Under the pieces are notes generated by a model that did no database searches, was not told the origin of the DNA, and was given only the letters and a program-made list of their open reading frames with translations. A program made the translations under genes and the position numbers. Of a stretch of 64,000 nt of DNA, positions 1 through 64,000 are shown piece by piece. Numbering within the stretch: position 1 is the stretch's first letter; each line of letters begins with the position of its first letter. The DNA lies in contig NZ_JACMYK010000002.1 of the NCBI RefSeq assembly GCF_020889785.1, forward strand, positions 1 through 64,000. Reading direction: 5' to 3'. Source of the stretch: Bradyrhizobium acaciae (GTDB taxonomy: Bacteria > Pseudomonadota > Alphaproteobacteria > Rhizobiales > Xanthobacteraceae).

Positions 1-12
1 TCTCATCACGCT

Positions 13-654
13 CTAGTACGTCGAGCAGGTCGTCGGCATGGTGGCGATCGTCGGGGCATAAAACACGCACACCGACTGCCGCGGCCGCGTGAAGGCGACG
101 TCGCTGAGATTGATGCCGGCCTTGGCCATCACATAGCCGACCGTCGGAACGTATTTGTAGCTGACTTCACTGAAGATCAGATAGCTGCCCGCAACCAGCA
201 GCGCCGACGGAACGACACTGGTGACAATGTCACCCTGATTGCGGGTCGAGGCCGTCAACGTCGCCTGCGTGGCCCCCGAGGAGATCACCCCCGCCTTGCT
301 CCACTGGATGTGCGCGATGTTCGAGTTATCGACGTAGATTTCCGACAACGTGACTTTGGTCGGTGACGCATCATACGGCGTCATGATGCCGACGCTGGCA
401 CTGAAGAAGTTCTGAAGATCGCTGTCGACCACCTGCGTCGCCTGCGATGTCAGGTCCGACGCGGCGCGCGCCATCAGCGTGACCTTGCGGTCGACCGCGA
501 CGCCGGATGAGAACTCGACGATGCCGAAGAACATCACCAGCATCAGCGGCAGGATGAATGCAAACTCGACGGCGGCCACGCCCCGGCGATCATGCGCGAG
601 AGCCGCGGCGGAGCGCAGCAACGCCACGGGCTGGATTTTAATGGCTTTGCTCAT
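13..654 (-). CDS. TadG-like pseudopilin/pilus assembly protein
   Basis: Predicted Flp/Tad pilus-associated minor pseudopilin. About 20 residues in, after a basic stretch, it has the TadE/TadG signature: RRGVAAVEFAFILPLMLVMF, a hydrophobic helix opened by a conserved Glu, followed by a polar periplasmic part ending in a Cys-containing tail. The start at 654 gives the ATGA overlap with the upstream tadE-like stop; an ATG at 660 is also in frame. The frame stays open far upstream, but that part is a shadow of the neighbouring gene. It is translationally coupled to the tadE-like gene and belongs to the same pilus locus as the cpa/tad genes at 6-15 kb. Family call is firm; TadE versus TadG naming is not. 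Confidence 0.85.
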   Translation of the reverse strand: MSKAIKIQPVALLRSAAALAHDRRGVAAVEFAFILPLMLVMFFGIVEFSSGVAVDRKVTLMARAASDLTSQATQVVDSDLQNFFSASVGIMTPYDASPTKVTLSEIYVDNSNIAHIQWSKAGVISSGATQATLTASTRNQGDIVTSVVPSALLVAGSYLIFSEVSYKYVPTVGYVMAKAGINLSDVAFTRPRQSVCVFYAPTIATMPTTCSTY

Positions 655-1202
655 GAGCATGTGGTCCCGGCGGTTCCGGCGGGCTCGTTCTTGAACGTCG
701 CGGTCGCAATGAGGAGCCGCTTGCCGTTGGCGAGGGTGGCGGTGCTGAAGACCTTGGTGACAAACAGCGGCCACTGATAAAACAGCCGGACCACGACGAC
801 GTCGCCGTCCTTGCCGGGACACCATTTCACCTGCGTGGGGTCGGTGATGGGCGTAATGTTGACGCTGCTAAAGCCTGTCGCAGACGGGTAGCTGCGCACG
901 TCGACGTATACGCCGTTGGTGCAATCGAACAACGCGCTGACTCGCGCGCAGACAAAATCCTTGAACTGCTGCTGGGTATAATTTGCGCCCTGGGCCTGGC
1001 CGGTCATGATGAAGCGGGACGAATCCTGCGTCACCGTCTCGAGCACCTGGCTCGCAAAGAAGATCATTGCCACTTCGATAATCGCAAAAAGCAATCCGAA
1101 AAACAGCGGCGCGACCATCGCGAATTCGACCGCGGTCACGCCGCGCCGGTTTCGACAAAATCTGCGGAGGAGGCGTGCGAAGGAACGAGCGGGCAGCGGC
1201 AT
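651..1202 (-). CDS. TadE-like pseudopilin/pilus assembly protein
   Basis: TadE/TadG family protein of the Flp pilus system. It carries the family signature RRGVTAVEFAMVAPLFFGLL near residue 20 (basic stretch, Glu, single membrane helix) and a periplasmic domain with several Cys residues. The ATG at 1202 is chosen over 1241 because a purine-rich GGGGA lies about six bases upstream and the protein then begins with a short basic leader. It overlaps the next gene by four bases. A CtrA-box-like sequence lies about 90 bases upstream, so this two-gene unit is probably co-regulated with the pilin locus. Confidence 0.85.
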   Translation of the reverse strand: MPLPARSFARLLRRFCRNRRGVTAVEFAMVAPLFFGLLFAIIEVAMIFFASQVLETVTQDSSRFIMTGQAQGANYTQQQFKDFVCARVSALFDCTNGVYVDVRSYPSATGFSSVNITPITDPTQVKWCPGKDGDVVVVRLFYQWPLFVTKVFSTATLANGKRLLIATATFKNEPAGTAGTTCS

Positions 1203-1291
1203 CAATGTCCCCGGATCAACATGGCGGCAACAACTACCCAAGACTCATTGTCGAAGTATTTCGCCGGATCGAGACAGAGCGACCCGATCCG

Positions 1292-1306
1292 TTAGGTCTT
1301 TCTTAA
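1292..1306 (-). promoter_or_regulatory. CtrA-box-like site upstream of tadE-like gene
   Basis: Reads TTAA, seven bases, CTAA on the minus strand: one mismatch to the CtrA consensus TTAA-N7-TTAA. It lies about 90 bases before the chosen tadE-like start. Similar near-matches precede flp, cpaB and tadD in this window. CtrA control of pilin genes is established in Caulobacter; its use here is inferred. Confidence 0.45.
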
Positions 1307-1373
1307 CGATATCGGGTAGGCCCCTCGCGATCGGCGGCGACCCCGGCGGGTGAGGCGCCGGAGCGGACACGCA

Positions 1374-1880
1374 TCAGTTCTGCTGCTTCCCGGCCGCGCT
1401 CGAGCCTGAGGCCTGGCTGTTGAGGGAACCGGCCTGGTCCATGGTCGACTTGAAATAGGTCTCGCCGTCGCCGAGCGTGATGCGGCGTTGACAGACCGGC
1501 ATGCAGCTGTAGGTCTCGCGATCGACGCCGCGATAGACAGTGACGAGCTGATCGGTCGGACCCTCGACCTGAATCTGGCGATCCACCAGCACCTGGCCGG
1601 TGCGGTCGAGCGCGATGAAGTTGGTGGCACCGTAGCCCTTGCCGGTCACGACAACGACCCCGCCATTCTGCAGGGTGACGTCGGCGATCAGCGGATTGCC
1701 GACAACGATCGTGGCAATGCCGCCGGGCAGCTTGACGAGCTTGGCCTGATCGACATTGACCGCGATCCGATCCGGATCCGGCGCTGCCGTTGCGAGCGCG
1801 GGCCCCAGCAGCATGGCTGCGGCCAACGAGATGAATCCAATGCGCGTGACGGCGCGAATACGCTGGGACTGAAACGACAT
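1374..1880 (-). CDS. Secreted pilus assembly protein, CpaC N-terminal-domain type
   Basis: A 168-residue exported protein that is essentially the N-terminal domain of a CpaC/RcpA secretin without the secretin barrel. A signal peptide (to about residue 32, ending near ALATAA) is followed by a domain with KLVKLPGGIATIVVGNPLIA and GYGATNFIALDRTGQ, the pattern seen in the N-domain of CpaC at 7.8-9.3 kb. The C-terminal part has a Cys pair (SCMPVCQR) and a low-complexity Ser/Gln tail. It lies upstream of and parallel to the tadE/tadG pair, so it may be an accessory of the pilus channel. Confidence 0.8.
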   Translation of the reverse strand: MSFQSQRIRAVTRIGFISLAAAMLLGPALATAAPDPDRIAVNVDQAKLVKLPGGIATIVVGNPLIADVTLQNGGVVVVTGKGYGATNFIALDRTGQVLVDRQIQVEGPTDQLVTVYRGVDRETYSCMPVCQRRITLGDGETYFKSTMDQAGSLNSQASGSSAAGKQQN

Positions 1881-2286
1881 ACTCTACCCCGGGACGTTAA
1901 CAGGCCGGCAAAAAGCAGATACGCAGCGGACCGGCGCCCGACGCAGGCAAATCTGACGGCAATTCATTTAAGAAGAGCAAAAATCGAGCGCTGAATTGCA
2001 CGGATGTCACGACTTCCCGGGGAATTGCCCGGAATAGGCCGCTTGTCCGGCAATCTCGTGCGGGAATGCCTGGTCGTCGATGCCGTAGCCCTGCGGTTCG
2101 GCAGGAGGCTCGAAGTCCTGCGGCTCGCGTTCGGCGGTTGCGGCGCGCTCACCGTCGAGCGTCGCGTCGCCCCAGCGTGACGGCCGATCGCAGCGGCAGT
2201 GACGCCATCGAACCGCACGCTTCGCGATTATAGCAATCTTAAGAGACTCCGAGCAGTTTCTGCCCACCACAACCGCGGGGCGGCAG
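1881..2286. other. Intergenic stretch with a possible broken small ORF
   Basis: No confident gene. On the minus strand, an ATG at 2208 opens 19 codons, and a different frame running to a stop at 2007 reads like real protein (e.g. EPQDFEPPAEPQGYG) with high GC at third positions. Joining them needs one frame change near 2150. No Shine-Dalgarno sequence is visible. It could be a decayed small gene; treat as tentative. Confidence 0.2.
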
Positions 2287-3360
2287 GTGTCGTCGATATC
2301 AAGAATCGAAAAACGCGCTGTCGATTCCGGCGCTCGCGGCTTGGTTGTCGACCCGATCCGGATTCGTGACGCTGCGGCGCGCTGGTTCATGTTCAGCGAC
2401 TTTGGCGACGCTGCGCAGCGTCACATGGCGATCGTCTGGTCCTGCATTTTCGCTTGCACCCTCGCCGACGCGATCTGGCTGCCGAACTCCGGGCTTTCGT
2501 TCACATCATCCAACTGGATCTCGATCCTGCAATGCGTCGCATATTCGGGCACTGCGGCCGCATTCATCGCCATTGCCTCCAATCGGCTCGGCGGCGACCA
2601 ACGACGCCCGGCCGTCTGGTTGCGGCAGTGCCTGTTCATGACCGAACTGTTCTGGCGCGCGTTCCTGCCGATCAGCGCGCTGCTGACCGCGGGCAGCACC
2701 CTCAGCTATCTGATCGCGGCAGCCAAGCTGCCGCTGAGGGACGACGTTCTGGCAGGCTTCGATCATCTGCTGGGCTTCGACTGGCCGACCTTCCTGGCCA
2801 TGACGAACTCGAATTCGCTGGTCGCAACGCTGCTGACGACGGCCTATCAAAGCACCGGCCTGCTGTCCCAGGTGGTTCTGGTGTGGCTCATCCTGCAACG
2901 GCGCGGCGACAGGGTCGCGGAATTCATCGCCGTGCTCAGCCTGAGCGCAGTCGCGCTGTGCATCGGCATGTGGTTGATCCTGGCCGCGGGCGCCTTCGCC
3001 TATTTCGGCCCCGCGCCGAGCAGCTACGAGCACTTCGCGGCGCATGGCCCGATGTGGACCTTCGGGCGAACCTTCTCGATGTTGCACGACGGGTCGCTCT
3101 CGGTCATCAACTTGTCGATCGTCGACGGCATTGTCAGCTTTCCCTCGTTTCACACGATGCTCGGCGTCATGACGACTTATGCTGCGCGCGACACGCGCTG
3201 GCTGTTCGTTCCCGTGTTCGTCGTGAATGCAACGATGATCGTCGCGACGATGCCCGTGGGCGGCCATCATCTCGCTGACGTCCTGGCCGGCGGCGGGCTG
3301 ACCATTGCCGCCATCCTCGTGGTTCGCCTCTCTGCCCGGCTGTCCGTCAGCCGGACCTAG
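2287..3360 (+). CDS. PAP2-superfamily membrane phosphatase
   Basis: Multi-pass inner-membrane protein of the PAP2 (phosphatidic acid phosphatase 2) superfamily, acting on a lipid or isoprenoid phosphate of unknown identity. The catalytic signatures are at the C-terminal end: SFPSFHT near residues 284-290 and GGHHLADVLAG near 325-335, where the His residues do the chemistry in this family. The N-terminal two thirds are membrane helices, an arrangement like inositol-phosphorylceramide-synthase-like PAP2 proteins. The start at 2287 is a GTG with a weak ribosome site; an ATG at 2389 is an alternative. It is a single gene and not obviously part of the pilus system around it. Confidence 0.85.
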   Translation: MSSISRIEKRAVDSGARGLVVDPIRIRDAAARWFMFSDFGDAAQRHMAIVWSCIFACTLADAIWLPNSGLSFTSSNWISILQCVAYSGTAAAFIAIASNRLGGDQRRPAVWLRQCLFMTELFWRAFLPISALLTAGSTLSYLIAAAKLPLRDDVLAGFDHLLGFDWPTFLAMTNSNSLVATLLTTAYQSTGLLSQVVLVWLILQRRGDRVAEFIAVLSLSAVALCIGMWLILAAGAFAYFGPAPSSYEHFAAHGPMWTFGRTFSMLHDGSLSVINLSIVDGIVSFPSFHTMLGVMTTYAARDTRWLFVPVFVVNATMIVATMPVGGHHLADVLAGGGLTIAAILVVRLSARLSVSRT

Positions 3361-3451
3361 GCCGTCATTCAAAGCGCCTCGCCTGCGGCCGCCGGCCCCT
3401 GCCGAACCTGACGCTCGCCGTGCCGACCCGCGTTGCCTGCCTGCAGCGGCT

Positions 3452-4897
3452 TCAACGTGCGGCGCGAACGTGAATCACGACGCGTTCATCGGCGTAGAGG
3501 CGCCGCCATCCTCCGATGTGATCCAGAAACCTGGAAGCCGGCGTGGTCGGATCGAGCATCACCGCATCGATGTCATGGGTCTTGAGCAGATCGAGGAAGC
3601 CGTCGACGTCCTTGAGCTGGAGCGCGCGGTAGTAGTCCATCTCGAACTTTTCGCCGTAGAGCTCGGCACGGCCGTCGACGAACACCGGCACCTGACGCCA
3701 GATCAGGTAGCCGCCGAACTGCAGATCGTGGAGCACGCGCCGCGCGTTGTACGCCTTCAGCGCGTCGACGGCAGCAGCCGGCGAATGGATCGGCGGCGGG
3801 GAGATGGTCTGGCGCGCCGCAACGATCGAGGTCGACACGCACAGCGCGGCGATCAGCATTGCCGCCGGCACGGCATTCAACCGGACGGTGCGCGCGGCGC
3901 GCAAGCCGAACTGGGTTGCCACCGGGGTCATCGCAGCCAGTGGCAGCAACACGGCGAACAGCTCGAGATTACGGACATGGGACAGCGCCATGTGCAGCAA
4001 GCCCAGCACCAGGGCGATCCGCGGCAGCGGCAGCTTCACCCCGCAATAGAGCGCTGCGCCGATCAGGCCGAGAATCGACAGCTCGAACCCATCGACCTGG
4101 CTGAAATTCGCCGGCATCCACTCTGCGATGAGCTGCAGCAGCTCACCGAGGCTCAGAATCTTCAGCGAGGCCAGGATCGAACCCCAGCCATAGGGCGTGA
4201 CGCAGCAGGCGGCCAGCGCGCCGATGCCGAACGCCGCCCAGCGCAGCGCCAGCGCCAACCTTTGCGCCGGCGCGGCATTCCACATCGCATCGAGTGCGAA
4301 GGCCCCGGCCAGCACCAGCCCGAACAGAAAGCCGCCATGCAGATTGGCCCACAGCGCGATCAGCGGCAGCAGCCAGAATGAGGGCGCCTCGCGGCGTTCG
4401 CTGGCAACCATCAGGCCGTTGGCCCAGACCAGCATGATCGGCAGCACCAGCACGTGCGGACGGGCGAGCAGATGCCCGCATGTCAGCACCAGCGCGGCGA
4501 GCGCGATCAGGCTCGCATAAATCGCCGGCAAGGCGCGGCTGAGGATCGCGGTAAGCAGCGCAAAGGTGGCGGCGCCGTAGGCCGCGGCCAGTGCCGCCGG
4601 CCCGGTCCACCCGGCAAGGTCATAGGCCTTCGCGAACAGCACCTGCGCCAGCCAGGACGACGACACCCATGGCTCGCCCGCCTTGGTGAAAGAATAGATG
4701 TCGACCGACGGCAGCGCGTGGTGGTCGAGGATCCATCGCCCGACCGCAATCTGCCAGTAGGTGTCGGAGTCGGCGAGCAGCCGGTCGCCGACGATCAGCA
4801 GCAGCGCGTAGACGCCGCACGCCATCCAGAACCAGGCCGGGACCTCGGCGAATACGGAGGTCCTGGCCTGCGGGATGGCTGCGGTCTCAGCACTCAT
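3452..4897 (-). CDS. Polytopic membrane protein, GT-C glycosyltransferase-like
   Basis: A 481-residue inner-membrane protein with about ten hydrophobic helices. Near residues 43-48 it has the DSDTYW motif, followed by QIAVGRWILDH and SFTKAGEPW. This acidic first-loop pattern resembles GT-C-fold glycosyltransferases that use polyprenyl-linked sugars. The C-terminal 100 residues form a soluble domain (VFVDGRAELYG, MLDPTTPASRFL). No substrate can be inferred. It is divergently placed from the PAP2 gene and lies 24 bases downstream of the hydroxylase gene, possibly in one transcript with it. Confidence 0.6.
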   Translation of the reverse strand: MSAETAAIPQARTSVFAEVPAWFWMACGVYALLLIVGDRLLADSDTYWQIAVGRWILDHHALPSVDIYSFTKAGEPWVSSSWLAQVLFAKAYDLAGWTGPAALAAAYGAATFALLTAILSRALPAIYASLIALAALVLTCGHLLARPHVLVLPIMLVWANGLMVASERREAPSFWLLPLIALWANLHGGFLFGLVLAGAFALDAMWNAAPAQRLALALRWAAFGIGALAACCVTPYGWGSILASLKILSLGELLQLIAEWMPANFSQVDGFELSILGLIGAALYCGVKLPLPRIALVLGLLHMALSHVRNLELFAVLLPLAAMTPVATQFGLRAARTVRLNAVPAAMLIAALCVSTSIVAARQTISPPPIHSPAAAVDALKAYNARRVLHDLQFGGYLIWRQVPVFVDGRAELYGEKFEMDYYRALQLKDVDGFLDLLKTHDIDAVMLDPTTPASRFLDHIGGWRRLYADERVVIHVRAAR

Positions 4898-4921
4898 GCG
4901 GACACGGACCGGTTGATGACG

Positions 4922-5752
4922 TCAATGCCGGAACGGATAGGCCAGCTGTCCGCCGATTTCGGCCGGCACGCCCTGCTCGGCATCGACGCCGTAATCGTCC
5001 GGAAGCTTGCCTTCGGGCATCCGGAACGTTCCGAACAGAATATCCCAGAGCGGAAACGTGCCGGCGAAATTGGTGTCACCGCCTTCTTCCAGCGCGGTGT
5101 GATGCCAGCGGTGAAACACCGGCGTGGCGATCACGTATTTGAACGGGCCGAGCGTCCAGTTCAGGTTGGCGTGCACGAATGCCGAGTGGAATGTGGTGAA
5201 AGGGCCGACCCACAGCATGATGTTCGGCGAGATGCCGGCCATCAGCAGGATCACGTCGACCGTGATCGTGCCGATCAGGAGATTGACGGGATGGAAGCGC
5301 GCCGCCGAGATCCATTCGAGATCCTCGGAGGAGTGATGAATGGCGTGATACTTCCAGAAGCCGCCGCCGTGAAACATCCGGTGCAGCCAGTACAGCATGA
5401 AGTCGGAAGCGACCAGGAAGACGATCGACTGCAGCCAGAGCGGCAGCTGCGCCAACGGACCGTGCCCGTTCTCATAGAATGCGATCAGCTCGTCGGCGCC
5501 GTGCACGTTGAAGACCGCGGCCGCGCCGACCACCAGCAGACCGATGCGCAGCACGCGGGCGAACACCGGCACGAAGAACCAGTAGCAAATGTCCGTGACC
5601 AGCTCGCGCTTCTGCCACCACGGCTTGCCGGGATTGCAGGCCCAGTAATGGGTCAGCACCGTAAAGAACAGACCGAGCGCGATCGTGATCGGCACCACCC
5701 GCATCATCGTCTGGCCGAGCATCTCGATGACTTCGATCGGAAGGGTGGACAT
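4922..5752 (-). CDS. Sterol desaturase / fatty acid hydroxylase family protein
   Basis: Membrane di-iron hydroxylase. The three histidine clusters that bind the two irons are present: HRMFH (about residues 124-128), HAIHH (136-140) and HRWHH (214-218), embedded in four or more hydrophobic helices. The substrate is unknown; hopanoid, sterol-like or fatty-acyl lipids are typical for the family. The ATG at 5752 is preferred over 5764 because GAGG lies six bases upstream of it. It reads into the GT-C-like gene. Confidence 0.85.
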   Translation of the reverse strand: MSTLPIEVIEMLGQTMMRVVPITIALGLFFTVLTHYWACNPGKPWWQKRELVTDICYWFFVPVFARVLRIGLLVVGAAAVFNVHGADELIAFYENGHGPLAQLPLWLQSIVFLVASDFMLYWLHRMFHGGGFWKYHAIHHSSEDLEWISAARFHPVNLLIGTITVDVILLMAGISPNIMLWVGPFTTFHSAFVHANLNWTLGPFKYVIATPVFHRWHHTALEEGGDTNFAGTFPLWDILFGTFRMPEGKLPDDYGVDAEQGVPAEIGGQLAYPFRH

Positions 5753-5851
5753 TGGCCGCCTCATGTAACGGAAGCCCCATGGGTATAGATGTGCGCTTAA
5801 GGAGCCGTGAACAGGTGCCGATGCCGCATCCCTGCAATTTCAGCGAGCCGC

Positions 5852-5866
5852 TTAATGCCAAATTTA
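5852..5866 (+). promoter_or_regulatory. CtrA-box-like site upstream of flp
   Basis: TTAA, seven bases, TTTA: one mismatch to TTAA-N7-TTAA. It is about 155 bases upstream of the pilin start codon, in the only non-coding stretch before flp. Function is inferred from the consensus and from the parallel sites at 1292, 6928 and 15853. Confidence 0.4.
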
Positions 5867-6021
5867 CTGTGCGCAACAACAGCGGGTTCCCCCAGAGTTT
5901 ATGCGATCAAATTAACTGCACCGAAATCGTCCAACCGTAGGGTGCCGCAATGGTCACGGTGCTGAGAACGCCGGCGAGACCAAATCTAGTTCGACCAGCC
6001 ACGTGTACACAGGAGCTATTT

Positions 6022-6186
6022 ATGAAGAACCTCGTTTCGCGCTTCGTGAAGGACGAATCGGGCGCGACCGCCATCGAATACGGTCTGATTGCGACCGGCA
6101 TTGCGATCGCGATCATCGCTGCAGTCAACGGCGTCGGCACCAAGCTCTCGGGCACCTTCAGCACGATCTCGAGCTCTCTGAAGTAA
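6022..6186 (+). CDS. flp: Flp/Fap-type pilin
   Basis: A 54-residue major pilin of the Tad system. It has a short basic leader (KNLVSRFVKDESG), the processing region ATAIEYGLIATGIAIA with the conserved Glu-Tyr after the cleavage point, one hydrophobic helix and a small Ser-rich tail. The ATG at 6022 has AGGAG six bases upstream; the open frame from 5950 is ignored for that reason. It is followed by a strong hairpin terminator, so it is probably made as an abundant monocistronic mRNA, with weaker read-through into cpaA. Confidence 0.95.
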   Translation: MKNLVSRFVKDESGATAIEYGLIATGIAIAIIAAVNGVGTKLSGTFSTISSSLK

Positions 6187-6210
6187 GCCGGTTCCGGCGA
6201 ATTCGCATCA

Positions 6211-6240
6211 AAGGTCCCGGCAACCCCGGGACCTTTGCTA
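6211..6240 (+). terminator. Intrinsic terminator after flp
   Basis: A perfect 10-bp stem, AAGGTCCCGG pairing with CCGGGACCTT around a 5-base loop, begins 25 bases after the flp stop. The T-run that follows is short (TTTGCTATTTG), so termination may be partial. Confidence 0.75.
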
Positions 6241-6357
6241 TTTGTCGGGGGGCGATTGGCGGCTCCATTGCAAGATGCGCAGGCCCTTACCCGATTGTTC
6301 ACCATTGGCCGCTAGCGTCGGGTCTCGACCGCAGCTCCAGCTTGACGGCATGAATCC

Positions 6358-6882
6358 ATGATCCTCGACATCGCACGCTTGATGCTGTTTCCGGCCCTGA
6401 TGGCCTTTGCGGCGGCGAGCGACCTGTTGACCATGACGATCCCGAACCGGATCTCACTGGCGCTGGTGGCCGGCTTCTTCGTCCTGGCGCCGCTGACCGG
6501 GATGGGGGCCCACGAGATCCTGACCCATGCCGGCGCGGGCGCGCTGGTTCTGGTCGTGGCGTTCGGCATGTTTGCGATGGGCTGGGTCGGCGGCGGGGAC
6601 GCCAAGGTCGCAGCCGCGGCCAGCCTTTGGTTCGGCTTCGAGCATCTGCTCCCCTATCTGGTCTTTGCGTCGCTGTTCGGCGGTGCTCTGACCGTGCTGC
6701 TGTTGCAGCTCCGGCAGTGGCCACTGCCCTATCCGCTCGCGTCCCAGGCCTGGCTCAGCCGCCTGCACGACAAGCAGACCGGGATTCCGTACGGCATCGC
6801 ACTCGCCCTCGGCGCCCTCCTGATCTATCCCGAGACGGACTGGATCAAGACGATCGATCTCGCGCACTTCGCCTTGCGCTGA
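6358..6882 (+). CDS. cpaA: Prepilin peptidase CpaA/TadV (A24 family)
   Basis: Inner-membrane aspartyl protease that removes the leader of Flp pilin and the TadE/TadG pseudopilins. Both catalytic aspartates are visible: D22 in AASDLLTMTIPN and D81 in the GGGD motif (WVGGGDAK). At 174 residues it is the short CpaA/TadV form without the N-terminal methylase domain of PilD. It is the first enzyme gene after flp and is separated from cpaB by about 125 bases carrying a CtrA-box-like site. Confidence 0.92.
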   Translation: MILDIARLMLFPALMAFAAASDLLTMTIPNRISLALVAGFFVLAPLTGMGAHEILTHAGAGALVLVVAFGMFAMGWVGGGDAKVAAAASLWFGFEHLLPYLVFASLFGGALTVLLLQLRQWPLPYPLASQAWLSRLHDKQTGIPYGIALALGALLIYPETDWIKTIDLAHFALR

Positions 6883-6927
6883 GAAAGCGGCAGTAACCGC
6901 TCGTTAAGGCGATTTAGATACGCCTCA

Positions 6928-6942
6928 TTAACCATGCTTTGA
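6928..6942 (+). promoter_or_regulatory. CtrA-box-like site upstream of cpaB
   Basis: TTAA, seven bases, TTGA: one mismatch to TTAA-N7-TTAA, 68 bases before the cpaB start codon. A further TTAA lies at 6904. It probably marks a promoter for the cpaB-tadC operon (inference). Confidence 0.4.
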
Positions 6943-7009
6943 CGAATAGCTGGTCAACTCCCATCACGGCGGCGGCAGCGTCGCGGCGTCATGTGGAAAG
7001 TGAAGCGTA

Positions 7010-7800
7010 ATGGATAAGGCCCGCATTCTGGTCCTGGCTATCGCAGGCTGCGCCGGCATTGCGGCGCTCTATTTGGCAAGCGGAAGCGACGACAAGCCGG
7101 CACCACCTCCGCCGGTCGCACAGCTCCCCACAGTCGACATCCTGGTCGCGCGCTCCGACATCGGCCTCGGCCAGGCGTGAAGCCCGAGGACGTGCAGTGG
7201 CAGACCTGGCCGGCGGCAACCGCCAGCGCCAGCTTCATGCGCAAGGACAGCCGCGCCGACGCCATCAAGGACGTCACCGGCTCGATCGCGCGCGCCCCGT
7301 TCATCCAGGGCGAGCCGATTCGCGAGCAGAAGCTCGTCAGGGCCGACGGCAGCGGCTTCATGGCTGCGATCCTGCCGACCGGCATGCGGGCGGTATCGAC
7401 CGAAATCTCACCCGAGACCGGCGCCGGCGGCTTCATCCTGCCGAATGACCGGGTCGACGTCCTGTTGTCGAAGCGGGACAAGAATCCGGACCGCAACGGC
7501 GCCGACATCGTCAACTCCGAAGTCATCCTGACCAATGTTCGTGTGCTGGCGATCGACCAGGCGCCCAAGGAGAAGGACGGCACCAACGCGTTGATCGGCA
7601 AGACGGTGACGCTGGAGCTGAAGCCCGAACAGACCGAGACGCTGGCGCGCGCGCGCCAGAGCGGCGTCCTGTCGCTGGCGCTGCGCAGCATCGCCGACAA
7701 CAACGCGCCCGAGACCAGGACCGACGACACCCGTAAGCGCGGTGAGACGATCAACGTCATCCGCTTTGGCGTTGCCAATCAGGCAACGATGCAGAAGTGA
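7010..7800 (+). pseudogene. cpaB: cpaB (RcpC/CpaB pilus assembly protein), frameshifted
   Basis: CpaB is the periplasmic SAF-domain partner of the CpaC secretin. The N-terminal part starts at 7010 (GGAAAG upstream), has a hydrophobic signal/anchor (ILVLAIAGCAGIAALYLA) and reaches IGLGQA before a TGA at 7178-7180. The rest of the protein (VKPEDVQWQTWP onward, SAF and C-terminal domains, 207 codons) is intact in the frame one base back, opening with GTG at 7177. Restoring one base near 7176 (GCGTG to GCGGTG) gives a normal CpaB. Either a true one-base deletion, a sequencing error, or two polypeptides coupled through the GTGA overlap. All downstream tad genes look intact. Confidence 0.85.
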
Positions 7801-7816
7801 CATGAGGACACACGTG

Positions 7817-9286
7817 ATGAAGGGCGGGGCAACTCAACGGACAATGCGGGCCTTCATAGTCCGCGCATTGTCGTTCTCGGCCGTCGCGGCGCTCACGCTC
7901 AACCCGGCGCTGACGCCGGTGGTGGCGAGCGACTACCGCGCCGCGCCCGCCCCTGCCTCGGCCGAAGGCCAGATGAACGCCCGTTTCCTTGCACTCGGCG
8001 TCGGCAAATCGATCGTGATCGATCTGCCGAGGGACATCAAGGACGTGCTGGTCGCCGATCCCAAGATCGCCAACGCCGTGGTCCGTTCGGCCCAACGCGC
8101 CTACATCATCGGCGCGACGGTCGGCCAGACCAACATCGTGTTCTTCGACGCTGCCGGACAGCAGATTGCGGCCTATGACATTGCGGTCAAGCGTGATCTC
8201 AACGGCGTGCGTGCCGCGCTGCGTGCGTCGCTGCCGAATGCCGATATCCAGATCGAGGGCGTCGCCGACGGCGTCATGCTGACCGGGAGCGCGGCGAGCC
8301 CGATCGAGGCGCAGCAGGCCGGCGAGATCGCCGCGCGGCTGGTCGGCAGCGCCGAAAAGGTCGTGAACTCGATCACGGTTCGCGGCCGCGATCAGGTGAT
8401 GCTGAAAGTCACGGTCGCCGAAGTCTCGCGCAGCCTGATCAAGCAGCTCGGCATCGACCTCACGGCAAACCTCAATTACGGCACGGCCGTCGTGAAGTTC
8501 GCCAACAGCAACCCGTTCACGGCGAACAGCGCGCCGCTGGTGCCCACCAACGCCATCACCACCTCGTTCGGCGCGGCGCCGTCGGTCTCGGCGACGATCC
8601 GCGCCATGGAGAGCGCCGGTGTCGTGCGGACGCTCGCCGAGCCGAACCTGACCGCGATATCAGGCGAATCGGCGACTTTCATCTCCGGCGGCGAGTTTCC
8701 AATTCCGACCGGCGTGACCTGTCAGACCACGACAGGAGGCGCGATCGGGAATTGCGTCCAGACGGTCAGCTTCAAGAAATTCGGCATTTCGCTCAACTTC
8801 ACGCCGGTGGTGCTGACCGAGGGACGGATCAGCCTGCGCGTGATGACGGAAGTGTCGGAAGTCTCGACCGAGAACTCGCTGACGGGCGGCCAGAACGGAA
8901 CGACGATCCCTTCGATCAAGACCCGCCGCGCCGAGACCACGCTGGAAATTCCCTCGGGCGGCTCGATGGCGATGGCCGGCCTGATCCAGGACCAGACCAA
9001 GCAGGCGATCAATGGCCTTCCCGGACTGGCGTCACTGCCGGTGCTCGGCACGCTGTTCCGCAGCCGCGACTTCGTCAACAACCAGACCGAGATGATGGTG
9101 CTGGTGACGCCCTATGTCGTTCGCGCAGTGGCGCAGAAGGACCTGTCGCGTCCGGATGACGGCTTCGCCAATGCGTCCGATCCGCAGGCCGACCTGCTGG
9201 GCAGCATCAATCGCGTCTACGGTGTACCTGGCCGCACCGAGCCGGCGCGGAATTACCGCGGCACCTACGGCTTTATTACCGACTGA
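7817..9286 (+). CDS. cpaC: Pilus secretin CpaC/RcpA
   Basis: Outer-membrane secretin through which the Flp pilus exits. A signal peptide is followed by the N-domain (GVGKSIVIDLPRDIKDVLVA), a BON-like region near IQIEGVADGVMLTGSA, and the secretin core ending in PVLGTLFRSRDF and MMVLVTPYVVRA. The ATG at 7817 is preferred because TGAGGA lies eight bases upstream; the ATG at 7802 is an alternative that nearly abuts the cpaB stop. Length is normal for CpaC. It is in the operon cpaB-cpaC-cpaD-cpaE-cpaF-tadB-tadC. Confidence 0.93.
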   Translation: MKGGATQRTMRAFIVRALSFSAVAALTLNPALTPVVASDYRAAPAPASAEGQMNARFLALGVGKSIVIDLPRDIKDVLVADPKIANAVVRSAQRAYIIGATVGQTNIVFFDAAGQQIAAYDIAVKRDLNGVRAALRASLPNADIQIEGVADGVMLTGSAASPIEAQQAGEIAARLVGSAEKVVNSITVRGRDQVMLKVTVAEVSRSLIKQLGIDLTANLNYGTAVVKFANSNPFTANSAPLVPTNAITTSFGAAPSVSATIRAMESAGVVRTLAEPNLTAISGESATFISGGEFPIPTGVTCQTTTGGAIGNCVQTVSFKKFGISLNFTPVVLTEGRISLRVMTEVSEVSTENSLTGGQNGTTIPSIKTRRAETTLEIPSGGSMAMAGLIQDQTKQAINGLPGLASLPVLGTLFRSRDFVNNQTEMMVLVTPYVVRAVAQKDLSRPDDGFANASDPQADLLGSINRVYGVPGRTEPARNYRGTYGFITD

Positions 9287-9294
9287 GGCGGACG

Positions 9295-10047
9295 ATGACA
9301 CAGACCACATCCAGAACATCCGCCGACCACAAGCGCAGCATCGGTTTCGCCGGAGCGCTCGTCGGCCTCGCCATGACGCTGGGCGCCTGCCAGCACGCCG
9401 CCGACAACAGTTTCGCGATGGTTGACTCGCCGGCCGACTATCGCCAGCGCCACCCGATCTCGGTCACCGAGGCGGATCGCTCGATCGTGGTCTTCGTCGG
9501 CCGCAGCCGCGGCGGCCTGACTGCGGAGCAGCGCGCCGAGGTGATGGGGATGGCGCAGGACTGGATGCGCGAGGGGACCGGCGCCGTCACCATCGACGTT
9601 CCCGCCGACACGCCGAACGCCCGGCCCGCCCAGGAATCGTTGCGCGAGATCCAGGCCACTTTCGCCGCCGCCGGCGTGCCGCCGCGCGGCATCCTGGTTC
9701 GCAAATATCATCCCGAGGATCCACGCCAGATGGCCGCGATCCGCGTCAACTATCCAAAGATGAAGGCGGTGGCCGGGCCATGCGGCCTCTGGCCGGAAGA
9801 TCTCGGCCCGTCGATGCACAACGGGTCCTACATCCAGAACAAGCAGTACTACAATTTCGGCTGCGCCAATCAGCGCAACCTTGCATCCATGGTTGAAGAC
9901 CCGACCGACCTCGTGCAGCCGCGCGCGGAGACCCCTGCCTACACGTCGCGTCGTAACATCGCCTTCGACAAGTATCGCAAGGGCACCACCACCGCCACGG
10001 CCTATCCCGAGGCCGACAGGGCCAAGCTAAGCGACACAGGAAAATGA
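9295..10047 (+). CDS. cpaD: Pilus assembly lipoprotein CpaD
   Basis: CpaD family protein of the Tad apparatus, probably an outer-membrane lipoprotein assisting the secretin. It has a signal peptide with lipobox LGAC at about residues 29-32, then the CpaD domain (DYRQRHPISVTEADRSI; GPCGLWPEDLG; NFGCANQRNLASMVEDPTDL). It starts eight bases after cpaC and overlaps cpaE by four bases (ATGA). Confidence 0.92.
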   Translation: MTQTTSRTSADHKRSIGFAGALVGLAMTLGACQHAADNSFAMVDSPADYRQRHPISVTEADRSIVVFVGRSRGGLTAEQRAEVMGMAQDWMREGTGAVTIDVPADTPNARPAQESLREIQATFAAAGVPPRGILVRKYHPEDPRQMAAIRVNYPKMKAVAGPCGLWPEDLGPSMHNGSYIQNKQYYNFGCANQRNLASMVEDPTDLVQPRAETPAYTSRRNIAFDKYRKGTTTATAYPEADRAKLSDTGK

Positions 10048-11312
10048 TCACCTACGCGCAGCAAAACTCCGAAGAGCAGACGGACGCCCCGCCGCAGGCC
10101 GTGGACGACCATATTGCTCCGGCGCCGCGGGTCTCGGTCCAGGCGTTCTGCGAAACCGTCGAGACCGCCGCCGCCGTGCAGTCGGCCGGCGAGGATCGCC
10201 GCTTGGCCAAGGCGCACCTCAAGATCCAGATGGGCGGCATGGCGGCCGCCATCGAGGCCTATCGCTCGGCGCCGACGCCTAACGTCATCATCCTCGAGAC
10301 CGAGGGCCGCGGCGACATCCTGGCCGGCCTCGATCAACTTGCCACCGTGTGCGATGCCGGCACCCGCGTGGTCGTGATCGGCCGGATCAACGACGTCACG
10401 CTGTATCGCGAGCTGGTACGCCGCGGCGTCAGCGACTACGTGATTGCGCCGGCAACTGCGATCGACGTGGTGCGCGCGGTCTGCAACCTGTTTTCGGCGC
10501 CCGAAGCCAAGGCGGTCGGCCGCATCGTCGCCGTCGTCGGCGCAAAGGGCGGCGTCGGCGCCTCGACGATCGCCCACAATGTCGCCTGGGCGATCGCCCG
10601 CGATCTGGCGCTGGATTCCGTGGTTGCCGATCTCGACCTCGCATTCGGCACCGCCGGCCTCAACTACAACCAGGATCCGGCGCAAGGCATTGCAGACGCC
10701 GTGTTCTCGCCGGACCGCGTCGATACCGCCTTCGTCGACCGCCTGCTGTCGAAATGCACCGACCATCTGAGCCTGCTGGCGGCGCCGGCCACGCTCGACA
10801 AGGTCTACGATTTCGGCGCCGAAGCGTTCGATGCGATCTTCGATACGTTGCGCACCACGATGCCCTGCATCGTGCTCGATGTGCCGCATCAATGGTCGGG
10901 CTGGACCAAGCGCGCCTTGATCGCGGCCGACGACATCCTGATCGTGGCTGCGCCCGACCTCGCCAATCTGCGCAACGCCAAGAACATGTTCGATCTCCTC
11001 AAGGCGTCGCGGCCGAACGACCGCGCGCCGTTGTACTGCCTGAACCAGGTCGGCGTGCCGAAACGCCCGGAGATCGCGGCGGCCGAATTCGCCAAGGCGA
11101 TCGAAAGCCAGCCGATCGCCGCGATTCCGTTCGATCCGCAGATCTTCGGTTCGGCCGCCAACAACGGCCAGATGATCGCGGAAATCTCCGCCAACCATCG
11201 CGCGGTCGAGATGTTCCTGCAGATGGCGCAGCGGCTGACAGGCCGCGGCGAAACCAAGAAGCCGAGGGGGTCCTTCCTGTCGCCCCTGCTCGAAAAGCTG
11301 CGGTCCAAATAG
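10044..11312 (+). CDS. cpaE: Pilus localisation ATPase CpaE
   Basis: CpaE/TadZ family protein, a MinD/ParA-like ATPase that places the Tad machine in the cell. It has an N-terminal receiver-like domain (about residues 35-150) and a C-terminal ATPase domain with a deviant Walker A loop, AKGGVGAST, near residues 168-176. A conserved VVADLDLAFGTAGLN follows. Cytoplasmic. Its start overlaps the cpaD stop (ATGA), so translation is coupled. Confidence 0.92.
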   Translation: MITYAQQNSEEQTDAPPQAVDDHIAPAPRVSVQAFCETVETAAAVQSAGEDRRLAKAHLKIQMGGMAAAIEAYRSAPTPNVIILETEGRGDILAGLDQLATVCDAGTRVVVIGRINDVTLYRELVRRGVSDYVIAPATAIDVVRAVCNLFSAPEAKAVGRIVAVVGAKGGVGASTIAHNVAWAIARDLALDSVVADLDLAFGTAGLNYNQDPAQGIADAVFSPDRVDTAFVDRLLSKCTDHLSLLAAPATLDKVYDFGAEAFDAIFDTLRTTMPCIVLDVPHQWSGWTKRALIAADDILIVAAPDLANLRNAKNMFDLLKASRPNDRAPLYCLNQVGVPKRPEIAAAEFAKAIESQPIAAIPFDPQIFGSAANNGQMIAEISANHRAVEMFLQMAQRLTGRGETKKPRGSFLSPLLEKLRSK

Positions 11313-11336
11313 TGGCCCGCGTGGAGTCAAGACGTC

Positions 11337-12800
11337 GTGTTTGGTAAGCGTAGCGGAAGCGATGGGGACGTGCGGGCACCCAAGCCCGCTTTTCAGACGC
11401 CGGAGCCTGCCGGCCCGTCGGCGATGACGCGCGAGCCCGTCGCACCGACGATCTCGTCGCCGCCGCTCGCACCCGCAAAACCACCGCCGCCGCCTACCGT
11501 CGAAGCCCGCCGCTCGGACAACTACTACCAGGTCAAGGCGACGATCTTCGGCGCCCTGATCGAGGCGATCGACCTTGCCCAGCTTGCCAAGCTGGACAGC
11601 GAGTCGGCGCGCGAGGAAATCCGCGACATCGTCAACGAGATCATCGCGATCAAGAACATCGTGATGTCGATCGCCGAGCAGGAAGAGCTGCTCGACGACA
11701 TCTGCAACGACGTGCTCGGCTACGGCCCGCTGGAGCCCCTGCTGTCGCGCGACGACATCGCCGACATCATGGTCAACGGCGCCGGCACGGTGTTCATCGA
11801 AGTCGCCGGCAAGATCCAGCGCACCGGCATCCGCTTTCGCGACAACCAGCAGCTGCTCAACATCTGCCAGCGCATCGTCAGCCAGGTCGGCCGGCGCGTC
11901 GACGAATCCTCGCCGATCTGCGACGCCCGCCTCGCCGACGGCTCGCGCGTCAACGCCATCGTACCGCCGCTGGCGATCGACGGGCCCGCGCTCACCATCC
12001 GCAAATTCAAGAAGGACAAGCTGACGCTGGAGCAGCTCGTCAAGTTCGGCGCGATCACGCCGGAAGGGGCGACCATCCTGCAGATCATCGGCCGGGTCCG
12101 CTGCAATGTGATCATCTCGGGCGGCACTGGTTCGGGCAAGACCACCCTGCTGAACTGCCTGACCAACTATATCGAGCACGACGAGCGCGTCATCACCTGC
12201 GAAGACGCCGCCGAACTTCAGCTGCAGCAGCCGCATGTGGTGCGGCTGGAAACCCGGCCGCCGAACATCGAAGGCGAGGGCCAGGTCACGATGCGCGAAC
12301 TGGTCCGCAACTGCCTGCGTATGCGCCCTGAGCGGATCATCGTCGGCGAAGTCCGCGGACCCGAAGCGTTCGACCTGTTGCAGGCGATGAACACCGGCCA
12401 CGACGGCTCGATGGGCACGCTGCACGCCAACAACCCGCGCGAGGCGCTGTCGCGCTGCGAATCCATGATCACCATGGGCGGCTTCTCGCTCCCTTCACGC
12501 ACGATTCGCGAGATGATCTGCGCCTCGGTCGACATCATCGTGCAGGCCGCGCGCCTGCGCGACGGCTCGCGCCGCATCACGCACATCACCGAGGTGATGG
12601 GCATGGAAGGCGACACCATCATCACCCAGGACATCTTCCTCTACGACGTGGTCGGCGAAGACGCCAACGGCAAGATCATCGGCAAGCACCGCTCGACCGG
12701 CATCGGCCGGCCGCGCTTCTGGGAGCGTGCCCGCTACTACAATGAAGAGAAGCGGCTGGCGGCGGCGCTGGACGCCTCCGACTCGCCGGCGCCGGCCTAG
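11337..12800 (+). CDS. cpaF: Pilus assembly ATPase CpaF/TadA
   Basis: Hexameric secretion ATPase that powers Flp pilus assembly. A Pro-rich, poorly conserved N-terminus of about 60 residues precedes the CpaF core: Walker [10 protein letters not shown] at about 261-269, [20 protein letters not shown], Walker B region [16 protein letters not shown] and the His box [15 protein letters not shown]. The start codon is GTG at 11337 with GGAG upstream. It is followed 11 bases later by tadB. Confidence 0.95.
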
Positions 12801-12811
12801 GGGAACGCAGG

Positions 12812-13789
12812 ATGCAGACGCAAACCCTTGCCCTGGCCTTCCTCGCCGCCACGACCGTGGGCGGCATCGCCTGGGTCTTCCTGTACCCGTACCTCTCGGG
12901 GGAGAAGAAGGCCGAGTCCCGCCGCGCATCGGTGGCGCGCAGCGAACCCACGACGACGCGAACCGCCGACCGCACGCAACGCTCCCGCCGCGAGCAGGTC
13001 GAAGGATCGTTGAAGGAGCTCGAGGCGCGGCGGCGGAAGGACAAGAAAGTCCCGCTCGGCATGCGCATCTCGCAGGCCGGACTGGAGTGGTCGGAGCAGA
13101 AATTCTGGATGATCTCCGGCGCACTCGGCCTGTTCGGATTCGCCGCGGCCTTCCTGGCCGGCGGCGGACTGCTCGGCGCGGCCGGCATCGCCTTCGCCAT
13201 GGGCCTCGGCGCGCCGCGTTGGCTGCTCGGTTTCCTGAAGAAGCGGCGGGAAAAGGCCTTCCTGAAGGCGCTGCCCGACGCGGTCGACGTCATCGTACGC
13301 GGCATCAAGGCCGGCCTGCCGCTGTTCGAATCGCTCAAGGCGGTCGTCAACGACGCGCCGGAGCCCCTGCGCAGCGAGTTCCTCGCGATCATCGAGACCC
13401 AGGCGATCGGCATGCCGCTCGGCGAGGCCTGTTCCCGGCTCTATGAGCGCATGCCGCTGCCGGAGGCGAACTTCTTCGGCATCGTGATCGCGATCCAGCA
13501 GAAGTCCGGCGGCAACCTGTCGGAAGCACTCGGCAACCTGTCGCGCGTGCTGCGCGACCGCAAGAAGATGGCCGAGAAGATCCAGGCGATGTCGATGGAG
13601 GCGAAGGCCTCCGCCGCCATCATCGGCTCGCTGCCGCCGATCGTGATGATCCTCGTGTTCCTCACGACGCCGGACTACATCGCCCTGCTGTGGACCAACT
13701 CGATGGGCCAGCTCATGCTGGTTGCCTGCGCCCTCTGGATGACCTGCGGCGTTCTGGTGATGAAGAAGATGATCAACTTCGATTTCTGA
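12812..13789 (+). CDS. tadB: Tad inner-membrane platform protein TadB
   Basis: Type II secretion F-domain protein, one of the two platform proteins of the Tad system. It has an N-terminal membrane helix, a cytoplasmic linker rich in Arg and Lys, two helices at about 100-145, the T2SSF domain (LPDAVDVIVRGIKAGLPL; GGNLSEALGNLSRVLRDR) and two C-terminal helices. Translation starts 12 bases after the cpaF stop, with CAGGA upstream. Confidence 0.93.
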   Translation: MQTQTLALAFLAATTVGGIAWVFLYPYLSGEKKAESRRASVARSEPTTTRTADRTQRSRREQVEGSLKELEARRRKDKKVPLGMRISQAGLEWSEQKFWMISGALGLFGFAAAFLAGGGLLGAAGIAFAMGLGAPRWLLGFLKKRREKAFLKALPDAVDVIVRGIKAGLPLFESLKAVVNDAPEPLRSEFLAIIETQAIGMPLGEACSRLYERMPLPEANFFGIVIAIQQKSGGNLSEALGNLSRVLRDRKKMAEKIQAMSMEAKASAAIIGSLPPIVMILVFLTTPDYIALLWTNSMGQLMLVACALWMTCGVLVMKKMINFDF

Positions 13790-13798
13790 CGGTGCAGC

Positions 13799-14773
13799 AT
13801 GATTGATATTCTGGTCGCCAAGCTCCACGACGTCAGGTTCATGACGATGCTGCTTGCCTTCTTCGCGGCAAGCGCCACGGTCTACACGCTGGTGATGCCG
13901 CTGCTCGCCGGCGGCGATCTCAACAAGCGCATGAAGGCCGTCGCCAGCGAGCGCGAACGCCTCCGGCAGCGCGAACGCGAACGCCTCACCAAGACGGAGA
14001 AGGTCGCGCTGCGGCAGACGCCGAAGCAGGTCGTCTCCAGGGTGGTGGACGATCTCAACCTCACGAAATGGCTGGCCCAGGAATCGGCGATCGAGAAGCT
14101 CGTGATGGCGGGCTATCGCGGCCACGCGCCCTACGTCACCTTCCTGTTCGCTCGCGCGGTGACGCCGATCGTGCTGCTGCTCGGCGCCATCATCTACACG
14201 TTCTTCATCGCCGGCGCGAACTGGTCGCTCACGCTCAAGATCGGCATTTGCGTCGGCGCGGCCTATGCCGGCCTTCAGGCGCCGATGTTGTTCCTGAAGA
14301 ATGCGATCTCCAAGCGCCAGCTCCAGATCAAGCGTGCCTTTCCTGATTCGCTCGACCTGCTGCTGATCTGCATCGAGTCGGGCATGTCGGTCGAGGTCGC
14401 GTTCCGCAAGGTGGCCAACGAGATCGCCGGACAGTCGATCGCGCTGTCGGAGGAGTTCGCACTGACGACCGCGGAACTGTCCTACCTGCAGGACCGCAAG
14501 TCCGCCTACGAGAACCTGGCGCGCCGCACCGGGCTCGAAGGCGTGAAATCGGTGTGCATGGCCTTGCAGCAATCCGAACGCTACGGCACGCCGCTCGGCC
14601 AGAGCCTGCGCGTGATGGCGCAGGAAAATCGCGACATGCGCATGAACGAGGCCGAGAAGAAGGCAGCGGCGCTGCCGCCCAAGCTGACCGTGCCGATGAT
14701 CGTGTTCTTCCTGCCTTGCCTGTTCATCGTGATCCTCGGGCCGTCCTACATCAAGATCGCCACGATGCATTGA
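13799..14773 (+). CDS. tadC: Tad inner-membrane platform protein TadC
   Basis: Second T2SSF-domain platform protein. A long basic, charged stretch (residues 40-75, ERERLRQRERERLTKTEK) follows the first helix. The T2SSF domain contains FPDSLDLLLICIESGMSVE and GTPLGQSLRVMAQE, and two helices end the protein. It is the last gene of the plus-strand operon and is followed by a strong terminator. Confidence 0.93.
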   Translation: MIDILVAKLHDVRFMTMLLAFFAASATVYTLVMPLLAGGDLNKRMKAVASERERLRQRERERLTKTEKVALRQTPKQVVSRVVDDLNLTKWLAQESAIEKLVMAGYRGHAPYVTFLFARAVTPIVLLLGAIIYTFFIAGANWSLTLKIGICVGAAYAGLQAPMLFLKNAISKRQLQIKRAFPDSLDLLLICIESGMSVEVAFRKVANEIAGQSIALSEEFALTTAELSYLQDRKSAYENLARRTGLEGVKSVCMALQQSERYGTPLGQSLRVMAQENRDMRMNEAEKKAAALPPKLTVPMIVFFLPCLFIVILGPSYIKIATMH

Positions 14774-14796
14774 GTTACGCCGCCACGCATACGACA

Positions 14797-14825
14797 ACGC
14801 CCGGCAATGCCGGGCGTTTGTTTGT
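14797..14825 (+). terminator. Intrinsic terminator of the cpa/tad operon
   Basis: A 9-bp GC-rich stem (ACGCCCGGC and GCCGGGCGT) with an AAT loop and TTTGTTTG after it, 24 bases past the tadC stop. Confidence 0.8.
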
Positions 14826-14889
14826 GGGTGCGTGAGGTCGATGCTTCGTGAGGCTGAGAGCTTCGCCGTCAGAGACAGCGGGGAGCGCT

Positions 14890-14928
14890 AAAGCGCGATG
14901 AGATCGGGTTGAAGCGTCATCGCGCTTT
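14890..14928. repeat. Palindrome AAAGCGCGATGA / TCATCGCGCTTT
   Basis: Perfect 12-bp inverted arms at 14890-14901 and 14917-14928 separated by 15 bases, in the tail-to-tail gap between tadC and tadD. It sits next to the second palindrome at 14941-14991. Such stem-loops are common intergenic repeats in Bradyrhizobium (recollection, not searched). Confidence 0.7.
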
Positions 14929-14940
14929 GGCTCCTTGCGT

Positions 14941-14991
14941 AAGCATGACCTTTTCGGAAAACCGCTTCGCACTTTTCCGGATCATGCTTTA
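14941..14991 (-). repeat. Dispersed GCATGATC...GATCATGC palindrome overlapping the tadD stop
   Basis: Outer arms AAGCATGA and GATCATGCTT enclose TTTTCGGAAAACCG and CACTTTTCCGG. The TAA stop of tadD is made of the edge of this element. Related copies occur at 56808-56842, where the element again supplies a stop codon (ctaG), and at 61646-61693. Confidence 0.75.
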
Positions 14992-15786
14992 GTCGTCCTT
15001 GGCGACGACCGGTGCGGCGCGCGATGCGGTCCGCGGGCCGTCCTTGCGATTCAGCATGTCGCGGAGATAGGCGACGTTGGCCGCCGCCTCATCCGCCGGC
15101 AGGTCGGCCTTGACGATCGTTTCGGCCTCCGCGAAGCGGCCCTGCAGGCCGACGACGAGCGCTAGGTTCTGCCGGATCCGGGTGTCGGCGCGGGCGCTGG
15201 CATAGGCCTGGCGCAGCGTCTCTTCCGCCTTCGGCAATTCCTTGGTCAGCATGTAGGACAGGCCGAGATTGGACAGCACCGACGGCTCGTCCGGCGCCAG
15301 TCGCAACGCGCTGGCGTAATAGCGTCGCGCTTCGTCGTGCCGGTTCAACTTGTCGAGCGTGGTTCCCTGCACCGACAAGATCCGCCAGTCCGGGTTGTCC
15401 GGGCTGTGCGCGCGGCTCAGCACGTCGAATGCGGCCTGCGAGTTGCCATTGTCGGCCAGCGCGCGGCCATAGGCGGCGAGCAGCGCCTTGTTGCCGGGAT
15501 TGGTAATCGTGGCCTGCTCCAGCATGGCGCAGGCCTGCGAGCGCTGTCCGGTCATGCGCAGGGCCTGGCCGTAGGCGATCGCGGCCTCGACATCCTTGGG
15601 ATTCTTGCGATAGCGCTCGCCATAGACCTCGGCGGCGCGGCGCGGATCGTCGGGCGTGGGGTCCGGGCGGGATGCGATCGATCCCGTCACGTCGGACATG
15701 GTCTGGCAACCGCCGAGCCCTGCGGCAAGGACGGCCACAAGGGCTGCGGAAGCGAGATGCCGGGTCAAATTGGACTGTCGACGCAT
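14989..15786 (-). CDS. tadD: Pilus assembly TPR lipoprotein TadD
   Basis: Tetratricopeptide-repeat lipoprotein of the Tad system, thought to be a pilotin-like factor for the secretin. A signal peptide with lipobox LGGC (about residue 25) is followed by several TPR units from about residue 60 to 235 (e.g. AIAYGQALRMTGQRSQAC; SVLSNLGLSYMLTKELPKAE). The ATG at 15786 is preferred over a GTG at 15801. Transcribed towards tadC, with a CtrA-box-like site 67-81 bases upstream. Its stop codon lies in a dispersed palindrome. Confidence 0.88.
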   Translation of the reverse strand: MRRQSNLTRHLASAALVAVLAAGLGGCQTMSDVTGSIASRPDPTPDDPRRAAEVYGERYRKNPKDVEAAIAYGQALRMTGQRSQACAMLEQATITNPGNKALLAAYGRALADNGNSQAAFDVLSRAHSPDNPDWRILSVQGTTLDKLNRHDEARRYYASALRLAPDEPSVLSNLGLSYMLTKELPKAEETLRQAYASARADTRIRQNLALVVGLQGRFAEAETIVKADLPADEAAANVAYLRDMLNRKDGPRTASRAAPVVAKDD

Positions 15787-15852
15787 GGCACTGTGACTCA
15801 CGATATCGAGCGAATGGCTTCAGCCGAGCGTGCCAGCAATAGACTGTTAACC

Positions 15853-15867
15853 CTAACGTCTGGTTAA
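15853..15867 (-). promoter_or_regulatory. CtrA-box-like site upstream of tadD
   Basis: On the minus strand TTAA, seven bases, TTAG: one mismatch to TTAA-N7-TTAA, 67-81 bases before the tadD start. Another TTAA at 15847 adjoins it. Role inferred. Confidence 0.45.
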
Positions 15868-15992
15868 CTGGCGATGCCGGCAACCAGTTCGCCGGTTCCA
15901 ATCCTGCACGTCGCGTCAACCGCGGGCGCGCTACCATCCACGGCGAAAGCCGTGTAGTAGCCACCGACGACGCCAGAACAGCCGAGAGCCGC

Positions 15993-17372
15993 ATGCCATC
16001 CGTGTTCGAGACCGCACCGACGACCGCCGTCACACCGATCACCTTTGTCACCAGAGCGACATGGGATGCGATCCGCAGCGAACTGCCGGCACCGGCGCGC
16101 CAGTTCGCGGAGGCCAACGGCTTCGAGGCCAAGCCCGGCAAGACCCTCGCTTTGCCGGCGGCCCACGGCGGCATCGCGCAGGTGCTGTTCGGCCTCGAGG
16201 ATGCAGACCACAAGGCGCGCGATCCGTTCCGGCCCGGCGCCCTGCCCGGCCTGTTGCCGCCGGGCGTCTATCGCTTTGCCAATGCCCCGCATGACACGAG
16301 GCTCGCTGCGCTCGCGTTCGCGCTGGGCTGCTATCGCTTCGGCCGCTATCGCAAGAACAAGGCCCCCGAGGTCCGTCTGGTGCCGCCCGACGGCGTCGAC
16401 GCCGCCGAGATCACGCGAATCGCGGATGCGGCGGCGCTGGCGCGCGACCTCATCAACACACCCTCCAACGACATGGGCCCGGCCGAGCTCGCGGAAGTCG
16501 CGCGCGAGCTCGCAACGCGGTTCGGCGCCGCTTTCAATTGCATCGAGGGCGACGAGCTCGCGCAGAACTTCCCGCTGATCCACGCCGTCGGCATGGCATC
16601 GACACGCGCGCCGCGGCTGATCGATCTGAGCTGGGGCGATCCCGCCCATCCGAAGGTGACGCTGGTCGGCAAGGGCGTCTGCTTCGACACCGGCGGGCTC
16701 GACCTCAAGCCGTCAAGCGGCATGCTGATCATGAAGAAGGACATGGGTGGCGCCGCCAATGTGCTGGCGCTGGCGCAGATGGTGATGGACGCGAAGCTGA
16801 AGGTGCGGCTGCGCGCGCTGATCCCGGCGGTCGAGAACGCGGTGGCCGGCAATGCGTTCCGTCCGCTGGACATCTTCAAGTCGCGCAAGGGTATCACCGT
16901 CGAGATCGGCAACACCGACGCCGAGGGCCGGCTGGTGCTCGCCGACGCACTGGCGCTGGCCGACGAGGAGACGCCCGATCTGCTGGTCGATCTGGGCACG
17001 CTGACCGGCGCGGCGCGCGTGGCGTTGGGCCCGGATCTGCCGCCGTTCTACACCGATGACGAAGCGCTCGCTGGCGACGTTGCTGCGTCTGCAAGGAGCG
17101 AAAACGACCCGTTGTGGCGGATGCCGCTGTGGCCGGCCTACGATGCCTGGCTCGATTCCAAGACCGCCGACATCACCAACGCACCGTCGGGCGGTTTCGC
17201 GGGCTCGATCACCTGCGCGCTGTTCCTGCAACGCTTCGTCGAGCACGCGCGGAGCTGGCTGCATGTCGACATCTATGGCTGGACGCCGTCGGCAAAGCCC
17301 GGCCGCCCCGAAGGCGGCGAGTGCCAGGCGGCGCGCGCGATCTACAAATTGTTGAGCCAGCGCTATGCATGA
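15993..17372 (+). CDS. M17 leucyl aminopeptidase family protein
   Basis: Cytosolic di-metal aminopeptidase of family M17 (PepA/PepB type), releasing N-terminal residues from short peptides. The metal and catalytic motifs are intact: KGVCFDTGGLDLKPS starting near residue 227 (first Lys and Asp ligands), MKKDMGGAA, and NTDAEGRLVLADAL at about 307-320. At 459 residues it is slightly shorter than E. coli PepA. The following NlpC/P60 gene starts eight bases before its stop, so the two are translationally coupled; both act on short peptides. Confidence 0.9.
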   Translation: MPSVFETAPTTAVTPITFVTRATWDAIRSELPAPARQFAEANGFEAKPGKTLALPAAHGGIAQVLFGLEDADHKARDPFRPGALPGLLPPGVYRFANAPHDTRLAALAFALGCYRFGRYRKNKAPEVRLVPPDGVDAAEITRIADAAALARDLINTPSNDMGPAELAEVARELATRFGAAFNCIEGDELAQNFPLIHAVGMASTRAPRLIDLSWGDPAHPKVTLVGKGVCFDTGGLDLKPSSGMLIMKKDMGGAANVLALAQMVMDAKLKVRLRALIPAVENAVAGNAFRPLDIFKSRKGITVEIGNTDAEGRLVLADALALADEETPDLLVDLGTLTGAARVALGPDLPPFYTDDEALAGDVAASARSENDPLWRMPLWPAYDAWLDSKTADITNAPSGGFAGSITCALFLQRFVEHARSWLHVDIYGWTPSAKPGRPEGGECQAARAIYKLLSQRYA

Positions 17373-18207
17373 CGTCCGACTGACGCCGGCCCGCGCCGAC
17401 CTTGCCGCGAAATATCTCGAGGGCAAGGTCAAGGCGGCGCGCTTCGTTGAAGGCGAGACCTTCGAGGTCGGTGAGTCCATTGCGCCGCTGCGGCGGGCAC
17501 CGGCGGCCGATGCCGAACAGATGACGCAGGCGCTGAGGGGCGAACGCGTCACGGTCTATGACCGCAACGGTGAGGGCTGGGCCTGGGGCCAGCTCGCCGA
17601 TGACGGCTATGTCGGCTGGATTGCCGAGGCCGCGCTGACGGCGCCCGGCGCGGCGCCGACGCACAAGGTGACGGCGCTGCGCACGCTGGCGTTCCCGGGA
17701 CCGTCCATCAAGCTGCCGCCGGTCGAGGCGCTGGCGATGGGAACCAAGCTCGCAATCACCCGCGAGGACGGCCCCTTCGCGGTGACCCGCGAAGGCTGGC
17801 ATCTGCCGCGCCAGCATCTCGCTTCGCTCGACACGATGGCGCAGGATTTCGTCGGGATCGCCGAGCAATTCGTCGGCACGCCCTATCTCTGGGGCGGCAA
17901 GTCGAGCCTCGGCATCGATTGCTCCGGCCTGGTGCAGATCGCACTGACGGCCGCCGGCACCGGCTGCCCGCGCGACAGCGACATGCAGCAGGACGGGCTC
18001 GGCCGCGAATTGACGGCAGCGGAATCGAAGCATCTCACGCGCGGCGACCTGATCTTCTGGAAGGCCCATGTCGCCATCGTGCGCGATGCGACGACGATCG
18101 TGCATGCCAACGCGCATCACATGGCAACGGCCGTGGAGAACACGCAGGCCGCGATCGCGAGGATCAAAGCCGCCGGCAGCGAAGTGCTGGCGATCAAGCG
18201 GCTTTGA
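17365..18207 (+). CDS. NlpC/P60 family peptidase with SH3-like domains
   Basis: Probable gamma-D-glutamyl-diamino-acid endopeptidase acting on murein peptides. Two SH3b-like domains (about residues 25-90 and 95-150) precede the NlpC/P60 domain. The catalytic Cys186 is in GIDCSGLVQ, His235 in KAHVAIV, and a third polar residue lies in the following HANAHH region. No signal peptide is visible, so a cytoplasmic role in breaking down imported muropeptides is more likely than wall cleavage. Coupled to the M17 aminopeptidase. Confidence 0.87.
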   Translation: MHDVRLTPARADLAAKYLEGKVKAARFVEGETFEVGESIAPLRRAPAADAEQMTQALRGERVTVYDRNGEGWAWGQLADDGYVGWIAEAALTAPGAAPTHKVTALRTLAFPGPSIKLPPVEALAMGTKLAITREDGPFAVTREGWHLPRQHLASLDTMAQDFVGIAEQFVGTPYLWGGKSSLGIDCSGLVQIALTAAGTGCPRDSDMQQDGLGRELTAAESKHLTRGDLIFWKAHVAIVRDATTIVHANAHHMATAVENTQAAIARIKAAGSEVLAIKRL

Positions 18208-18222
18208 TTGGCGCGACGGCGT

Positions 18223-18353
18223 GTCCCCGTCATCCTGAGGAGCGCGAAGCGCGTCTCGAAGGATCGACGGCCCCACTTGGGCCACGCATCCTTCGAGGCT
18301 CGCTCCGCTCGCACCTCCAGCGACAAAGGCGAAGCCTTTGCACGGGGACGACG
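18223..18353. repeat. Intergenic palindrome (CATCCTGAGGAGCGCGAAGCGC type)
   Basis: Outer arms GTCCCCGTC and GGGGACGAC; internally CTCGAAGGAT is mirrored by ATCCTTCGAG. It fills the gap between two convergent genes and may act as a bidirectional terminator. It is of a type frequent in Bradyrhizobium genomes (recollection). Confidence 0.65.
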
Positions 18354-18376
18354 TGGAGTGAGAGCTCGCGCGATGA

Positions 18377-20002
18377 CTATGTCGCCACGGTCCCGTCGCC
18401 GGCCGCTTCGATGCGGAACGCCGCCGCGAACAGCGCGCGGGTGTAGTCGCTCTTCGGGTTCTTGAACAGCTCGGAGGCCGGCCCTTCCTCCTCGATCTTG
18501 CCGGATTTCATCACGATCAGATGGCTCGCGAGCGAGGCCACCACGCGCAGGTCGTGGGAGATGAACATGTAGGTGAGATCGCGCTTGCGCTGCAGATCGC
18601 GCAGCAGGTCGACCATCTGGGCCTGCAGCAGCATGTCAAGCGCACTGGTCGGCTCGTCCAGCACCACGAAGTTCGGCTCCAGCACGACCGCGCGCGCGAT
18701 CGAGATGCGCTGGCGTTGGCCGCCGGAGAATTCGTGCGGATAGCGGAAGCGCCAGTCGGGGTCGAGCCCGACATCCTTCAATGCCTTGATCACCCGCGCC
18801 TCGCGCTCCTCGCGCGACAGCTGCTTCTGGTGCACCTCGAGCCCCTCGGCGATGATGTCGGCGACCGACATGCGCGGGCTGAGCGAGCCGAACGGGTCCT
18901 GGAATACGATCTGCATGTCGCGGCGGAACGGCAGCATCTGCTTGAAGCGCAGGCCCTGGATGTCCTTGCCGAGGAACACGATCGGGCCATCGGACGAAAT
19001 CAGCCGGAGCAGCGCGAGCCCGAGCGTGGTCTTGCCGGAGCCGGATTCGCCGACGACGCCGAGTGTCTCGCCCTTGCGCACCGCGAGGCTGACGCCATCG
19101 ACCGCCTTGATGTGGCCGACGGTCGAGCGCATCAGCCCGCGCTTGATCGGAAACCAGACCTTGAGATTGTCCGCCGACATCACCACCGGCGCGCCCGGCT
19201 GCGGCGGCGCCGGATCGGGCTTCGGCTCGGCCGCAAGCAGCGCCTTTGTGTAGGCGTGCTTCGGCGCGGTGAAGACCTGTTCGACCGGGCCCTGCTCGAC
19301 GATCTTGCCGTTGTTCATCACGCACACCGTGTCGGCGATACGGCGGACGATGCCGAGATCGTGGGTGATGAACAGCAGGCTCATGCCGAGCCGGGCGCGG
19401 ATCTCAGCCAGCAGCGCCAGGATCTGCGCCTGCACGGTGACATCCAGCGCCGTGGTCGGCTCGTCCGCGATCAACAGATCGGGCTCGTTGGCGAGCGCCA
19501 TTGCGATCATCACGCGCTGGCGCTGGCCGCCGGACAGTTGATGCGGATAGCTCTTGAGCCGCGTCTCCGGCTCGGGGATGCCGACCTGACCGAGCAACTC
19601 CAGCGTCCGCGCGCGCGCCGCCGCACCGCTGATCTCGCTGTGCAGCGACAGGATCTCGCCGATCTGGGATTCGATGGTATGGAGCGGATTGAGCGAGGTC
19701 ATCGGCTCCTGGAAGATGATCGAGATGTCGTTGCCACGAATCCCGCGCATCTCGCTTTCCGACGATCCCAGGAGATCGCGACCCTTGAAACGGATCGCCC
19801 CGGAGGGATGCGACGCCGCCGGATAGGGCAGCAGCCTCAACACCGACAGCGCGCTGACCGATTTTCCCGAGCCAGACTCGCCGACCAGCGCCGTGCATTC
19901 GCCGCGCTTGATCGAGAAGGAAACGCGATCGACCGCAAGCGAGCGACCGAAGGCGACCGAGAGGTCGCTGACCTCGAGCAGGGGCTGGTTGGTCGCGTCC
20001 AT
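18377..20002 (-). CDS. yejF: Oligopeptide ABC transporter ATPase, fused double domain (YejF)
   Basis: Two ABC ATPase domains in one 541-residue chain, the YejF arrangement. Domain 1 has Walker A GESGSGKS near residue 38, signature LSGGQRQR and Walker [13 protein letters not shown]. Domain 2 has Walker A GESGSGKT near 320, signature FSGGQRQR and [12 protein letters not shown]. It drives uptake through YejB/YejE. Last gene of the yej operon; starts three bases after the yejE stop. Confidence 0.92.
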
Positions 20003-20005
20003 CGG

Positions 20006-21190
20006 TCAGCCCTTCGAGAACGTCTTGCGCGGATCGAAGGCGTCGCGCGCGGCTTCGCCGATGAAGATCAGGAGCGACAGCATGATCGCGACCGAGAAGA
20101 AGCCAGTGAGGCCGAGCCACGGCGCCTGCACATTGGCCTTGCCCTGCGACAGCAATTCGCCGAGCGAGGGCGAACCGGGCGGCAGGCCGAAGCCGAGGAA
20201 ATCCAGCGCCGTCAACGTCATCACCGAGGACGAGACGATGAAGGGCAGGAACGTCATGGTCGCGACCATCGCGTTCGGCAGCAGATGGCGGAACATGATC
20301 TTGCCGTTGGAGACGCCGAGCGCGCGTGCCGCCTGGATGTATTCGAAGTTGCGGCCGCGCAGGAATTCGGCGCGAACCAGGCCGACCAGCGAGACCCACG
20401 AGAACAGCAGCAAGATCCCGAGCAGGATGAAGAAGCCCGGCGGCAGCACCGCCGAGATGATCAGCAGCAGATAGAGCGAGGGGATCGCGGTCCAGATCTC
20501 GATGAATCGCTGGAAGCCGAGATCGATCCAGCCGCCGAAATAGCCCTGCACGCCGCCGGCGGCGATGCCGATGATCGAGGATAGGATGGTCAGCGTCAGG
20601 CCGAACAAGACCGAGATGCGGAAGCCGTAGATCAGCCGCGCCACGACGTCACGGCCCTGATCGTCGGTGCCGAGCCAATTGTACTCAAGGTCGCGGCAGC
20701 CGCTCAGCCCCTTCCGCTTCACCACATCCGCACACTGCTTTTCGGTCAGGAGCCAGGTCGGCTTCGAGGGCACCGCCGTCGGCGGGTCGAGGTTGCGGCT
20801 GTCGTAGGAGTAGCGGATCGGCGGCCAGATCATGCTGCCGCCCTTGGCGGCGATCTGCTTCTGCAGATAGGGATCGCGATAGTCGGCCGCAGTTTCGAAG
20901 TCGCCGCCGAAGGTCGTCTCAGCGTAGGTGAACACCACCGGCCAGTAGAGCTTGCCGTCATATTTGACGACCAGCGGCTTGTCGTTGGCGATGAAATTGG
21001 CGAACAGCGACGCTACGAACAAGGCGAGGAAGATCCAGAACGACCAGTAGCCGCGACGGTTCGCCTTGAAGTTCTGCCAGCGCCGCTTGTTCAGTGGCGA
21101 CGGCGAAAAGCCGTGGCGCGTGGCGGGCACGGCCTCGCCGAGCGGCGATTGCGTCGAACTTTCGACCGGTTGGGGCGCGAGCAGCGTCAT
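20006..21190 (-). CDS. yejE: Oligopeptide ABC transporter permease YejE
   Basis: Inner-membrane permease of the DppC/OppC type. N-terminal cytoplasmic part and first helix (GYWSFWIFLALFVASLFAN), a long periplasmic insertion (about 70-160) typical of YejE, then the permease core with ARALGVSNGKIMFRHLLPNA, the EAA-type loop that contacts the ATPase. Its ATG overlaps the yejB stop by one base. Confidence 0.9.
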   Translation of the reverse strand: MTLLAPQPVESSTQSPLGEAVPATRHGFSPSPLNKRRWQNFKANRRGYWSFWIFLALFVASLFANFIANDKPLVVKYDGKLYWPVVFTYAETTFGGDFETAADYRDPYLQKQIAAKGGSMIWPPIRYSYDSRNLDPPTAVPSKPTWLLTEKQCADVVKRKGLSGCRDLEYNWLGTDDQGRDVVARLIYGFRISVLFGLTLTILSSIIGIAAGGVQGYFGGWIDLGFQRFIEIWTAIPSLYLLLIISAVLPPGFFILLGILLLFSWVSLVGLVRAEFLRGRNFEYIQAARALGVSNGKIMFRHLLPNAMVATMTFLPFIVSSSVMTLTALDFLGFGLPPGSPSLGELLSQGKANVQAPWLGLTGFFSVAIMLSLLIFIGEAARDAFDPRKTFSKG

Positions 21191-22299
21191 CAGACCTCCC
21201 GCGCCTCAAAGTCGATCCTGGGATCGATCCACATATAGGCGAGATCGGAGATCAGATTGACCACCAGTCCGACCAGCGAGAAGATGAACAGCGTTCCGAA
21301 CACCACCGGATAGTCGCGGTTCAGGACGCTCTCGAAGCCGAGCAAGCCAAGCCCGTCGAGCGAGAAGATGGTCTCGATCAGCAGCGAGCCCGAGAAGAAC
21401 GCGTGGATGAACGCGCCCGGGAAGCCCGCGATCACGATCAGCATGGCGTTGCGGAAGACGTGGCCGTACAGCACCTGGCGCTCGCTGCAGCCCTTGGCGC
21501 GCGCGGTCATCACATATTGCTTGCGGATCTCGTCGAGGAACGAGTTCTTGGTCAGCAGCGTCATGGTGGCGAAGGCGCCGAGCGCCATCGACACCAGCGG
21601 CAGCGTCAGATGCCAGAAATAGTCTGTTATCTTCCAGTACCAGGGGAATTGCGACCAGCCGTCCGAGGTCAGGCCGCGGAGCGGGAAGATGTTGAGGAAC
21701 GAGCCGCCGGCGAACAGCACGATCAACAGGATCGCGAACAGGAAGCCCGGGATCGCGAAGCCGATGATGATCACGGCCGAGGTCCAGGTATCGAACCGCG
21801 ACCCGTCCTTCACCGCCTTGCGGATGCCGAGCGGGATCGAGATCAGATAGGTCAGCAGCGTCATCCAGATGCCGAGCGACATCGAGACCGGCAGTTTTTC
21901 CTTGATCAGCTGCAGCACGCTGACGCTGCGGAAATAGCTGTTGCCGAAGTCGAACCGCGCGAAATTCCACACCATCAGCGCGAACCGCTCCGGCGCCGGC
22001 TTGTCGAAACCGAACTGCACCTCGAGCTTCTTGATGAAATCGGGGTCGAGCCCCTGCGCGCCGCGGTATTTCGAGTTGACGGCGCCGGCCGCCCCCGCGC
22101 CCTGGCCGCGCTGTGCGCCGAAATCGCCGCCGCCGCCCGACACGCGCGAGGTGCCGCCGGTATCGGCGCCGTTGATCTGCGCGATGACGCGCTCGACCGG
22201 CCCGCCGGGTGCAAACTGCACGACCACGAAGGACACGAACAGGATGCCGAGCAGCGTCGGCAGCATCAGGAAGATACGTCGGGCGATATAGGCGCTCAT
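21190..22299 (-). CDS. yejB: Oligopeptide ABC transporter permease YejB
   Basis: DppB/OppB-type permease. First helix at residues 8-28; a Gly-rich periplasmic insertion (about 45-80, containing RVSGGGGDFGAQRG) characteristic of YejB; core with the EAA-like loop TARAKGCSERQVLYGHVFRN. Starts three bases after the stop of the upstream binding protein, confirming one operon. Confidence 0.9.
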   Translation of the reverse strand: MSAYIARRIFLMLPTLLGILFVSFVVVQFAPGGPVERVIAQINGADTGGTSRVSGGGGDFGAQRGQGAGAAGAVNSKYRGAQGLDPDFIKKLEVQFGFDKPAPERFALMVWNFARFDFGNSYFRSVSVLQLIKEKLPVSMSLGIWMTLLTYLISIPLGIRKAVKDGSRFDTWTSAVIIIGFAIPGFLFAILLIVLFAGGSFLNIFPLRGLTSDGWSQFPWYWKITDYFWHLTLPLVSMALGAFATMTLLTKNSFLDEIRKQYVMTARAKGCSERQVLYGHVFRNAMLIVIAGFPGAFIHAFFSGSLLIETIFSLDGLGLLGFESVLNRDYPVVFGTLFIFSLVGLVVNLISDLAYMWIDPRIDFEAREV

Positions 22300-22302
22300 C
22301 GG

Positions 22303-24174
22303 CTACTTCGCCTGCTCGAGCTTTGCGGCCTTGGCCGCATCGAACCACCAGTTCTCCGGCGCGCCGACGCCCTGCGTATACTTCGCGAGCTTCGCGGTAT
22401 GACCGAACTGATCCCAATACGCGATCGGATGCGTGTTGCGGTACCATTGCGGCACCCAGTAGCGGCCGGCGCGGAACACGCGGTCGAAGGCACGGCAGGC
22501 GACCGTCAGCTCATGACGGTTGTCAGCGGCAATGATCTTCTCGATCAGCGCATCGATCGCGGGATTGGCGACACCTGCAAGATTGTAGGAGCCCTTGGTC
22601 TTTGCCGCCTGCGAGGAGAAGAACGGCCGCATGCTGTCGCCCGGCGTTGCCGACGAGCTGAAGCGCTCCATCGTCATGTCGAAATCGAAGTCTTCCACCC
22701 GGGCGCGACGCTGCACGGCGTCGACGAGACGGAACGTCGCATCGATGCCCAATGTCCCGAGATTCTTGATGTAGGGCCCATGATGCGGCTGCAGCGACGG
22801 CTCGTCGTTGAGGAACTCGATCGTGAAGGGTTCGCCGTTCGGCAGCACCCGCTTGCCATCCTTGATGACGCAGCCGGCGTCGTTGAGCAGTTGCGCGGCC
22901 TTGCGCAGCAGCGTGCGGTCCTGTCCCGAACCGTCGGACATGGGCGGCATGTAGGGCAGGCCGAACACATCATCGGGCACCTGGCCGCGGAACGGTTCGA
23001 GCAGGGCAAGTTCCTCGGGGGACGGCGGCCCTTCCGCGACCATGTCCGAGTTCTGGAACGGCGACACCGTGCGCGCATAGGCGTCGTACATGATGGTCTT
23101 GTTGGTCCACTCGAAATCGAAGGCGTTGATCAGCGCCTCGCGGACCCGCGGGTCCTTGAACTTGTCGCGGCGGGTGTTGATGAACCATCCCTGCGCACCC
23201 GATGGGGTATCGTCAGGCAGCGTCTCGCGCTTGACGCGACCGTCCTTCACCGCGGGAAAATCGTAGCGGGTCGCCCAGACCCTGGCGGTGAACTCCTCGC
23301 GGAACAGATAACTCTTCGAGGTGAAGCCCTCGAACGCCACGTCGCGATCACGGTAGAATTCGTAGCGCACGGTGTCGAAATTATAGCTGCCGCGATTGAC
23401 CGGAAGATCGGCGCCCCACCAGTCCTTGACACGGTCGTATTCGACGTAGCGGTTGACCTCGAACCGGCCGACCTTGTACGGCCCCGAGCCGAGCGGCGCA
23501 TCGAGGGTCGATTCCTCGAACGACCGCGTCGCGTAATAGGCCCTGGAGAAGATCGGCAGGCTCGCGACAAACAGCGGCACGTCGCGCGCGCGATCGGGCG
23601 CAAAGGTCACGACCAGGGTCGCATCATCGGGCGCCTCGGCCTTGACGAAGTCGCGGAGCTGCACCTGAATCAGCGGGTGGCCTTTTTCTTTCAGCGTGGC
23701 GAGCGAGAAGGCGGCGTCCTGCGCGGTCAGCTTCGAGCCGTCATGGAAGCGCGCCTCGGGGCGCATGGTAAAGCGGTAGGTCAGCTTGTCCGGCGAGATC
23801 CGCACCGACTTCGCCGCGAAGCCGTACATCGCGTCGGGCTCGTCGTTGGCACGCGACATCAGCGTCGCGAAAGTCATGTCCATGCCCTGCGCGCCCTCGC
23901 CCTTCAGCACATAGGCGTTCAGCGAGTTGAACGTGTAGTAGGACTGGTTATTGGCGCGCACCCATGGGATGACCGAGAACGCCCCGCCCTTCGGGGCCTT
24001 CACATTGACATAGTCGAACTGCTGGAAATCCGCGGGATATTTCAGGTCGCCGAAGACCGACATGCCGTGCATCTCGGTTCCGTTGTCGGCCGCCGCCGGT
24101 GCGACACGCAAGCCGGCAGCACTCAACGCACCGATGCCGAGACCGAGTGCGTGCCGACGGGAGAATAGCGCCAT
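22303..24174 (-). CDS. Periplasmic oligopeptide-binding protein, YejA-like (copy 1)
   Basis: Family 5 extracellular solute-binding protein of about 623 residues that delivers a peptide-type ligand to YejBE. Starts at 24174 with a twin-arginine-like signal (SRRHALGLG then a hydrophobic run to AAA). The family features DFQQFDYVNVKAPKGGAF and DAAFSLATLKEKGHP are clear. It is a diverged paralogue of the gene directly upstream (24192-26093), both opening with the same GDLKYPADF/GNVKYPADF block. Confidence 0.88.
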   Translation of the reverse strand: MALFSRRHALGLGIGALSAAGLRVAPAAADNGTEMHGMSVFGDLKYPADFQQFDYVNVKAPKGGAFSVIPWVRANNQSYYTFNSLNAYVLKGEGAQGMDMTFATLMSRANDEPDAMYGFAAKSVRISPDKLTYRFTMRPEARFHDGSKLTAQDAAFSLATLKEKGHPLIQVQLRDFVKAEAPDDATLVVTFAPDRARDVPLFVASLPIFSRAYYATRSFEESTLDAPLGSGPYKVGRFEVNRYVEYDRVKDWWGADLPVNRGSYNFDTVRYEFYRDRDVAFEGFTSKSYLFREEFTARVWATRYDFPAVKDGRVKRETLPDDTPSGAQGWFINTRRDKFKDPRVREALINAFDFEWTNKTIMYDAYARTVSPFQNSDMVAEGPPSPEELALLEPFRGQVPDDVFGLPYMPPMSDGSGQDRTLLRKAAQLLNDAGCVIKDGKRVLPNGEPFTIEFLNDEPSLQPHHGPYIKNLGTLGIDATFRLVDAVQRRARVEDFDFDMTMERFSSSATPGDSMRPFFSSQAAKTKGSYNLAGVANPAIDALIEKIIAADNRHELTVACRAFDRVFRAGRYWVPQWYRNTHPIAYWDQFGHTAKLAKYTQGVGAPENWWFDAAKAAKLEQAK

Positions 24175-24191
24175 GCGCGAATCCTTCGATC

Positions 24192-26093
24192 TTATGAACG
24201 CTTGAGCTTGGCCGCCTTGTCGGCGTCGTACCACCAAATCGCCGGGAACCCCGAAAGGCCGTATTTGGGCAATTCTGCCGGACGGCCGAAGCGATCCCAG
24301 CGCGCCGTACGGAGCTTCGGATAATTCCACTGCGGAACGACGTAATGGTTCCACAATAATACGCGGTCGAGCGCCTTCGTCGCCGCGACCAGATCTTCGC
24401 GATCCGTCGCAAAAATCACCCGCTCGATCAATTTGTCGATCACCGGGCTCTTGATGCCGGCAATATTGCGCGATCCGGCTGTATCCGCCGCCTTCGATCC
24501 CCAGTATTCACGCTGCTCGTTCCCGGGTGACAGGGATTCTCCCCAGGACCCGATGACGATGTCGAAATCCCAATTGCGAAGCCGATTCTCATATTGGATC
24601 GGATCAATCGTGCGCACGGAGATCGAAAATCCGAGCCGCTCGAGTGGCGGCTTGTAGGCCAGCATGATCCGTTCGAAATTCGGATCCTCACTCAGCAACT
24701 CGATCGAGAACGGCTCTCCGCTCTTGGAATCCACGAGCTTGCGATCTCGCACTTCATATCCGGCCTCCTTGAGCAGGCGCGCTGCTTCGCGGAGGTTTTC
24801 ACGCACAGCCTCGGGATTGCCGCCCACCGGGTTCGTATAGGCAGTTGTGAATACTTCGGCCGGCACCTGGTCACGGATGGATTCAAGGATGGCAAGTTCC
24901 TTGCCTTGCGGCAGCCCGGTCGCCATCAACTCCTCGGCGCCATCAAAGTAGCTGGTGATGCGCTTGTATTGGCCGAAGAACAGCAGCTTGTTGACCTCCT
25001 CGAAGTCGAACGCGTAGTTCAGAGCGCGGCGAACACGCGGATCGCTGAATTTGGCCCGACGCTGATTCGGGACAAAGGCCTGCATGATGCCCGAACTGCG
25101 GTTCGGAAACTCTTCCAGCACCACGCGCTTGTCGGTGACGGCCGGAAAATTATAGGCAGTCGCCCATGCCTTCGCGCTGTTCTCCAGACGCCAATCGATC
25201 TGATCGCCCTTGAATGCCTCGATCGCAACCGTCGGATCCCTGAAGTACTCGTAGCGCAGTTCGTCGAAGTTGTTGCGCCCCACATTGATCGCGAGGTCGC
25301 GCGCCCAATAATCCTTGACGCGCTCCAGAGTGACAGTCCGCCCTGCAACGAACTCCTTGATGCGATAGGCTCCCGACCCAAGCGGCTTCTCGAGCGTCGT
25401 CGCGGACACGTCGCGCTTGCGGCCTTCGCTATCGGTGCCTTCCCACCAGTGCTTGGGCAGGATCGTCAGTTCACCCACGATCTGCGGAAGTTCTCGGTTG
25501 CCCGGCATGTCGAACACGAACTTCACCTCGCGATCGCCCACCTTCTCCGCCTGGACCACATGACTGTAATACGCGGAGAACATCGGATGATGCTTCTTGA
25601 ACGCCTCGAGCGAGAAGATCACATCGTCCGGAGTAACGGGTGCACCGTCATGCCATTTGGCTTGTGGACGAAGACGGTAGATGACGTAGGAGAAATCGTC
25701 GGGATAGCTTGCGGACTCCGCCAGCGCCCCGTACTGGGTCGACACTTCGTCGAGCGACTGCGTCATCAAGGGCTCGTAGACCAGCGCGACCGCTCCCGCG
25801 ATCGCGCCTTTCACGCCCGAAACCACGACGTTGAAATTATCGAAGGTGCCAATCGCAATCTGGCGGACGGCGCCGCCCTTGGGCGCATCCGGATTGACAT
25901 AGTCAAACCGCTTGAAGTCGGCCGGGTATTTGACATTGCCGAAGAGCGACAAGGCGTGCCGCCATTTTGGTGCATTCGCAGCGTCATCCGCGAGCGCGGG
26001 TGTGACCGCACCAATGCCGGGGCCGAAACCGAGCGCCGGAGCGATTGCCGCCAGCGCGGTGCCCTGAAGGAGGTGTCGTCGGGTGATTGCCAA
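24192..26093 (-). CDS. Periplasmic oligopeptide-binding protein, YejA-like (copy 2)
   Basis: Second family 5 binding protein, 633 residues, first gene of the yej operon. It has a twin-arginine signal (TRRHLLQGTALAAIAP) and the block GNVKYPADFKRFDYVNPDAPKGG shared in part with copy 1. The start is TTG at 26093, with AGGAAG seven bases upstream and no better ATG. The paired but diverged binding proteins suggest two ligand ranges feeding one importer. Confidence 0.87.
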   Translation of the reverse strand: MAITRRHLLQGTALAAIAPALGFGPGIGAVTPALADDAANAPKWRHALSLFGNVKYPADFKRFDYVNPDAPKGGAVRQIAIGTFDNFNVVVSGVKGAIAGAVALVYEPLMTQSLDEVSTQYGALAESASYPDDFSYVIYRLRPQAKWHDGAPVTPDDVIFSLEAFKKHHPMFSAYYSHVVQAEKVGDREVKFVFDMPGNRELPQIVGELTILPKHWWEGTDSEGRKRDVSATTLEKPLGSGAYRIKEFVAGRTVTLERVKDYWARDLAINVGRNNFDELRYEYFRDPTVAIEAFKGDQIDWRLENSAKAWATAYNFPAVTDKRVVLEEFPNRSSGIMQAFVPNQRRAKFSDPRVRRALNYAFDFEEVNKLLFFGQYKRITSYFDGAEELMATGLPQGKELAILESIRDQVPAEVFTTAYTNPVGGNPEAVRENLREAARLLKEAGYEVRDRKLVDSKSGEPFSIELLSEDPNFERIMLAYKPPLERLGFSISVRTIDPIQYENRLRNWDFDIVIGSWGESLSPGNEQREYWGSKAADTAGSRNIAGIKSPVIDKLIERVIFATDREDLVAATKALDRVLLWNHYVVPQWNYPKLRTARWDRFGRPAELPKYGLSGFPAIWWYDADKAAKLKRS

Positions 26094-26265
26094 ATTCGGT
26101 CTTCCTGCTTGCGGCCCCGGTTACATGGGACCCAATATAAGGCAACGGTTCGACAAATTACGTTGCTTTTTCCTCATGATATTGCCCCCGGAACCATATC
26201 GCTGCGGCGAAACGTCCCGATAACAACCCCGCGACAGCGGATTCCCCAAGGGACCCCCCAAGCGA

Positions 26266-26292
26266 AAACGGCCAGGCATTGCCTGGCCGTTT
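26266..26292 (-). terminator. Bidirectional terminator downstream of cycM
   Basis: Perfect 12-bp stem AAACGGCCAGGC / GCCTGGCCGTTT with an ATT loop; on the minus strand it is followed by a T-rich stretch. It ends cycM transcription before the yej promoter region (26094-26265), where I see no clear promoter. Confidence 0.8.
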
Positions 26293-26320
26293 CATCCGCA
26301 TGCTTGTGGGAAGCAAATCG

Positions 26321-26869
26321 TTACTTCGAAGCGGTCGGGATCGGAGCCGGATGCTCCGAGTTCGAATTCAGATAGGCGATGATGTCGGCGCGCTCGCTGT
26401 CCTTCGGCACACCGGCGAAGCCCATCGCAGTGCCGGGGATGAAGGCCTTCGGGTTGGTCAGGAACTTGTTGAGGTCGTCAAACGACCAGTCGCCGCCCTT
26501 GCCCTTCATCGCAGCCGAGAAATTGAAGCCACGGCCCTCGCCCTTCTTCTCGCCGACGACGCCGTAGAGGTTCGGACCGACGCGGTTGGGGCCGCCCTTT
26601 TCAAACGTATGGCAGGCTTGGCACTTCTTGGCGGCGGCCGCGCCCTTCTCGGCGGAAGCGGTCTGCAGCAGCTTCTCGATCGGCTCGGATGCGGCCGCAG
26701 CGGCCTCGCCGCCACCGCCATGGGCCTCTTCCTTCACCGCGATCTCAAAACCCGGCTTCTCCGGCAGCTTCGCGGAAAACACCGATCCGGCGGCAAAGCT
26801 CATCACCAGGACGACGATGCAGGTGCCGAGAACCGCACCGAGGATTTTGTTGAGTTCGAAGGAGTCCAT
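26321..26869 (-). CDS. cycM: Membrane-anchored cytochrome c, CycM type
   Basis: A 182-residue c-type cytochrome that in Bradyrhizobium carries electrons from the bc1 complex to the aa3 oxidase. The N-terminus is an uncleaved membrane anchor (residues 8-30), then a Gly/Ala/Glu linker and one haem c domain with CQACH, and the Met ligand probably in [10 protein letters not shown]. Length matches CycM (about 184 residues). The aa3 oxidase it would serve is at 55.8-61.2 kb. Single gene with its own terminator. Confidence 0.88.
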
Positions 26870-27068
26870 TTTGGGTCAGGCTCCGGGCCTTGAATGTCGA
26901 CTTCAGGCCGGGAATACGGCCGCGGGGAAAGACCTGGGAATCGGCCTTATCGCACCGCCCCAAGCAGGGTTGAGATATCGGTTTGCCCGCGCTCTGGCAA
27001 CCCGTATAAACGCGCCGAATTCAACCTCCTCCCCGGCAATTTCCGCAGGCCGGACGGGCCCGATACGA

Positions 27069-27809
27069 ATGACCAACCCCCGCACCTTGGTGCTGATTCC
27101 GGCCCGCATGGCCGCCACCCGACTGCCCGGCAAACCGCTGCTCGAGATCGCGGGCGCGCCGATGATCGTCCACGTGCTGCGGCGGGCCGAGGCCGCCGGG
27201 ATCGGTCGGGTTGCCGTCGCCACCGACACGGCCGAGATCGCGAGCGCCGTGAAGGCTGCCGGCGGCGAGGTGGTGATGACCCGCGCCGATCATCCCTCCG
27301 GCTCGGACCGGATCCATGAGGCGATGACGATCCTCGATCCGGACGGCCGCGCCGAGATCGTGGTCAACCTGCAGGGCGATTTCCCGACCATCACGCCCGA
27401 GACCATCCGCAGCGTGATGCCGGCGCTCGACGATCCCGCGGTCGACATCTCGACCCTCGCCTCGCAGATTCATACCGAGGATGAGGATCGGGCCCCCAGC
27501 GTGGTCAAGGCCGTCGGCTCCCCGATCGGCGCCAACCGGTTGCGGGCGCTCTATTTCACCCGCGCCACCGCGCCCTACGGCGACGGACCGCGCTACCACC
27601 ATATCGGCCTCTATGCCTACCGCCGCACCGCCCTGGAGCGGTTCGTGCGGCTGCCGCCCTCGCCGCTGGAGTTGCAGGAAAAGCTCGAGCAATTGCGCGC
27701 GCTGGAAGCCGGAATGCGGATCGACATCACCATCGTCGACACCGTCCCGCGCGGCGTCGATACCCCGGCCGATCTCGAAACCGCCCGCAGCATCCTTTCC
27801 AAAGCCTGA
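27069..27809 (+). CDS. kdsB: 3-deoxy-manno-octulosonate cytidylyltransferase
   Basis: Activates Kdo to CMP-Kdo for lipopolysaccharide core synthesis in the cytoplasm. 246 residues, the usual size. Motifs: [15 protein letters not shown] at the N-terminus (nucleotide site), [18 protein letters not shown], and the C-terminal [11 protein letters not shown]. The ATG at 27069 is chosen because homology begins there; the frame is open far upstream but non-coding. pheA follows after 21 bases. Confidence 0.93.
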
Positions 27810-27830
27810 GCGGCTGGTAAAAGGCCACCC

Positions 27831-28691
27831 ATGACCAAGAAGCTGAAAATCGCGTTCCAGGGCGAGCCTGGCGCCAATTCCCACATCGCGATCGTCGAGG
27901 CGTATCCCGACGCCGAGCCGATGCCCTGCCCGACCTTCGAGGACGCGCTGGCCGCGATTTCCTCCGGCGAGGCCGATCTCGGCATGATCCCGATCGAGAA
28001 TTCCGTCGCCGGCCGCGTCGCCGACATCCATCATCTGCTGCCGGCTTCCGGCCTGTTCATCGTCGGCGAATGGTTCTTGCCGATCCGCCACCAATTGATG
28101 GCGATCAAGGGCGTCAAGCTCGCCGACATCAAGAGCGTGGAAAGCCATGTCCAGGCGCTCGGCCAGTGCCGGCGCACGATCCGCAAGCTCGGCATCAAGC
28201 CGATCGTCGCCGGCGATACCGCCGGCAGCGCCCGCGATGTCTCCGAACGCGGCGACAAGAGCGTGGCCGCGATCGCCTCGCGCCTCGCTGCCGATATCTA
28301 TGGCCTCAACATTCTCGCCGAGGACATCGAGGACGAGGCTCACAACACCACCCGCTTCGTGGTGCTGGCGCGCGAGGCCAAATGGGCCGCGCAGGGCTCG
28401 GGGCCGCTGGTCACCAGCTTCGTCTTCCGCGTGCGCAACCTGCCCGCCGCGCTCTACAAGGCTCTGGGCGGCTTCGCCACCAACGGCGTCAACATGACCA
28501 AGCTCGAAAGCTACATGGTCGACGGCAATTTCTTCGCCACGCAATTCTACGCCGATGTCGACGGCCACCCCGACGACCGCGGGCTCGCCTTTGCACTGGA
28601 GGAATTGAAGTTCTTCTCGCGCGAATTCCGCATCCTCGGCGTCTATCCCGGCAACCCGTTCCGCGCGACCTTCAGCGAGACGCAGGACTAA
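27831..28691 (+). CDS. pheA: Prephenate dehydratase
   Basis: Converts prephenate to phenylpyruvate in phenylalanine synthesis. 286 residues: PDT domain (about 5-185) with the catalytic NTTRFVVLAR block, then a C-terminal ACT domain (about 200-280) for feedback control. In the ACT domain the usual ESRP is ESYM, a variant I recall from alphaproteobacterial enzymes. No chorismate mutase domain. It forms a likely operon with kdsB. Confidence 0.93.
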   Translation: MTKKLKIAFQGEPGANSHIAIVEAYPDAEPMPCPTFEDALAAISSGEADLGMIPIENSVAGRVADIHHLLPASGLFIVGEWFLPIRHQLMAIKGVKLADIKSVESHVQALGQCRRTIRKLGIKPIVAGDTAGSARDVSERGDKSVAAIASRLAADIYGLNILAEDIEDEAHNTTRFVVLAREAKWAAQGSGPLVTSFVFRVRNLPAALYKALGGFATNGVNMTKLESYMVDGNFFATQFYADVDGHPDDRGLAFALEELKFFSREFRILGVYPGNPFRATFSETQD

Positions 28692-28716
28692 GCTGCACGA
28701 ACGCGGTCTTTCCACA

Positions 28717-28834
28717 CGTCGTCCCGGCGAAAGCCGGGACCCATACGCCGCAGCGGTCGTTGTGGGCGGGACTCGTCGTTAAAGCGTCGCGCAATAACCA
28801 TAGGTGGTTGGGTCCCGGCCTTCGCCGGGACGAC
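28717..28834. repeat. Intergenic palindrome (GTCCCGGCGAAAGCCGGGAC type)
   Basis: Two hairpins of the same sequence face each other: GTCCCGGCGAAAGCCGGGAC at the left end and TCCCGGCCTTCGCCGGGA at the right. It lies in the convergent gap between pheA and the LLM gene. The same family recurs at 35919-36041. Confidence 0.7.
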
Positions 28835-28839
28835 AGTCG

Positions 28840-29859
28840 TTATGCGGCTGCCCTTTTCTGCAGCCCGAACGCCTCGGCAAGCAGACTGTAGGATTTCTTC
28901 CGCGCCCCGTGATCGTAAACCGCGGTGATCACCATCAGCTCATCCGCTTGGCTCGCCATGATCAACGGCTCGAGCTTGGTCATCACGGTGGCGGTACTGC
29001 CGACGAAAAGTCGCGCGCGGTTGCGGGCGATCGAGGCGCGCTCGGCATCAGTGTAGGGATAGGCCTCCGCCTCCTCGACGCTCGGCAGCGGCAGATACTG
29101 GCCGCGGTCGCGGCGCAGCCGGTTCAGATCCATCGACATCGCCAGCCGCTCGGCTTCTGCATCGGTCTCCGCCGTCACCACGGCGACCGCCAGGATCGAT
29201 TGCGGCGTCGCGCGCCAGCCCGACGGCTTGAAATGCACGCGATAATTGGTCATCGCCGCGATCGCGTCGTGAGTGGCGAAATGATGCGCGAACGCAAAGC
29301 CCATCCCGACCTGGGCTGCGAGCTCGGCGGAATAGTCGCTCGAGCCGAGCAGCCAGATCGGCGGCAGCGGCGAATCGTCCGGCATCGCCACCACATTGTT
29401 GTAGGGATGGCCGGCCGGGAAATCGCGCGTCTCCCACAGGGTCAGTTCATGCAGCCGTTCGAGGAAGTCGTCGCCCTCGCGGCGATCGAGCCGGCTGCGC
29501 AGCGCATAGGCGGTGGCGCCGTCGGTGCCGGGCGCGCGGCCGAGGCCGAGATCGATGCGGCCGGGAAACAGCGCCTCCAGCATCTTGAAGCGCTCGGCAA
29601 CGACAAGCGGCGCATGGTTGGGCAGCATCACGCCGCCGGAGCCAACGCGGATATGCTGCGTCACCGCCGCGATCTGCCCGATCATCAGATCGGGCGCCGG
29701 GCTCGCGACGGAGGCGAGGTTGTGGTGCTCGGCGAGCCAGTAGCGGACATAGCCGAGGCCATCAACATGGCGCGCCAGATCGATGCTGTTGCGCAGCGCA
29801 GCGGCGGGCTTTGTGCCGGTGGTGACGACGGAGAGGTCGAGGACGGAGAGCGGGATCAT
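28840..29859 (-). CDS. LLM-class flavin-dependent oxidoreductase
   Basis: Luciferase-like monooxygenase family TIM-barrel protein using FMN. Typical features: [19 protein letters not shown] at the N-terminus, [34 protein letters not shown] and [18 protein letters not shown]. It belongs to the single-domain group related to E. coli YhbW. The substrate is not deducible. Start at the ATG 29859; a TTG at 29868 is less likely. It stands alone between a palindrome and the metF leader. Confidence 0.88.
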
Positions 29860-30249
29860 GGCCGACAACCTAGTGTGGCGTCATGAGGCGACAAAGTCCC
29901 CGACCACGCAGACCAGTCCCGCAACGGAAGGCCGATGTCGGCGCCGCCGGACTTTTGGGACAAAAGAAGACGATTCCTTGAAATAACCTTTTGCCCACAC
30001 TTCATTTCAACATCTCATCCATTGCCGATTTGATATTTATTGCATATATTTCAATATATTATGAACTTAAGCACGAAGCGAGCCACCGCCCATCGCGCGT
30101 GCCCCGCAGTCTATTTTTTCCACTTCTTTGCTGACAATGGGCAATTTCCCATATCCGATGGGCTGTTTTAGCCCACCCGTTTGGCCTATCTTAGGGCCTC
30201 CATATCCAGGCCGGACGTCTGCCCTCCAGTTGCGGAGCCCTTGCGTATC
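29860..30249. other. Long AT-richer gap between the LLM gene and metF
   Basis: 390 bases without a gene. 29990-30070 is clearly more AT-rich than the window. It holds an imperfect inverted repeat (30043-30063) and, nearer metF, a hairpin TGGGCT-GTTTT-AGCCCA at 30159-30175. It probably contains the metF promoter and a leader; no known riboswitch was recognised. Confidence 0.5.
30043..30063 (+). promoter_or_regulatory. Imperfect AT-rich inverted repeat upstream of metF
   Basis: CATATAT, TTCA, then ATATATtATG: a near-palindrome about 190 bases before the metF ATG, in the most AT-rich part of the gap. Possible operator for a methionine/SAH regulator or a promoter element; unproven. Confidence 0.3.
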
Positions 30250-31164
30250 ATGACCGAGATCATTTCCTCCGGGCCGAACGGCCAGCGCACGCCGAAGGCA
30301 CCGAAAATCTCCTTCGAATTCTTCCCGCCGAAGACCGAGGAGATGGAGCGCAATCTCTGGGAGACCATCAATCGCCTGGCGCCGCTAACGCCGAACTTCG
30401 TCTCGGTCACCTACGGCGCCGGTGGCTCGACCCGCGAGCGCACCCATTCGACCATCAGCCGCATCCTGCGCGAGACCGATCTGCTGCCGGCCGCGCATCT
30501 GACCTGCGTCAGCGCCTCGCGCAGCGAGATCGACGACATCGTCGACCGCTACCATGAGGTCGGCGTCCGCCACATCGTAGCGCTGCGCGGCGATCCACCC
30601 GGCGGCATCGGCACGCCCTACTTCACCCATCCCGACGGCTACCAGAGCTCGGCCGAGCTCGTCGCCGGCATCAAGAAGCGCCACGCCGACATCGAGATCT
30701 CGGTGTCCGCCTATCCGGAGAAGCATCCGGAAGCAACCGACTTCGACGCCGATATCGACACGCTGAAGGCCAAGGTCGACGCCGGCGCAACCCGCGCGAT
30801 CACCCAGGTGTTCTTCGACAACGACCTCTATCATCGTTACGTCGACAGGGTGAGGGCGCGCGGCATCGAAATTCCGATCGTGCCGGGCATCATGCCGATG
30901 CACAATTTCAAGCAGGCCCGCAATTTCGTCACCCGCGCCGGCACCAGCGTGCCGGACTGGCTCGCCGAGAAGTTCGAGGGCCTCGACAACGACGCCGAGA
31001 CCCGCAAGCTGGTGGCGGCCACCGTCGCCGCCGGCCAGGTGCAGAAGCTGTTCAAGCACGGCGTCGACACCTTCCACTTCTACACCATGAACCGCGCGGA
31101 CCTCGTGTTCGCGATCAGCCACCTGCTCGGCATCCGGCCGAACGGTGCCCAGAAAGCTGCCTGA
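30250..31164 (+). CDS. metF: 5,10-methylenetetrahydrofolate reductase
   Basis: FAD-dependent TIM-barrel enzyme that makes 5-methyl-THF for methionine synthesis. 304 residues. Motifs: ISFEFFPPKTEEME, FVSVTYGAGGSTRERT, HLTCVSASRSEI, IVALRGDPPGG and GATRAITQVFFDN. The ATG at 30250 fits the family N-terminus; upstream codons in frame are leader. metH starts three bases after its stop, so the enzyme and its product user are co-expressed. Confidence 0.95.
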   Translation: MTEIISSGPNGQRTPKAPKISFEFFPPKTEEMERNLWETINRLAPLTPNFVSVTYGAGGSTRERTHSTISRILRETDLLPAAHLTCVSASRSEIDDIVDRYHEVGVRHIVALRGDPPGGIGTPYFTHPDGYQSSAELVAGIKKRHADIEISVSAYPEKHPEATDFDADIDTLKAKVDAGATRAITQVFFDNDLYHRYVDRVRARGIEIPIVPGIMPMHNFKQARNFVTRAGTSVPDWLAEKFEGLDNDAETRKLVAATVAAGQVQKLFKHGVDTFHFYTMNRADLVFAISHLLGIRPNGAQKAA

Positions 31165-31167
31165 TCC

Positions 31168-35022
<3,855 letters not shown>

Positions 35023-35027
35023 CTCTT

Positions 35028-35213
35028 CCTTCTCCCCTTGTGGGAGAAGGTGTCGCGGACATCGTCCGCGACGGATGAGGGGTCTCTATCCGCGGACGCA
35101 GACCCTCACCCGTCCGCGGTGCTTTGCCATAGCCGATGCGAAGCATCGGCGTCTCGAAGCGGACGGCGGCCGAAGGCCGCCTATGTCCACCCTCTCCAAC
35201 AAGGGGAGAGGGG
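35028..35213. repeat. Intergenic palindrome (CTCCCCTTGTGGGAGA type), copy 1
   Basis: Left hairpin CTTCTCCCCTTGTGGGAGAAG and right edge CTCTCCAACAAGGGGAGAG frame about 130 bases with smaller palindromes (GTCGCGGACATCGTCCGCGAC; GATGCGAAGCATC). It occupies the metH-GST gap. Related copies at 43733-43895 and 55659-55797. Confidence 0.75.
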
Positions 35214-35233
35214 AAGAATGCGGAGTGCACTCC

Positions 35234-35905
35234 ATGCAGTTCTTCTCCTTCTGGCGATCGCTGGCGAGCTTTCGGGTGCGGATCGCGCTCAACCTCAAGG
35301 GCGTGCCGGCCGACATCGTGTTCGTCGATCTCGATGCGGACGCGCAACGCGCCGATGCCTATCGCAAGATCAATCCGCAGATGGCGCTGCCGGCGCTGGT
35401 GACCGACGACGGCACCGTGCTGTTCCAATCGCTCGCGATCATCGACTATCTCGACGAGACCTATCCGAGCCCGCCGCTGCTGCCGGCCGATCCGCTCGGC
35501 CGCGCCCGGGTGCGGGGGCTGGCGCTGATCGTCGCCTGCGAGGGCCATCCGCTGCTGACGCCGCGGGTGCGCCGTTATCTCGACCGCGAACTGGACTTGC
35601 GCGACAGCCAGCAGAGCGCCTGGCGGCGGCACTGGACAGTGGAGACGCTGGCGGCGCTCGAGGGCCACCTCGCCGGCCACAAGGCAACCGGTCAGTTCTG
35701 CCACGGCGATGCGCCGACCGTCGCCGACATCTGCCTGGTCGGCCATGTCACCGCGGCGATCAACCAGCAGATCAGTCTGTCGCCCTGGCCGACCGTGAAG
35801 CGCATCCACGACATCGCGATGGCGCTGCCGGCGTTTGCGAAAGCGCATCCGTCCGCGCAGCCCGATACGCCTGAGGCGATGCGGGCGAGAATAGGCGTGA
35901 CGTAA
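35234..35905 (+). CDS. Zeta-class glutathione S-transferase / maleylacetoacetate isomerase-like
   Basis: A 223-residue cytosolic GST. The N-terminal thioredoxin-like domain has the zeta-class pattern FWRSLASFRVRIALNLKG and YRKINPQMALPALV, then QSLAIIDYLDETYPSP; the helical domain follows. Zeta GSTs isomerise maleylacetoacetate or maleylpyruvate in aromatic breakdown. No other tyrosine-degradation gene is nearby, so the substrate is open. The ATG at 35234 has GGAG eight bases upstream, inside the edge of the palindrome-rich gap. Confidence 0.82.
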   Translation: MQFFSFWRSLASFRVRIALNLKGVPADIVFVDLDADAQRADAYRKINPQMALPALVTDDGTVLFQSLAIIDYLDETYPSPPLLPADPLGRARVRGLALIVACEGHPLLTPRVRRYLDRELDLRDSQQSAWRRHWTVETLAALEGHLAGHKATGQFCHGDAPTVADICLVGHVTAAINQQISLSPWPTVKRIHDIAMALPAFAKAHPSAQPDTPEAMRARIGVT

Positions 35906-35918
35906 GGATTCTCCCCAT

Positions 35919-36041
35919 CGTCGTCCTGGCGAAAGCCAGGACCCATAACCACCGCGCTCGGTGATGAACAGGGTCGCGGCCCCAGCGTCGCGTCACAATT
36001 GAGATTCGGGGCAATGGGTCCTGGCTTTCGCCAGGACGACA
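35919..36041. repeat. Intergenic palindrome (TCGTCCTGGCGAAAGCCAGGA type)
   Basis: TCGTCCTGGCGAAAGCCAGG at the left and CCTGGCTTTCGCCAGGACGA at the right are mirror images flanking about 70 bases. Same family as 28717-28834 with compensating stem changes (CCGG to CTGG/CCAG), so the fold is conserved rather than the letters. Confidence 0.72.
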
Positions 36042-36080
36042 TTGGGGATGGTTTTCGATTCAAGATGGCAAGCACGCGGT

Positions 36081-36180
36081 GTCATCACCCGCGAAAGCGG
36101 GTGATCCAGTATTCCACACGTAGCAGTGCTTGAACCGAGACGCCGGCGTACTGGATCGCCCGGTCGAGCCCGACGATGAC
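36081..36180. repeat. Second, different intergenic palindrome (GTCATCACCCGCGAAAGCGGGTGAT type)
   Basis: A hairpin CACCCGCGAAAGCGGGTG followed by ATCCAGTA is mirrored by TACTGGATCGCCCGG and GACGATGAC about 40 bases later. It lies directly after the previous element, between the convergent GST and ATP-grasp genes. Confidence 0.68.
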
Positions 36181-36215
36181 AGTTGAGGATAAAGACATAG
36201 CTTCGCAGCGTGCTG

Positions 36216-37307
36216 CTATCGCCCGGCTTCGCTCCCCATGCCCCGCCGTATCCGCTCCCGCACCGTCCGCGCGATCGCGGCCGGTGCTTCGTCGGGGATC
36301 GCAAAGCACGAACTGGCGTTGATCTCGCAGAGCACGTAGGTGTCGGCGCCGACTGCGTCGCGCGGGCCGTAGAGGAAGTCCGCATCCCAGATCACCGGCA
36401 GCGACGCTTCATCGACCGCCAGCGTCGCCATCAACCCTGGAATCCATTCGTCTTCCATCAGCCGACGCAGCGCTCGGAATTGTGCGGCATCAGGACCGTG
36501 CATGATGCGCGGGCCGGGTTGAGCCTGCGGTGAGTCTGGGCCTTCCGGCGGCGGCGGGATCAAGGCCTTGATCAGTTGGTGACCGAAGCCTGCGACCTTT
36601 GATCCGCTGACATAGCAACGGATCATGCCCTCGGGCAGGCGCGGCTGGAATGCTTGATCGATGATGCAGCCACCCCACCCGAAATACGGCTCGCAGCGTG
36701 CCATGAAGACCTCCAGTGGAATCTCTTCGGGTTGGCTGCCGCGCAGTGCGTGGAGCACGCGAATCGTTGTATCCGCATCCGACAAGGCCTCGACCTTCCA
36801 GACGCCCTGCCCGCCATTGCCCCGGTTCTGCTTGACGACGCGCGGCCCGCCTGAGCGAAGCCGCGACGGGAATTCGGCATGGAAGGCCTCCGCGCTGGCG
36901 TAGCGATGCGTGTCGGCACCCCAGCCCAGGTGACGGGTCCGGTAGAGCACGTCCTTGACGCCCATCTTGAGGATGACGCCCGGATGCGCGCTGACCCATG
37001 GACGTTTCATCGGCCCCTTAGCCGCGACCTCGCGCAGCAGCGGATCGAGCGCTGCGCGGGTCTTGCCCTGATGGATCGGATCGACCCAGACGAGGACGCC
37101 GTCCATTGTCAGCAACTGGTCGCGAACGGGTTCGGCGAAAGTCTCGTCATAGACGACGGGAATGGCCTCGATGCCGGAGGCTTCGAGCGCTTCGAAGACG
37201 CGAACGAAACGGCTGTTCTGCGGCGTCGCCTCGCGGCGCGACGCGGCATCGCCGCGCCACAGGATCGCAATCTTGGAACGATGAGATGTGTGCTGTTCGG
37301 TGTCCAT
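36216..37307 (-). CDS. ATP-grasp-like protein of unknown function (Cj0069-like)
   Basis: A 363-residue cytoplasmic protein that looks like a complete ATP-grasp enzyme: an N-terminal Rossmann-like part (SKIAILWRGDAASRR), a nucleotide-loop-like block VVKQNRGNGGQGVWKV near 160-175, and a C-terminal metal/ATP block VLCEINASSCFAIPDEAP near 325-345. It resembles the Cj0069 family as I recall it; no substrate is established to my knowledge. ATG at 37307 with GGAG seven bases upstream. It stands alone and its leader can fold over that ribosome site. Confidence 0.65.
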   Translation of the reverse strand: MDTEQHTSHRSKIAILWRGDAASRREATPQNSRFVRVFEALEASGIEAIPVVYDETFAEPVRDQLLTMDGVLVWVDPIHQGKTRAALDPLLREVAAKGPMKRPWVSAHPGVILKMGVKDVLYRTRHLGWGADTHRYASAEAFHAEFPSRLRSGGPRVVKQNRGNGGQGVWKVEALSDADTTIRVLHALRGSQPEEIPLEVFMARCEPYFGWGGCIIDQAFQPRLPEGMIRCYVSGSKVAGFGHQLIKALIPPPPEGPDSPQAQPGPRIMHGPDAAQFRALRRLMEDEWIPGLMATLAVDEASLPVIWDADFLYGPRDAVGADTYVLCEINASSCFAIPDEAPAAIARTVRERIRRGMGSEAGR

Positions 37308-37311
37308 GTAA

Positions 37312-37390
37312 AAGCTCCACGACGTTGAGTGTCGCGCAGAGCTTGGACCGAAGTCTCACCGGGAGTCTGCCTGGTCCCCGTGGGAGGGAC
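37312..37390 (-). promoter_or_regulatory. Switch-like structured leader of the ATP-grasp gene
   Basis: On the minus strand, GTCCC (37390-37386) can pair with GGGAC (37378-37374), or the overlapping GGACC (37377-37373) can pair with GGTCC (37349-37345). Immediately after, AAGCTC (37344-37339) pairs with GAGCTT (37317-37312), which contains the Shine-Dalgarno GGAG; an inner CGAC/GTCG stem supports it. Mutually exclusive stems plus a masked ribosome site is the layout of a riboswitch or translational attenuator. It matches no class I recognise. Confidence 0.45.
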
Positions 37391-37456
37391 TCTAGACCAC
37401 CGCACGCAGCTTTCAAGATCGAAATGGGATGACGCGGATCGGAGGCCGATGCCGGA

Positions 37457-38542
37457 TCAGGCCATGATCCCGTGCAATCCCGACCAGCCGGTGTAGAGGC
37501 CGACCAGCACGATCAGCGCAACCGACACATAGGGCGCGCGCTGGGCAAAGCGGCTGAAGCCACCCCAATGACGCTCGACGTGGCGAAGGCTGAGCGCAGC
37601 CGCAACACCGGCCGAGACCATCGTGATCGCAAGCCCGATGCCGAAACAGAGCACCAGCACGAAGCCGAGGCTGAACTGCTTGAGCTGGACACAGAGCAGC
37701 AGCACGGTGATGGCTGCCGGGCAGGGAATGAGGCCGCCGGTCAGGCCGAACAGAATGATCTGTCCCGTCGTGACGGTGCGTCCGGCAAAGCGCTTGCGGA
37801 TATCGGCGGCGTGCGCGCGGGCATGTGCATCGTCCTCGTCGCCGAGATCCATATGCGCATGGTCATGCTCCTCGAACAGGACCTCTGCCGTGTCCGCCCG
37901 CACCGAGACGCGCGCCTTGAAGGCATGCGGCTCCGGAATTTCATCGATGCTCTCGAGATAGCCGTCCCGCTCGGTGAAGCGAAAATGCTGCTCGCTGCCG
38001 TCGGGGCGGATCGTCACGACCTCAACCTCGCCGGCCGCCGGCCGCGCCCCGGCCTCGCTGCGCAGCCGCCAGCGCGGCGGCACGCCATCCTCGTAGACTT
38101 CGAGCGACAGCGGCTGCCCGGCCAAGGTCAATTGGCGGGTCTCGTCGTGATGGTGATGATCATGATCGTGATCATGGTGATCATCGTGTTCGCCATTCTG
38201 CTCGCGCCAGGTGCGCCAGGCCATCCAGGCGGCGACCGCGATGATGATCGCCGCCGAGACCAGTTGCAGCCAGGCTTCACTGCGTTCGCCGGACCATTGC
38301 TGGCCGAAATGCAGCCCCGCCAGCGCGATGATCCAGACAATGGCCGTGTGCGAGATCGTGGCCGACAGGCCAAGCAGCACCGCCTGCAGCACCGTGCCGC
38401 GGATCGCGACGATGAAGGCCGCCATCATCGTCTTGGAGTGGCCGGGCTCGAGACCGTGCAGCGCGCCGAGCAGGATTGCACTGGGGATGAACAGCCAAGC
38501 ATGCGCGCTGCTTTGCTGGAGCAGTTGAGACAGATCGGTCAT
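37457..38542 (-). CDS. rcnA: Nickel/cobalt efflux protein RcnA-like
   Basis: Inner-membrane Ni/Co exporter of the NicO/RcnA family. First helix pair with HGLEPGHSKTMM, a long cytoplasmic loop (about 115-260) that begins with a His/Asp-rich metal-binding run (HDDHHDHDHDHHHH) and is longer than in E. coli, then GLTGGLIPCPAAITVLL and two more helices. ATG at 38542; a GTG at 38551 would give a GTGA overlap with rcnR, and either start couples the two genes. Confidence 0.9.
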   Translation of the reverse strand: MTDLSQLLQQSSAHAWLFIPSAILLGALHGLEPGHSKTMMAAFIVAIRGTVLQAVLLGLSATISHTAIVWIIALAGLHFGQQWSGERSEAWLQLVSAAIIIAVAAWMAWRTWREQNGEHDDHHDHDHDHHHHDETRQLTLAGQPLSLEVYEDGVPPRWRLRSEAGARPAAGEVEVVTIRPDGSEQHFRFTERDGYLESIDEIPEPHAFKARVSVRADTAEVLFEEHDHAHMDLGDEDDAHARAHAADIRKRFAGRTVTTGQIILFGLTGGLIPCPAAITVLLLCVQLKQFSLGFVLVLCFGIGLAITMVSAGVAAALSLRHVERHWGGFSRFAQRAPYVSVALIVLVGLYTGWSGLHGIMA

Positions 38543-38547
38543 GTGCT

Positions 38548-38826
38548 TCACTTCAAATAGGTACGAACGACGTCGATCAGATCAGCGGCGCCCTGCGCCT
38601 TCTCGGGATCCGCTTCCCGGGCAGGATCCACCACGTGATGGCGGATGTGATCCTCGAGCAGTTCCGCGGTGAGGCCGTTGATGGCGCCGCGAACCGAGGC
38701 CACCAGCATCAACACGGCGGCACAACCGATCTCGGACTCCAGTGCTCGCTCAACGGCCTCCAACTGGCCCTTGATGCGGCGAACCCGGCCGACGAGCTTG
38801 GACTTGTGCTTGATCGTGTGCGACAT
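38548..38826 (-). CDS. rcnR: Nickel/cobalt-sensing repressor RcnR
   Basis: All-helical DUF156 (CsoR/RcnR/FrmR) repressor, 92 residues. The residues that bind Ni/Co in E. coli RcnR are all here at the same numbers: His3, Cys35, His60 and His64. That separates it from copper CsoR and formaldehyde FrmR. Cytoplasmic; metal binding should release the operator just upstream and switch on rcnA. No Shine-Dalgarno sequence is visible before the ATG. Confidence 0.92.
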   Translation of the reverse strand: MSHTIKHKSKLVGRVRRIKGQLEAVERALESEIGCAAVLMLVASVRGAINGLTAELLEDHIRHHVVDPAREADPEKAQGAADLIDVVRTYLK

Positions 38827-38833
38827 GATAATA

Positions 38834-38854
38834 ATATAGGGGGGTACCCTATAT
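38834..38854 (-). promoter_or_regulatory. RcnR operator
   Basis: Inverted repeat ATATAGGG, five bases, CCCTATAT, with a six-G run across its left half. A G/C tract framed by TA-rich inverted arms is the known operator pattern of RcnR/CsoR proteins. It ends seven bases before the rcnR ATG, so it must overlap the promoter. It could also affect the divergent gene at 39009. Confidence 0.82.
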
Positions 38855-39008
38855 GAGTCAATGCGCTCCGCGCCCGGCAGTGGCGCGGGGAAGCCGGCGA
38901 AGCTTATTACGCCGGTGGCATGGCTTACCGGGGGTTTGCCGCACGGACGGCATTGAACACGGTCAATTCAAGAGCAAGACCAGCGAGACCACGGAAGGGA
39001 GGCGTCAC

Positions 39009-39365
39009 ATGAAACTCCACATCCTGATGTTGGCCATTCCGGTTCTACTTTCGAGCGCACTGCCGGCCGTGTCCAAGAGCAGCATCGGGCATAATGACGG
39101 CCCCTGGAATGCCGATCACATCGACAATTTGCCGACCGAAGTCCGGCAATACATCGCGGGGGTTTGCAAAGGGCCAGCCAGCGCTCAACACGACTTCGCA
39201 ACCTATTCGCCTCGCGAGAAGCGCTGGCGGATCAACCTGGAATATCTCCGGTGCGATGGCGTCGGCGCGTTCCGTCGGGGCAACCAATGCCTGGACGTGG
39301 ACTTCGTTGAGGTCGGCTCGCGATTTCGCCCCGGCGCAAAGCAATTCAGGGATTGCGGCTTCTAG
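39009..39365 (+). CDS. Small exported protein of unknown function
   Basis: 118 residues with a signal peptide (LHILMLAIPVLLSSALPA). The mature part has four Cys (residues 53, 82, 94, 116), probably two disulfides, and the block WNADHIDNLPTEVRQYIAGV. I do not recognise the family. ATG at 39009 follows GGGAGG by eight bases. It is divergent from rcnR and 230 bases before the chromate-type cluster. Confidence 0.7.
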   Translation: MKLHILMLAIPVLLSSALPAVSKSSIGHNDGPWNADHIDNLPTEVRQYIAGVCKGPASAQHDFATYSPREKRWRINLEYLRCDGVGAFRRGNQCLDVDFVEVGSRFRPGAKQFRDCGF

Positions 39366-39598
39366 ATCGCAGCAGTCGCGACAGTGTCTCGCGGCGAGCC
39401 TTGCGCTGCACCCGAGATATTGTTCCTAACCGCGCAGGTGAAATGTTCGTGACAGTGACCTGGACGTTTCGTCGATGACGGCGGCGCACTCAGGTTGACA
39501 TCGATCAGCACAAGGTCTTAATTCGAAGCACGGGGATGTGCGATCTCCCCGCGAGGCGACATGCCCAAGAATCGCGTCCTGTTCACCAAGGACGCACC

Positions 39599-40417
39599 AT
39601 GTCGTCATACACATCGATCTCATCAGAAAAATTGTCTCGTCTCATCGGCACCGCCAAGGCGCCGACCCTCGTCGACGTTCGTATCGATGAGGATTTCGCC
39701 GCTGACCCGCATTTGATCCCGGGCGCTGTCAGGCACTCCCATCGCGACGTCCAGGACTGGGCTCCCGGCCTCACCGGCCAATCCGTGGTGATCGTCTGCC
39801 AGAAGGGACAGAAGCTCAGCGAAGGCACCGCCGCCTGGCTCCGCTGCAACAACATTGCGGCCGAAGTCCTCGAGGGCGGCCACCTCGCCTGGAAGGAAGC
39901 GGAGCTTCCGACGATTCCCGCCGACAGGATTCCGAAACGTGACGGACGGGGTCGTACCGTCTGGGTGACGCGATCGCGGCCGAAGATCGATCGCATCGCC
40001 TGTCCATGGCTGATCCGTCGCTTTGTCGATCCCGCGGCTGTGTTCCTGTTCGTCGCGTCCGCGGAGGTCGAGGCCGTCGCCGAACGGTTCGACGCCACGC
40101 CGTTCGATATCGAGAACGTGTTCTGGAGCCATCGCGGCGAGCTGTGCACCTTCGATGTGATGGTCAAGGAATTCGGCCTCTCGACGCCGGCGCTGGAGCG
40201 GCTTGCGACGATGGTGCGGGCGGCGGACACAGCGCGGCTCGATCTCTCGCCGGAGGCGCCCGGGTTGCTCGCCGCCTCGCTCGGCCTGTCGCGGATGTTC
40301 GACGACGACCTCGAACAGTTGAGCGCCGGGATGCTGCTCTACGACGCCTTCTATCGCTGGTGCCGCGACGCGACACGGGAGACGCACAACTGGCCGACCA
40401 GCAAGGTGAAGCCGTGA
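39599..40417 (+). CDS. Rhodanese-ChrB fusion, chromate resistance protein
   Basis: 272 residues. Residues 5-105 form a rhodanese domain with the active-site loop CQKGQKLS (Cys67) after VVIV; residues 120-270 form the ChrB C-terminal domain (RPKIDRIACPWLIRR; HRGELCTFDVMV). ChrB-type proteins accompany ChrA in chromate resistance, as regulator or sulfur-related enzyme. With no helix-turn-helix visible, an enzymatic or redox role is more likely. First gene of a five-gene plus-strand cluster ending with chrA. ATG at 39599 has AGGA six bases upstream. Confidence 0.85.
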   Translation: MSSYTSISSEKLSRLIGTAKAPTLVDVRIDEDFAADPHLIPGAVRHSHRDVQDWAPGLTGQSVVIVCQKGQKLSEGTAAWLRCNNIAAEVLEGGHLAWKEAELPTIPADRIPKRDGRGRTVWVTRSRPKIDRIACPWLIRRFVDPAAVFLFVASAEVEAVAERFDATPFDIENVFWSHRGELCTFDVMVKEFGLSTPALERLATMVRAADTARLDLSPEAPGLLAASLGLSRMFDDDLEQLSAGMLLYDAFYRWCRDATRETHNWPTSKVKP

Positions 40418-40570
40418 CGGCGATGACCGTCCGGTTCGGCGCGGGGATGCCTGGCATCCTCGCATCAACCTGCATCGCGGACATCCGAGTGCGGCTGCCG
40501 GGCATTAGCTGAACTGACAGCCGCGCATCCGAAGAACCTGGGGCAGCACAACACAACCAGGAGAACGACC

Positions 40571-40804
40571 ATGCAGAAGCGAAAACTCCTCCACCTCATC
40601 CTTGCGCTCGCGATCGCGGGCACCGCGCTGCCCGCCCGTGCCATGACGCCGGACGAGCTAGTCGCGAAGCTTCAGGCCGCCGGCTACGCGAATGTCAGCG
40701 ACGTCAAGTCGACGGCCGAGGGCATCACGGCAAAGGCGACCAAGAACGGCAAGCCGGTGAGGCTCGTGATCGACAGCAGCGGTCAGGTCAAGGAGCAGGA
40801 CTAG
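40571..40804 (+). CDS. Small periplasmic PepSY-like protein
   Basis: 77 residues: a signal peptide to about residue 24 (ALPARA), then one PepSY-like unit (MTPDELVAKLQAAGYANVSD, then GKPVRLVIDSSGQV). PepSY domains are small secreted binding or inhibitory modules. Its position between the ChrB-type gene and the CusF-like gene suggests a role in the metal-oxyanion response (inference). AGGAG precedes the start. Confidence 0.75.
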   Translation: MQKRKLLHLILALAIAGTALPARAMTPDELVAKLQAAGYANVSDVKSTAEGITAKATKNGKPVRLVIDSSGQVKEQD

Positions 40805-40853
40805 GCCCTCTTCTTCCGAAGCCGCCCAGAACCCAAGCGACGGAGTGACAGCC

Positions 40854-41180
40854 ATGATGCGAATAACCCTGGCACTATGCCTGCTGTGGCCGGGCCCAAT
40901 GCTCGCCGCACCAGCCGACCTCGATGCGCAACCGGAAGCGGCGGTTGCATTGCAGGTGGCGATCGTGCCGGCGCCGGCAAGCGAGACGCTGCGCGGCGTC
41001 GTCGACAGCGTCGACGAACGCAACGACACGCTGATGATCCGCCTGTCGGCAGGCAGGATCGAGCCGTTCAAAGTTCAGGACGGCCTGATCTTCAATGCCG
41101 TCCGCTTCGGCGATCCCGTCGAAATCTCGGTTCAGAACATATCGGGATTCAGAACCATCGTCGGGCTCTCGAAGGAATAG
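40854..41180 (+). CDS. Small periplasmic protein, CusF-like OB-fold candidate
   Basis: 108 residues with a signal peptide ending near MLAAPA. The mature domain (LRGVVDSVDERNDTLMIRL, FKVQDGLIFNAVRFGDPVEI) follows the beta-strand spacing of CusF-type OB-fold copper chaperones. The CusF Met/His copper ligands are not obvious. ATG at 40854 with GGAG eight bases upstream. Assignment is by pattern only. Confidence 0.55.
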   Translation: MMRITLALCLLWPGPMLAAPADLDAQPEAAVALQVAIVPAPASETLRGVVDSVDERNDTLMIRLSAGRIEPFKVQDGLIFNAVRFGDPVEISVQNISGFRTIVGLSKE

Positions 41181-41225
41181 GGCTTCGATCCGAAGCCTCA
41201 AATGCAGATTCAAGGGAGTAATCCT

Positions 41226-42170
41226 ATGCGGAACACGATTTCGGCGCTGATCGGCATCGGCGCCTGCCTTTTCGCCACCGGTGGAAGCGCGCAAAAGATC
41301 GACTGGCAGGTGTTCGCCGAGCCATTCATCTCGTCGGCCCACGCACAGAGCGTCGACTGGCAGAAAGTCGACGACACGCTCGGCCGAAAACCGGCCGTTT
41401 CGGGCGACGTGCATCGCTACGGCTTTCCGCGCACCGACCTCACGGTGACGCTCGACGGCGTTACCATTAAGCCGGCGTTCGCGCTCGGCGGATGGGTCGC
41501 CTTCAAGCCGATGCATGACGGCGTCATGGCGATGGGCGATCTTGTGCTGCTCGAGTCCGAGATCAATCCAGTGATGCTGAAGATGATCGGAAGCGGCTTG
41601 CAGATTACGGCGGTGCACAACCATCTGCTCGGCGCGAGCCCGGCCACCTTCTACATGCACGTCGCCGGTCACGGCGACCCGGTCCAGATCGCCACCGCGA
41701 TCCGGGACGCGCTTGCCGAAAGCAAGACGCCGCTCAAGGCCGCAGCGCCGGCGTCACCGCCACCGGCCGTCGATCTCGATACCACCCAGCTCGACCAGAT
41801 CATCGGCGTCAAGGGCCAGGCGAATGGCGGCGTCTATCAGTTCAACGTGCCACGGCGCGATCCGGTCACCGAAGACGGCATGGCATTGAGCCCGGTCGGC
41901 CCGATGGGCGTCGCGATCGCCATCAATTTCCAGCCGACCGGCGGCGGCAAGGCGGCGATCACCGGCGATTTCGTGCTGACCAATGACGAGGTGAATCCGG
42001 TGATCATGGCGCTGCGAACCCACGGCATCGACGTCACTGCGCTGCACAGCCATATGCTGGATGAACAGCCGCGCCTGTTCTTCATGCATTTCTGGGCCAA
42101 TGACGACGCCATCAAGCTCGCCAAGGGCCTGCGCGCCGCCCTCGACAAGACGGCGAGCACGAAGAGCTGA
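41226..42170 (+). CDS. DUF1259 (LppY/LpqO-type) exported protein with two repeats
   Basis: 314 residues with a signal peptide (to about residue 22). Two tandem DUF1259 units, about 42-165 and 185-310. Each repeats the same markers: E-x-N-P (E112, E255), H-x-H (131/133, 274/276) and M-H (H145, H288), so each unit could hold a metal. Function unknown. Located directly upstream of chrA. The ATG at 41226 is chosen for GGGAG seven bases before it; 41202 is an alternative. Confidence 0.82.
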   Translation: MRNTISALIGIGACLFATGGSAQKIDWQVFAEPFISSAHAQSVDWQKVDDTLGRKPAVSGDVHRYGFPRTDLTVTLDGVTIKPAFALGGWVAFKPMHDGVMAMGDLVLLESEINPVMLKMIGSGLQITAVHNHLLGASPATFYMHVAGHGDPVQIATAIRDALAESKTPLKAAAPASPPPAVDLDTTQLDQIIGVKGQANGGVYQFNVPRRDPVTEDGMALSPVGPMGVAIAINFQPTGGGKAAITGDFVLTNDEVNPVIMALRTHGIDVTALHSHMLDEQPRLFFMHFWANDDAIKLAKGLRAALDKTASTKS

Positions 42171-42239
42171 GCGAAACGACGCAGGATCGCAGACGATGAA
42201 CATAGCGATGCTCTCGAAACCATGCGGAGCTTTCCAGTG

Positions 42240-43421
42240 ATGACGCCAACGATCTCGCAGCGCAGCCGTTTGACCGAACTGGCGCGCTATTTTCTGCGCC
42301 TCGGCTTTCTCGGCTTCGGCGGTCCGGTTGCGCTGGTCGGGCAGATGGAGCGGGAACTGGTCGACGGCAAGAAGTGGCTGACCAAGGAGGAGATGAAGGA
42401 ATCGATTGCCATCTGCCAATCGCTGCCGGGGCCACTGGCGATCCAGGTCGGCATCTATGTGGCATGGCTTCGCGGCGGCTTTTGGGGAGCATGGATCGGC
42501 GGCTGGTGCTTCATTCTGCCCAACTTCGCCATCGTTGCCTCGCTCGGCGCACTCTATGTCTATCTCGGCGACCTCCAGCCGGTGACCGCGATCTTCTACG
42601 GCGTCAGCCCCGCCGTGATCGCGCTCATCCTTCACTCCTGCTACCGGCTTGCCAAGCTCGGCATGGAAGACTGGTTGCAATGGGCGATTGCGGCCGTTTG
42701 CCTGGCCGTCACGGTCATCCTCCAGGCCGAGGTCGCAGTGCTGTTCATCGGCGCGGGCATCGTGGGCATTGCGTATTACGGCAACCTGCTCAAGCGGACG
42801 CCTGCGACCCTGCCGGGGATTGCGATCGTGCCGGCCGCCGCCGTCGGCCCGATCGTCCCGGTCGCAAGCGGGTCTACGCTATCCAAACTGTTGCTGTTCT
42901 TCCTCAAGGCGGGCTCGCTGACATTCGGCAGCGGCCTTGTCATCGTGCCGTTCCTCGAGCAAGGGCTCGTGCAGCAATACAATTGGCTCGACGAGCGGCA
43001 ATTCCTCATCGCGGTCGCGATCGGCATGATCAGTCCGGGACCCGTAGTGATCACCGCAACGTTTGTCGGCTACCTCGTGGCGGGATTTTGGGGGTCGGTC
43101 GTCTCCACGATCGGCATCTTCCTGCCGTCGTTCCTGCTGGTGCTGATCGTTGCGCCACTGCTCGCGCGGCATCGCGGAAACGCCAACGTTCAGGGCTTTG
43201 TGAAGGGCGCTTACGCAGCAGCGATCGGAACCATACTTGGCGCGTGCATCCTGCTCGGCAAGATCGCCATCGGCGACTGGCTGACGGTGCTGATCGGGGT
43301 GATCTCGTTGGCCATCCTGTTCCGCTGGAAGGTGAGCAATCCGCTTTTGATTGGGGCTACCGCTGTCGTCGGCTTGATTGCCTATCCATGGCTGCAACCG
43401 GCGTGGGTGATGGTGCACTGA
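42240..43421 (+). CDS. chrA: Chromate transporter ChrA
   Basis: Inner-membrane chromate efflux protein, long two-domain form (393 residues). Both homologous halves are present: LGFLGFGGPVALVGQMERELV with AICQSLPGPLAIQVGIYVA in the first, LTFGSGLVIVPFLEQGLV and AIGMISPGPVVITATFVGYL in the second. About ten to twelve helices. ATG at 42240 with GGAG ten bases upstream; 42222 also possible. Last gene of the cluster. Confidence 0.92.
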   Translation: MTPTISQRSRLTELARYFLRLGFLGFGGPVALVGQMERELVDGKKWLTKEEMKESIAICQSLPGPLAIQVGIYVAWLRGGFWGAWIGGWCFILPNFAIVASLGALYVYLGDLQPVTAIFYGVSPAVIALILHSCYRLAKLGMEDWLQWAIAAVCLAVTVILQAEVAVLFIGAGIVGIAYYGNLLKRTPATLPGIAIVPAAAVGPIVPVASGSTLSKLLLFFLKAGSLTFGSGLVIVPFLEQGLVQQYNWLDERQFLIAVAIGMISPGPVVITATFVGYLVAGFWGSVVSTIGIFLPSFLLVLIVAPLLARHRGNANVQGFVKGAYAAAIGTILGACILLGKIAIGDWLTVLIGVISLAILFRWKVSNPLLIGATAVVGLIAYPWLQPAWVMVH

Positions 43422-43497
43422 TCGGACGCACATCCCTCATCCGGCAAGCAGGAGCCAGACCTGGCACACGGGCATTGTCCACATTCATGGAGCTGCC

Positions 43498-43716
43498 TTG
43501 CGACCCTCGCTATTGCCGTGGCCGCAAATCCCCGTGCATGGAGCCCGCGAGGTGCTGAAACTGGACAGGTCGTCGACTTCTGATTGGCAGGGCATCGGCG
43601 CCGAATTACCGTCCGACATCATCTGGGTCGACCTGCTCGATCCCACGGACGACGAAACGCAGTTCGTCGAGCGCGTGCTCGACATCCGCGTCCCCACCCT
43701 AAAACAGCCCCTGTGA
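43498..43716 (+). pseudogene. Truncated CorA-type magnesium transporter N-terminus
   Basis: A short frame whose second half, LPSDIIWVDLLDPTDDE then FVERVLDIRVPT, matches the first 50 or so residues of CorA-family transporters. The reading stops right where CorA would continue, 17 bases before a palindromic element (43733-43895). No downstream CorA sequence (helices, GMN motif) is present. Relic; function lost. Confidence 0.7.
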
Positions 43717-43732
43717 TGGAGCCGCCGGCAGT

Positions 43733-43895
43733 AGGGTACCCTCCCCGCTTGCGGGGGAGAGGGGTCCCACTCGGCGCACTCGCTCAAGGAAACAACGGGG
43801 CGACGCAGGCCAGGCGCAATGCGCAGTGCGCATATCAACTTTATCGCCCGGGGCTTACCCTCTCCCCCAACCCTCTCCCGCAAGGGGGGAGGGAG
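43733..43895. repeat. Intergenic palindrome (CTCCCCGCTTGCGGGGGAG type), copy 2
   Basis: CTCCCCGCTTGCGGGGGAG at the left and CTCTCCCGCAAGGGGGGAG at the right bracket about 120 bases containing AATGCGCAGTGCGCAT. Same family as 35028-35213 and 55659-55797. It adjoins the break in the corA relic. 43896-44026 holds nothing else that I can see. Confidence 0.72.
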
Positions 43896-44026
43896 CCCGA
43901 CGTGCCTGCTCAACTCACGTTGAAAGAGCCCGACGCAATTGACGTTGAGAACCCGACCTTGGCGACTTAAATGAAGTTGCCCCTTTGCCGCGCTCGTCGG
44001 CTCATATCTTCGCAACGAAAACACTC

Positions 44027-44743
44027 ATGCGACCTCACATCATCTGCCACATGGGCACGTCGATCGACGGCCGGCTTCATCCCAGCCGCTTCACCAAGGC
44101 CGCCGCCGGTATCCCGACCGACGTACTGCGTGGCCATTACGAGCGGATCCATGACGGATTCAATGCCGATGGCTGGATCATCGGCCGCGTCACCATGAAC
44201 GAGATGGCCAAGGGGACGGAGCGCCACATCGCCAACCCGCCGAACCTGCCGCGCGAGGCGCATCTCGGCAACCGCGGTGGCCGCAAGCTCGCTGTTGGCA
44301 TCGATCCGTCGGGCCGCGTGCATTTCGGCAAGGACAATGTCGGCGGCGATCACGCCGTCGCGGTGCTCGGCGAACAGGTCTCCGACGCGCATCTCGCCGA
44401 GCTGCGCGAGGACGGCGCGTCCTACGTCTTTGCCGGCCGCAAGGGCGACGATCTTCCTGGCGCGATGGCGCAGCTCGCCTCACTGTTCGGCGCCAAGACA
44501 TTGCTGCTCGAAGGCGGCGGCGGCATCAATGGTGCGTTCCTCAAGCATGGGCTGATCGACGAGTTCAGCACGTTGATCTTTCCTGCGGTCGACGGCGTCG
44601 CGGGATCGCAGAGCATCGTCGACTATCACGGCCCCGAGGGCGACCGCCCCGGAGCCGGGCAGTCGCTGCGGCTCACCCATTGCGAGACACTGGAAGGCGG
44701 AATGGTCTGGCTGCGCCATGCGGTCGAGCGCGCACCGGGCTGA
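44027..44743 (+). CDS. RibD C-terminal / dihydrofolate-reductase-like protein
   Basis: 238 residues matching the RibD C-terminal (bacterial DHFR-like) fold: N-terminal ICHMGTSIDGRL, GWIIGRVTMNEMAKG (NADPH-site strand), LLLEGGGGINGAFLKHGLIDE and a C-terminal barrel strand. Stand-alone members are NAD(P)H reductases of mostly unknown substrate. ATG at 44027; weak ribosome site. Convergent with the TetR gene, seven bases away. Confidence 0.82.
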   Translation: MRPHIICHMGTSIDGRLHPSRFTKAAAGIPTDVLRGHYERIHDGFNADGWIIGRVTMNEMAKGTERHIANPPNLPREAHLGNRGGRKLAVGIDPSGRVHFGKDNVGGDHAVAVLGEQVSDAHLAELREDGASYVFAGRKGDDLPGAMAQLASLFGAKTLLLEGGGGINGAFLKHGLIDEFSTLIFPAVDGVAGSQSIVDYHGPEGDRPGAGQSLRLTHCETLEGGMVWLRHAVERAPG

Positions 44744-44749
44744 GCTTGC

Positions 44750-45490
44750 CTATTGCGTCGGATTCTCGGACCAGCCGCTCCTGCACGCGGCAACGAAGAA
44801 CGCGACGCCGCGCGCCACATGCTCGTCGAGCTCCGGGTCGAGCGCTTTCAGGTCGACCTCGAACAATGCCCGAAGCAGCATCGGCACCGCGATGATGTCG
44901 AGGAACATGCGCGCGGTGGTCGGCAGCTGCTCCGGCGCAAAGGCCGGCAACTTGCCGAGCTCGTCGGATTGCGTCAGGTCACGCAGCAGATGGATGCCGA
45001 GCTCGGTGGCGAGCGCACGCGCCCTGCGGTTGACGGTGGCGGCGAGATCCGGGAAGCGATGCGCCTCCGCGATGGCGAGCCGCATCAGGCCGATCCGGTC
45101 GGCGTCGAGGCCCCAGTGCAGCAGGGTCGAGGCGACGCTGGTGAGGCGTTCCTCCACCGTCACACCAAGCGGCGCGTCGGCCTTGAACTCGGCGATGCGA
45201 GACAGGATGTCCCGCGTCACCACCTCGGTGAACAGCGCCCGCTTGTCCTGGAAGCGCGCATAGATCGTGCGCTTCCCGGAGCGCGCGACGTCCGCGATCT
45301 CGTCGATGCTGGCGCCTCCGAACCCGCGCTGCAGGAAGACCTTGCGTGCCGCATCGAGGATGCGCGCATCGACCTCGCCGGCCAACTCCTTCGGCGGCCG
45401 ACCGGCGCGCACCTCGATCGGCCTGGTCGGCGCCTTGGTCGCCGCCTTGGTCTTGGGCGCCCGCGGCATCTTCAGGGTGCTGGTGGTCAT
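44750..45490 (-). CDS. TetR-family transcriptional repressor
   Basis: 246 residues. After a basic Pro/Lys-rich tail, the helix-turn-helix lies at about 45-90 (AARKVFLQRGFGGASIDEIA, SGKRTIYARFQDKRALF); the rest is the ligand domain. ATG at 45490 preferred to 45538. Divergent from emrA/emrB with two palindromic operators in the 200-base gap, so it very probably represses that efflux pair and itself. Confidence 0.88.
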   Translation of the reverse strand: MTTSTLKMPRAPKTKAATKAPTRPIEVRAGRPPKELAGEVDARILDAARKVFLQRGFGGASIDEIADVARSGKRTIYARFQDKRALFTEVVTRDILSRIAEFKADAPLGVTVEERLTSVASTLLHWGLDADRIGLMRLAIAEAHRFPDLAATVNRRARALATELGIHLLRDLTQSDELGKLPAFAPEQLPTTARMFLDIIAVPMLLRALFEVDLKALDPELDEHVARGVAFFVAACRSGWSENPTQ

Positions 45491-45563
45491 CGCCTTGACC
45501 CGGGTTCCATCAGCCGGTGGACCGGCAAGTTCCGGCAATATAGGCCTATCACATCTAGTTGTA

Positions 45564-45591
45564 AATAGAACGGTACAGTTCCGTTTCTATT
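45564..45591. promoter_or_regulatory. TetR-type operator 1
   Basis: AATAGAA, 14 bases, TTCTATT, with an inner ACGGTAC/GTTCCGT pseudo-palindrome. Lies 74 bases upstream of the tetR start. Confidence 0.65.
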
Positions 45592-45623
45592 GACGCTGCG
45601 CCGCGACGAGACTAAATGCCGCA

Positions 45624-45651
45624 CAGAACGGAACGGTATCGTTCCCTTCTG
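45624..45651. promoter_or_regulatory. TetR-type operator 2
   Basis: Outer CAGAA/TTCTG and inner GGAACG-GTAT-CGTTCC, 28 bases in all, 42 bases before the emrA start. It shares the GAACGGTA core with operator 1; the two centres are 60 bases apart. Confidence 0.7.
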
Positions 45652-45693
45652 CGAAGGCCGTGCAGACCTCGCTCAACTGCAGGAGCAGCCATC

Positions 45694-46956
45694 ATGTACG
45701 AAGACACTGTTTTGGAGCGCGACCAGCCTGGACACGAGGGCATCGAGGGCTCGCCCCCGGCTCCGGCCGCGCATGAGCCCACCATCACATCCGACCGGCC
45801 GGAGATCACAGCAAGGGCTCCCGCACAGGAGCGCCCTACCAGCAAGGAGCCTGCCCCGCCGGCAACGATCCCGCAGGAGGCCACGCCGCGGAAGCGCGGC
45901 CTCCTGCGCCGCCGTCCGGTCGTGTCCGCTGTTGGCGCCGTGCTGCTCGCCGCCACGCTCGGCGGCGGCTATCTGTACATGGATTACACCGAGCATTTCG
46001 AATCCACCGACGACGCCTTCATCGCGGCGCGGCAGTCTGCGCTTGCTCCCAAGATCTCCGGCTATATCACTGCCGTTCCGGTCACCGACAACCAGCATGT
46101 CGCGGCCGGCGACGTGATCGCCCGGCTCGACGACCGCGACTATCGCGTCGCGCTGGCGCAGGCCGAGGCGCAGGTCGCCGCCGCACAGGCCAGCATCGAA
46201 AATGTCGACGCACAGCTCGACGTGCAGCAGGCGCAGATCGCGGCCAACCAGGCGCAGGTGGATCAGGCGCAGGCGGCGCTGACCTTCGCCCAGCAGCAGG
46301 CGACGCGCTACCAGCATCTGGAGCAGACCGGTTACGGCACGGTGCAGAATTCCGAGCAATACACCTCGCAACTGCATCAGCAGCAGGCATCTCTCTTGAG
46401 CGCGCAGGCGACGCTCAACCTCGCGCAGCGCCAGGTGGAATCGCTGAAGGCGCAGCGCAAGAGCGCGGTCGCCAACCTCGCCCAGGCCGAGGCGCAGCGC
46501 GACCAGGCCAAGCTCAATCTGTCCTACACCACGGTCACTGCCGCGCAGCCGGGCCGCGTCGTCAACCTGTCGGCCGCGGTCGGCCAGTTCGCGCAGGCCG
46601 GCACCAGCCTGACGATGTTCGTGCCTGACCAGACCTGGGTCACCGCAAACTTCAAGGAGATCCAGCTCGACAAGATGCGTCCGGGCGAGAAGGTGACGCT
46701 GAAGATCGACGCCTATCCCGGCCGCACCATCCAGGGTCATGTCGAGAGCGTGCAGCCGGGATCAGGCACCGCGTTCTCGCTGCTGCCGGCGCAGAACGCC
46801 ACCGGCAACTACGTCAAGATCGTGCAGCGCGTGCCGGTCAAGATCGTGATGGACAATCCGCCGACCGACGTCGCGCTCGGCCCCGGCATGTCCGTCGTCC
46901 CGGCAGTGCGGATCGATCCCGCGCCGTCGCTGCTCGAGCGGCTTGGAAAACTCTGA
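45694..46956 (+). CDS. emrA: Multidrug efflux membrane-fusion protein, EmrA type
   Basis: HlyD-family periplasmic adaptor, 420 residues. A long Pro-rich cytoplasmic N-terminus (about 65 residues) precedes the membrane anchor (VVSAVGAVLLAATLGGGYLY), then a lipoyl half-motif (KISGYITAVPVTDNQHVAAG), a Gln/Ala-rich coiled-coil hairpin (about 155-290) and the beta-barrel. ATG at 45694 with AGGAG eight bases upstream. emrB follows after 15 bases. Confidence 0.9.
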   Translation: MYEDTVLERDQPGHEGIEGSPPAPAAHEPTITSDRPEITARAPAQERPTSKEPAPPATIPQEATPRKRGLLRRRPVVSAVGAVLLAATLGGGYLYMDYTEHFESTDDAFIAARQSALAPKISGYITAVPVTDNQHVAAGDVIARLDDRDYRVALAQAEAQVAAAQASIENVDAQLDVQQAQIAANQAQVDQAQAALTFAQQQATRYQHLEQTGYGTVQNSEQYTSQLHQQQASLLSAQATLNLAQRQVESLKAQRKSAVANLAQAEAQRDQAKLNLSYTTVTAAQPGRVVNLSAAVGQFAQAGTSLTMFVPDQTWVTANFKEIQLDKMRPGEKVTLKIDAYPGRTIQGHVESVQPGSGTAFSLLPAQNATGNYVKIVQRVPVKIVMDNPPTDVALGPGMSVVPAVRIDPAPSLLERLGKL

Positions 46957-46971
46957 TCCCGGGAGGCTGTC

Positions 46972-48573
46972 ATGAGCGCAGCAGCAATCGATGCCAAAAG
47001 CCTCCCGGTTCCGAGCGTTGCCGTCAATCCCTGGCTGATCGCCATCGTGGTTGCGCTCGCGAGCTTCATGGAGGTGCTCGACACCACCATCGCCAACGTC
47101 GCGCTGCCCTATATCGCCGGCGGCATGGGCGTGAGCGAGGACGAAGCCTCCTGGGTGGTAACCTCCTACCTGGTGTCCAACGCCATCATCCTGACCGCCT
47201 CCAGCTTTCTCGCCAAGATGCTGGGGCGGAAGACGTTCTTCCTGATCTGCCTCGGCATCTTCACCGTCAGCTCGATCCTGTGCGGCTTCGCGCCGAATCT
47301 GAATGCGCTGCTGCTGTTCCGGATCCTGCAAGGTCTCGGCGGCGGCGGCATGGTGCCGGTGGCGCAGTCGATCCTCGCCGATGCGTTCCCGCCGGCCAAG
47401 CGCGGGCAGGCGTTCGCGGTGTTCGGCGTCGCCGTGGTGGTGGCGCCGGTGGTCGGCCCGACGCTCGGCGGCTGGCTGTCCGACAATCTGTCCTGGCACT
47501 GGTGCTTTCTGATCAACGCGCCGGTCGGCCTGTTCGCGACCGTCGCGATCGCCGTGGTGCTGCGCGAGCCGGCGAAGGCCAGGGACCAGAACAAGGACCA
47601 GAAGCCGGACAACTCGTTCGACTTCATCGGCTTCGCGCTGGTGGCGACCTTCCTCGGCGCGCTCGAGGTGACGCTTGACCGCGGCCTGGAGGACGACTGG
47701 TTCGGATCATCCTTCATCGTCATCTCAGCGGCGATTTGCGCGATCGCATTCGTGCTGATGATCCCGTGGGAGATGACCCGCCGCAATCCGATGATCGATT
47801 TGCGGATGGTCGCGACCCGGCAGTTCGGCGCGAGCTTCCTGGTGATGCTGGCGACCGGCGCGATCCTGCTTGCGACCACCCAGTTCCTGCCGCAGCTGGT
47901 GCAGCAGGATTTCGGCTACACCGCGACCTGGGCCGGCCTCGTGCTCTCGCCCGGCGGCGTGGTGACCATGCTGATGATGTTCGTGGTCGGCCGGCTCGCC
48001 GCCAAGGTGCAGCCGAAATATCTGATCATCATGGGGGCGCTGGTGATCGCGGCCTCGATGTACAGCATGACCAACGTCTACGGCGATCTCGGCTTCTGGT
48101 TCATGGCGCGCTCGCGCATGCTGATCGGCGTCGGCCTGCCGCTGATCTTTATTCCGATCATGACGGCATCCTATGACGGCATTCCCCCCGGGAAGACCGA
48201 CCAGGCGTCGGCACTGATCAACGCGGCGCGCAACACTGGTGGTTCGATCGGCGTCTCGCTGGTCTCCAACGTGCTGACGCATCGCCAGCAATTCCACCAG
48301 AGCCGGCTGGTCGAGCAGGTGACGCCGTCAAACCCGCAATACCAGGACACGCTGCACCAGGTCACCGACTTCTTCGTGGCACAGGGCAATTCGCTGGCGC
48401 AGGCCCACAGCCAGGCGATCCAGTGGATCGGCCAGCAGGTGCAGACCCAGGCCTCGTTCCTGTCCTACATGGATGCGTTCTGGGTGCTGATGCTGATCGC
48501 GCTGTCGGCCATCCCGCTGGCGCTGACCTTGCGCAAGGTCAAGCTTGGTGGTCCCGCGCCTGTCGGCCATTGA
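46972..48573 (+). CDS. emrB: DHA2-family drug:proton antiporter, EmrB type
   Basis: A 533-residue major-facilitator protein with 14 predicted helices. Motifs: FMEVLDTTIANVALPYIAGG (DHA2 motif D1), LGRKTFFLICLGIFTVSS (motif A), ILQGLGGGGMVPVAQS (motif B) and FAVFGVAVVVAPVVGPTLGG (motif C). It works with EmrA to export hydrophobic compounds. GGGAGG precedes the ATG. Convergent with the LysR gene. Confidence 0.93.
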   Translation: MSAAAIDAKSLPVPSVAVNPWLIAIVVALASFMEVLDTTIANVALPYIAGGMGVSEDEASWVVTSYLVSNAIILTASSFLAKMLGRKTFFLICLGIFTVSSILCGFAPNLNALLLFRILQGLGGGGMVPVAQSILADAFPPAKRGQAFAVFGVAVVVAPVVGPTLGGWLSDNLSWHWCFLINAPVGLFATVAIAVVLREPAKARDQNKDQKPDNSFDFIGFALVATFLGALEVTLDRGLEDDWFGSSFIVISAAICAIAFVLMIPWEMTRRNPMIDLRMVATRQFGASFLVMLATGAILLATTQFLPQLVQQDFGYTATWAGLVLSPGGVVTMLMMFVVGRLAAKVQPKYLIIMGALVIAASMYSMTNVYGDLGFWFMARSRMLIGVGLPLIFIPIMTASYDGIPPGKTDQASALINAARNTGGSIGVSLVSNVLTHRQQFHQSRLVEQVTPSNPQYQDTLHQVTDFFVAQGNSLAQAHSQAIQWIGQQVQTQASFLSYMDAFWVLMLIALSAIPLALTLRKVKLGGPAPVGH

Positions 48574-48586
48574 CGAACTGCTGCGA

Positions 48587-49486
48587 TCAGATGCCGCTGG
48601 TTGCGGCAATGATCGTGTCTCTCAGCCAGCGGTGTGCCGGCAGATCGTCGAAGCGGCGGTGCCAGCTCATGACGCTTTGCAGCTTCGATGCGTCGAACGG
48701 CAGATCCCGCATCTCGATCGGATAGGCACGGCGGAATTCGAGCGCGAGCTTGCGGCCGAGGATCGCAACCATGTTCGATTGCACCAGGACCGCGCCGGCG
48801 GACAGATACGGCACGTCGGAGGCAATGGTGCGCTCGGCCTTGCGGGCTCGCAGCCAGGCGTCGATGAAATCCAGATCTTCGCCGCTGGAGGTGATCGCAA
48901 GGTGCGGTAGCTCGACCAGCGTCTCGCCGGTCAGCTTCTTGCGCAGGGCCGGATGACCGGCGCGCAGCACCGCGACGAAGCGATCCTCGATCAAGGGGCG
49001 GGATGCAAAGCGCGCGCCATCCAGCGCCCGCGCCGAGATCGCAAGATCGAGCTCGCCGCGATCGAGCCGGTCGGCGAGATTCAGCGTCCCGCTCGGCACC
49101 AGCGTGAGCCGTACCTTGGGCGCCTGCGCGCGCACCGCCGCGATGATCCCGCCGGCCACGACCACCGCGGCATAATTGTTGACGGCAATGCTGAAGCGCC
49201 GCTCCGCCTGCGGCGGATCGAACCGATCGCCCTCGACCGCTAGCTGCAGATCGCTCAGTGCCTTGCGGACCGGCAGCGCGAGCGTTTCCGCGCGCGGCGT
49301 CGGCAGCATGCCGGACGGCGTGCGGACGAACAGCTGGTCTTTCAGCGCATGACGCAGCCGGTTCAGCGCGTGGCTCACGGCGGGCTGGCTGATCGCGAGC
49401 GCGCCGGCCGCGCGCACCACGCTGCGCTCGCGCATGACGGCGTCGAACACCAGCAGCAGGTTGAGGTCGAGATTGCGCATCCGCAT
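48587..49486 (-). CDS. LysR-family transcriptional regulator
   Basis: 299 residues. N-terminal winged helix (LDLNLLLVFDAVMRERSVVR, AISQPAVSHALNRLRHAL) and a C-terminal substrate-binding domain (EVELAIS-like region ELDLAISARAL). ATG at 49486; other ATGs at 49501 and upstream are in frame but less fitting. Divergent from the hydrolase-RND operon, with an inverted repeat of LTTR geometry between them. Confidence 0.9.
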   Translation of the reverse strand: MRMRNLDLNLLLVFDAVMRERSVVRAAGALAISQPAVSHALNRLRHALKDQLFVRTPSGMLPTPRAETLALPVRKALSDLQLAVEGDRFDPPQAERRFSIAVNNYAAVVVAGGIIAAVRAQAPKVRLTLVPSGTLNLADRLDRGELDLAISARALDGARFASRPLIEDRFVAVLRAGHPALRKKLTGETLVELPHLAITSSGEDLDFIDAWLRARKAERTIASDVPYLSAGAVLVQSNMVAILGRKLALEFRRAYPIEMRDLPFDASKLQSVMSWHRRFDDLPAHRWLRDTIIAATSGI

Positions 49487-49505
49487 GGCATCATCATGCA
49501 TAATG

Positions 49506-49530
49506 TGAATTGGTGAATAAAGACAATTCA
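49506..49530. promoter_or_regulatory. LysR-type operator
   Basis: Perfect 7-bp arms TGAATTG and CAATTCA separated by 11 bases: the T-N11-A layout of LysR-type recognition sites. It lies 20 bases upstream of the lysR start and 37 bases upstream of the divergent gene. Confidence 0.72.
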
Positions 49531-49566
49531 TTTGAATAATATCGGCCTCGGACCCACCTTCTGCAC

Positions 49567-50163
49567 ATGCCCGAGAGCCCGCACTGCACCATCGCAACCC
49601 CGCCCCTTCGCGCCGACGCGCACGTACTGGTCGGCGTCCTGGCCGTTTCCGAGGCCCCTGATATCGCGGTGCCGGAGACCTTCGCGCGCTGGCGGCGGCT
49701 GACGCCGCAAGCGACATGGCTGCCGATCGCGCTTCGCGAAACCAGCTATGCCGGGATCCTGAGCGGCGTCGCTGAGGCGCTCGATCGCACCGGCATGACA
49801 CCGCGGCAGCTGATCCTGCTCGGCGAAGGGCACCTTGCGCGGCGCATGCTCGAACTGGCGCTGCGGGGCGAGCTGCCCTGCGGCGGCATTGTCGCGGTCG
49901 ACGTCGCCGCCGACGCACTGCCTTTTCGCATCGTGCCGACGGTGGCTGCGATCCGACTGGTCGTTCATCGCAACGACGACGCGCCGCAAGGCAGCCTGAT
50001 CGGCGCGTTGCGCGCCGCCGATCTCGACGCACGCATCATCAATCTCGACCTGACTGCCGGCCGCGGAGCTGAAGCGGCCGCGGCCAGCGCAGCCGAAACC
50101 TTTGTCCTGGAGTTGGTCGCAACGATCGGCCGCCGGACAACCGACGGAGCTGGTGACCCATGA
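49567..50163 (+). CDS. Degenerate alpha/beta-hydrolase-like protein
   Basis: 198 residues resembling the carboxylesterase/phospholipase family (strand LILLG, then RMLELALRGELPCGGIVAVD), but at the nucleophile elbow the expected G-x-S-x-G reads GEGHLA (residues 86-91), with no Ser. Later, VVHRNDDAPQGS resembles the loop bearing the catalytic Asp. Probably a non-catalytic relative. It overlaps the RND adaptor gene by four bases (ATGA), so it is made together with the pump. Function unknown. Confidence 0.6.
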   Translation: MPESPHCTIATPPLRADAHVLVGVLAVSEAPDIAVPETFARWRRLTPQATWLPIALRETSYAGILSGVAEALDRTGMTPRQLILLGEGHLARRMLELALRGELPCGGIVAVDVAADALPFRIVPTVAAIRLVVHRNDDAPQGSLIGALRAADLDARIINLDLTAGRGAEAAAASAAETFVLELVATIGRRTTDGAGDP

Positions 50164-51356
50164 CATCGAAGACCTCAAAGATCGCGGGCGTGGTCCTGGT
50201 GGCCGCCGCAATCGGCGCCGGCGCCTACGCCGTGTATCTGCCGGACACCGCGATGCATGCGGCTCCGCAGGCGGCCGCGTCGGACCCCATCCCGTCCGCC
50301 GTTCCGGTGACGGCGGCGAAGGTCCTGCAGCATGATGTGCCGATCGTGCTCGAAGGCCTCGGCACGGTGACGCCGATCAACACGGCCACCATACGCACGC
50401 AGGTCCAGGGCACGCTCGACAGCGTCGATTTCGTCGAAGGCAAGCAGGTCAAGCGCGGCGACGTGCTCGCCAGGATCGACCCGCGCGTCTACGAGGCCCA
50501 GGTCGACCAGGCCGAGGCCGCGCTGGCGCGCGACGAGGCGGGCCTGAAGAACGCCAGGACCAACCTGGCGCGAACGCAGCCGCTCGCCAATCGCGGGTTT
50601 GCAACCCAGCAACTGCTCGACACCCAGGACTCGCAGGTCTCGCAGGGCGAAGGCACCGTCGCGCTCGACAAGGCGGCGCTGGAGGCCGCGCAGACCCAAC
50701 TGAGCTTTGCCACGATCACGGCGCCGTTCGACGGCGTCACCGGCATCCGCCGCATCGATCCCGGCAACATCGTGCACCCGACCGACACCAACGGGCTCGT
50801 GGTCCTCACCCAGCTACAGCCGATCGCAGTGATCTTCACGCTGCCGTCCGGTGATATCCCCGGCGTGCGGCAGGCACTGGCGTCCGGCGACGCATCGGTC
50901 GACGTCTATGACGCACAGAACAAGCACAAGCTCGACCACGGCAGCCTGATGCTGATCAACAACCAGGTCGATAGCTCGACCGGCACCGTGCAGCTGAAGG
51001 CATCGTTTCCCAATGCCGGCAACACGCTGTGGCCAGGCACCTTCGTCAACGTCCACCTGACGATCGCGGTTCGGCACAATGCGCTCACCGTGCCGCTGAC
51101 GGCGGTGCGCCAGGGTCCTGACGGCAGCTTCGCCTATGCGGTCGACCCGGACAACGTCGTCAGCATCCGCAATATCACGACCGGCCAATCGCGCGACGGG
51201 CAGGTCCTGATCGAGCAGGGCCTCAAAGCCAACGAGACCGTCGTCACCGCTGGTCAGTACCGGCTCAATCCGGGGACGACGGTCGAGATCGTGCCCGATG
51301 ACAAGAAAGACCAGGTCCAGGACGCAACCACTGCAAGCGCAGGTATGCTGCCATGA
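50160..51356 (+). CDS. RND efflux periplasmic adaptor
   Basis: MdtA/AcrA-type membrane-fusion protein, 398 residues. N-terminal signal/anchor, barrel-sandwich halves (TIRTQVQGTLDSVDFVEGKQ; LSFATITAPFDGVTGIRRID), a short coiled-coil hairpin (about 105-165) and a C-terminal barrel. Linked by ATGA overlaps to both neighbours. Under probable control of the adjacent LysR regulator. Confidence 0.9.
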   Translation: MTSKTSKIAGVVLVAAAIGAGAYAVYLPDTAMHAAPQAAASDPIPSAVPVTAAKVLQHDVPIVLEGLGTVTPINTATIRTQVQGTLDSVDFVEGKQVKRGDVLARIDPRVYEAQVDQAEAALARDEAGLKNARTNLARTQPLANRGFATQQLLDTQDSQVSQGEGTVALDKAALEAAQTQLSFATITAPFDGVTGIRRIDPGNIVHPTDTNGLVVLTQLQPIAVIFTLPSGDIPGVRQALASGDASVDVYDAQNKHKLDHGSLMLINNQVDSSTGTVQLKASFPNAGNTLWPGTFVNVHLTIAVRHNALTVPLTAVRQGPDGSFAYAVDPDNVVSIRNITTGQSRDGQVLIEQGLKANETVVTAGQYRLNPGTTVEIVPDDKKDQVQDATTASAGMLP

Positions 51357-54300
51357 ACGTCTCCGCAGGTTTTATCCGCAAGCCCGTCGCCACCGCGTTT
51401 CTTGCCGTCGCCATCGTGCTGGTCGGCATGATCGCCTTCGTGCGGCTGCCGGTCTCGGCGCTGCCGACCGTGGATACCCCAACCATCCAGGTCACCGCGC
51501 AACTGCCCGGCGCCGACCCGCAGACCATGGCTTCCTCGGTCGCAACGCCGCTGGAGCGGCAGTTCGGGCAGATCGCGGGCCTGACCGGCATGAGCTCGAG
51601 CAGCGGGCTCGGCAACACCCAGATCACGCTGCAATTCGCGTTGAACCGCAGCGTCGATGCGGCCGCGCAGGACGTACAGACTGCGATCGATGCAGCATCG
51701 GGACAATTGCCCAAGACCATGCCGTCGCCGCCGACCTTCCATAAGGTCAATCCGGCCGACGTGCCGGTGCTGCTGATCGCGCTGACGTCGGACACCGAGC
51801 CGCTGACCAAGGTCGACGACTACGCCGACAGCATCCTGGCGCAGAAATTGTCGCAGGTGCCGGGCGTCTCGCTCGTCTCCATCGGCGGAATGCAGAAGCC
51901 TTCGATCCGGGTGCAGGTCAATCCGGCCAAGCTCGCCGCCGCGGGGCTTGATCTCGAGCAATTGCGCACCACGCTCGGCAACATCACCGTGAACCAGCCC
52001 AAGGGCGTGCTCTACGGCAGCCAGCAGGCCTATACGCTGGCCACCAACGACCAGGTACTGGCCGCGAGCAAGTATGACGACCTGATCATCGCCTATCGCA
52101 ACGGCGCGCCGGTACGCCTGCGCGACATCGGGCACGCCGTCGTGGCGGCCGAGGATATCACGCTGCATGGCTGGTACAACGACAAGCCGGCCGTCATCCT
52201 CGCGATCCAGCGCCAGCCCGGCGCCAACGTGATCAGTACGGTCGACGGCATCAAGAGGTTGCTGCCGCAGCTGGTGTCGAGCCTGCCGTCCGACATCAAG
52301 GTCACGATCGCCTCCGACCGCACGCAAACGATCCGCGCCAGCGTCGCCGACGTTCAGTTCACCCTGGTGCTGACCATCGCGCTGGTGGTCGGCGTGATCT
52401 TCCTGTTCCTGCGCAATCTGTGGGCGACCATCATCCCCGCAGTCTCGGTCCCGATCTCGCTGATCGGCACCTTCGGCGTGATGTATCTGCTCAACTACAG
52501 TATCGACAATCTGTCGCTGATGGGGCTGTCGATCGCGGTCGGCTTCGTCGTCGACGACGCCATCGTGATGATCGAGAACATCTCCCGGCATATCGAGGAA
52601 GGCCTCTCGCCGATGCAGGCCGCGCTGAAGGGCGCCGGCGAGATCGGCTTCACCATTATCTCGATCTCGGTCTCGCTGATCGCGGTGTTCATTCCGCTGC
52701 TGCTGATGGGCGGGGTGATCGGCCGCATGTTCCAGGAATTCGCCGTCACGGTGTGCGTTGCCATCGTGGTGTCGGTGATCGTCTCGGTGACGCTGACGCC
52801 GATGATGTGCGCCTATCTGCTGTCGCCGCACCGGGGCGGCGAGGCCGGGATCATCTCGCGCACGCTGGAACGCGGCTTCGTTGCGATCCAGACGAGCTAT
52901 GAGGCCGTGCTTGCCGCGGCGCTGCGCTACAAGGCCACGACGCTGTCGATCATGCTGGCAAGCGTGGCGGTGACCGGCCTGCTGTTCGTGGCCATCCCCA
53001 AGGGCTTCTTCCCACAGCAGGACACCGGCATGATCACCGGCATCACGGAAGCCTCGGCTGATATCTCGCCGGCCCAGATGGCGACGCTGCAACGAAGCGT
53101 CATCGATGTCATTTCCAAGAACCCCTCGGTCGCCAATGCGACCGGCTATATCGGACCGGGCGGTCCGACCGTGACCGAGAACAACGGCCGCCTGTTCGTG
53201 CTGTTGAAGCCGCGCAACGAGCGCAGCGCGTCCGCCGATCAGGTGATCCGCCAGCTCGACACCGCGCTGCAGAAGATCAAAGGCATGTCGGTATTCATGC
53301 AGGCGACGCAGGACATCAACCTCGCCAGCCGCCTGTCCAAGACGCAGTACCAGTTCACCCTCACCGACGTGAACCAGGACGAGCTCAATCTGTGGGCCGG
53401 CAAGCTGTATCAGAAGCTGAAGACGTTGCCGGAACTGGCCGACGTCGCGACCGACCAGGCCAATGCCGCGCGTCAGCTCAAGCTGCAGATCGACCGCGAC
53501 GCCGCCTCCCGCCTCGGCATCGATCCGGCCGCGGTCGACAACACGCTCTATGATTCATTCGGCCAGCGGCATGTCGCCCAGCTGTTCACGACGCTCAACA
53601 CCTATTACGTGATCCTCGAGGTCGATCCGTCGTTCCAGCTCGGCCCCTACGCGCTCAACCGCATCTATGTCCGCTCGTCTGCGGGGACGATGGTGCCCTT
53701 GAGCCAGATCGCGAGCATCGACTACGGCACCGCGCCGCTCTCCGTGAATCATCAAAGCCAGTTTCCCTCAGTGACGCTGAGCTTCAACCTGGCGCCGGGC
53801 ACGGCGGTGGGGACCGCGGTCGCCGCGGTGCAGAAGGCGACCGCCGACCTGCACGTGCCTTCGACCGTCGTCACCAGTTTCCAGGGCAACGCGCAGGCGT
53901 TCCAGGCAGCGCTCGCGTCGACGCCGATCCTGATCCTGGCCGCGGTGGTCGCCGTCTATCTGATCCTCGGCATGCTCTATGAGAGCACGATCCATCCGAT
54001 CACAATCCTCTCGACCCTGCCGTCCGCCGGACTCGGCGCGCTGGTCGCATTGTGGGCATTCGGCCTCGGGCTCGACGTGATCGGGCTGATCGGCATCATT
54101 CTGCTGATCGGCATCGTGCAGAAGAACGGCATCATGCTGATCGATTTCGCGCTGCAGGCCGAGCGCCACCAGCACGTCTCCGCCGAACAGTCGATCTACA
54201 TGGCCTGCCGGGCGCGCTTCCGCCCGATCTTGATGACGACGATGTGCGCGATGCTCGGCGGCGTTCCGCTGATGATCGGCACCGGCACCGGATCGGAATT

Positions 54301-54472
54301 GCGCCAGCCACTCGGCTTCGCGATCGTCGGCGGGCTGATCGTCTCGCAGCTGATGACGCTGTTCACGACACCTGTCGTGTATATCTATCTCGACAGGATC
54401 AGCCGTTCGTTAGCCAAGCTGCGCAGAGGTGCGCGGAAGGTCGCGCCACACGAAGCCGAAGCAGCCTTGTGA
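51353..54472 (+). CDS. RND multidrug efflux transporter (AcrB/MdtBC type)
   Basis: A 1039-residue inner-membrane proton/drug antiporter with two halves of six helices and two large periplasmic loops. The proton-relay aspartates are intact in GFVVDDAIVMIENISRHIEEG (helix 4). N-terminal FIRKPVATAFLAVAIVLVGM is typical. It resembles the MdtB/MdtC branch rather than AcrB. No outer-membrane channel gene is present nearby, so it presumably shares a TolC-like protein elsewhere. Confidence 0.94.
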   Translation: MNVSAGFIRKPVATAFLAVAIVLVGMIAFVRLPVSALPTVDTPTIQVTAQLPGADPQTMASSVATPLERQFGQIAGLTGMSSSSGLGNTQITLQFALNRSVDAAAQDVQTAIDAASGQLPKTMPSPPTFHKVNPADVPVLLIALTSDTEPLTKVDDYADSILAQKLSQVPGVSLVSIGGMQKPSIRVQVNPAKLAAAGLDLEQLRTTLGNITVNQPKGVLYGSQQAYTLATNDQVLAASKYDDLIIAYRNGAPVRLRDIGHAVVAAEDITLHGWYNDKPAVILAIQRQPGANVISTVDGIKRLLPQLVSSLPSDIKVTIASDRTQTIRASVADVQFTLVLTIALVVGVIFLFLRNLWATIIPAVSVPISLIGTFGVMYLLNYSIDNLSLMGLSIAVGFVVDDAIVMIENISRHIEEGLSPMQAALKGAGEIGFTIISISVSLIAVFIPLLLMGGVIGRMFQEFAVTVCVAIVVSVIVSVTLTPMMCAYLLSPHRGGEAGIISRTLERGFVAIQTSYEAVLAAALRYKATTLSIMLASVAVTGLLFVAIPKGFFPQQDTGMITGITEASADISPAQMATLQRSVIDVISKNPSVANATGYIGPGGPTVTENNGRLFVLLKPRNERSASADQVIRQLDTALQKIKGMSVFMQATQDINLASRLSKTQYQFTLTDVNQDELNLWAGKLYQKLKTLPELADVATDQANAARQLKLQIDRDAASRLGIDPAAVDNTLYDSFGQRHVAQLFTTLNTYYVILEVDPSFQLGPYALNRIYVRSSAGTMVPLSQIASIDYGTAPLSVNHQSQFPSVTLSFNLAPGTAVGTAVAAVQKATADLHVPSTVVTSFQGNAQAFQAALASTPILILAAVVAVYLILGMLYESTIHPITILSTLPSAGLGALVALWAFGLGLDVIGLIGIILLIGIVQKNGIMLIDFALQAERHQHVSAEQSIYMACRARFRPILMTTMCAMLGGVPLMIGTGTGSELRQPLGFAIVGGLIVSQLMTLFTTPVVYIYLDRISRSLAKLRRGARKVAPHEAEAAL

Positions 54473-54497
54473 CATCACCCCTCCGGCACGAACCGCC

Positions 54498-55262
54498 CTA
54501 ACCTGCCCTGCGCCGCTGGCCGCGCCACCACAGGCCGAACGCGATCGTGACCGCGGCGGCGAGCGAGAACCAGGTGATGGCGTACTGCATGTGGTCGTCC
54601 TTGAGCCGCACCTTGAGCGGCCCCGGCTTTGGCGCGCCGCTGTCGGGCACCGGCGCCTCGAGGTCGATATAGAACGGCGCGACCGGTCCCCAGCCGAGCG
54701 CTTGCGCCATCGCGCGATGATCGCGCACGAACCACAGCCGCTTCGCCGGATCTTCCTTCGGCGTCAGCCGGCCCGGCGGCTCGGGAAAGCGGATATAGCC
54801 GGTGAGTTCGACCGGCGTGCCGGTGACGAGGCGCCCGGTGACGCGCTCCTCGAAGGTGCGATCCTGCATCGTGTTCTGGACGAAGCCGGTGTTGATCACG
54901 ACGGTCTCGCCGCTGGCGAGCTTCGCCGGCAGGAATGCCCAGGTGCCGGGTCCCGAGACGTCGTCACGCACCGCGGAGCCGGAGCTGAACACCATCGCGT
55001 CGGGCTGCTTGGCATAGGTCGCGGTCAGGGTGACGCGGCGGAATTCATCCTTGGCCGAAGTCACCGTGGGCCATGCCGATGGCGGCGGCAGCGCCTCGGT
55101 CGGAGCAGCCAGCCGGGCCTCGAGTGCAGCGATCAGCGCATGCTTCTCGACCCGGCGCTGCAATTGCCAGGCGCCGAGCGCGATGAACACCGCGATCAGG
55201 ATCAACGTGAAAATGCCGAAGCCGGCCGCGCTCGGCCGATGGGTCGTGGTGGTCTCATTCAT
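54498..55262 (-). CDS. surf1: SURF1-family cytochrome oxidase assembly protein
   Basis: 254 residues with a transmembrane helix at each end (FTLILIAVFIALGAWQL near the N-terminus; ITWFSLAAAVTIAFGLWW near the C-terminus) and the SURF1 periplasmic domain (VVINTGFV; PVELTGYIRFPEPPG). Assists haem a insertion into subunit I of aa3 oxidase. Its ATG overlaps the DUF983 stop by four bases. Last gene of the cox operon. Confidence 0.9.
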   Translation of the reverse strand: MNETTTTHRPSAAGFGIFTLILIAVFIALGAWQLQRRVEKHALIAALEARLAAPTEALPPPSAWPTVTSAKDEFRRVTLTATYAKQPDAMVFSSGSAVRDDVSGPGTWAFLPAKLASGETVVINTGFVQNTMQDRTFEERVTGRLVTGTPVELTGYIRFPEPPGRLTPKEDPAKRLWFVRDHRAMAQALGWGPVAPFYIDLEAPVPDSGAPKPGPLKVRLKDDHMQYAITWFSLAAAVTIAFGLWWRGQRRRAG

Positions 55263-55645
55263 TTCGGATCGCGCTCGATCAATTGGCCTTCGGCGGCCTT
55301 GTGGTGGAATTGCAGCGCGATCAAGAGCGCCTTCATCGAACGCAGCGGCAGGATCGTGGTCACCACAATCAACGGCAGCCACAGCGCCGCATGCACCCAG
55401 AACGGCGGCTGGTACTTCACCTCGACGATCAGCGCCGCCGCGACCACGATGGCGCCGGCGAGCATGATGACGAAGATCGCCGGCCCGTCGCCGGCATCGA
55501 TGAACGCGAAGTCGAGGCCGCAGGCCTGGCAGCGCGGCGCCAGCGTCAGGAAGCCGGAATAGAGCTTGCCCTTGCCGCAGCGCGGACACCGGCAGGCGAT
55601 GCCGCGGAGCGCGCTCTCGGTCACAGTGGGCGGGGTGTCCGTCAT
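55259..55645 (-). CDS. DUF983 zinc-ribbon membrane protein
   Basis: 128 residues: a zinc ribbon (CPRCGKGKLYSGF ... CQACG, residues 20-43) followed by two membrane helices (AIFVIMLAGAIVVAAALI; WLPLIVVTTILPL). DUF983 proteins are regularly encoded in alphaproteobacterial cox operons and are probable oxidase-assembly factors. Separated from coxC by a palindrome and a terminator-like hairpin, but in the same direction and coupled to surf1. Confidence 0.85.
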   Translation of the reverse strand: MTDTPPTVTESALRGIACRCPRCGKGKLYSGFLTLAPRCQACGLDFAFIDAGDGPAIFVIMLAGAIVVAAALIVEVKYQPPFWVHAALWLPLIVVTTILPLRSMKALLIALQFHHKAAEGQLIERDPK

Positions 55646-55658
55646 TTGGTTCCTTCCG

Positions 55659-55797
55659 CCTCTCCCCTTGTGGGAGAGGGTGGCGAAATCGAGCAGAGCG
55701 AGATGTAGCCCGGTGAGGGGTCTGTCTCCGCAGATAGAGACCCCTCATCCGGCGCGGATTACATTCGCGCCACCTTCTCCCACAAGGGGAGAGGGGA
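55659..55797. repeat. Intergenic palindrome (CTCCCCTTGTGGGAGA type), copy 3
   Basis: CCTCTCCCCTTGTGGGAGAGG at the left edge, CTTCTCCCACAAGGGGAGAG at the right, with GGGGTCT/AGACCCC inside. Third member of the family at 35028 and 43733. It lies inside the cox operon between coxC and DUF983. Confidence 0.75.
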
Positions 55798-55802
55798 AAC
55801 GC

Positions 55803-55830
55803 AAAGGGGCGGCCATTCGGCCGCCCCTTT
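55803..55830 (-). terminator. Terminator-like hairpin after coxC
   Basis: 12-bp stem AAAGGGGCGGCC / GGCCGCCCCTTT with a 4-base loop, 22 bases past the coxC stop. The T-run is short, so it may only lower expression of DUF983 and surf1. Confidence 0.7.
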
Positions 55831-55851
55831 GTTAGCACGTCGGCCTGCGCT

Positions 55852-56748
55852 TTAGTGGGCGCCGTGGGCCATCGACTCGGCGCCGTGGCCCCAGACGTAG
55901 ATGCAGATGAACAGGAACAGCCAGACCACGTCGACGAAGTGCCAGTACCAGGCGGCAAACTCGAAGCCCAGATGCTGCTTCGACGTGAAGTGGCCGGCAT
56001 AGGCGCGGATCAGGCAGACCAGCAGGAAGATGGTGCCGACCAGCACGTGGAAGCCGTGGAACCCGGTCGCCATGAAGAAGGTCGCGCCATAGACGTTGCC
56101 GCCGAACGAGAACGTCGCATGGGCATACTCATAGGCCTGCACGCAGGTGAACAGGGCGCCGAGGATCACGGTGAGGATCAGCCCCTGCTTGAGGCCCTGG
56201 CGGTCGTTCTCCAAGAGCGCATGGTGCGCCCAGGTGACCGTGGTGCCCGAGGTCAGGAGCAGCAGCGTGTTGAGCAGCGGCAGATGCCAGGGATCGAAGG
56301 TCTCGATGCCGTGGGGCGGCCAGGTGCCGGGAACGGAGCAGGCGCCCATCGCCGTGCCGGCGCCGCAGCCGAACACCGCATCGCGCGTGGCATGCACCGC
56401 ATCGGCCGGGAACAGCGCCGAATTGAAGAACGCCCAGAACCAGGCGACGAAGAACATCACCTCGGAGGCGATGAACAGGATCATGCCGTAGCGGTGGCTG
56501 ATCTGCACCACGCGGGTGTGGTCGCCCTTGTACTGGGCTTCCTTGATCACGTCGCCCCACCAGCTCGCCATCGTGTAGAGCACGCCGATGGTGCCGACGC
56601 CGAACACGATCGGGGCCGCGGAGAACATGTGGTGCATCCAGCCGATCGCACCGAGCGCCATGATGAAGGCCGAGACCGAGCCGACCACCGGCCACGGGCT
56701 CGGGTCGACGAGATGATAGTCGTGATGCTTGACTTGCGCCTCAGCCAT
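55852..56748 (-). CDS. coxC: Cytochrome c oxidase subunit III
   Basis: 298-residue seven-helix subunit of aa3 oxidase. Features: [40 protein letters not shown] (the conserved Glu lies in helix 3), THDAV-like cytoplasmic part and the C-terminal [23 protein letters not shown] at 56748 with GGAGAG upstream. It follows ctaG after a small palindrome. Confidence 0.95.
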
Positions 56749-56807
56749 TGCCGTCTCTCCATTCGCGTGCCGCAAGGCACGTCTTAATCTTGAATTCCAA
56801 TCTCATC

Positions 56808-56842
56808 AGCATGATCTTCTCGGAAAACCGGATCATGCTCTA
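56808..56842 (-). repeat. Dispersed GCATGATC...GATCATGC palindrome overlapping the ctaG stop
   Basis: AGCATGATC at 56808-56816 and GATCATGCT at 56831-56839 with TTCTCGGAAAACCG between. On the coding strand it begins with TAGAGCATGATCCGG, whose TAG is the ctaG stop codon. Compare 14941-14991. Confidence 0.75.
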
Positions 56843-57469
56843 GCCGCCCTTGCGCTGCTCCGCCTCGCCCGCCGCCACGGGCTTCGGCGCGGCGTCGCGC
56901 ACGGGGAAGAAGGTGTAGGACAAAGTGATGTTCTTCAGCGTGTCGTTCTCGCTGTCCTTGGCCAGCGCCGGATCGACATAGAACACCACGGCCATCTCGC
57001 GCTTTTCGCCCGGCGCCATGGTCTGTTCGGTGAAGCAGAAGCAGTTGATCTTCTGGAAATAGGCGCCGACCGTCAGCGGCGCGACGTTGTAGGCGGCCTG
57101 ACCGGTGGTGGTGCGCGCGGACTGGTTGGTCACGGTGTAATAGACCGTGACGACCTGGCCGATCTTGACGTCGATCGTGGTCTGCTCGGCCTCGAACTTC
57201 CAGGGCAGGCCCGGCGCGACGTTGGAATCGAAGCTGACCGCGATGGTGCGCTCGAGCGGCGCATCCGAAGGCACCGAGGTCGCCACCTGGGTGGTGCCGT
57301 TGAAGCCGGTGGTACGGCAGAACCAGTTGTAGAACGGCACGGCGGCGTAGGAGGCGCCGAGCATCAGCACCACGACGAAGCCGCAGATCGAGGCGACCAT
57401 GGCGTCGCGGGTCAGCGTGCGGCGCGTGACCTTGGCGCCCTCACTTTGCTGCGGTCCCTGGTTCGCCAT
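56840..57469 (-). CDS. ctaG: Cytochrome c oxidase copper-delivery protein Cox11/CtaG
   Basis: 209 residues: a cytoplasmic N-terminus, one membrane helix ([19 protein letters not shown]) with the following [13 protein letters not shown], and a periplasmic beta domain with the copper motif CFCF in [10 protein letters not shown]. It delivers copper to the CuB site of subunit I. ATG at 57469, five bases after the coxF stop. The stop codon lies in a dispersed repeat. Confidence 0.93.
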
Positions 57470-57474
57470 CTCAC

Positions 57475-57639
57475 TCACAGCGGCCGCACCAGCACGGCTG
57501 GCCCCTTGACGAGCGTGACGGCGAAGAACAGCACGACCATGACGCCGAGCGCGAGCGCAATGGCGATCGAGCGCTGGCGGCGGCTCTTGAGCTGCGCCTC
57601 GGTGAGGACGATGCCTTCTGGTTCGTTCTTGTCGTCCAT
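57475..57639 (-). CDS. coxF: Small cox-operon membrane protein (CoxF-like)
   Basis: A 54-residue protein too short for most gene finders: charged N-terminus ([18 protein letters not shown]), one helix ([20 protein letters not shown]) and a short tail. Proteins of this size and pattern sit between ctaB and ctaG in alphaproteobacterial cox operons. ATG at 57639; an ATG at 57660 with a G-rich upstream stretch is an alternative. Role unknown, presumably oxidase assembly. Confidence 0.82.
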
Positions 57640-57677
57640 TGGTATCCCGTGCGCACCCATCTCGCCCCCCGGCGTCC

Positions 57678-58616
57678 CTACCCGATGAAGACAGGCAGGA
57701 TCGCGCGGACCACGACCTCGGCGAGGAGGACGGCGAACAGCGCGAACAGATAAAGGATCGAGAAGGCGAACAGCCGGCGCGTGGCGCGGTTGGCCGCAAC
57801 ACCCTCGCGGCGGCGGTAGACCTCGATCGCGAGCCACAGCATGCCGGCGCCAAGCACCAGCGAGGTGATGCCGTAGATCGCGTCGAAATAGCCGAGCGGC
57901 CACGGCGCCAGCGCAACCGCGACCAGCACGATGGTGTAGAGCAGTATCTGCAGACGGGTCGCGTCGGGGCCGGCAACGACCGGCAACATCGGGATGCCGG
58001 CGCGCGCGTAGTCGTCGCTGCGGAACAGCGCCAGTGCCCAGAAGTGCGGCGGGGTCCAGAAGAAGATGATCAGGAACAGCAGGATCGGTTCGACCGAGAG
58101 CGAGCCGGTCGCGGCGGCCCACGCCACCACCGGCGGCAGCGCGCCGGCGGCACCGCCGATCACGATGTTCTGCGCGGTCCAGCGCTTCAGCAGCATCGTG
58201 TAGATCACGGCGTAGAAGACGATGGTGAAGGCAAGGAGTGCGCCCGCCACCCAGTTGACCAGGATGCCGAGCGTCATCACCGAGAAGAAGGCGAGCGTCA
58301 GGCCGAAGGCGGCCGCCTCGGCCGGGGTGATCCGGCCGCGCGGGATCGGCCGGTTGGCCGTGCGCGTCATCAGCGCGTCGACATCAGCCTCATAGGCCAT
58401 GTTGAGCGCGCCGGAAGCGCCAGCACCGACTGCGATGCAGAGGATCGAGGTGAACGCCAGCACCGGATGCACGTGCACCGGCGCAATCATCAGCCCGACC
58501 AGCGCGGTGAAGATCACCAGCGACATCACGCGCGGCTTCAAGAGCGCGATGTAGTCGCCCACTTCGGCCTCGGAGATCCGGGGCAGCTCGATGGCGTTGT
58601 GATCGACAACCGACAA
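57678..58616 (-). CDS. ctaB: Haem o synthase (protohaem IX farnesyltransferase)
   Basis: 312-residue UbiA-family prenyltransferase adding farnesyl to haem b on the way to haem a. About nine helices; the prenyl-diphosphate/Mg site [19 protein letters not shown] near residues 70-90 is intact. The start is TTG at 58616, with no ATG that keeps the family N-terminus ([20 protein letters not shown]). Follows coxA after a hairpin. Confidence 0.93.
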
Positions 58617-58643
58617 GATCAGGTCTCGCTTCTCTTCAAAAGG

Positions 58644-58668
58644 CGCGGCGCACCTTGGGTGCGCCGCG
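58644..58668 (-). terminator. Hairpin between coxA and ctaB
   Basis: Perfect 11-bp stem CGCGGCGCACC / GGTGCGCCGCG with a 3-base loop; on the coding strand it is followed by CCTTTTG. It probably reduces transcription past coxA rather than ending the operon. Confidence 0.72.
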
Positions 58669-58679
58669 TTGTCTTGGAC

Positions 58680-60347
<1,668 letters not shown>

Positions 60348-60377
60348 TTATTCCATCCGCGCCGTAAGCCGTGAGGC

Positions 60378-61217
60378 CTACTGCGCCGCCTGACCAGCCG
60401 AGGCGTAGGAATTCGCCGGGTTGGTCGCAAATTTCTTCTTCGCCCCTTCAACCCAGGACGCGAATTCCTGGTCGCTGACGACCCTGACCGCGATCGGCAT
60501 GAAGGCATGGTCCTTGCCGCACAGTTCCGAGCACTGGCCGTAGAACACGCCGGTCTTGGTAGCCTTGAACCAGCTCTCGTTGAGGCGGCCGGGGATCGAG
60601 TCGATCTTCACGCCGAAGGATGGCACCGCGAACGAGTGGATCACGTCGGCGCCGGTGGTCTGGATGCGGACAACCTTGTTGACCGGGACCACCATCTCGT
60701 TGTCGACGCCGAGCAGGCGGGGCTGCTTGTCCTTGTCGAGCAGCGAGTCGAACTCGAACTTGCCGTTATCCGGGTAGGCGTACGACCAATACCACTGCTT
60801 GCCGGTGACCTTCACGGTCAGGTCCGGCTTCGGCACGTCGAGCTCCAGGAACAGCAAGCGGAACGACGGCACCGCGATGCCGACCAGGATCAGCACCGGG
60901 ATCAGCGTCCAGGCCACTTCGATCAGCGTGTTGTGGGTGGTCCTGGAGGGAACCGGGTTGGCCTTGGCGTTGAACTTCACCACTACGATGACGAGCAGCG
61001 CCAGCACGAACAGCGTGATCACGGTGATGATCGCGAGCAGCAGATTGTGGAAGGTGATGATGTTTTCCATCACCGGGGTCGCCGCCGCCTGCAGCGTGTG
61101 CTCCCACGGCGCCGGCTGCCCCATTTCGGCAAATGCCGATCCCGCGGCGACTGACGCCACACCCGCTACCGCCAACCCCAGCAATTGCCTGCCCAACCGG
61201 CCAATCGACATCTTCAT
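60378..61217 (-). CDS. coxB: Cytochrome c oxidase subunit II
   Basis: 279 residues. Signal peptide (to about residue 30, GSAFAEMG), two membrane helices (about 45-115) and a periplasmic cupredoxin domain with the CuA site GQCSELCGKDHAFM. It takes electrons from cytochrome c, possibly CycM. ATG at 61217 with GGGAG ten bases upstream; 61262 rejected. First gene of the cox operon. Confidence 0.95.
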   Translation of the reverse strand: MKMSIGRLGRQLLGLAVAGVASVAAGSAFAEMGQPAPWEHTLQAAATPVMENIITFHNLLLAIITVITLFVLALLVIVVVKFNAKANPVPSRTTHNTLIEVAWTLIPVLILVGIAVPSFRLLFLELDVPKPDLTVKVTGKQWYWSYAYPDNGKFEFDSLLDKDKQPRLLGVDNEMVVPVNKVVRIQTTGADVIHSFAVPSFGVKIDSIPGRLNESWFKATKTGVFYGQCSELCGKDHAFMPIAVRVVSDQEFASWVEGAKKKFATNPANSYASAGQAAQ

Positions 61218-61803
61218 GCCGTTCGCGCTCCCTTGCATTATTCCCCAAAGCACCTCCGGCATGTGGCCGAAAATGCAGCACGATCCGCCCTGACAAACGG
61301 CCTTCCGGACATACCCGTCTCTAAGTCAAGGTGGGTACGGGAGCCAGATCGCTAGAACGCGTCGAAATCCAGCCTCTCAAACCATAATTCTCAGGCGCTC
61401 GCAATGCAGTAGTGGGGCCGAAAGCCATGCGCCTGCGATGAAGCCGCCGCTTGCGATTTTTCCCGCAAAATCAAGCGAAAGTCGCCGAAACGCCGCCGCA
61501 CGCAGTTGACAGGGGGATTACCGGATGTAGGCACAGACGGGACAGCCCACAGGAAGCTGATTCGCTGCGGGCTGCCGCAATCCGGCGCGGGAATGGCTTC
61601 AAGATCGCCTTCAAGGCGCCGTCATTGCGGTATCAGTCGGCTAACGAGCACGATCCGGAACAGGGACAGCCGGTTTCCGAAAAGATCATGCTCAAACAAA
61701 GAGATGAGATCACGGTGCGATTTTCGAGGCGCATCATGATCGGGCGTGCTAGCGGCAGCCGGGCGGACGGCTGGACCGACCGAACATCAAAGGATCGACC
61801 CGG
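61218..61803. other. Divergent gap between coxB and the IalB-like gene
   Basis: About 585 bases without a convincing gene; it should contain the coxB promoter and the ialB promoter. The only structure I can name is a degenerate copy of the GCATGATC palindrome at 61646-61693. Confidence 0.5.
61646..61693. repeat. Degenerate copy of the GCATGATC palindrome
   Basis: GAGCACGATCCGG at the left, CCGGTTTCCGAAAAGATCATGCTC at the right (reported in parts: CCGGTTTCCG, then AAAAGATCATGCTC). It is the third member of the family at 14941 and 56808, here with mismatched arms and not attached to a stop codon. Confidence 0.6.
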
Positions 61804-62358
61804 ATGGGCGCTTCGAACATTCAGGCCAGAGCTTTGCAGGCCAAAGGTTTGCGTTTGACGATGGCCGGCTGGCTCGGCGGCCTCGTGATTCTTGCGCTCT
61901 GCCTCGGCGTGACCCGGCCCGCGAACGCGCAAGGCGCGGTGCGCTCGGTCCATGGCGACTGGCAGATTCGCTGCGACACCCCGCCCGGCGCTCAGGCCGA
62001 GCAATGCGCGCTGATCCAGAGCGTGGTAGCGGAAGACCGCTCCAATGCCGGCCTGACCGTGATCGTGCTGAAGACCGCCGACCAGAAGAGCCGCCTGATG
62101 CGCGTGGTCGCCCCGCTCGGCGTGCTGCTGCCCTCCGGCCTCGGCCTGAAGCTCGACAATCAGGACGTCGGCCGCGCCGGCTTTGTCCGCTGCCTGCCCA
62201 ATGGCTGCGTCGCCGAGGTCGTGATGGACGACAAGCTGCTCGGCCAGCTCAAGAACGCCAAGACCGCGACATTCATCATCTTCGAGACCCCTGAAGAGGG
62301 CATCGGCTTTCCGCTCAGCCTGAACGGCCTGGCGGAGGGCTATGAGAAATTGCCCTAG
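61804..62358 (+). CDS. Invasion-associated locus B (IalB)-like periplasmic protein
   Basis: 184 residues. After a signal peptide (LGGLVILALCLGVTRPANA) comes the IalB domain: VHGDWQIRCDTPPG, QCALIQSVVAED, GLGLKLDNQD and RCLPNGCVAEVVMDD, with the conserved Cys pairs. The family is widespread in Rhizobiales as small periplasmic proteins of unknown biochemistry. ATG at 61804 with AAGGA ten bases upstream. Convergent with the TlpA-like gene. Confidence 0.87.
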   Translation: MGASNIQARALQAKGLRLTMAGWLGGLVILALCLGVTRPANAQGAVRSVHGDWQIRCDTPPGAQAEQCALIQSVVAEDRSNAGLTVIVLKTADQKSRLMRVVAPLGVLLPSGLGLKLDNQDVGRAGFVRCLPNGCVAEVVMDDKLLGQLKNAKTATFIIFETPEEGIGFPLSLNGLAEGYEKLP

Positions 62359-62379
62359 GCAGACTGCTGCGCGGCAAGC

Positions 62380-62973
62380 TCACCGCCCGCCGCCCGCATA
62401 ATAGTCGAACAACGCATTCGCGTCGGCGGACAGCCAGTCTGCTTCTCCCGTCATGTAGCCCTCGACCTGCCCGGTGACGCCGATCAGGAACGAGATCGGC
62501 ATGCCGTAGAGCGCGAACGGCGTATCGACCTCGGCGGCATCGACGCGCGAGACCAGACCGCCCGGATCGAAGCCGATCGCGAGGTGGCGGAGCAGGAACT
62601 GCCTGACGTAGGGTGGCACCAGTGCGCGGTTGCGATCGGTGCTGACAGCGACGACCTTGAGGTCGCTGCGGCCGCTGGCGGCGAGCCGGTCCAGCATCGG
62701 CAGCTCGGTCCGGCACGCCGCGCACCAGGTGGCCCAGAAGTTCACCAGCACCAGTCTGCCCTTGAACGCGGTGAGATCGAGCGCACCGCCGGCAAGCGCC
62801 GGGATCGCCACCGGCGGCACCGGGCGGGCGCCTTGTACAAGCGTGAACTGATGCCGGATGGTGCCGAATTGCGGCGGTCCCGACGCTGCGCGTACCGGCA
62901 TCGCGAACGCGGCGCCGGTGCCGATCATGCCGGCGACGACGGCACGGCGCGTGGGCACGCGAACAGAGGTCAT
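62380..62973 (-). CDS. TlpA-like thiol:disulfide oxidoreductase
   Basis: 197-residue exported thioredoxin-fold protein. Twin-arginine-like signal (TRRAVVAGMIGTGAAFA), then a TlpA/ResA domain with WCAAC (Cys84, Cys87) in LVLVNFWATWCAACRTELP and the cis-Pro region GMPISFLIG. Probably reduces disulfides in the periplasm. ATG at 62973; a GTG at 63009 overlaps the DsrE stop as GTGA and is the alternative start. Last of a three-gene set with DsrE and DoxX. Confidence 0.87.
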   Translation of the reverse strand: MTSVRVPTRRAVVAGMIGTGAAFAMPVRAASGPPQFGTIRHQFTLVQGARPVPPVAIPALAGGALDLTAFKGRLVLVNFWATWCAACRTELPMLDRLAASGRSDLKVVAVSTDRNRALVPPYVRQFLLRHLAIGFDPGGLVSRVDAAEVDTPFALYGMPISFLIGVTGQVEGYMTGEADWLSADANALFDYYAGGGR

Positions 62974-63005
62974 GTCGTGTTCTTCCCTTGCACTATCCGC
63001 ATCGC

Positions 63006-63509
63006 TCACGACCGGATGTAGGACCAGCCGGCTTCCTGCAATTCGACGATGTGCCCAGGCCCGTTCGGCACCAGGTCGATATTGTCGAGCAGCACCAGCG
63101 GATGTCCCTCGGCACGCTCCATGCCGAGCTTGGTGGCCTCGCAGACCACGAAACGGATGTCCGGCGTCAGCCCCCGCACCACCCGCAGCAGCTCCTTCAC
63201 CGGCGAGGTATCGACGCGCAGCATGTGGACGCCGGCATTGTAGGCGACGATCTCGATCTCGAACGGCTCGTTGCGCTCCCGATAATATTTCGGGAGGTTG
63301 AGCGCGGTCGAGATCAGCGCCCGCATCGTGGTCGGATCGTCGCTGTTGATCGGCAGCACCACATGATGCACGCGCGGCTCGGGCTTCTTCGGTTCTGGTT
63401 TGGAGACCGCCGCGACCGAGCCGGTGAGCAGCAATGTCGCGGCGAACGGCACCCCGAATGCCAGCACGAGCCCCGCGGCAACCGTCAGGAGGCGGCGGCT
63501 AAGACGCAT
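63006..63509 (-). CDS. DsrE-family exported protein
   Basis: 167 residues: signal peptide (LLTVAAGLVLAFGVPFAATLL), then a DsrE/F-like domain (HHVVLPINSDDPTTMRALIS; EIEIVAYNAGVHML; IRFVVCEATKLGM with a single Cys in the usual active-site position). DsrE-type proteins handle sulfane sulfur; periplasmic forms are common but uncharacterised. Lies between DoxX and TlpA-like genes. Confidence 0.83.
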   Translation of the reverse strand: MRLSRRLLTVAAGLVLAFGVPFAATLLLTGSVAAVSKPEPKKPEPRVHHVVLPINSDDPTTMRALISTALNLPKYYRERNEPFEIEIVAYNAGVHMLRVDTSPVKELLRVVRGLTPDIRFVVCEATKLGMERAEGHPLVLLDNIDLVPNGPGHIVELQEAGWSYIRS

Positions 63510-63519
63510 CGCGGCCGCC

Positions 63520-63912
63520 TCACGGCGCGCTCGCGAGCAGGGCGAATTGGCTGCGCTTGGCGTAGGCGACGATCGCGCTCAAGGTCAGCAGCACAAGGGC
63601 GGGCACCGGCGAGCCGCCGACCACGAACAGATGCGTGATGGTGGCGCCGACCATGATGCAGCTCAGCAGCACGCCGCCGAAGGCTGCGACCGGGGGCAGC
63701 AGGATCAGGAGCGCGCCGATCAGCTCCAGCGATCCGGTGAAATAGCGGAACCACTGGCCGAGCCCGATATGCTCGAATTCCTCGACCAGCATCGGCACGC
63801 CGTACAGCTTGGCGGCGCCCGCGGCGGCAAAGGCCAGAGCGAGCAGTCCCCTGACGACCCACAAGGTGACGGATTTCCAGCGCGACGGCGCCGCGGCAAC
63901 AGCAACTGACAT
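63520..63912 (-). CDS. DoxX-family membrane protein
   Basis: 130 residues with four helices: WVVRGLLALAFAAAGAAKLYG is the DoxX signature, followed by WFRYFTGSLELIGALLILLP. DoxX proteins are quinone-linked or oxidase-associated membrane subunits; some work with thiol redox partners. ATG at 63912 with GGGAG eight bases upstream. First gene of the DoxX-DsrE-TlpA set. 63913-64000 holds only its upstream region. Confidence 0.87.
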   Translation of the reverse strand: MSVAVAAAPSRWKSVTLWVVRGLLALAFAAAGAAKLYGVPMLVEEFEHIGLGQWFRYFTGSLELIGALLILLPPVAAFGGVLLSCIMVGATITHLFVVGGSPVPALVLLTLSAIVAYAKRSQFALLASAP

Positions 63913-64000
63913 CGATAGCTCCCGAGAGGTTCGAACCGCACCGCGCACCAACCTGCCCGCGGCTTCCGGTACACTAAATTCGGGAGTAAGATGAAAAGAA

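Follow-up and report, generated by a model that had tools for sequence, protein, structure and literature searches.

Compact H-type pseudoknot riboswitches, such as SAM-II and preQ1-II, carry their pseudoknot near the ribosome site. The family closest to the element described here, chrB-b (Rfam RF03086), reportedly originates from the 2017 candidate RNA set of Weinberg and co-workers. A pseudoknot for "chrB RNA" was named in 2020 by CaCoFold (PMC7657543); the chrB RNA passage of that paper does not specify the chrB family, the bases involved or a link to the ribosome site. A limited literature search for chrB RNA and for chromate or orphan riboswitches returned no report of a ligand for the chrB RNAs.

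The leader of a Cj0069-family gene in the window (the whole 64,000-nucleotide stretch of Bradyrhizobium acaciae DNA analyzed here) is a cis-regulatory RNA of this catalogued family. The match to RF03086 at 37380–37336 on the minus strand spans positions 1–49 of the 49 in the model and scores 46.1 bits, against a gathering cut-off of 36.5. The chrB-b model R1, whose seed included this very sequence, gives 60.8 bits at 37336–37380. In the 64 kb, RF03086 and its sister family chrB-a (RF03078) are the sole Rfam matches at gathering cut-offs. The chrB-a model has no match at 37336–37380, where RF03086 alone is listed even at E values up to 0.1, and neither SAM-II nor preQ1-II matched in the window at the gathering cut-offs or, up to E 0.1, in 36900–39900. 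The preliminary description of this locus had proposed a new RNA class; the leader is instead a new member of a known one. For the broader part of that proposal, an RNA that acts in cis and combines a masked ribosome site with mutually exclusive folds, there is support from covariation and from predicted folds compared with shuffles. With chrB-b the leader shares hairpins P1 and P2, the CCAAG segment, an end-to-end score and an upstream position, ChrB being among the downstream genes of the family; it differs in one G.G mismatch in P1. It sits in the 5′ leader of a chromate-resistance-type or co-occurring gene. The Rfam match covers the core only, to which our analysis adds a masking helix, a promoter and the Cj0069 gene.

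All elements of this leader lie on the minus strand. The 5′ arm of P1 (ACGGGGA, 37381–37375) pairs with the 3′ arm (UCCCGGU, 37364–37358) in the predicted fold and in the P1 columns of the alignment, and its G.G mismatch also occurs in two other leaders. P2 (GAC-UUCG-GUC, 37355–37346) shows two-sided changes in all four counted pairs across the family. Among 100 aligned matches, 93 of them distinct, 94.8% of the P1 cells and 95.0% of the P2 cells are paired, and both hairpins are supported by covariation. Sequence comparison further supports a hairpin-loop/tail pseudoknot in chrB-b between GCAGA, within the P1 loop (37370–37366), and UCUGC, in the 3′ tail (37340–37336). The alignment model held P1 and P2 and no pseudoknot pairs, so the alignment was not fitted to this helix. 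In the pseudoknot alignment, drawn from 90 loci with matches to E 0.0005 only and with some chrB-a cross-matches inside, 97.3% of the 451 cells of GCAGN with NCUGC hold standard pairs. Covariation scores 0.419 for this helix, versus 0.154 for shuffled alignments; none of 500 shuffles scored as high, and slid controls stayed at or below 0.124. Three of the five pairs show two-sided changes (A-U becomes G-C in 19 sequences, for instance), and the fifth shows five further pair types; because the set contains chrB-a cross-matches and related sequences, these counts represent sequences and not events, and neither the number of two-sided pairs nor that of further pair types is clearly above shuffles (198 and 162 of 500, respectively).

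The 3′ strand of the pseudoknot is common to a second helix, which is predicted to hide the ribosome site. The preliminary description had placed a GGAG ribosome site seven bases before the ATG and had suggested that AAGCTC paired with GAGCTT masks it. Every word that it quoted is present on the minus strand: GGAG lies at 37318–37315, the ATG begins at 37307, and 37344–37339 pairs with 37317–37312. In the minimum-energy fold of the 3′ part of the leader this helix grows to 10 bp, formed by the anti-ribosome-site arm AAGCUCUGCG (37344–37335) and the masked arm CGUGGAGCUU (37321–37312), which carries the GGAG; it consumes all five pseudoknot bases. The idea of mutually exclusive stems thus survives with other partners, namely the GCAGA/UCUGC pseudoknot and the masking helix, while the GGGGACC stems originally named fail, as detailed below. 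The stretch 37355–37296 folds at −22.0 kcal/mol (z −3.1), as good a value being reached by 1 of 200 shuffles. Other stretches are unremarkable (86 nt, z −0.88; 100 nt, z −1.42), and the 46-nt core alone gives z +1.12, its fold being matched or bettered by 174 of 200 shuffles, in a folding program that cannot form pseudoknots.

Predicted masking by the pseudoknot strand recurs in the family. We kept 110 of 161 leaders, dropping 3 without a reading frame, 8 longer than 62 nt, 29 duplicates, 9 without a four-letter ribosome site and 2 without CAAG; nine of the 110 are chrB-a cross-matches, which leaves 101 distinct chrB-b leaders. Masking that involves at least two of the five pseudoknot bases is predicted in 86 of these, compared with 23% of shuffled leaders, and in 38 of the 46 that remain once sequences more than 85% alike are removed, compared with 24%. 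It appears in seven of eight downstream gene groups, with letters that vary among leaders: Cj0069 (38/45), ChrB (24/25), TauE/SafE (9/9), ChrA (6/7), MFS (3/4), ornithine-cyclodeaminase-like (3/4) and other genes (3/4), with lectin-like genes at 0/3. Most shuffled leaders mask their ribosome site as well (65–86% by gene group); masking as such is not special, and the unusual feature is that the pseudoknot strand does it. Judged against shuffled controls, the predicted folds thus provide an expression platform that is exclusive with the core. The masking helix hardly varies among the Cj0069 leaders and for that reason has no covariation of its own there; it is weakened in the AAGTCTGC group and in two further leaders, and seven of the 45 leaders do not use the pseudoknot strand for masking. 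In five Cj0069 leaders one C is missing (CCAAGUCUGC); the masking helix is shorter as a result and the pseudoknot letters stay intact, and such leaders may be leakier.

Upstream of the core, TTGAAA-16-TAGAGT at 37416–37389 (minus strand) is the only promoter match in 37250–37480. Similar letters to those of the −35 hexamer (37416–37411) stand at the same distance in related leaders, and the −10 hexamer (37394–37389) would place the transcription start near 37382–37380. A −10-like hexamer lies 11–19 nt upstream of P1 in 116 of 152 distinct leaders, against a mean of 22.7 in shuffles, in a set to which chrB-a cross-matches and numerous closely related Bradyrhizobium sequences also belong. The promoter position and the recurring hexamers suggest that the transcript probably starts at P1, and not downstream of 37345, a position that the preliminary description had named as refuting its proposal. 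They also bear on its central proposal, a switch of a new class in which GGGGACC alternates between an upstream GTCCC and a downstream GGTCC. These words are complementary in the single window sequence. However, GTCCC (37390–37386) overlaps the final two bases of the promoter match, within the predicted −10/start region, and given this overlap and the recurrence of −10-like hexamers before P1 it probably lies outside the RNA. The downstream pairing, GGACC with GGUCC, has a covariation score at the level of shuffles (0.116 versus 0.114) and is paired in 75.8% of cells, compared with 74.0% when shuffled. Compensatory changes in homologs are present for helices other than the GGGGACC pairings, and the site itself is claimed by the chrB-b match, so that we regard this alternation as very improbable. 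A terminator-type expression platform was likewise considered and rejected, as no terminator-like site was found in 37250–37480.

The regulated gene (36216–37307, minus strand) encodes a protein of the Cj0069 family (NF033816; DUF6815), matched at 379 bits against a cut-off of 150, and is single-copy in its genome. Of its 179 relatives we kept 80; the nearest named ones are proteins of B. oropedii and B. uaiense, each 92% identical. The AlphaFold2 model (mean pLDDT 84.2) supports an ATP-grasp fold over most of the chain, in agreement with the preliminary description. Its nearest fold is the D-cycloserine synthetase DcsG (6jil_B; Z 21.8, rmsd 3.2, 277 residues), and close folds include glutathione synthetase (1gsa; Z 19.4, rmsd 3.5, 269 residues), ArgX, RimK, inositol-phosphate kinases and D-Ala ligases. 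By sequence, the search of solved structures gave one match, at E 0.82, which we took as chance. A limited search returned no literature that links chromate, ATP-grasp and chrB.

The preliminary description had called this gene an orphan, yet it belongs to a named family that recurs with chrB-b, often near ChrB or ChrA. Cj0069 occurs in 75 of 146 genus genomes (73 over the cut-off) but in no more than 4 of 289 from the class, one of which is the window's own. At the 80 named loci, chrB-b ends 26–57 nt before the matched Cj0069 frame in 62; in the 30 loci returned from the genus search it lies just upstream of Cj0069 in 29. Cj0069 follows 10 of the 44 chrB-b sites in an order-wide draw, counting the window. 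The 18 named Cj0069 loci without chrB-b include Paraburkholderia, Burkholderia, Caballeronia, Bosea, Agrobacterium, Dankookia and Acetobacteraceae; ChrB is present at 13 of these loci and ChrA at 12, and four show the gene order ChrB, ChrA, Cj0069. At the 62 loci with chrB-b, ChrB was found in 21 and ChrA in 7 within the stretch examined, which indicates that the link there runs mainly through the RNA. The tie to chrB-b and the ChrB and ChrA neighbors together place Cj0069 with the chromate-resistance set, though not always adjacent to it.

At E values up to 0.001, chrB-b is present in 31 of 397 order, 34 of 385 class and 116 of 146 genus genomes; 24, 25 and 112 of these, respectively, exceed the curated cut-off. 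The genes after 89 distinct chrB-b sites were grouped by the motifs in their sequences; Pfam was run on seven of them as representatives and left one without a match. They comprise 26 Cj0069, 26 ChrB/rhodanese, 9 MFS, 8 TauE/SafE, 7 ChrA, 3 lectin-like and 3 ornithine-cyclodeaminase-like genes, 6 without an assigned group (among them L048, which is counted as ornithine-cyclodeaminase-like in the masking analysis) and 1 site without a frame; Cj0069 is over-represented here, since some loci were fetched through Cj0069. This gene set points to export and detoxification and not to one clear metabolite.

Two smaller groups of downstream genes deserve mention. At three loci (L012, L017 and L047; positions 1501–1547, minus strand) chrB-b precedes ornithine cyclodeaminase/mu-crystallin-like genes, an unexpected member of a chromate-type regulon, for which Pfam was run on L012 only. 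Lectin-like proteins follow chrB-b at L003 and L034, which are the same site, and at L057 and L058; none of the three lectin-type leaders uses the pseudoknot strand for masking. The protein at L003 matches Pfam Glyco_hydro_59_C at 28.5 bits.

The sister element chrB-a lies about 2.1 kb from chrB-b in the window, at 39527–39601 on the plus strand (78.3 bits, gathering cut-off 43.9), and also matches chrB-b below cut-off (24.8 bits). It precedes ChrB (rhodanese plus ChrB_C; 39599–40417, plus strand), whose start we take as the ATG that ends the chrB-a match, the open reading frame being listed from 39536. The order of P1, pseudoknot and P2 is as in chrB-b, and a ribosome-site hairpin again takes pseudoknot bases; in contrast to chrB-b, the pseudoknot letters are GCGAU/AUCGC and only two bases are shared with that hairpin. 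Across 30 sequences (the window and 29 drawn class-wide), GCGAN/NUCGC is paired in 95.9% of cells. The hairpin GCGUCC/GGACGC before the start codon has all six positions paired in 28 of the 30, and in 6 A-U replaces G-C. In single sequences, complementarity of this kind can readily arise by chance (mean shuffle fraction 0.21), so the weight of this hairpin lies in its recurrence and paired changes. Matches to chrB-a occur in 141 of 146 genomes of the genus and in 30 of 385 of the class.

In the window, chrB-a and chrB-b are separated by genes for a nickel/cobalt efflux RcnA-like protein with a His-rich stretch (37457–38551, minus strand) and an FrmR/RcnR-type repressor (38548–38826, minus strand); RcnA and FrmR were each matched in 18 of the 62 Cj0069 loci with chrB-b. 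In three genomes the two RNAs are close and divergent, with 134–193 nt between the Rfam matches. A DUF1259 (PF07485) protein is encoded behind ChrB (41202–42170, plus strand), and at three other loci a similar-looking protein begins about 150 nt behind a chrB-a-like match to model R1.

The position of chrB-a raises the question of whether ChrB is the sensor. We looked for ChrB_C in 76 genomes: 32 of the 34 class-draw genomes with chrB-b, 26 of the 30 with chrB-a (leaving out the window's own, one from the genus and two that the chrB-b list already contained) and the 18 first listed with neither RNA, of which 2 had a match. That ChrB or another regulator binds the chrB-a and chrB-b RNAs and controls translation, as in autoregulated operons, would suit both the location of chrB-a before ChrB and the presence of ChrB_C in all 26 genomes with chrB-a and without chrB-b. 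Among the 32 chrB-b genomes, however, only 20 have ChrB_C. Of the 12 misses, seven have an RNA that exceeds the Rfam cut-off and seven reach a completeness of at least 99%, both being true of G658 and G713 only. ChrB is thus not found wherever the RNA is, and some of the misses correspond to weak RNA matches or incomplete assemblies; with two genomes for which both hold, we read this as moderate evidence that the RNA may be independent of ChrB. ChrB as an obligatory sensor was rejected on these 12 genomes. A compact pseudoknot with a conserved linker is moreover reminiscent of small-molecule aptamers, and we consider a protein-binding leader quite unlikely. The RNA tracks the chromate set and seems not to need ChrB, which favors sensing by the RNA itself or by another factor.

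We propose that the leader of the Cj0069 gene is a chrB-b RNA that acts as a translational ON switch, a reading to which we give a probability of about two in three. The transcript would begin at P1 and by default adopt an OFF state, in which AAGCUCUGCG pairs with CGUGGAGCUU and the ribosome site is hidden. Stabilization of the core, with a small molecule or ion that builds up during chromate-type stress as the likeliest agent, would allow the GCAGA of the P1 loop to capture UCUGC as a pseudoknot; the masking helix would lose this strand and the ribosome site would open. In front of ChrB, chrB-a would use the same core and the same trick. The proposed direction of the switch draws on predicted energies: pulling the pseudoknot bases from the window's masking helix costs 8.0 kcal/mol, and the isolated 5-bp pseudoknot duplex is worth −5.4 kcal/mol including the initiation penalty, with loop costs and tertiary contacts of the pseudoknot in neither figure. 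The comparison suggests that OFF is the default and that a modest stabilization could tip the balance, so that an ON switch, which also suits resistance and export genes, is the simplest reading. Blocking the five pseudoknot bases raises the unpaired fraction of the window's ribosome site only from 0.07 to 0.21, since AAGC/GCUU remains paired, and fuller release would need CAAG to be engaged; when this conserved segment is engaged too, the mean over 45 Cj0069 leaders rises from 0.21 to 0.44.

The energy price of opening the OFF helix and the gain from the pseudoknot are comparable in size, which would also fit a leader that merely tunes translation with temperature, Mg2+ or growth and has no specific ligand. 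Against this, the CAAG linker is conserved outside the counted helices and the same stress-type genes recur, both of which suggest specific recognition; we consider such a general switch unlikely.

Returning to the ON switch, we tentatively extend it to both RNAs, a wider reading that we hold at somewhat less than even odds. Under it, chrB-a and chrB-b would be two subtypes of one class of ligand-sensing ON riboswitch, in which a compact pseudoknot shares its 3′ strand with the masking helix. The class would serve a ChrB-independent stress regulon of ChrA, ChrB, TauE/SafE and MFS transporters, an ornithine-cyclodeaminase-like enzyme and the Cj0069 ATP-grasp ligase, with a product or toxicant of chromate or oxyanion stress as ligand. 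The recurring gene set, the shared strand and the ATP-grasp tie offer concrete constructs and candidate ligands for a soil bacterium. If the ligand were found, it would help to explain the sensing of chromate-type stress in these bacteria and the purpose of the Cj0069 enzymes.

Relative to the Rfam family model, our analysis adds the identity of the competing strands, the design common to chrB-a and chrB-b and the regular tie to the Cj0069 ATP-grasp gene; the chrB RNA may, in addition, be independent of ChrB. Like SAM-II and preQ1-II, the RNA in the window carries its pseudoknot close to the ribosome site; unlike them, it appears to switch in the ON direction.
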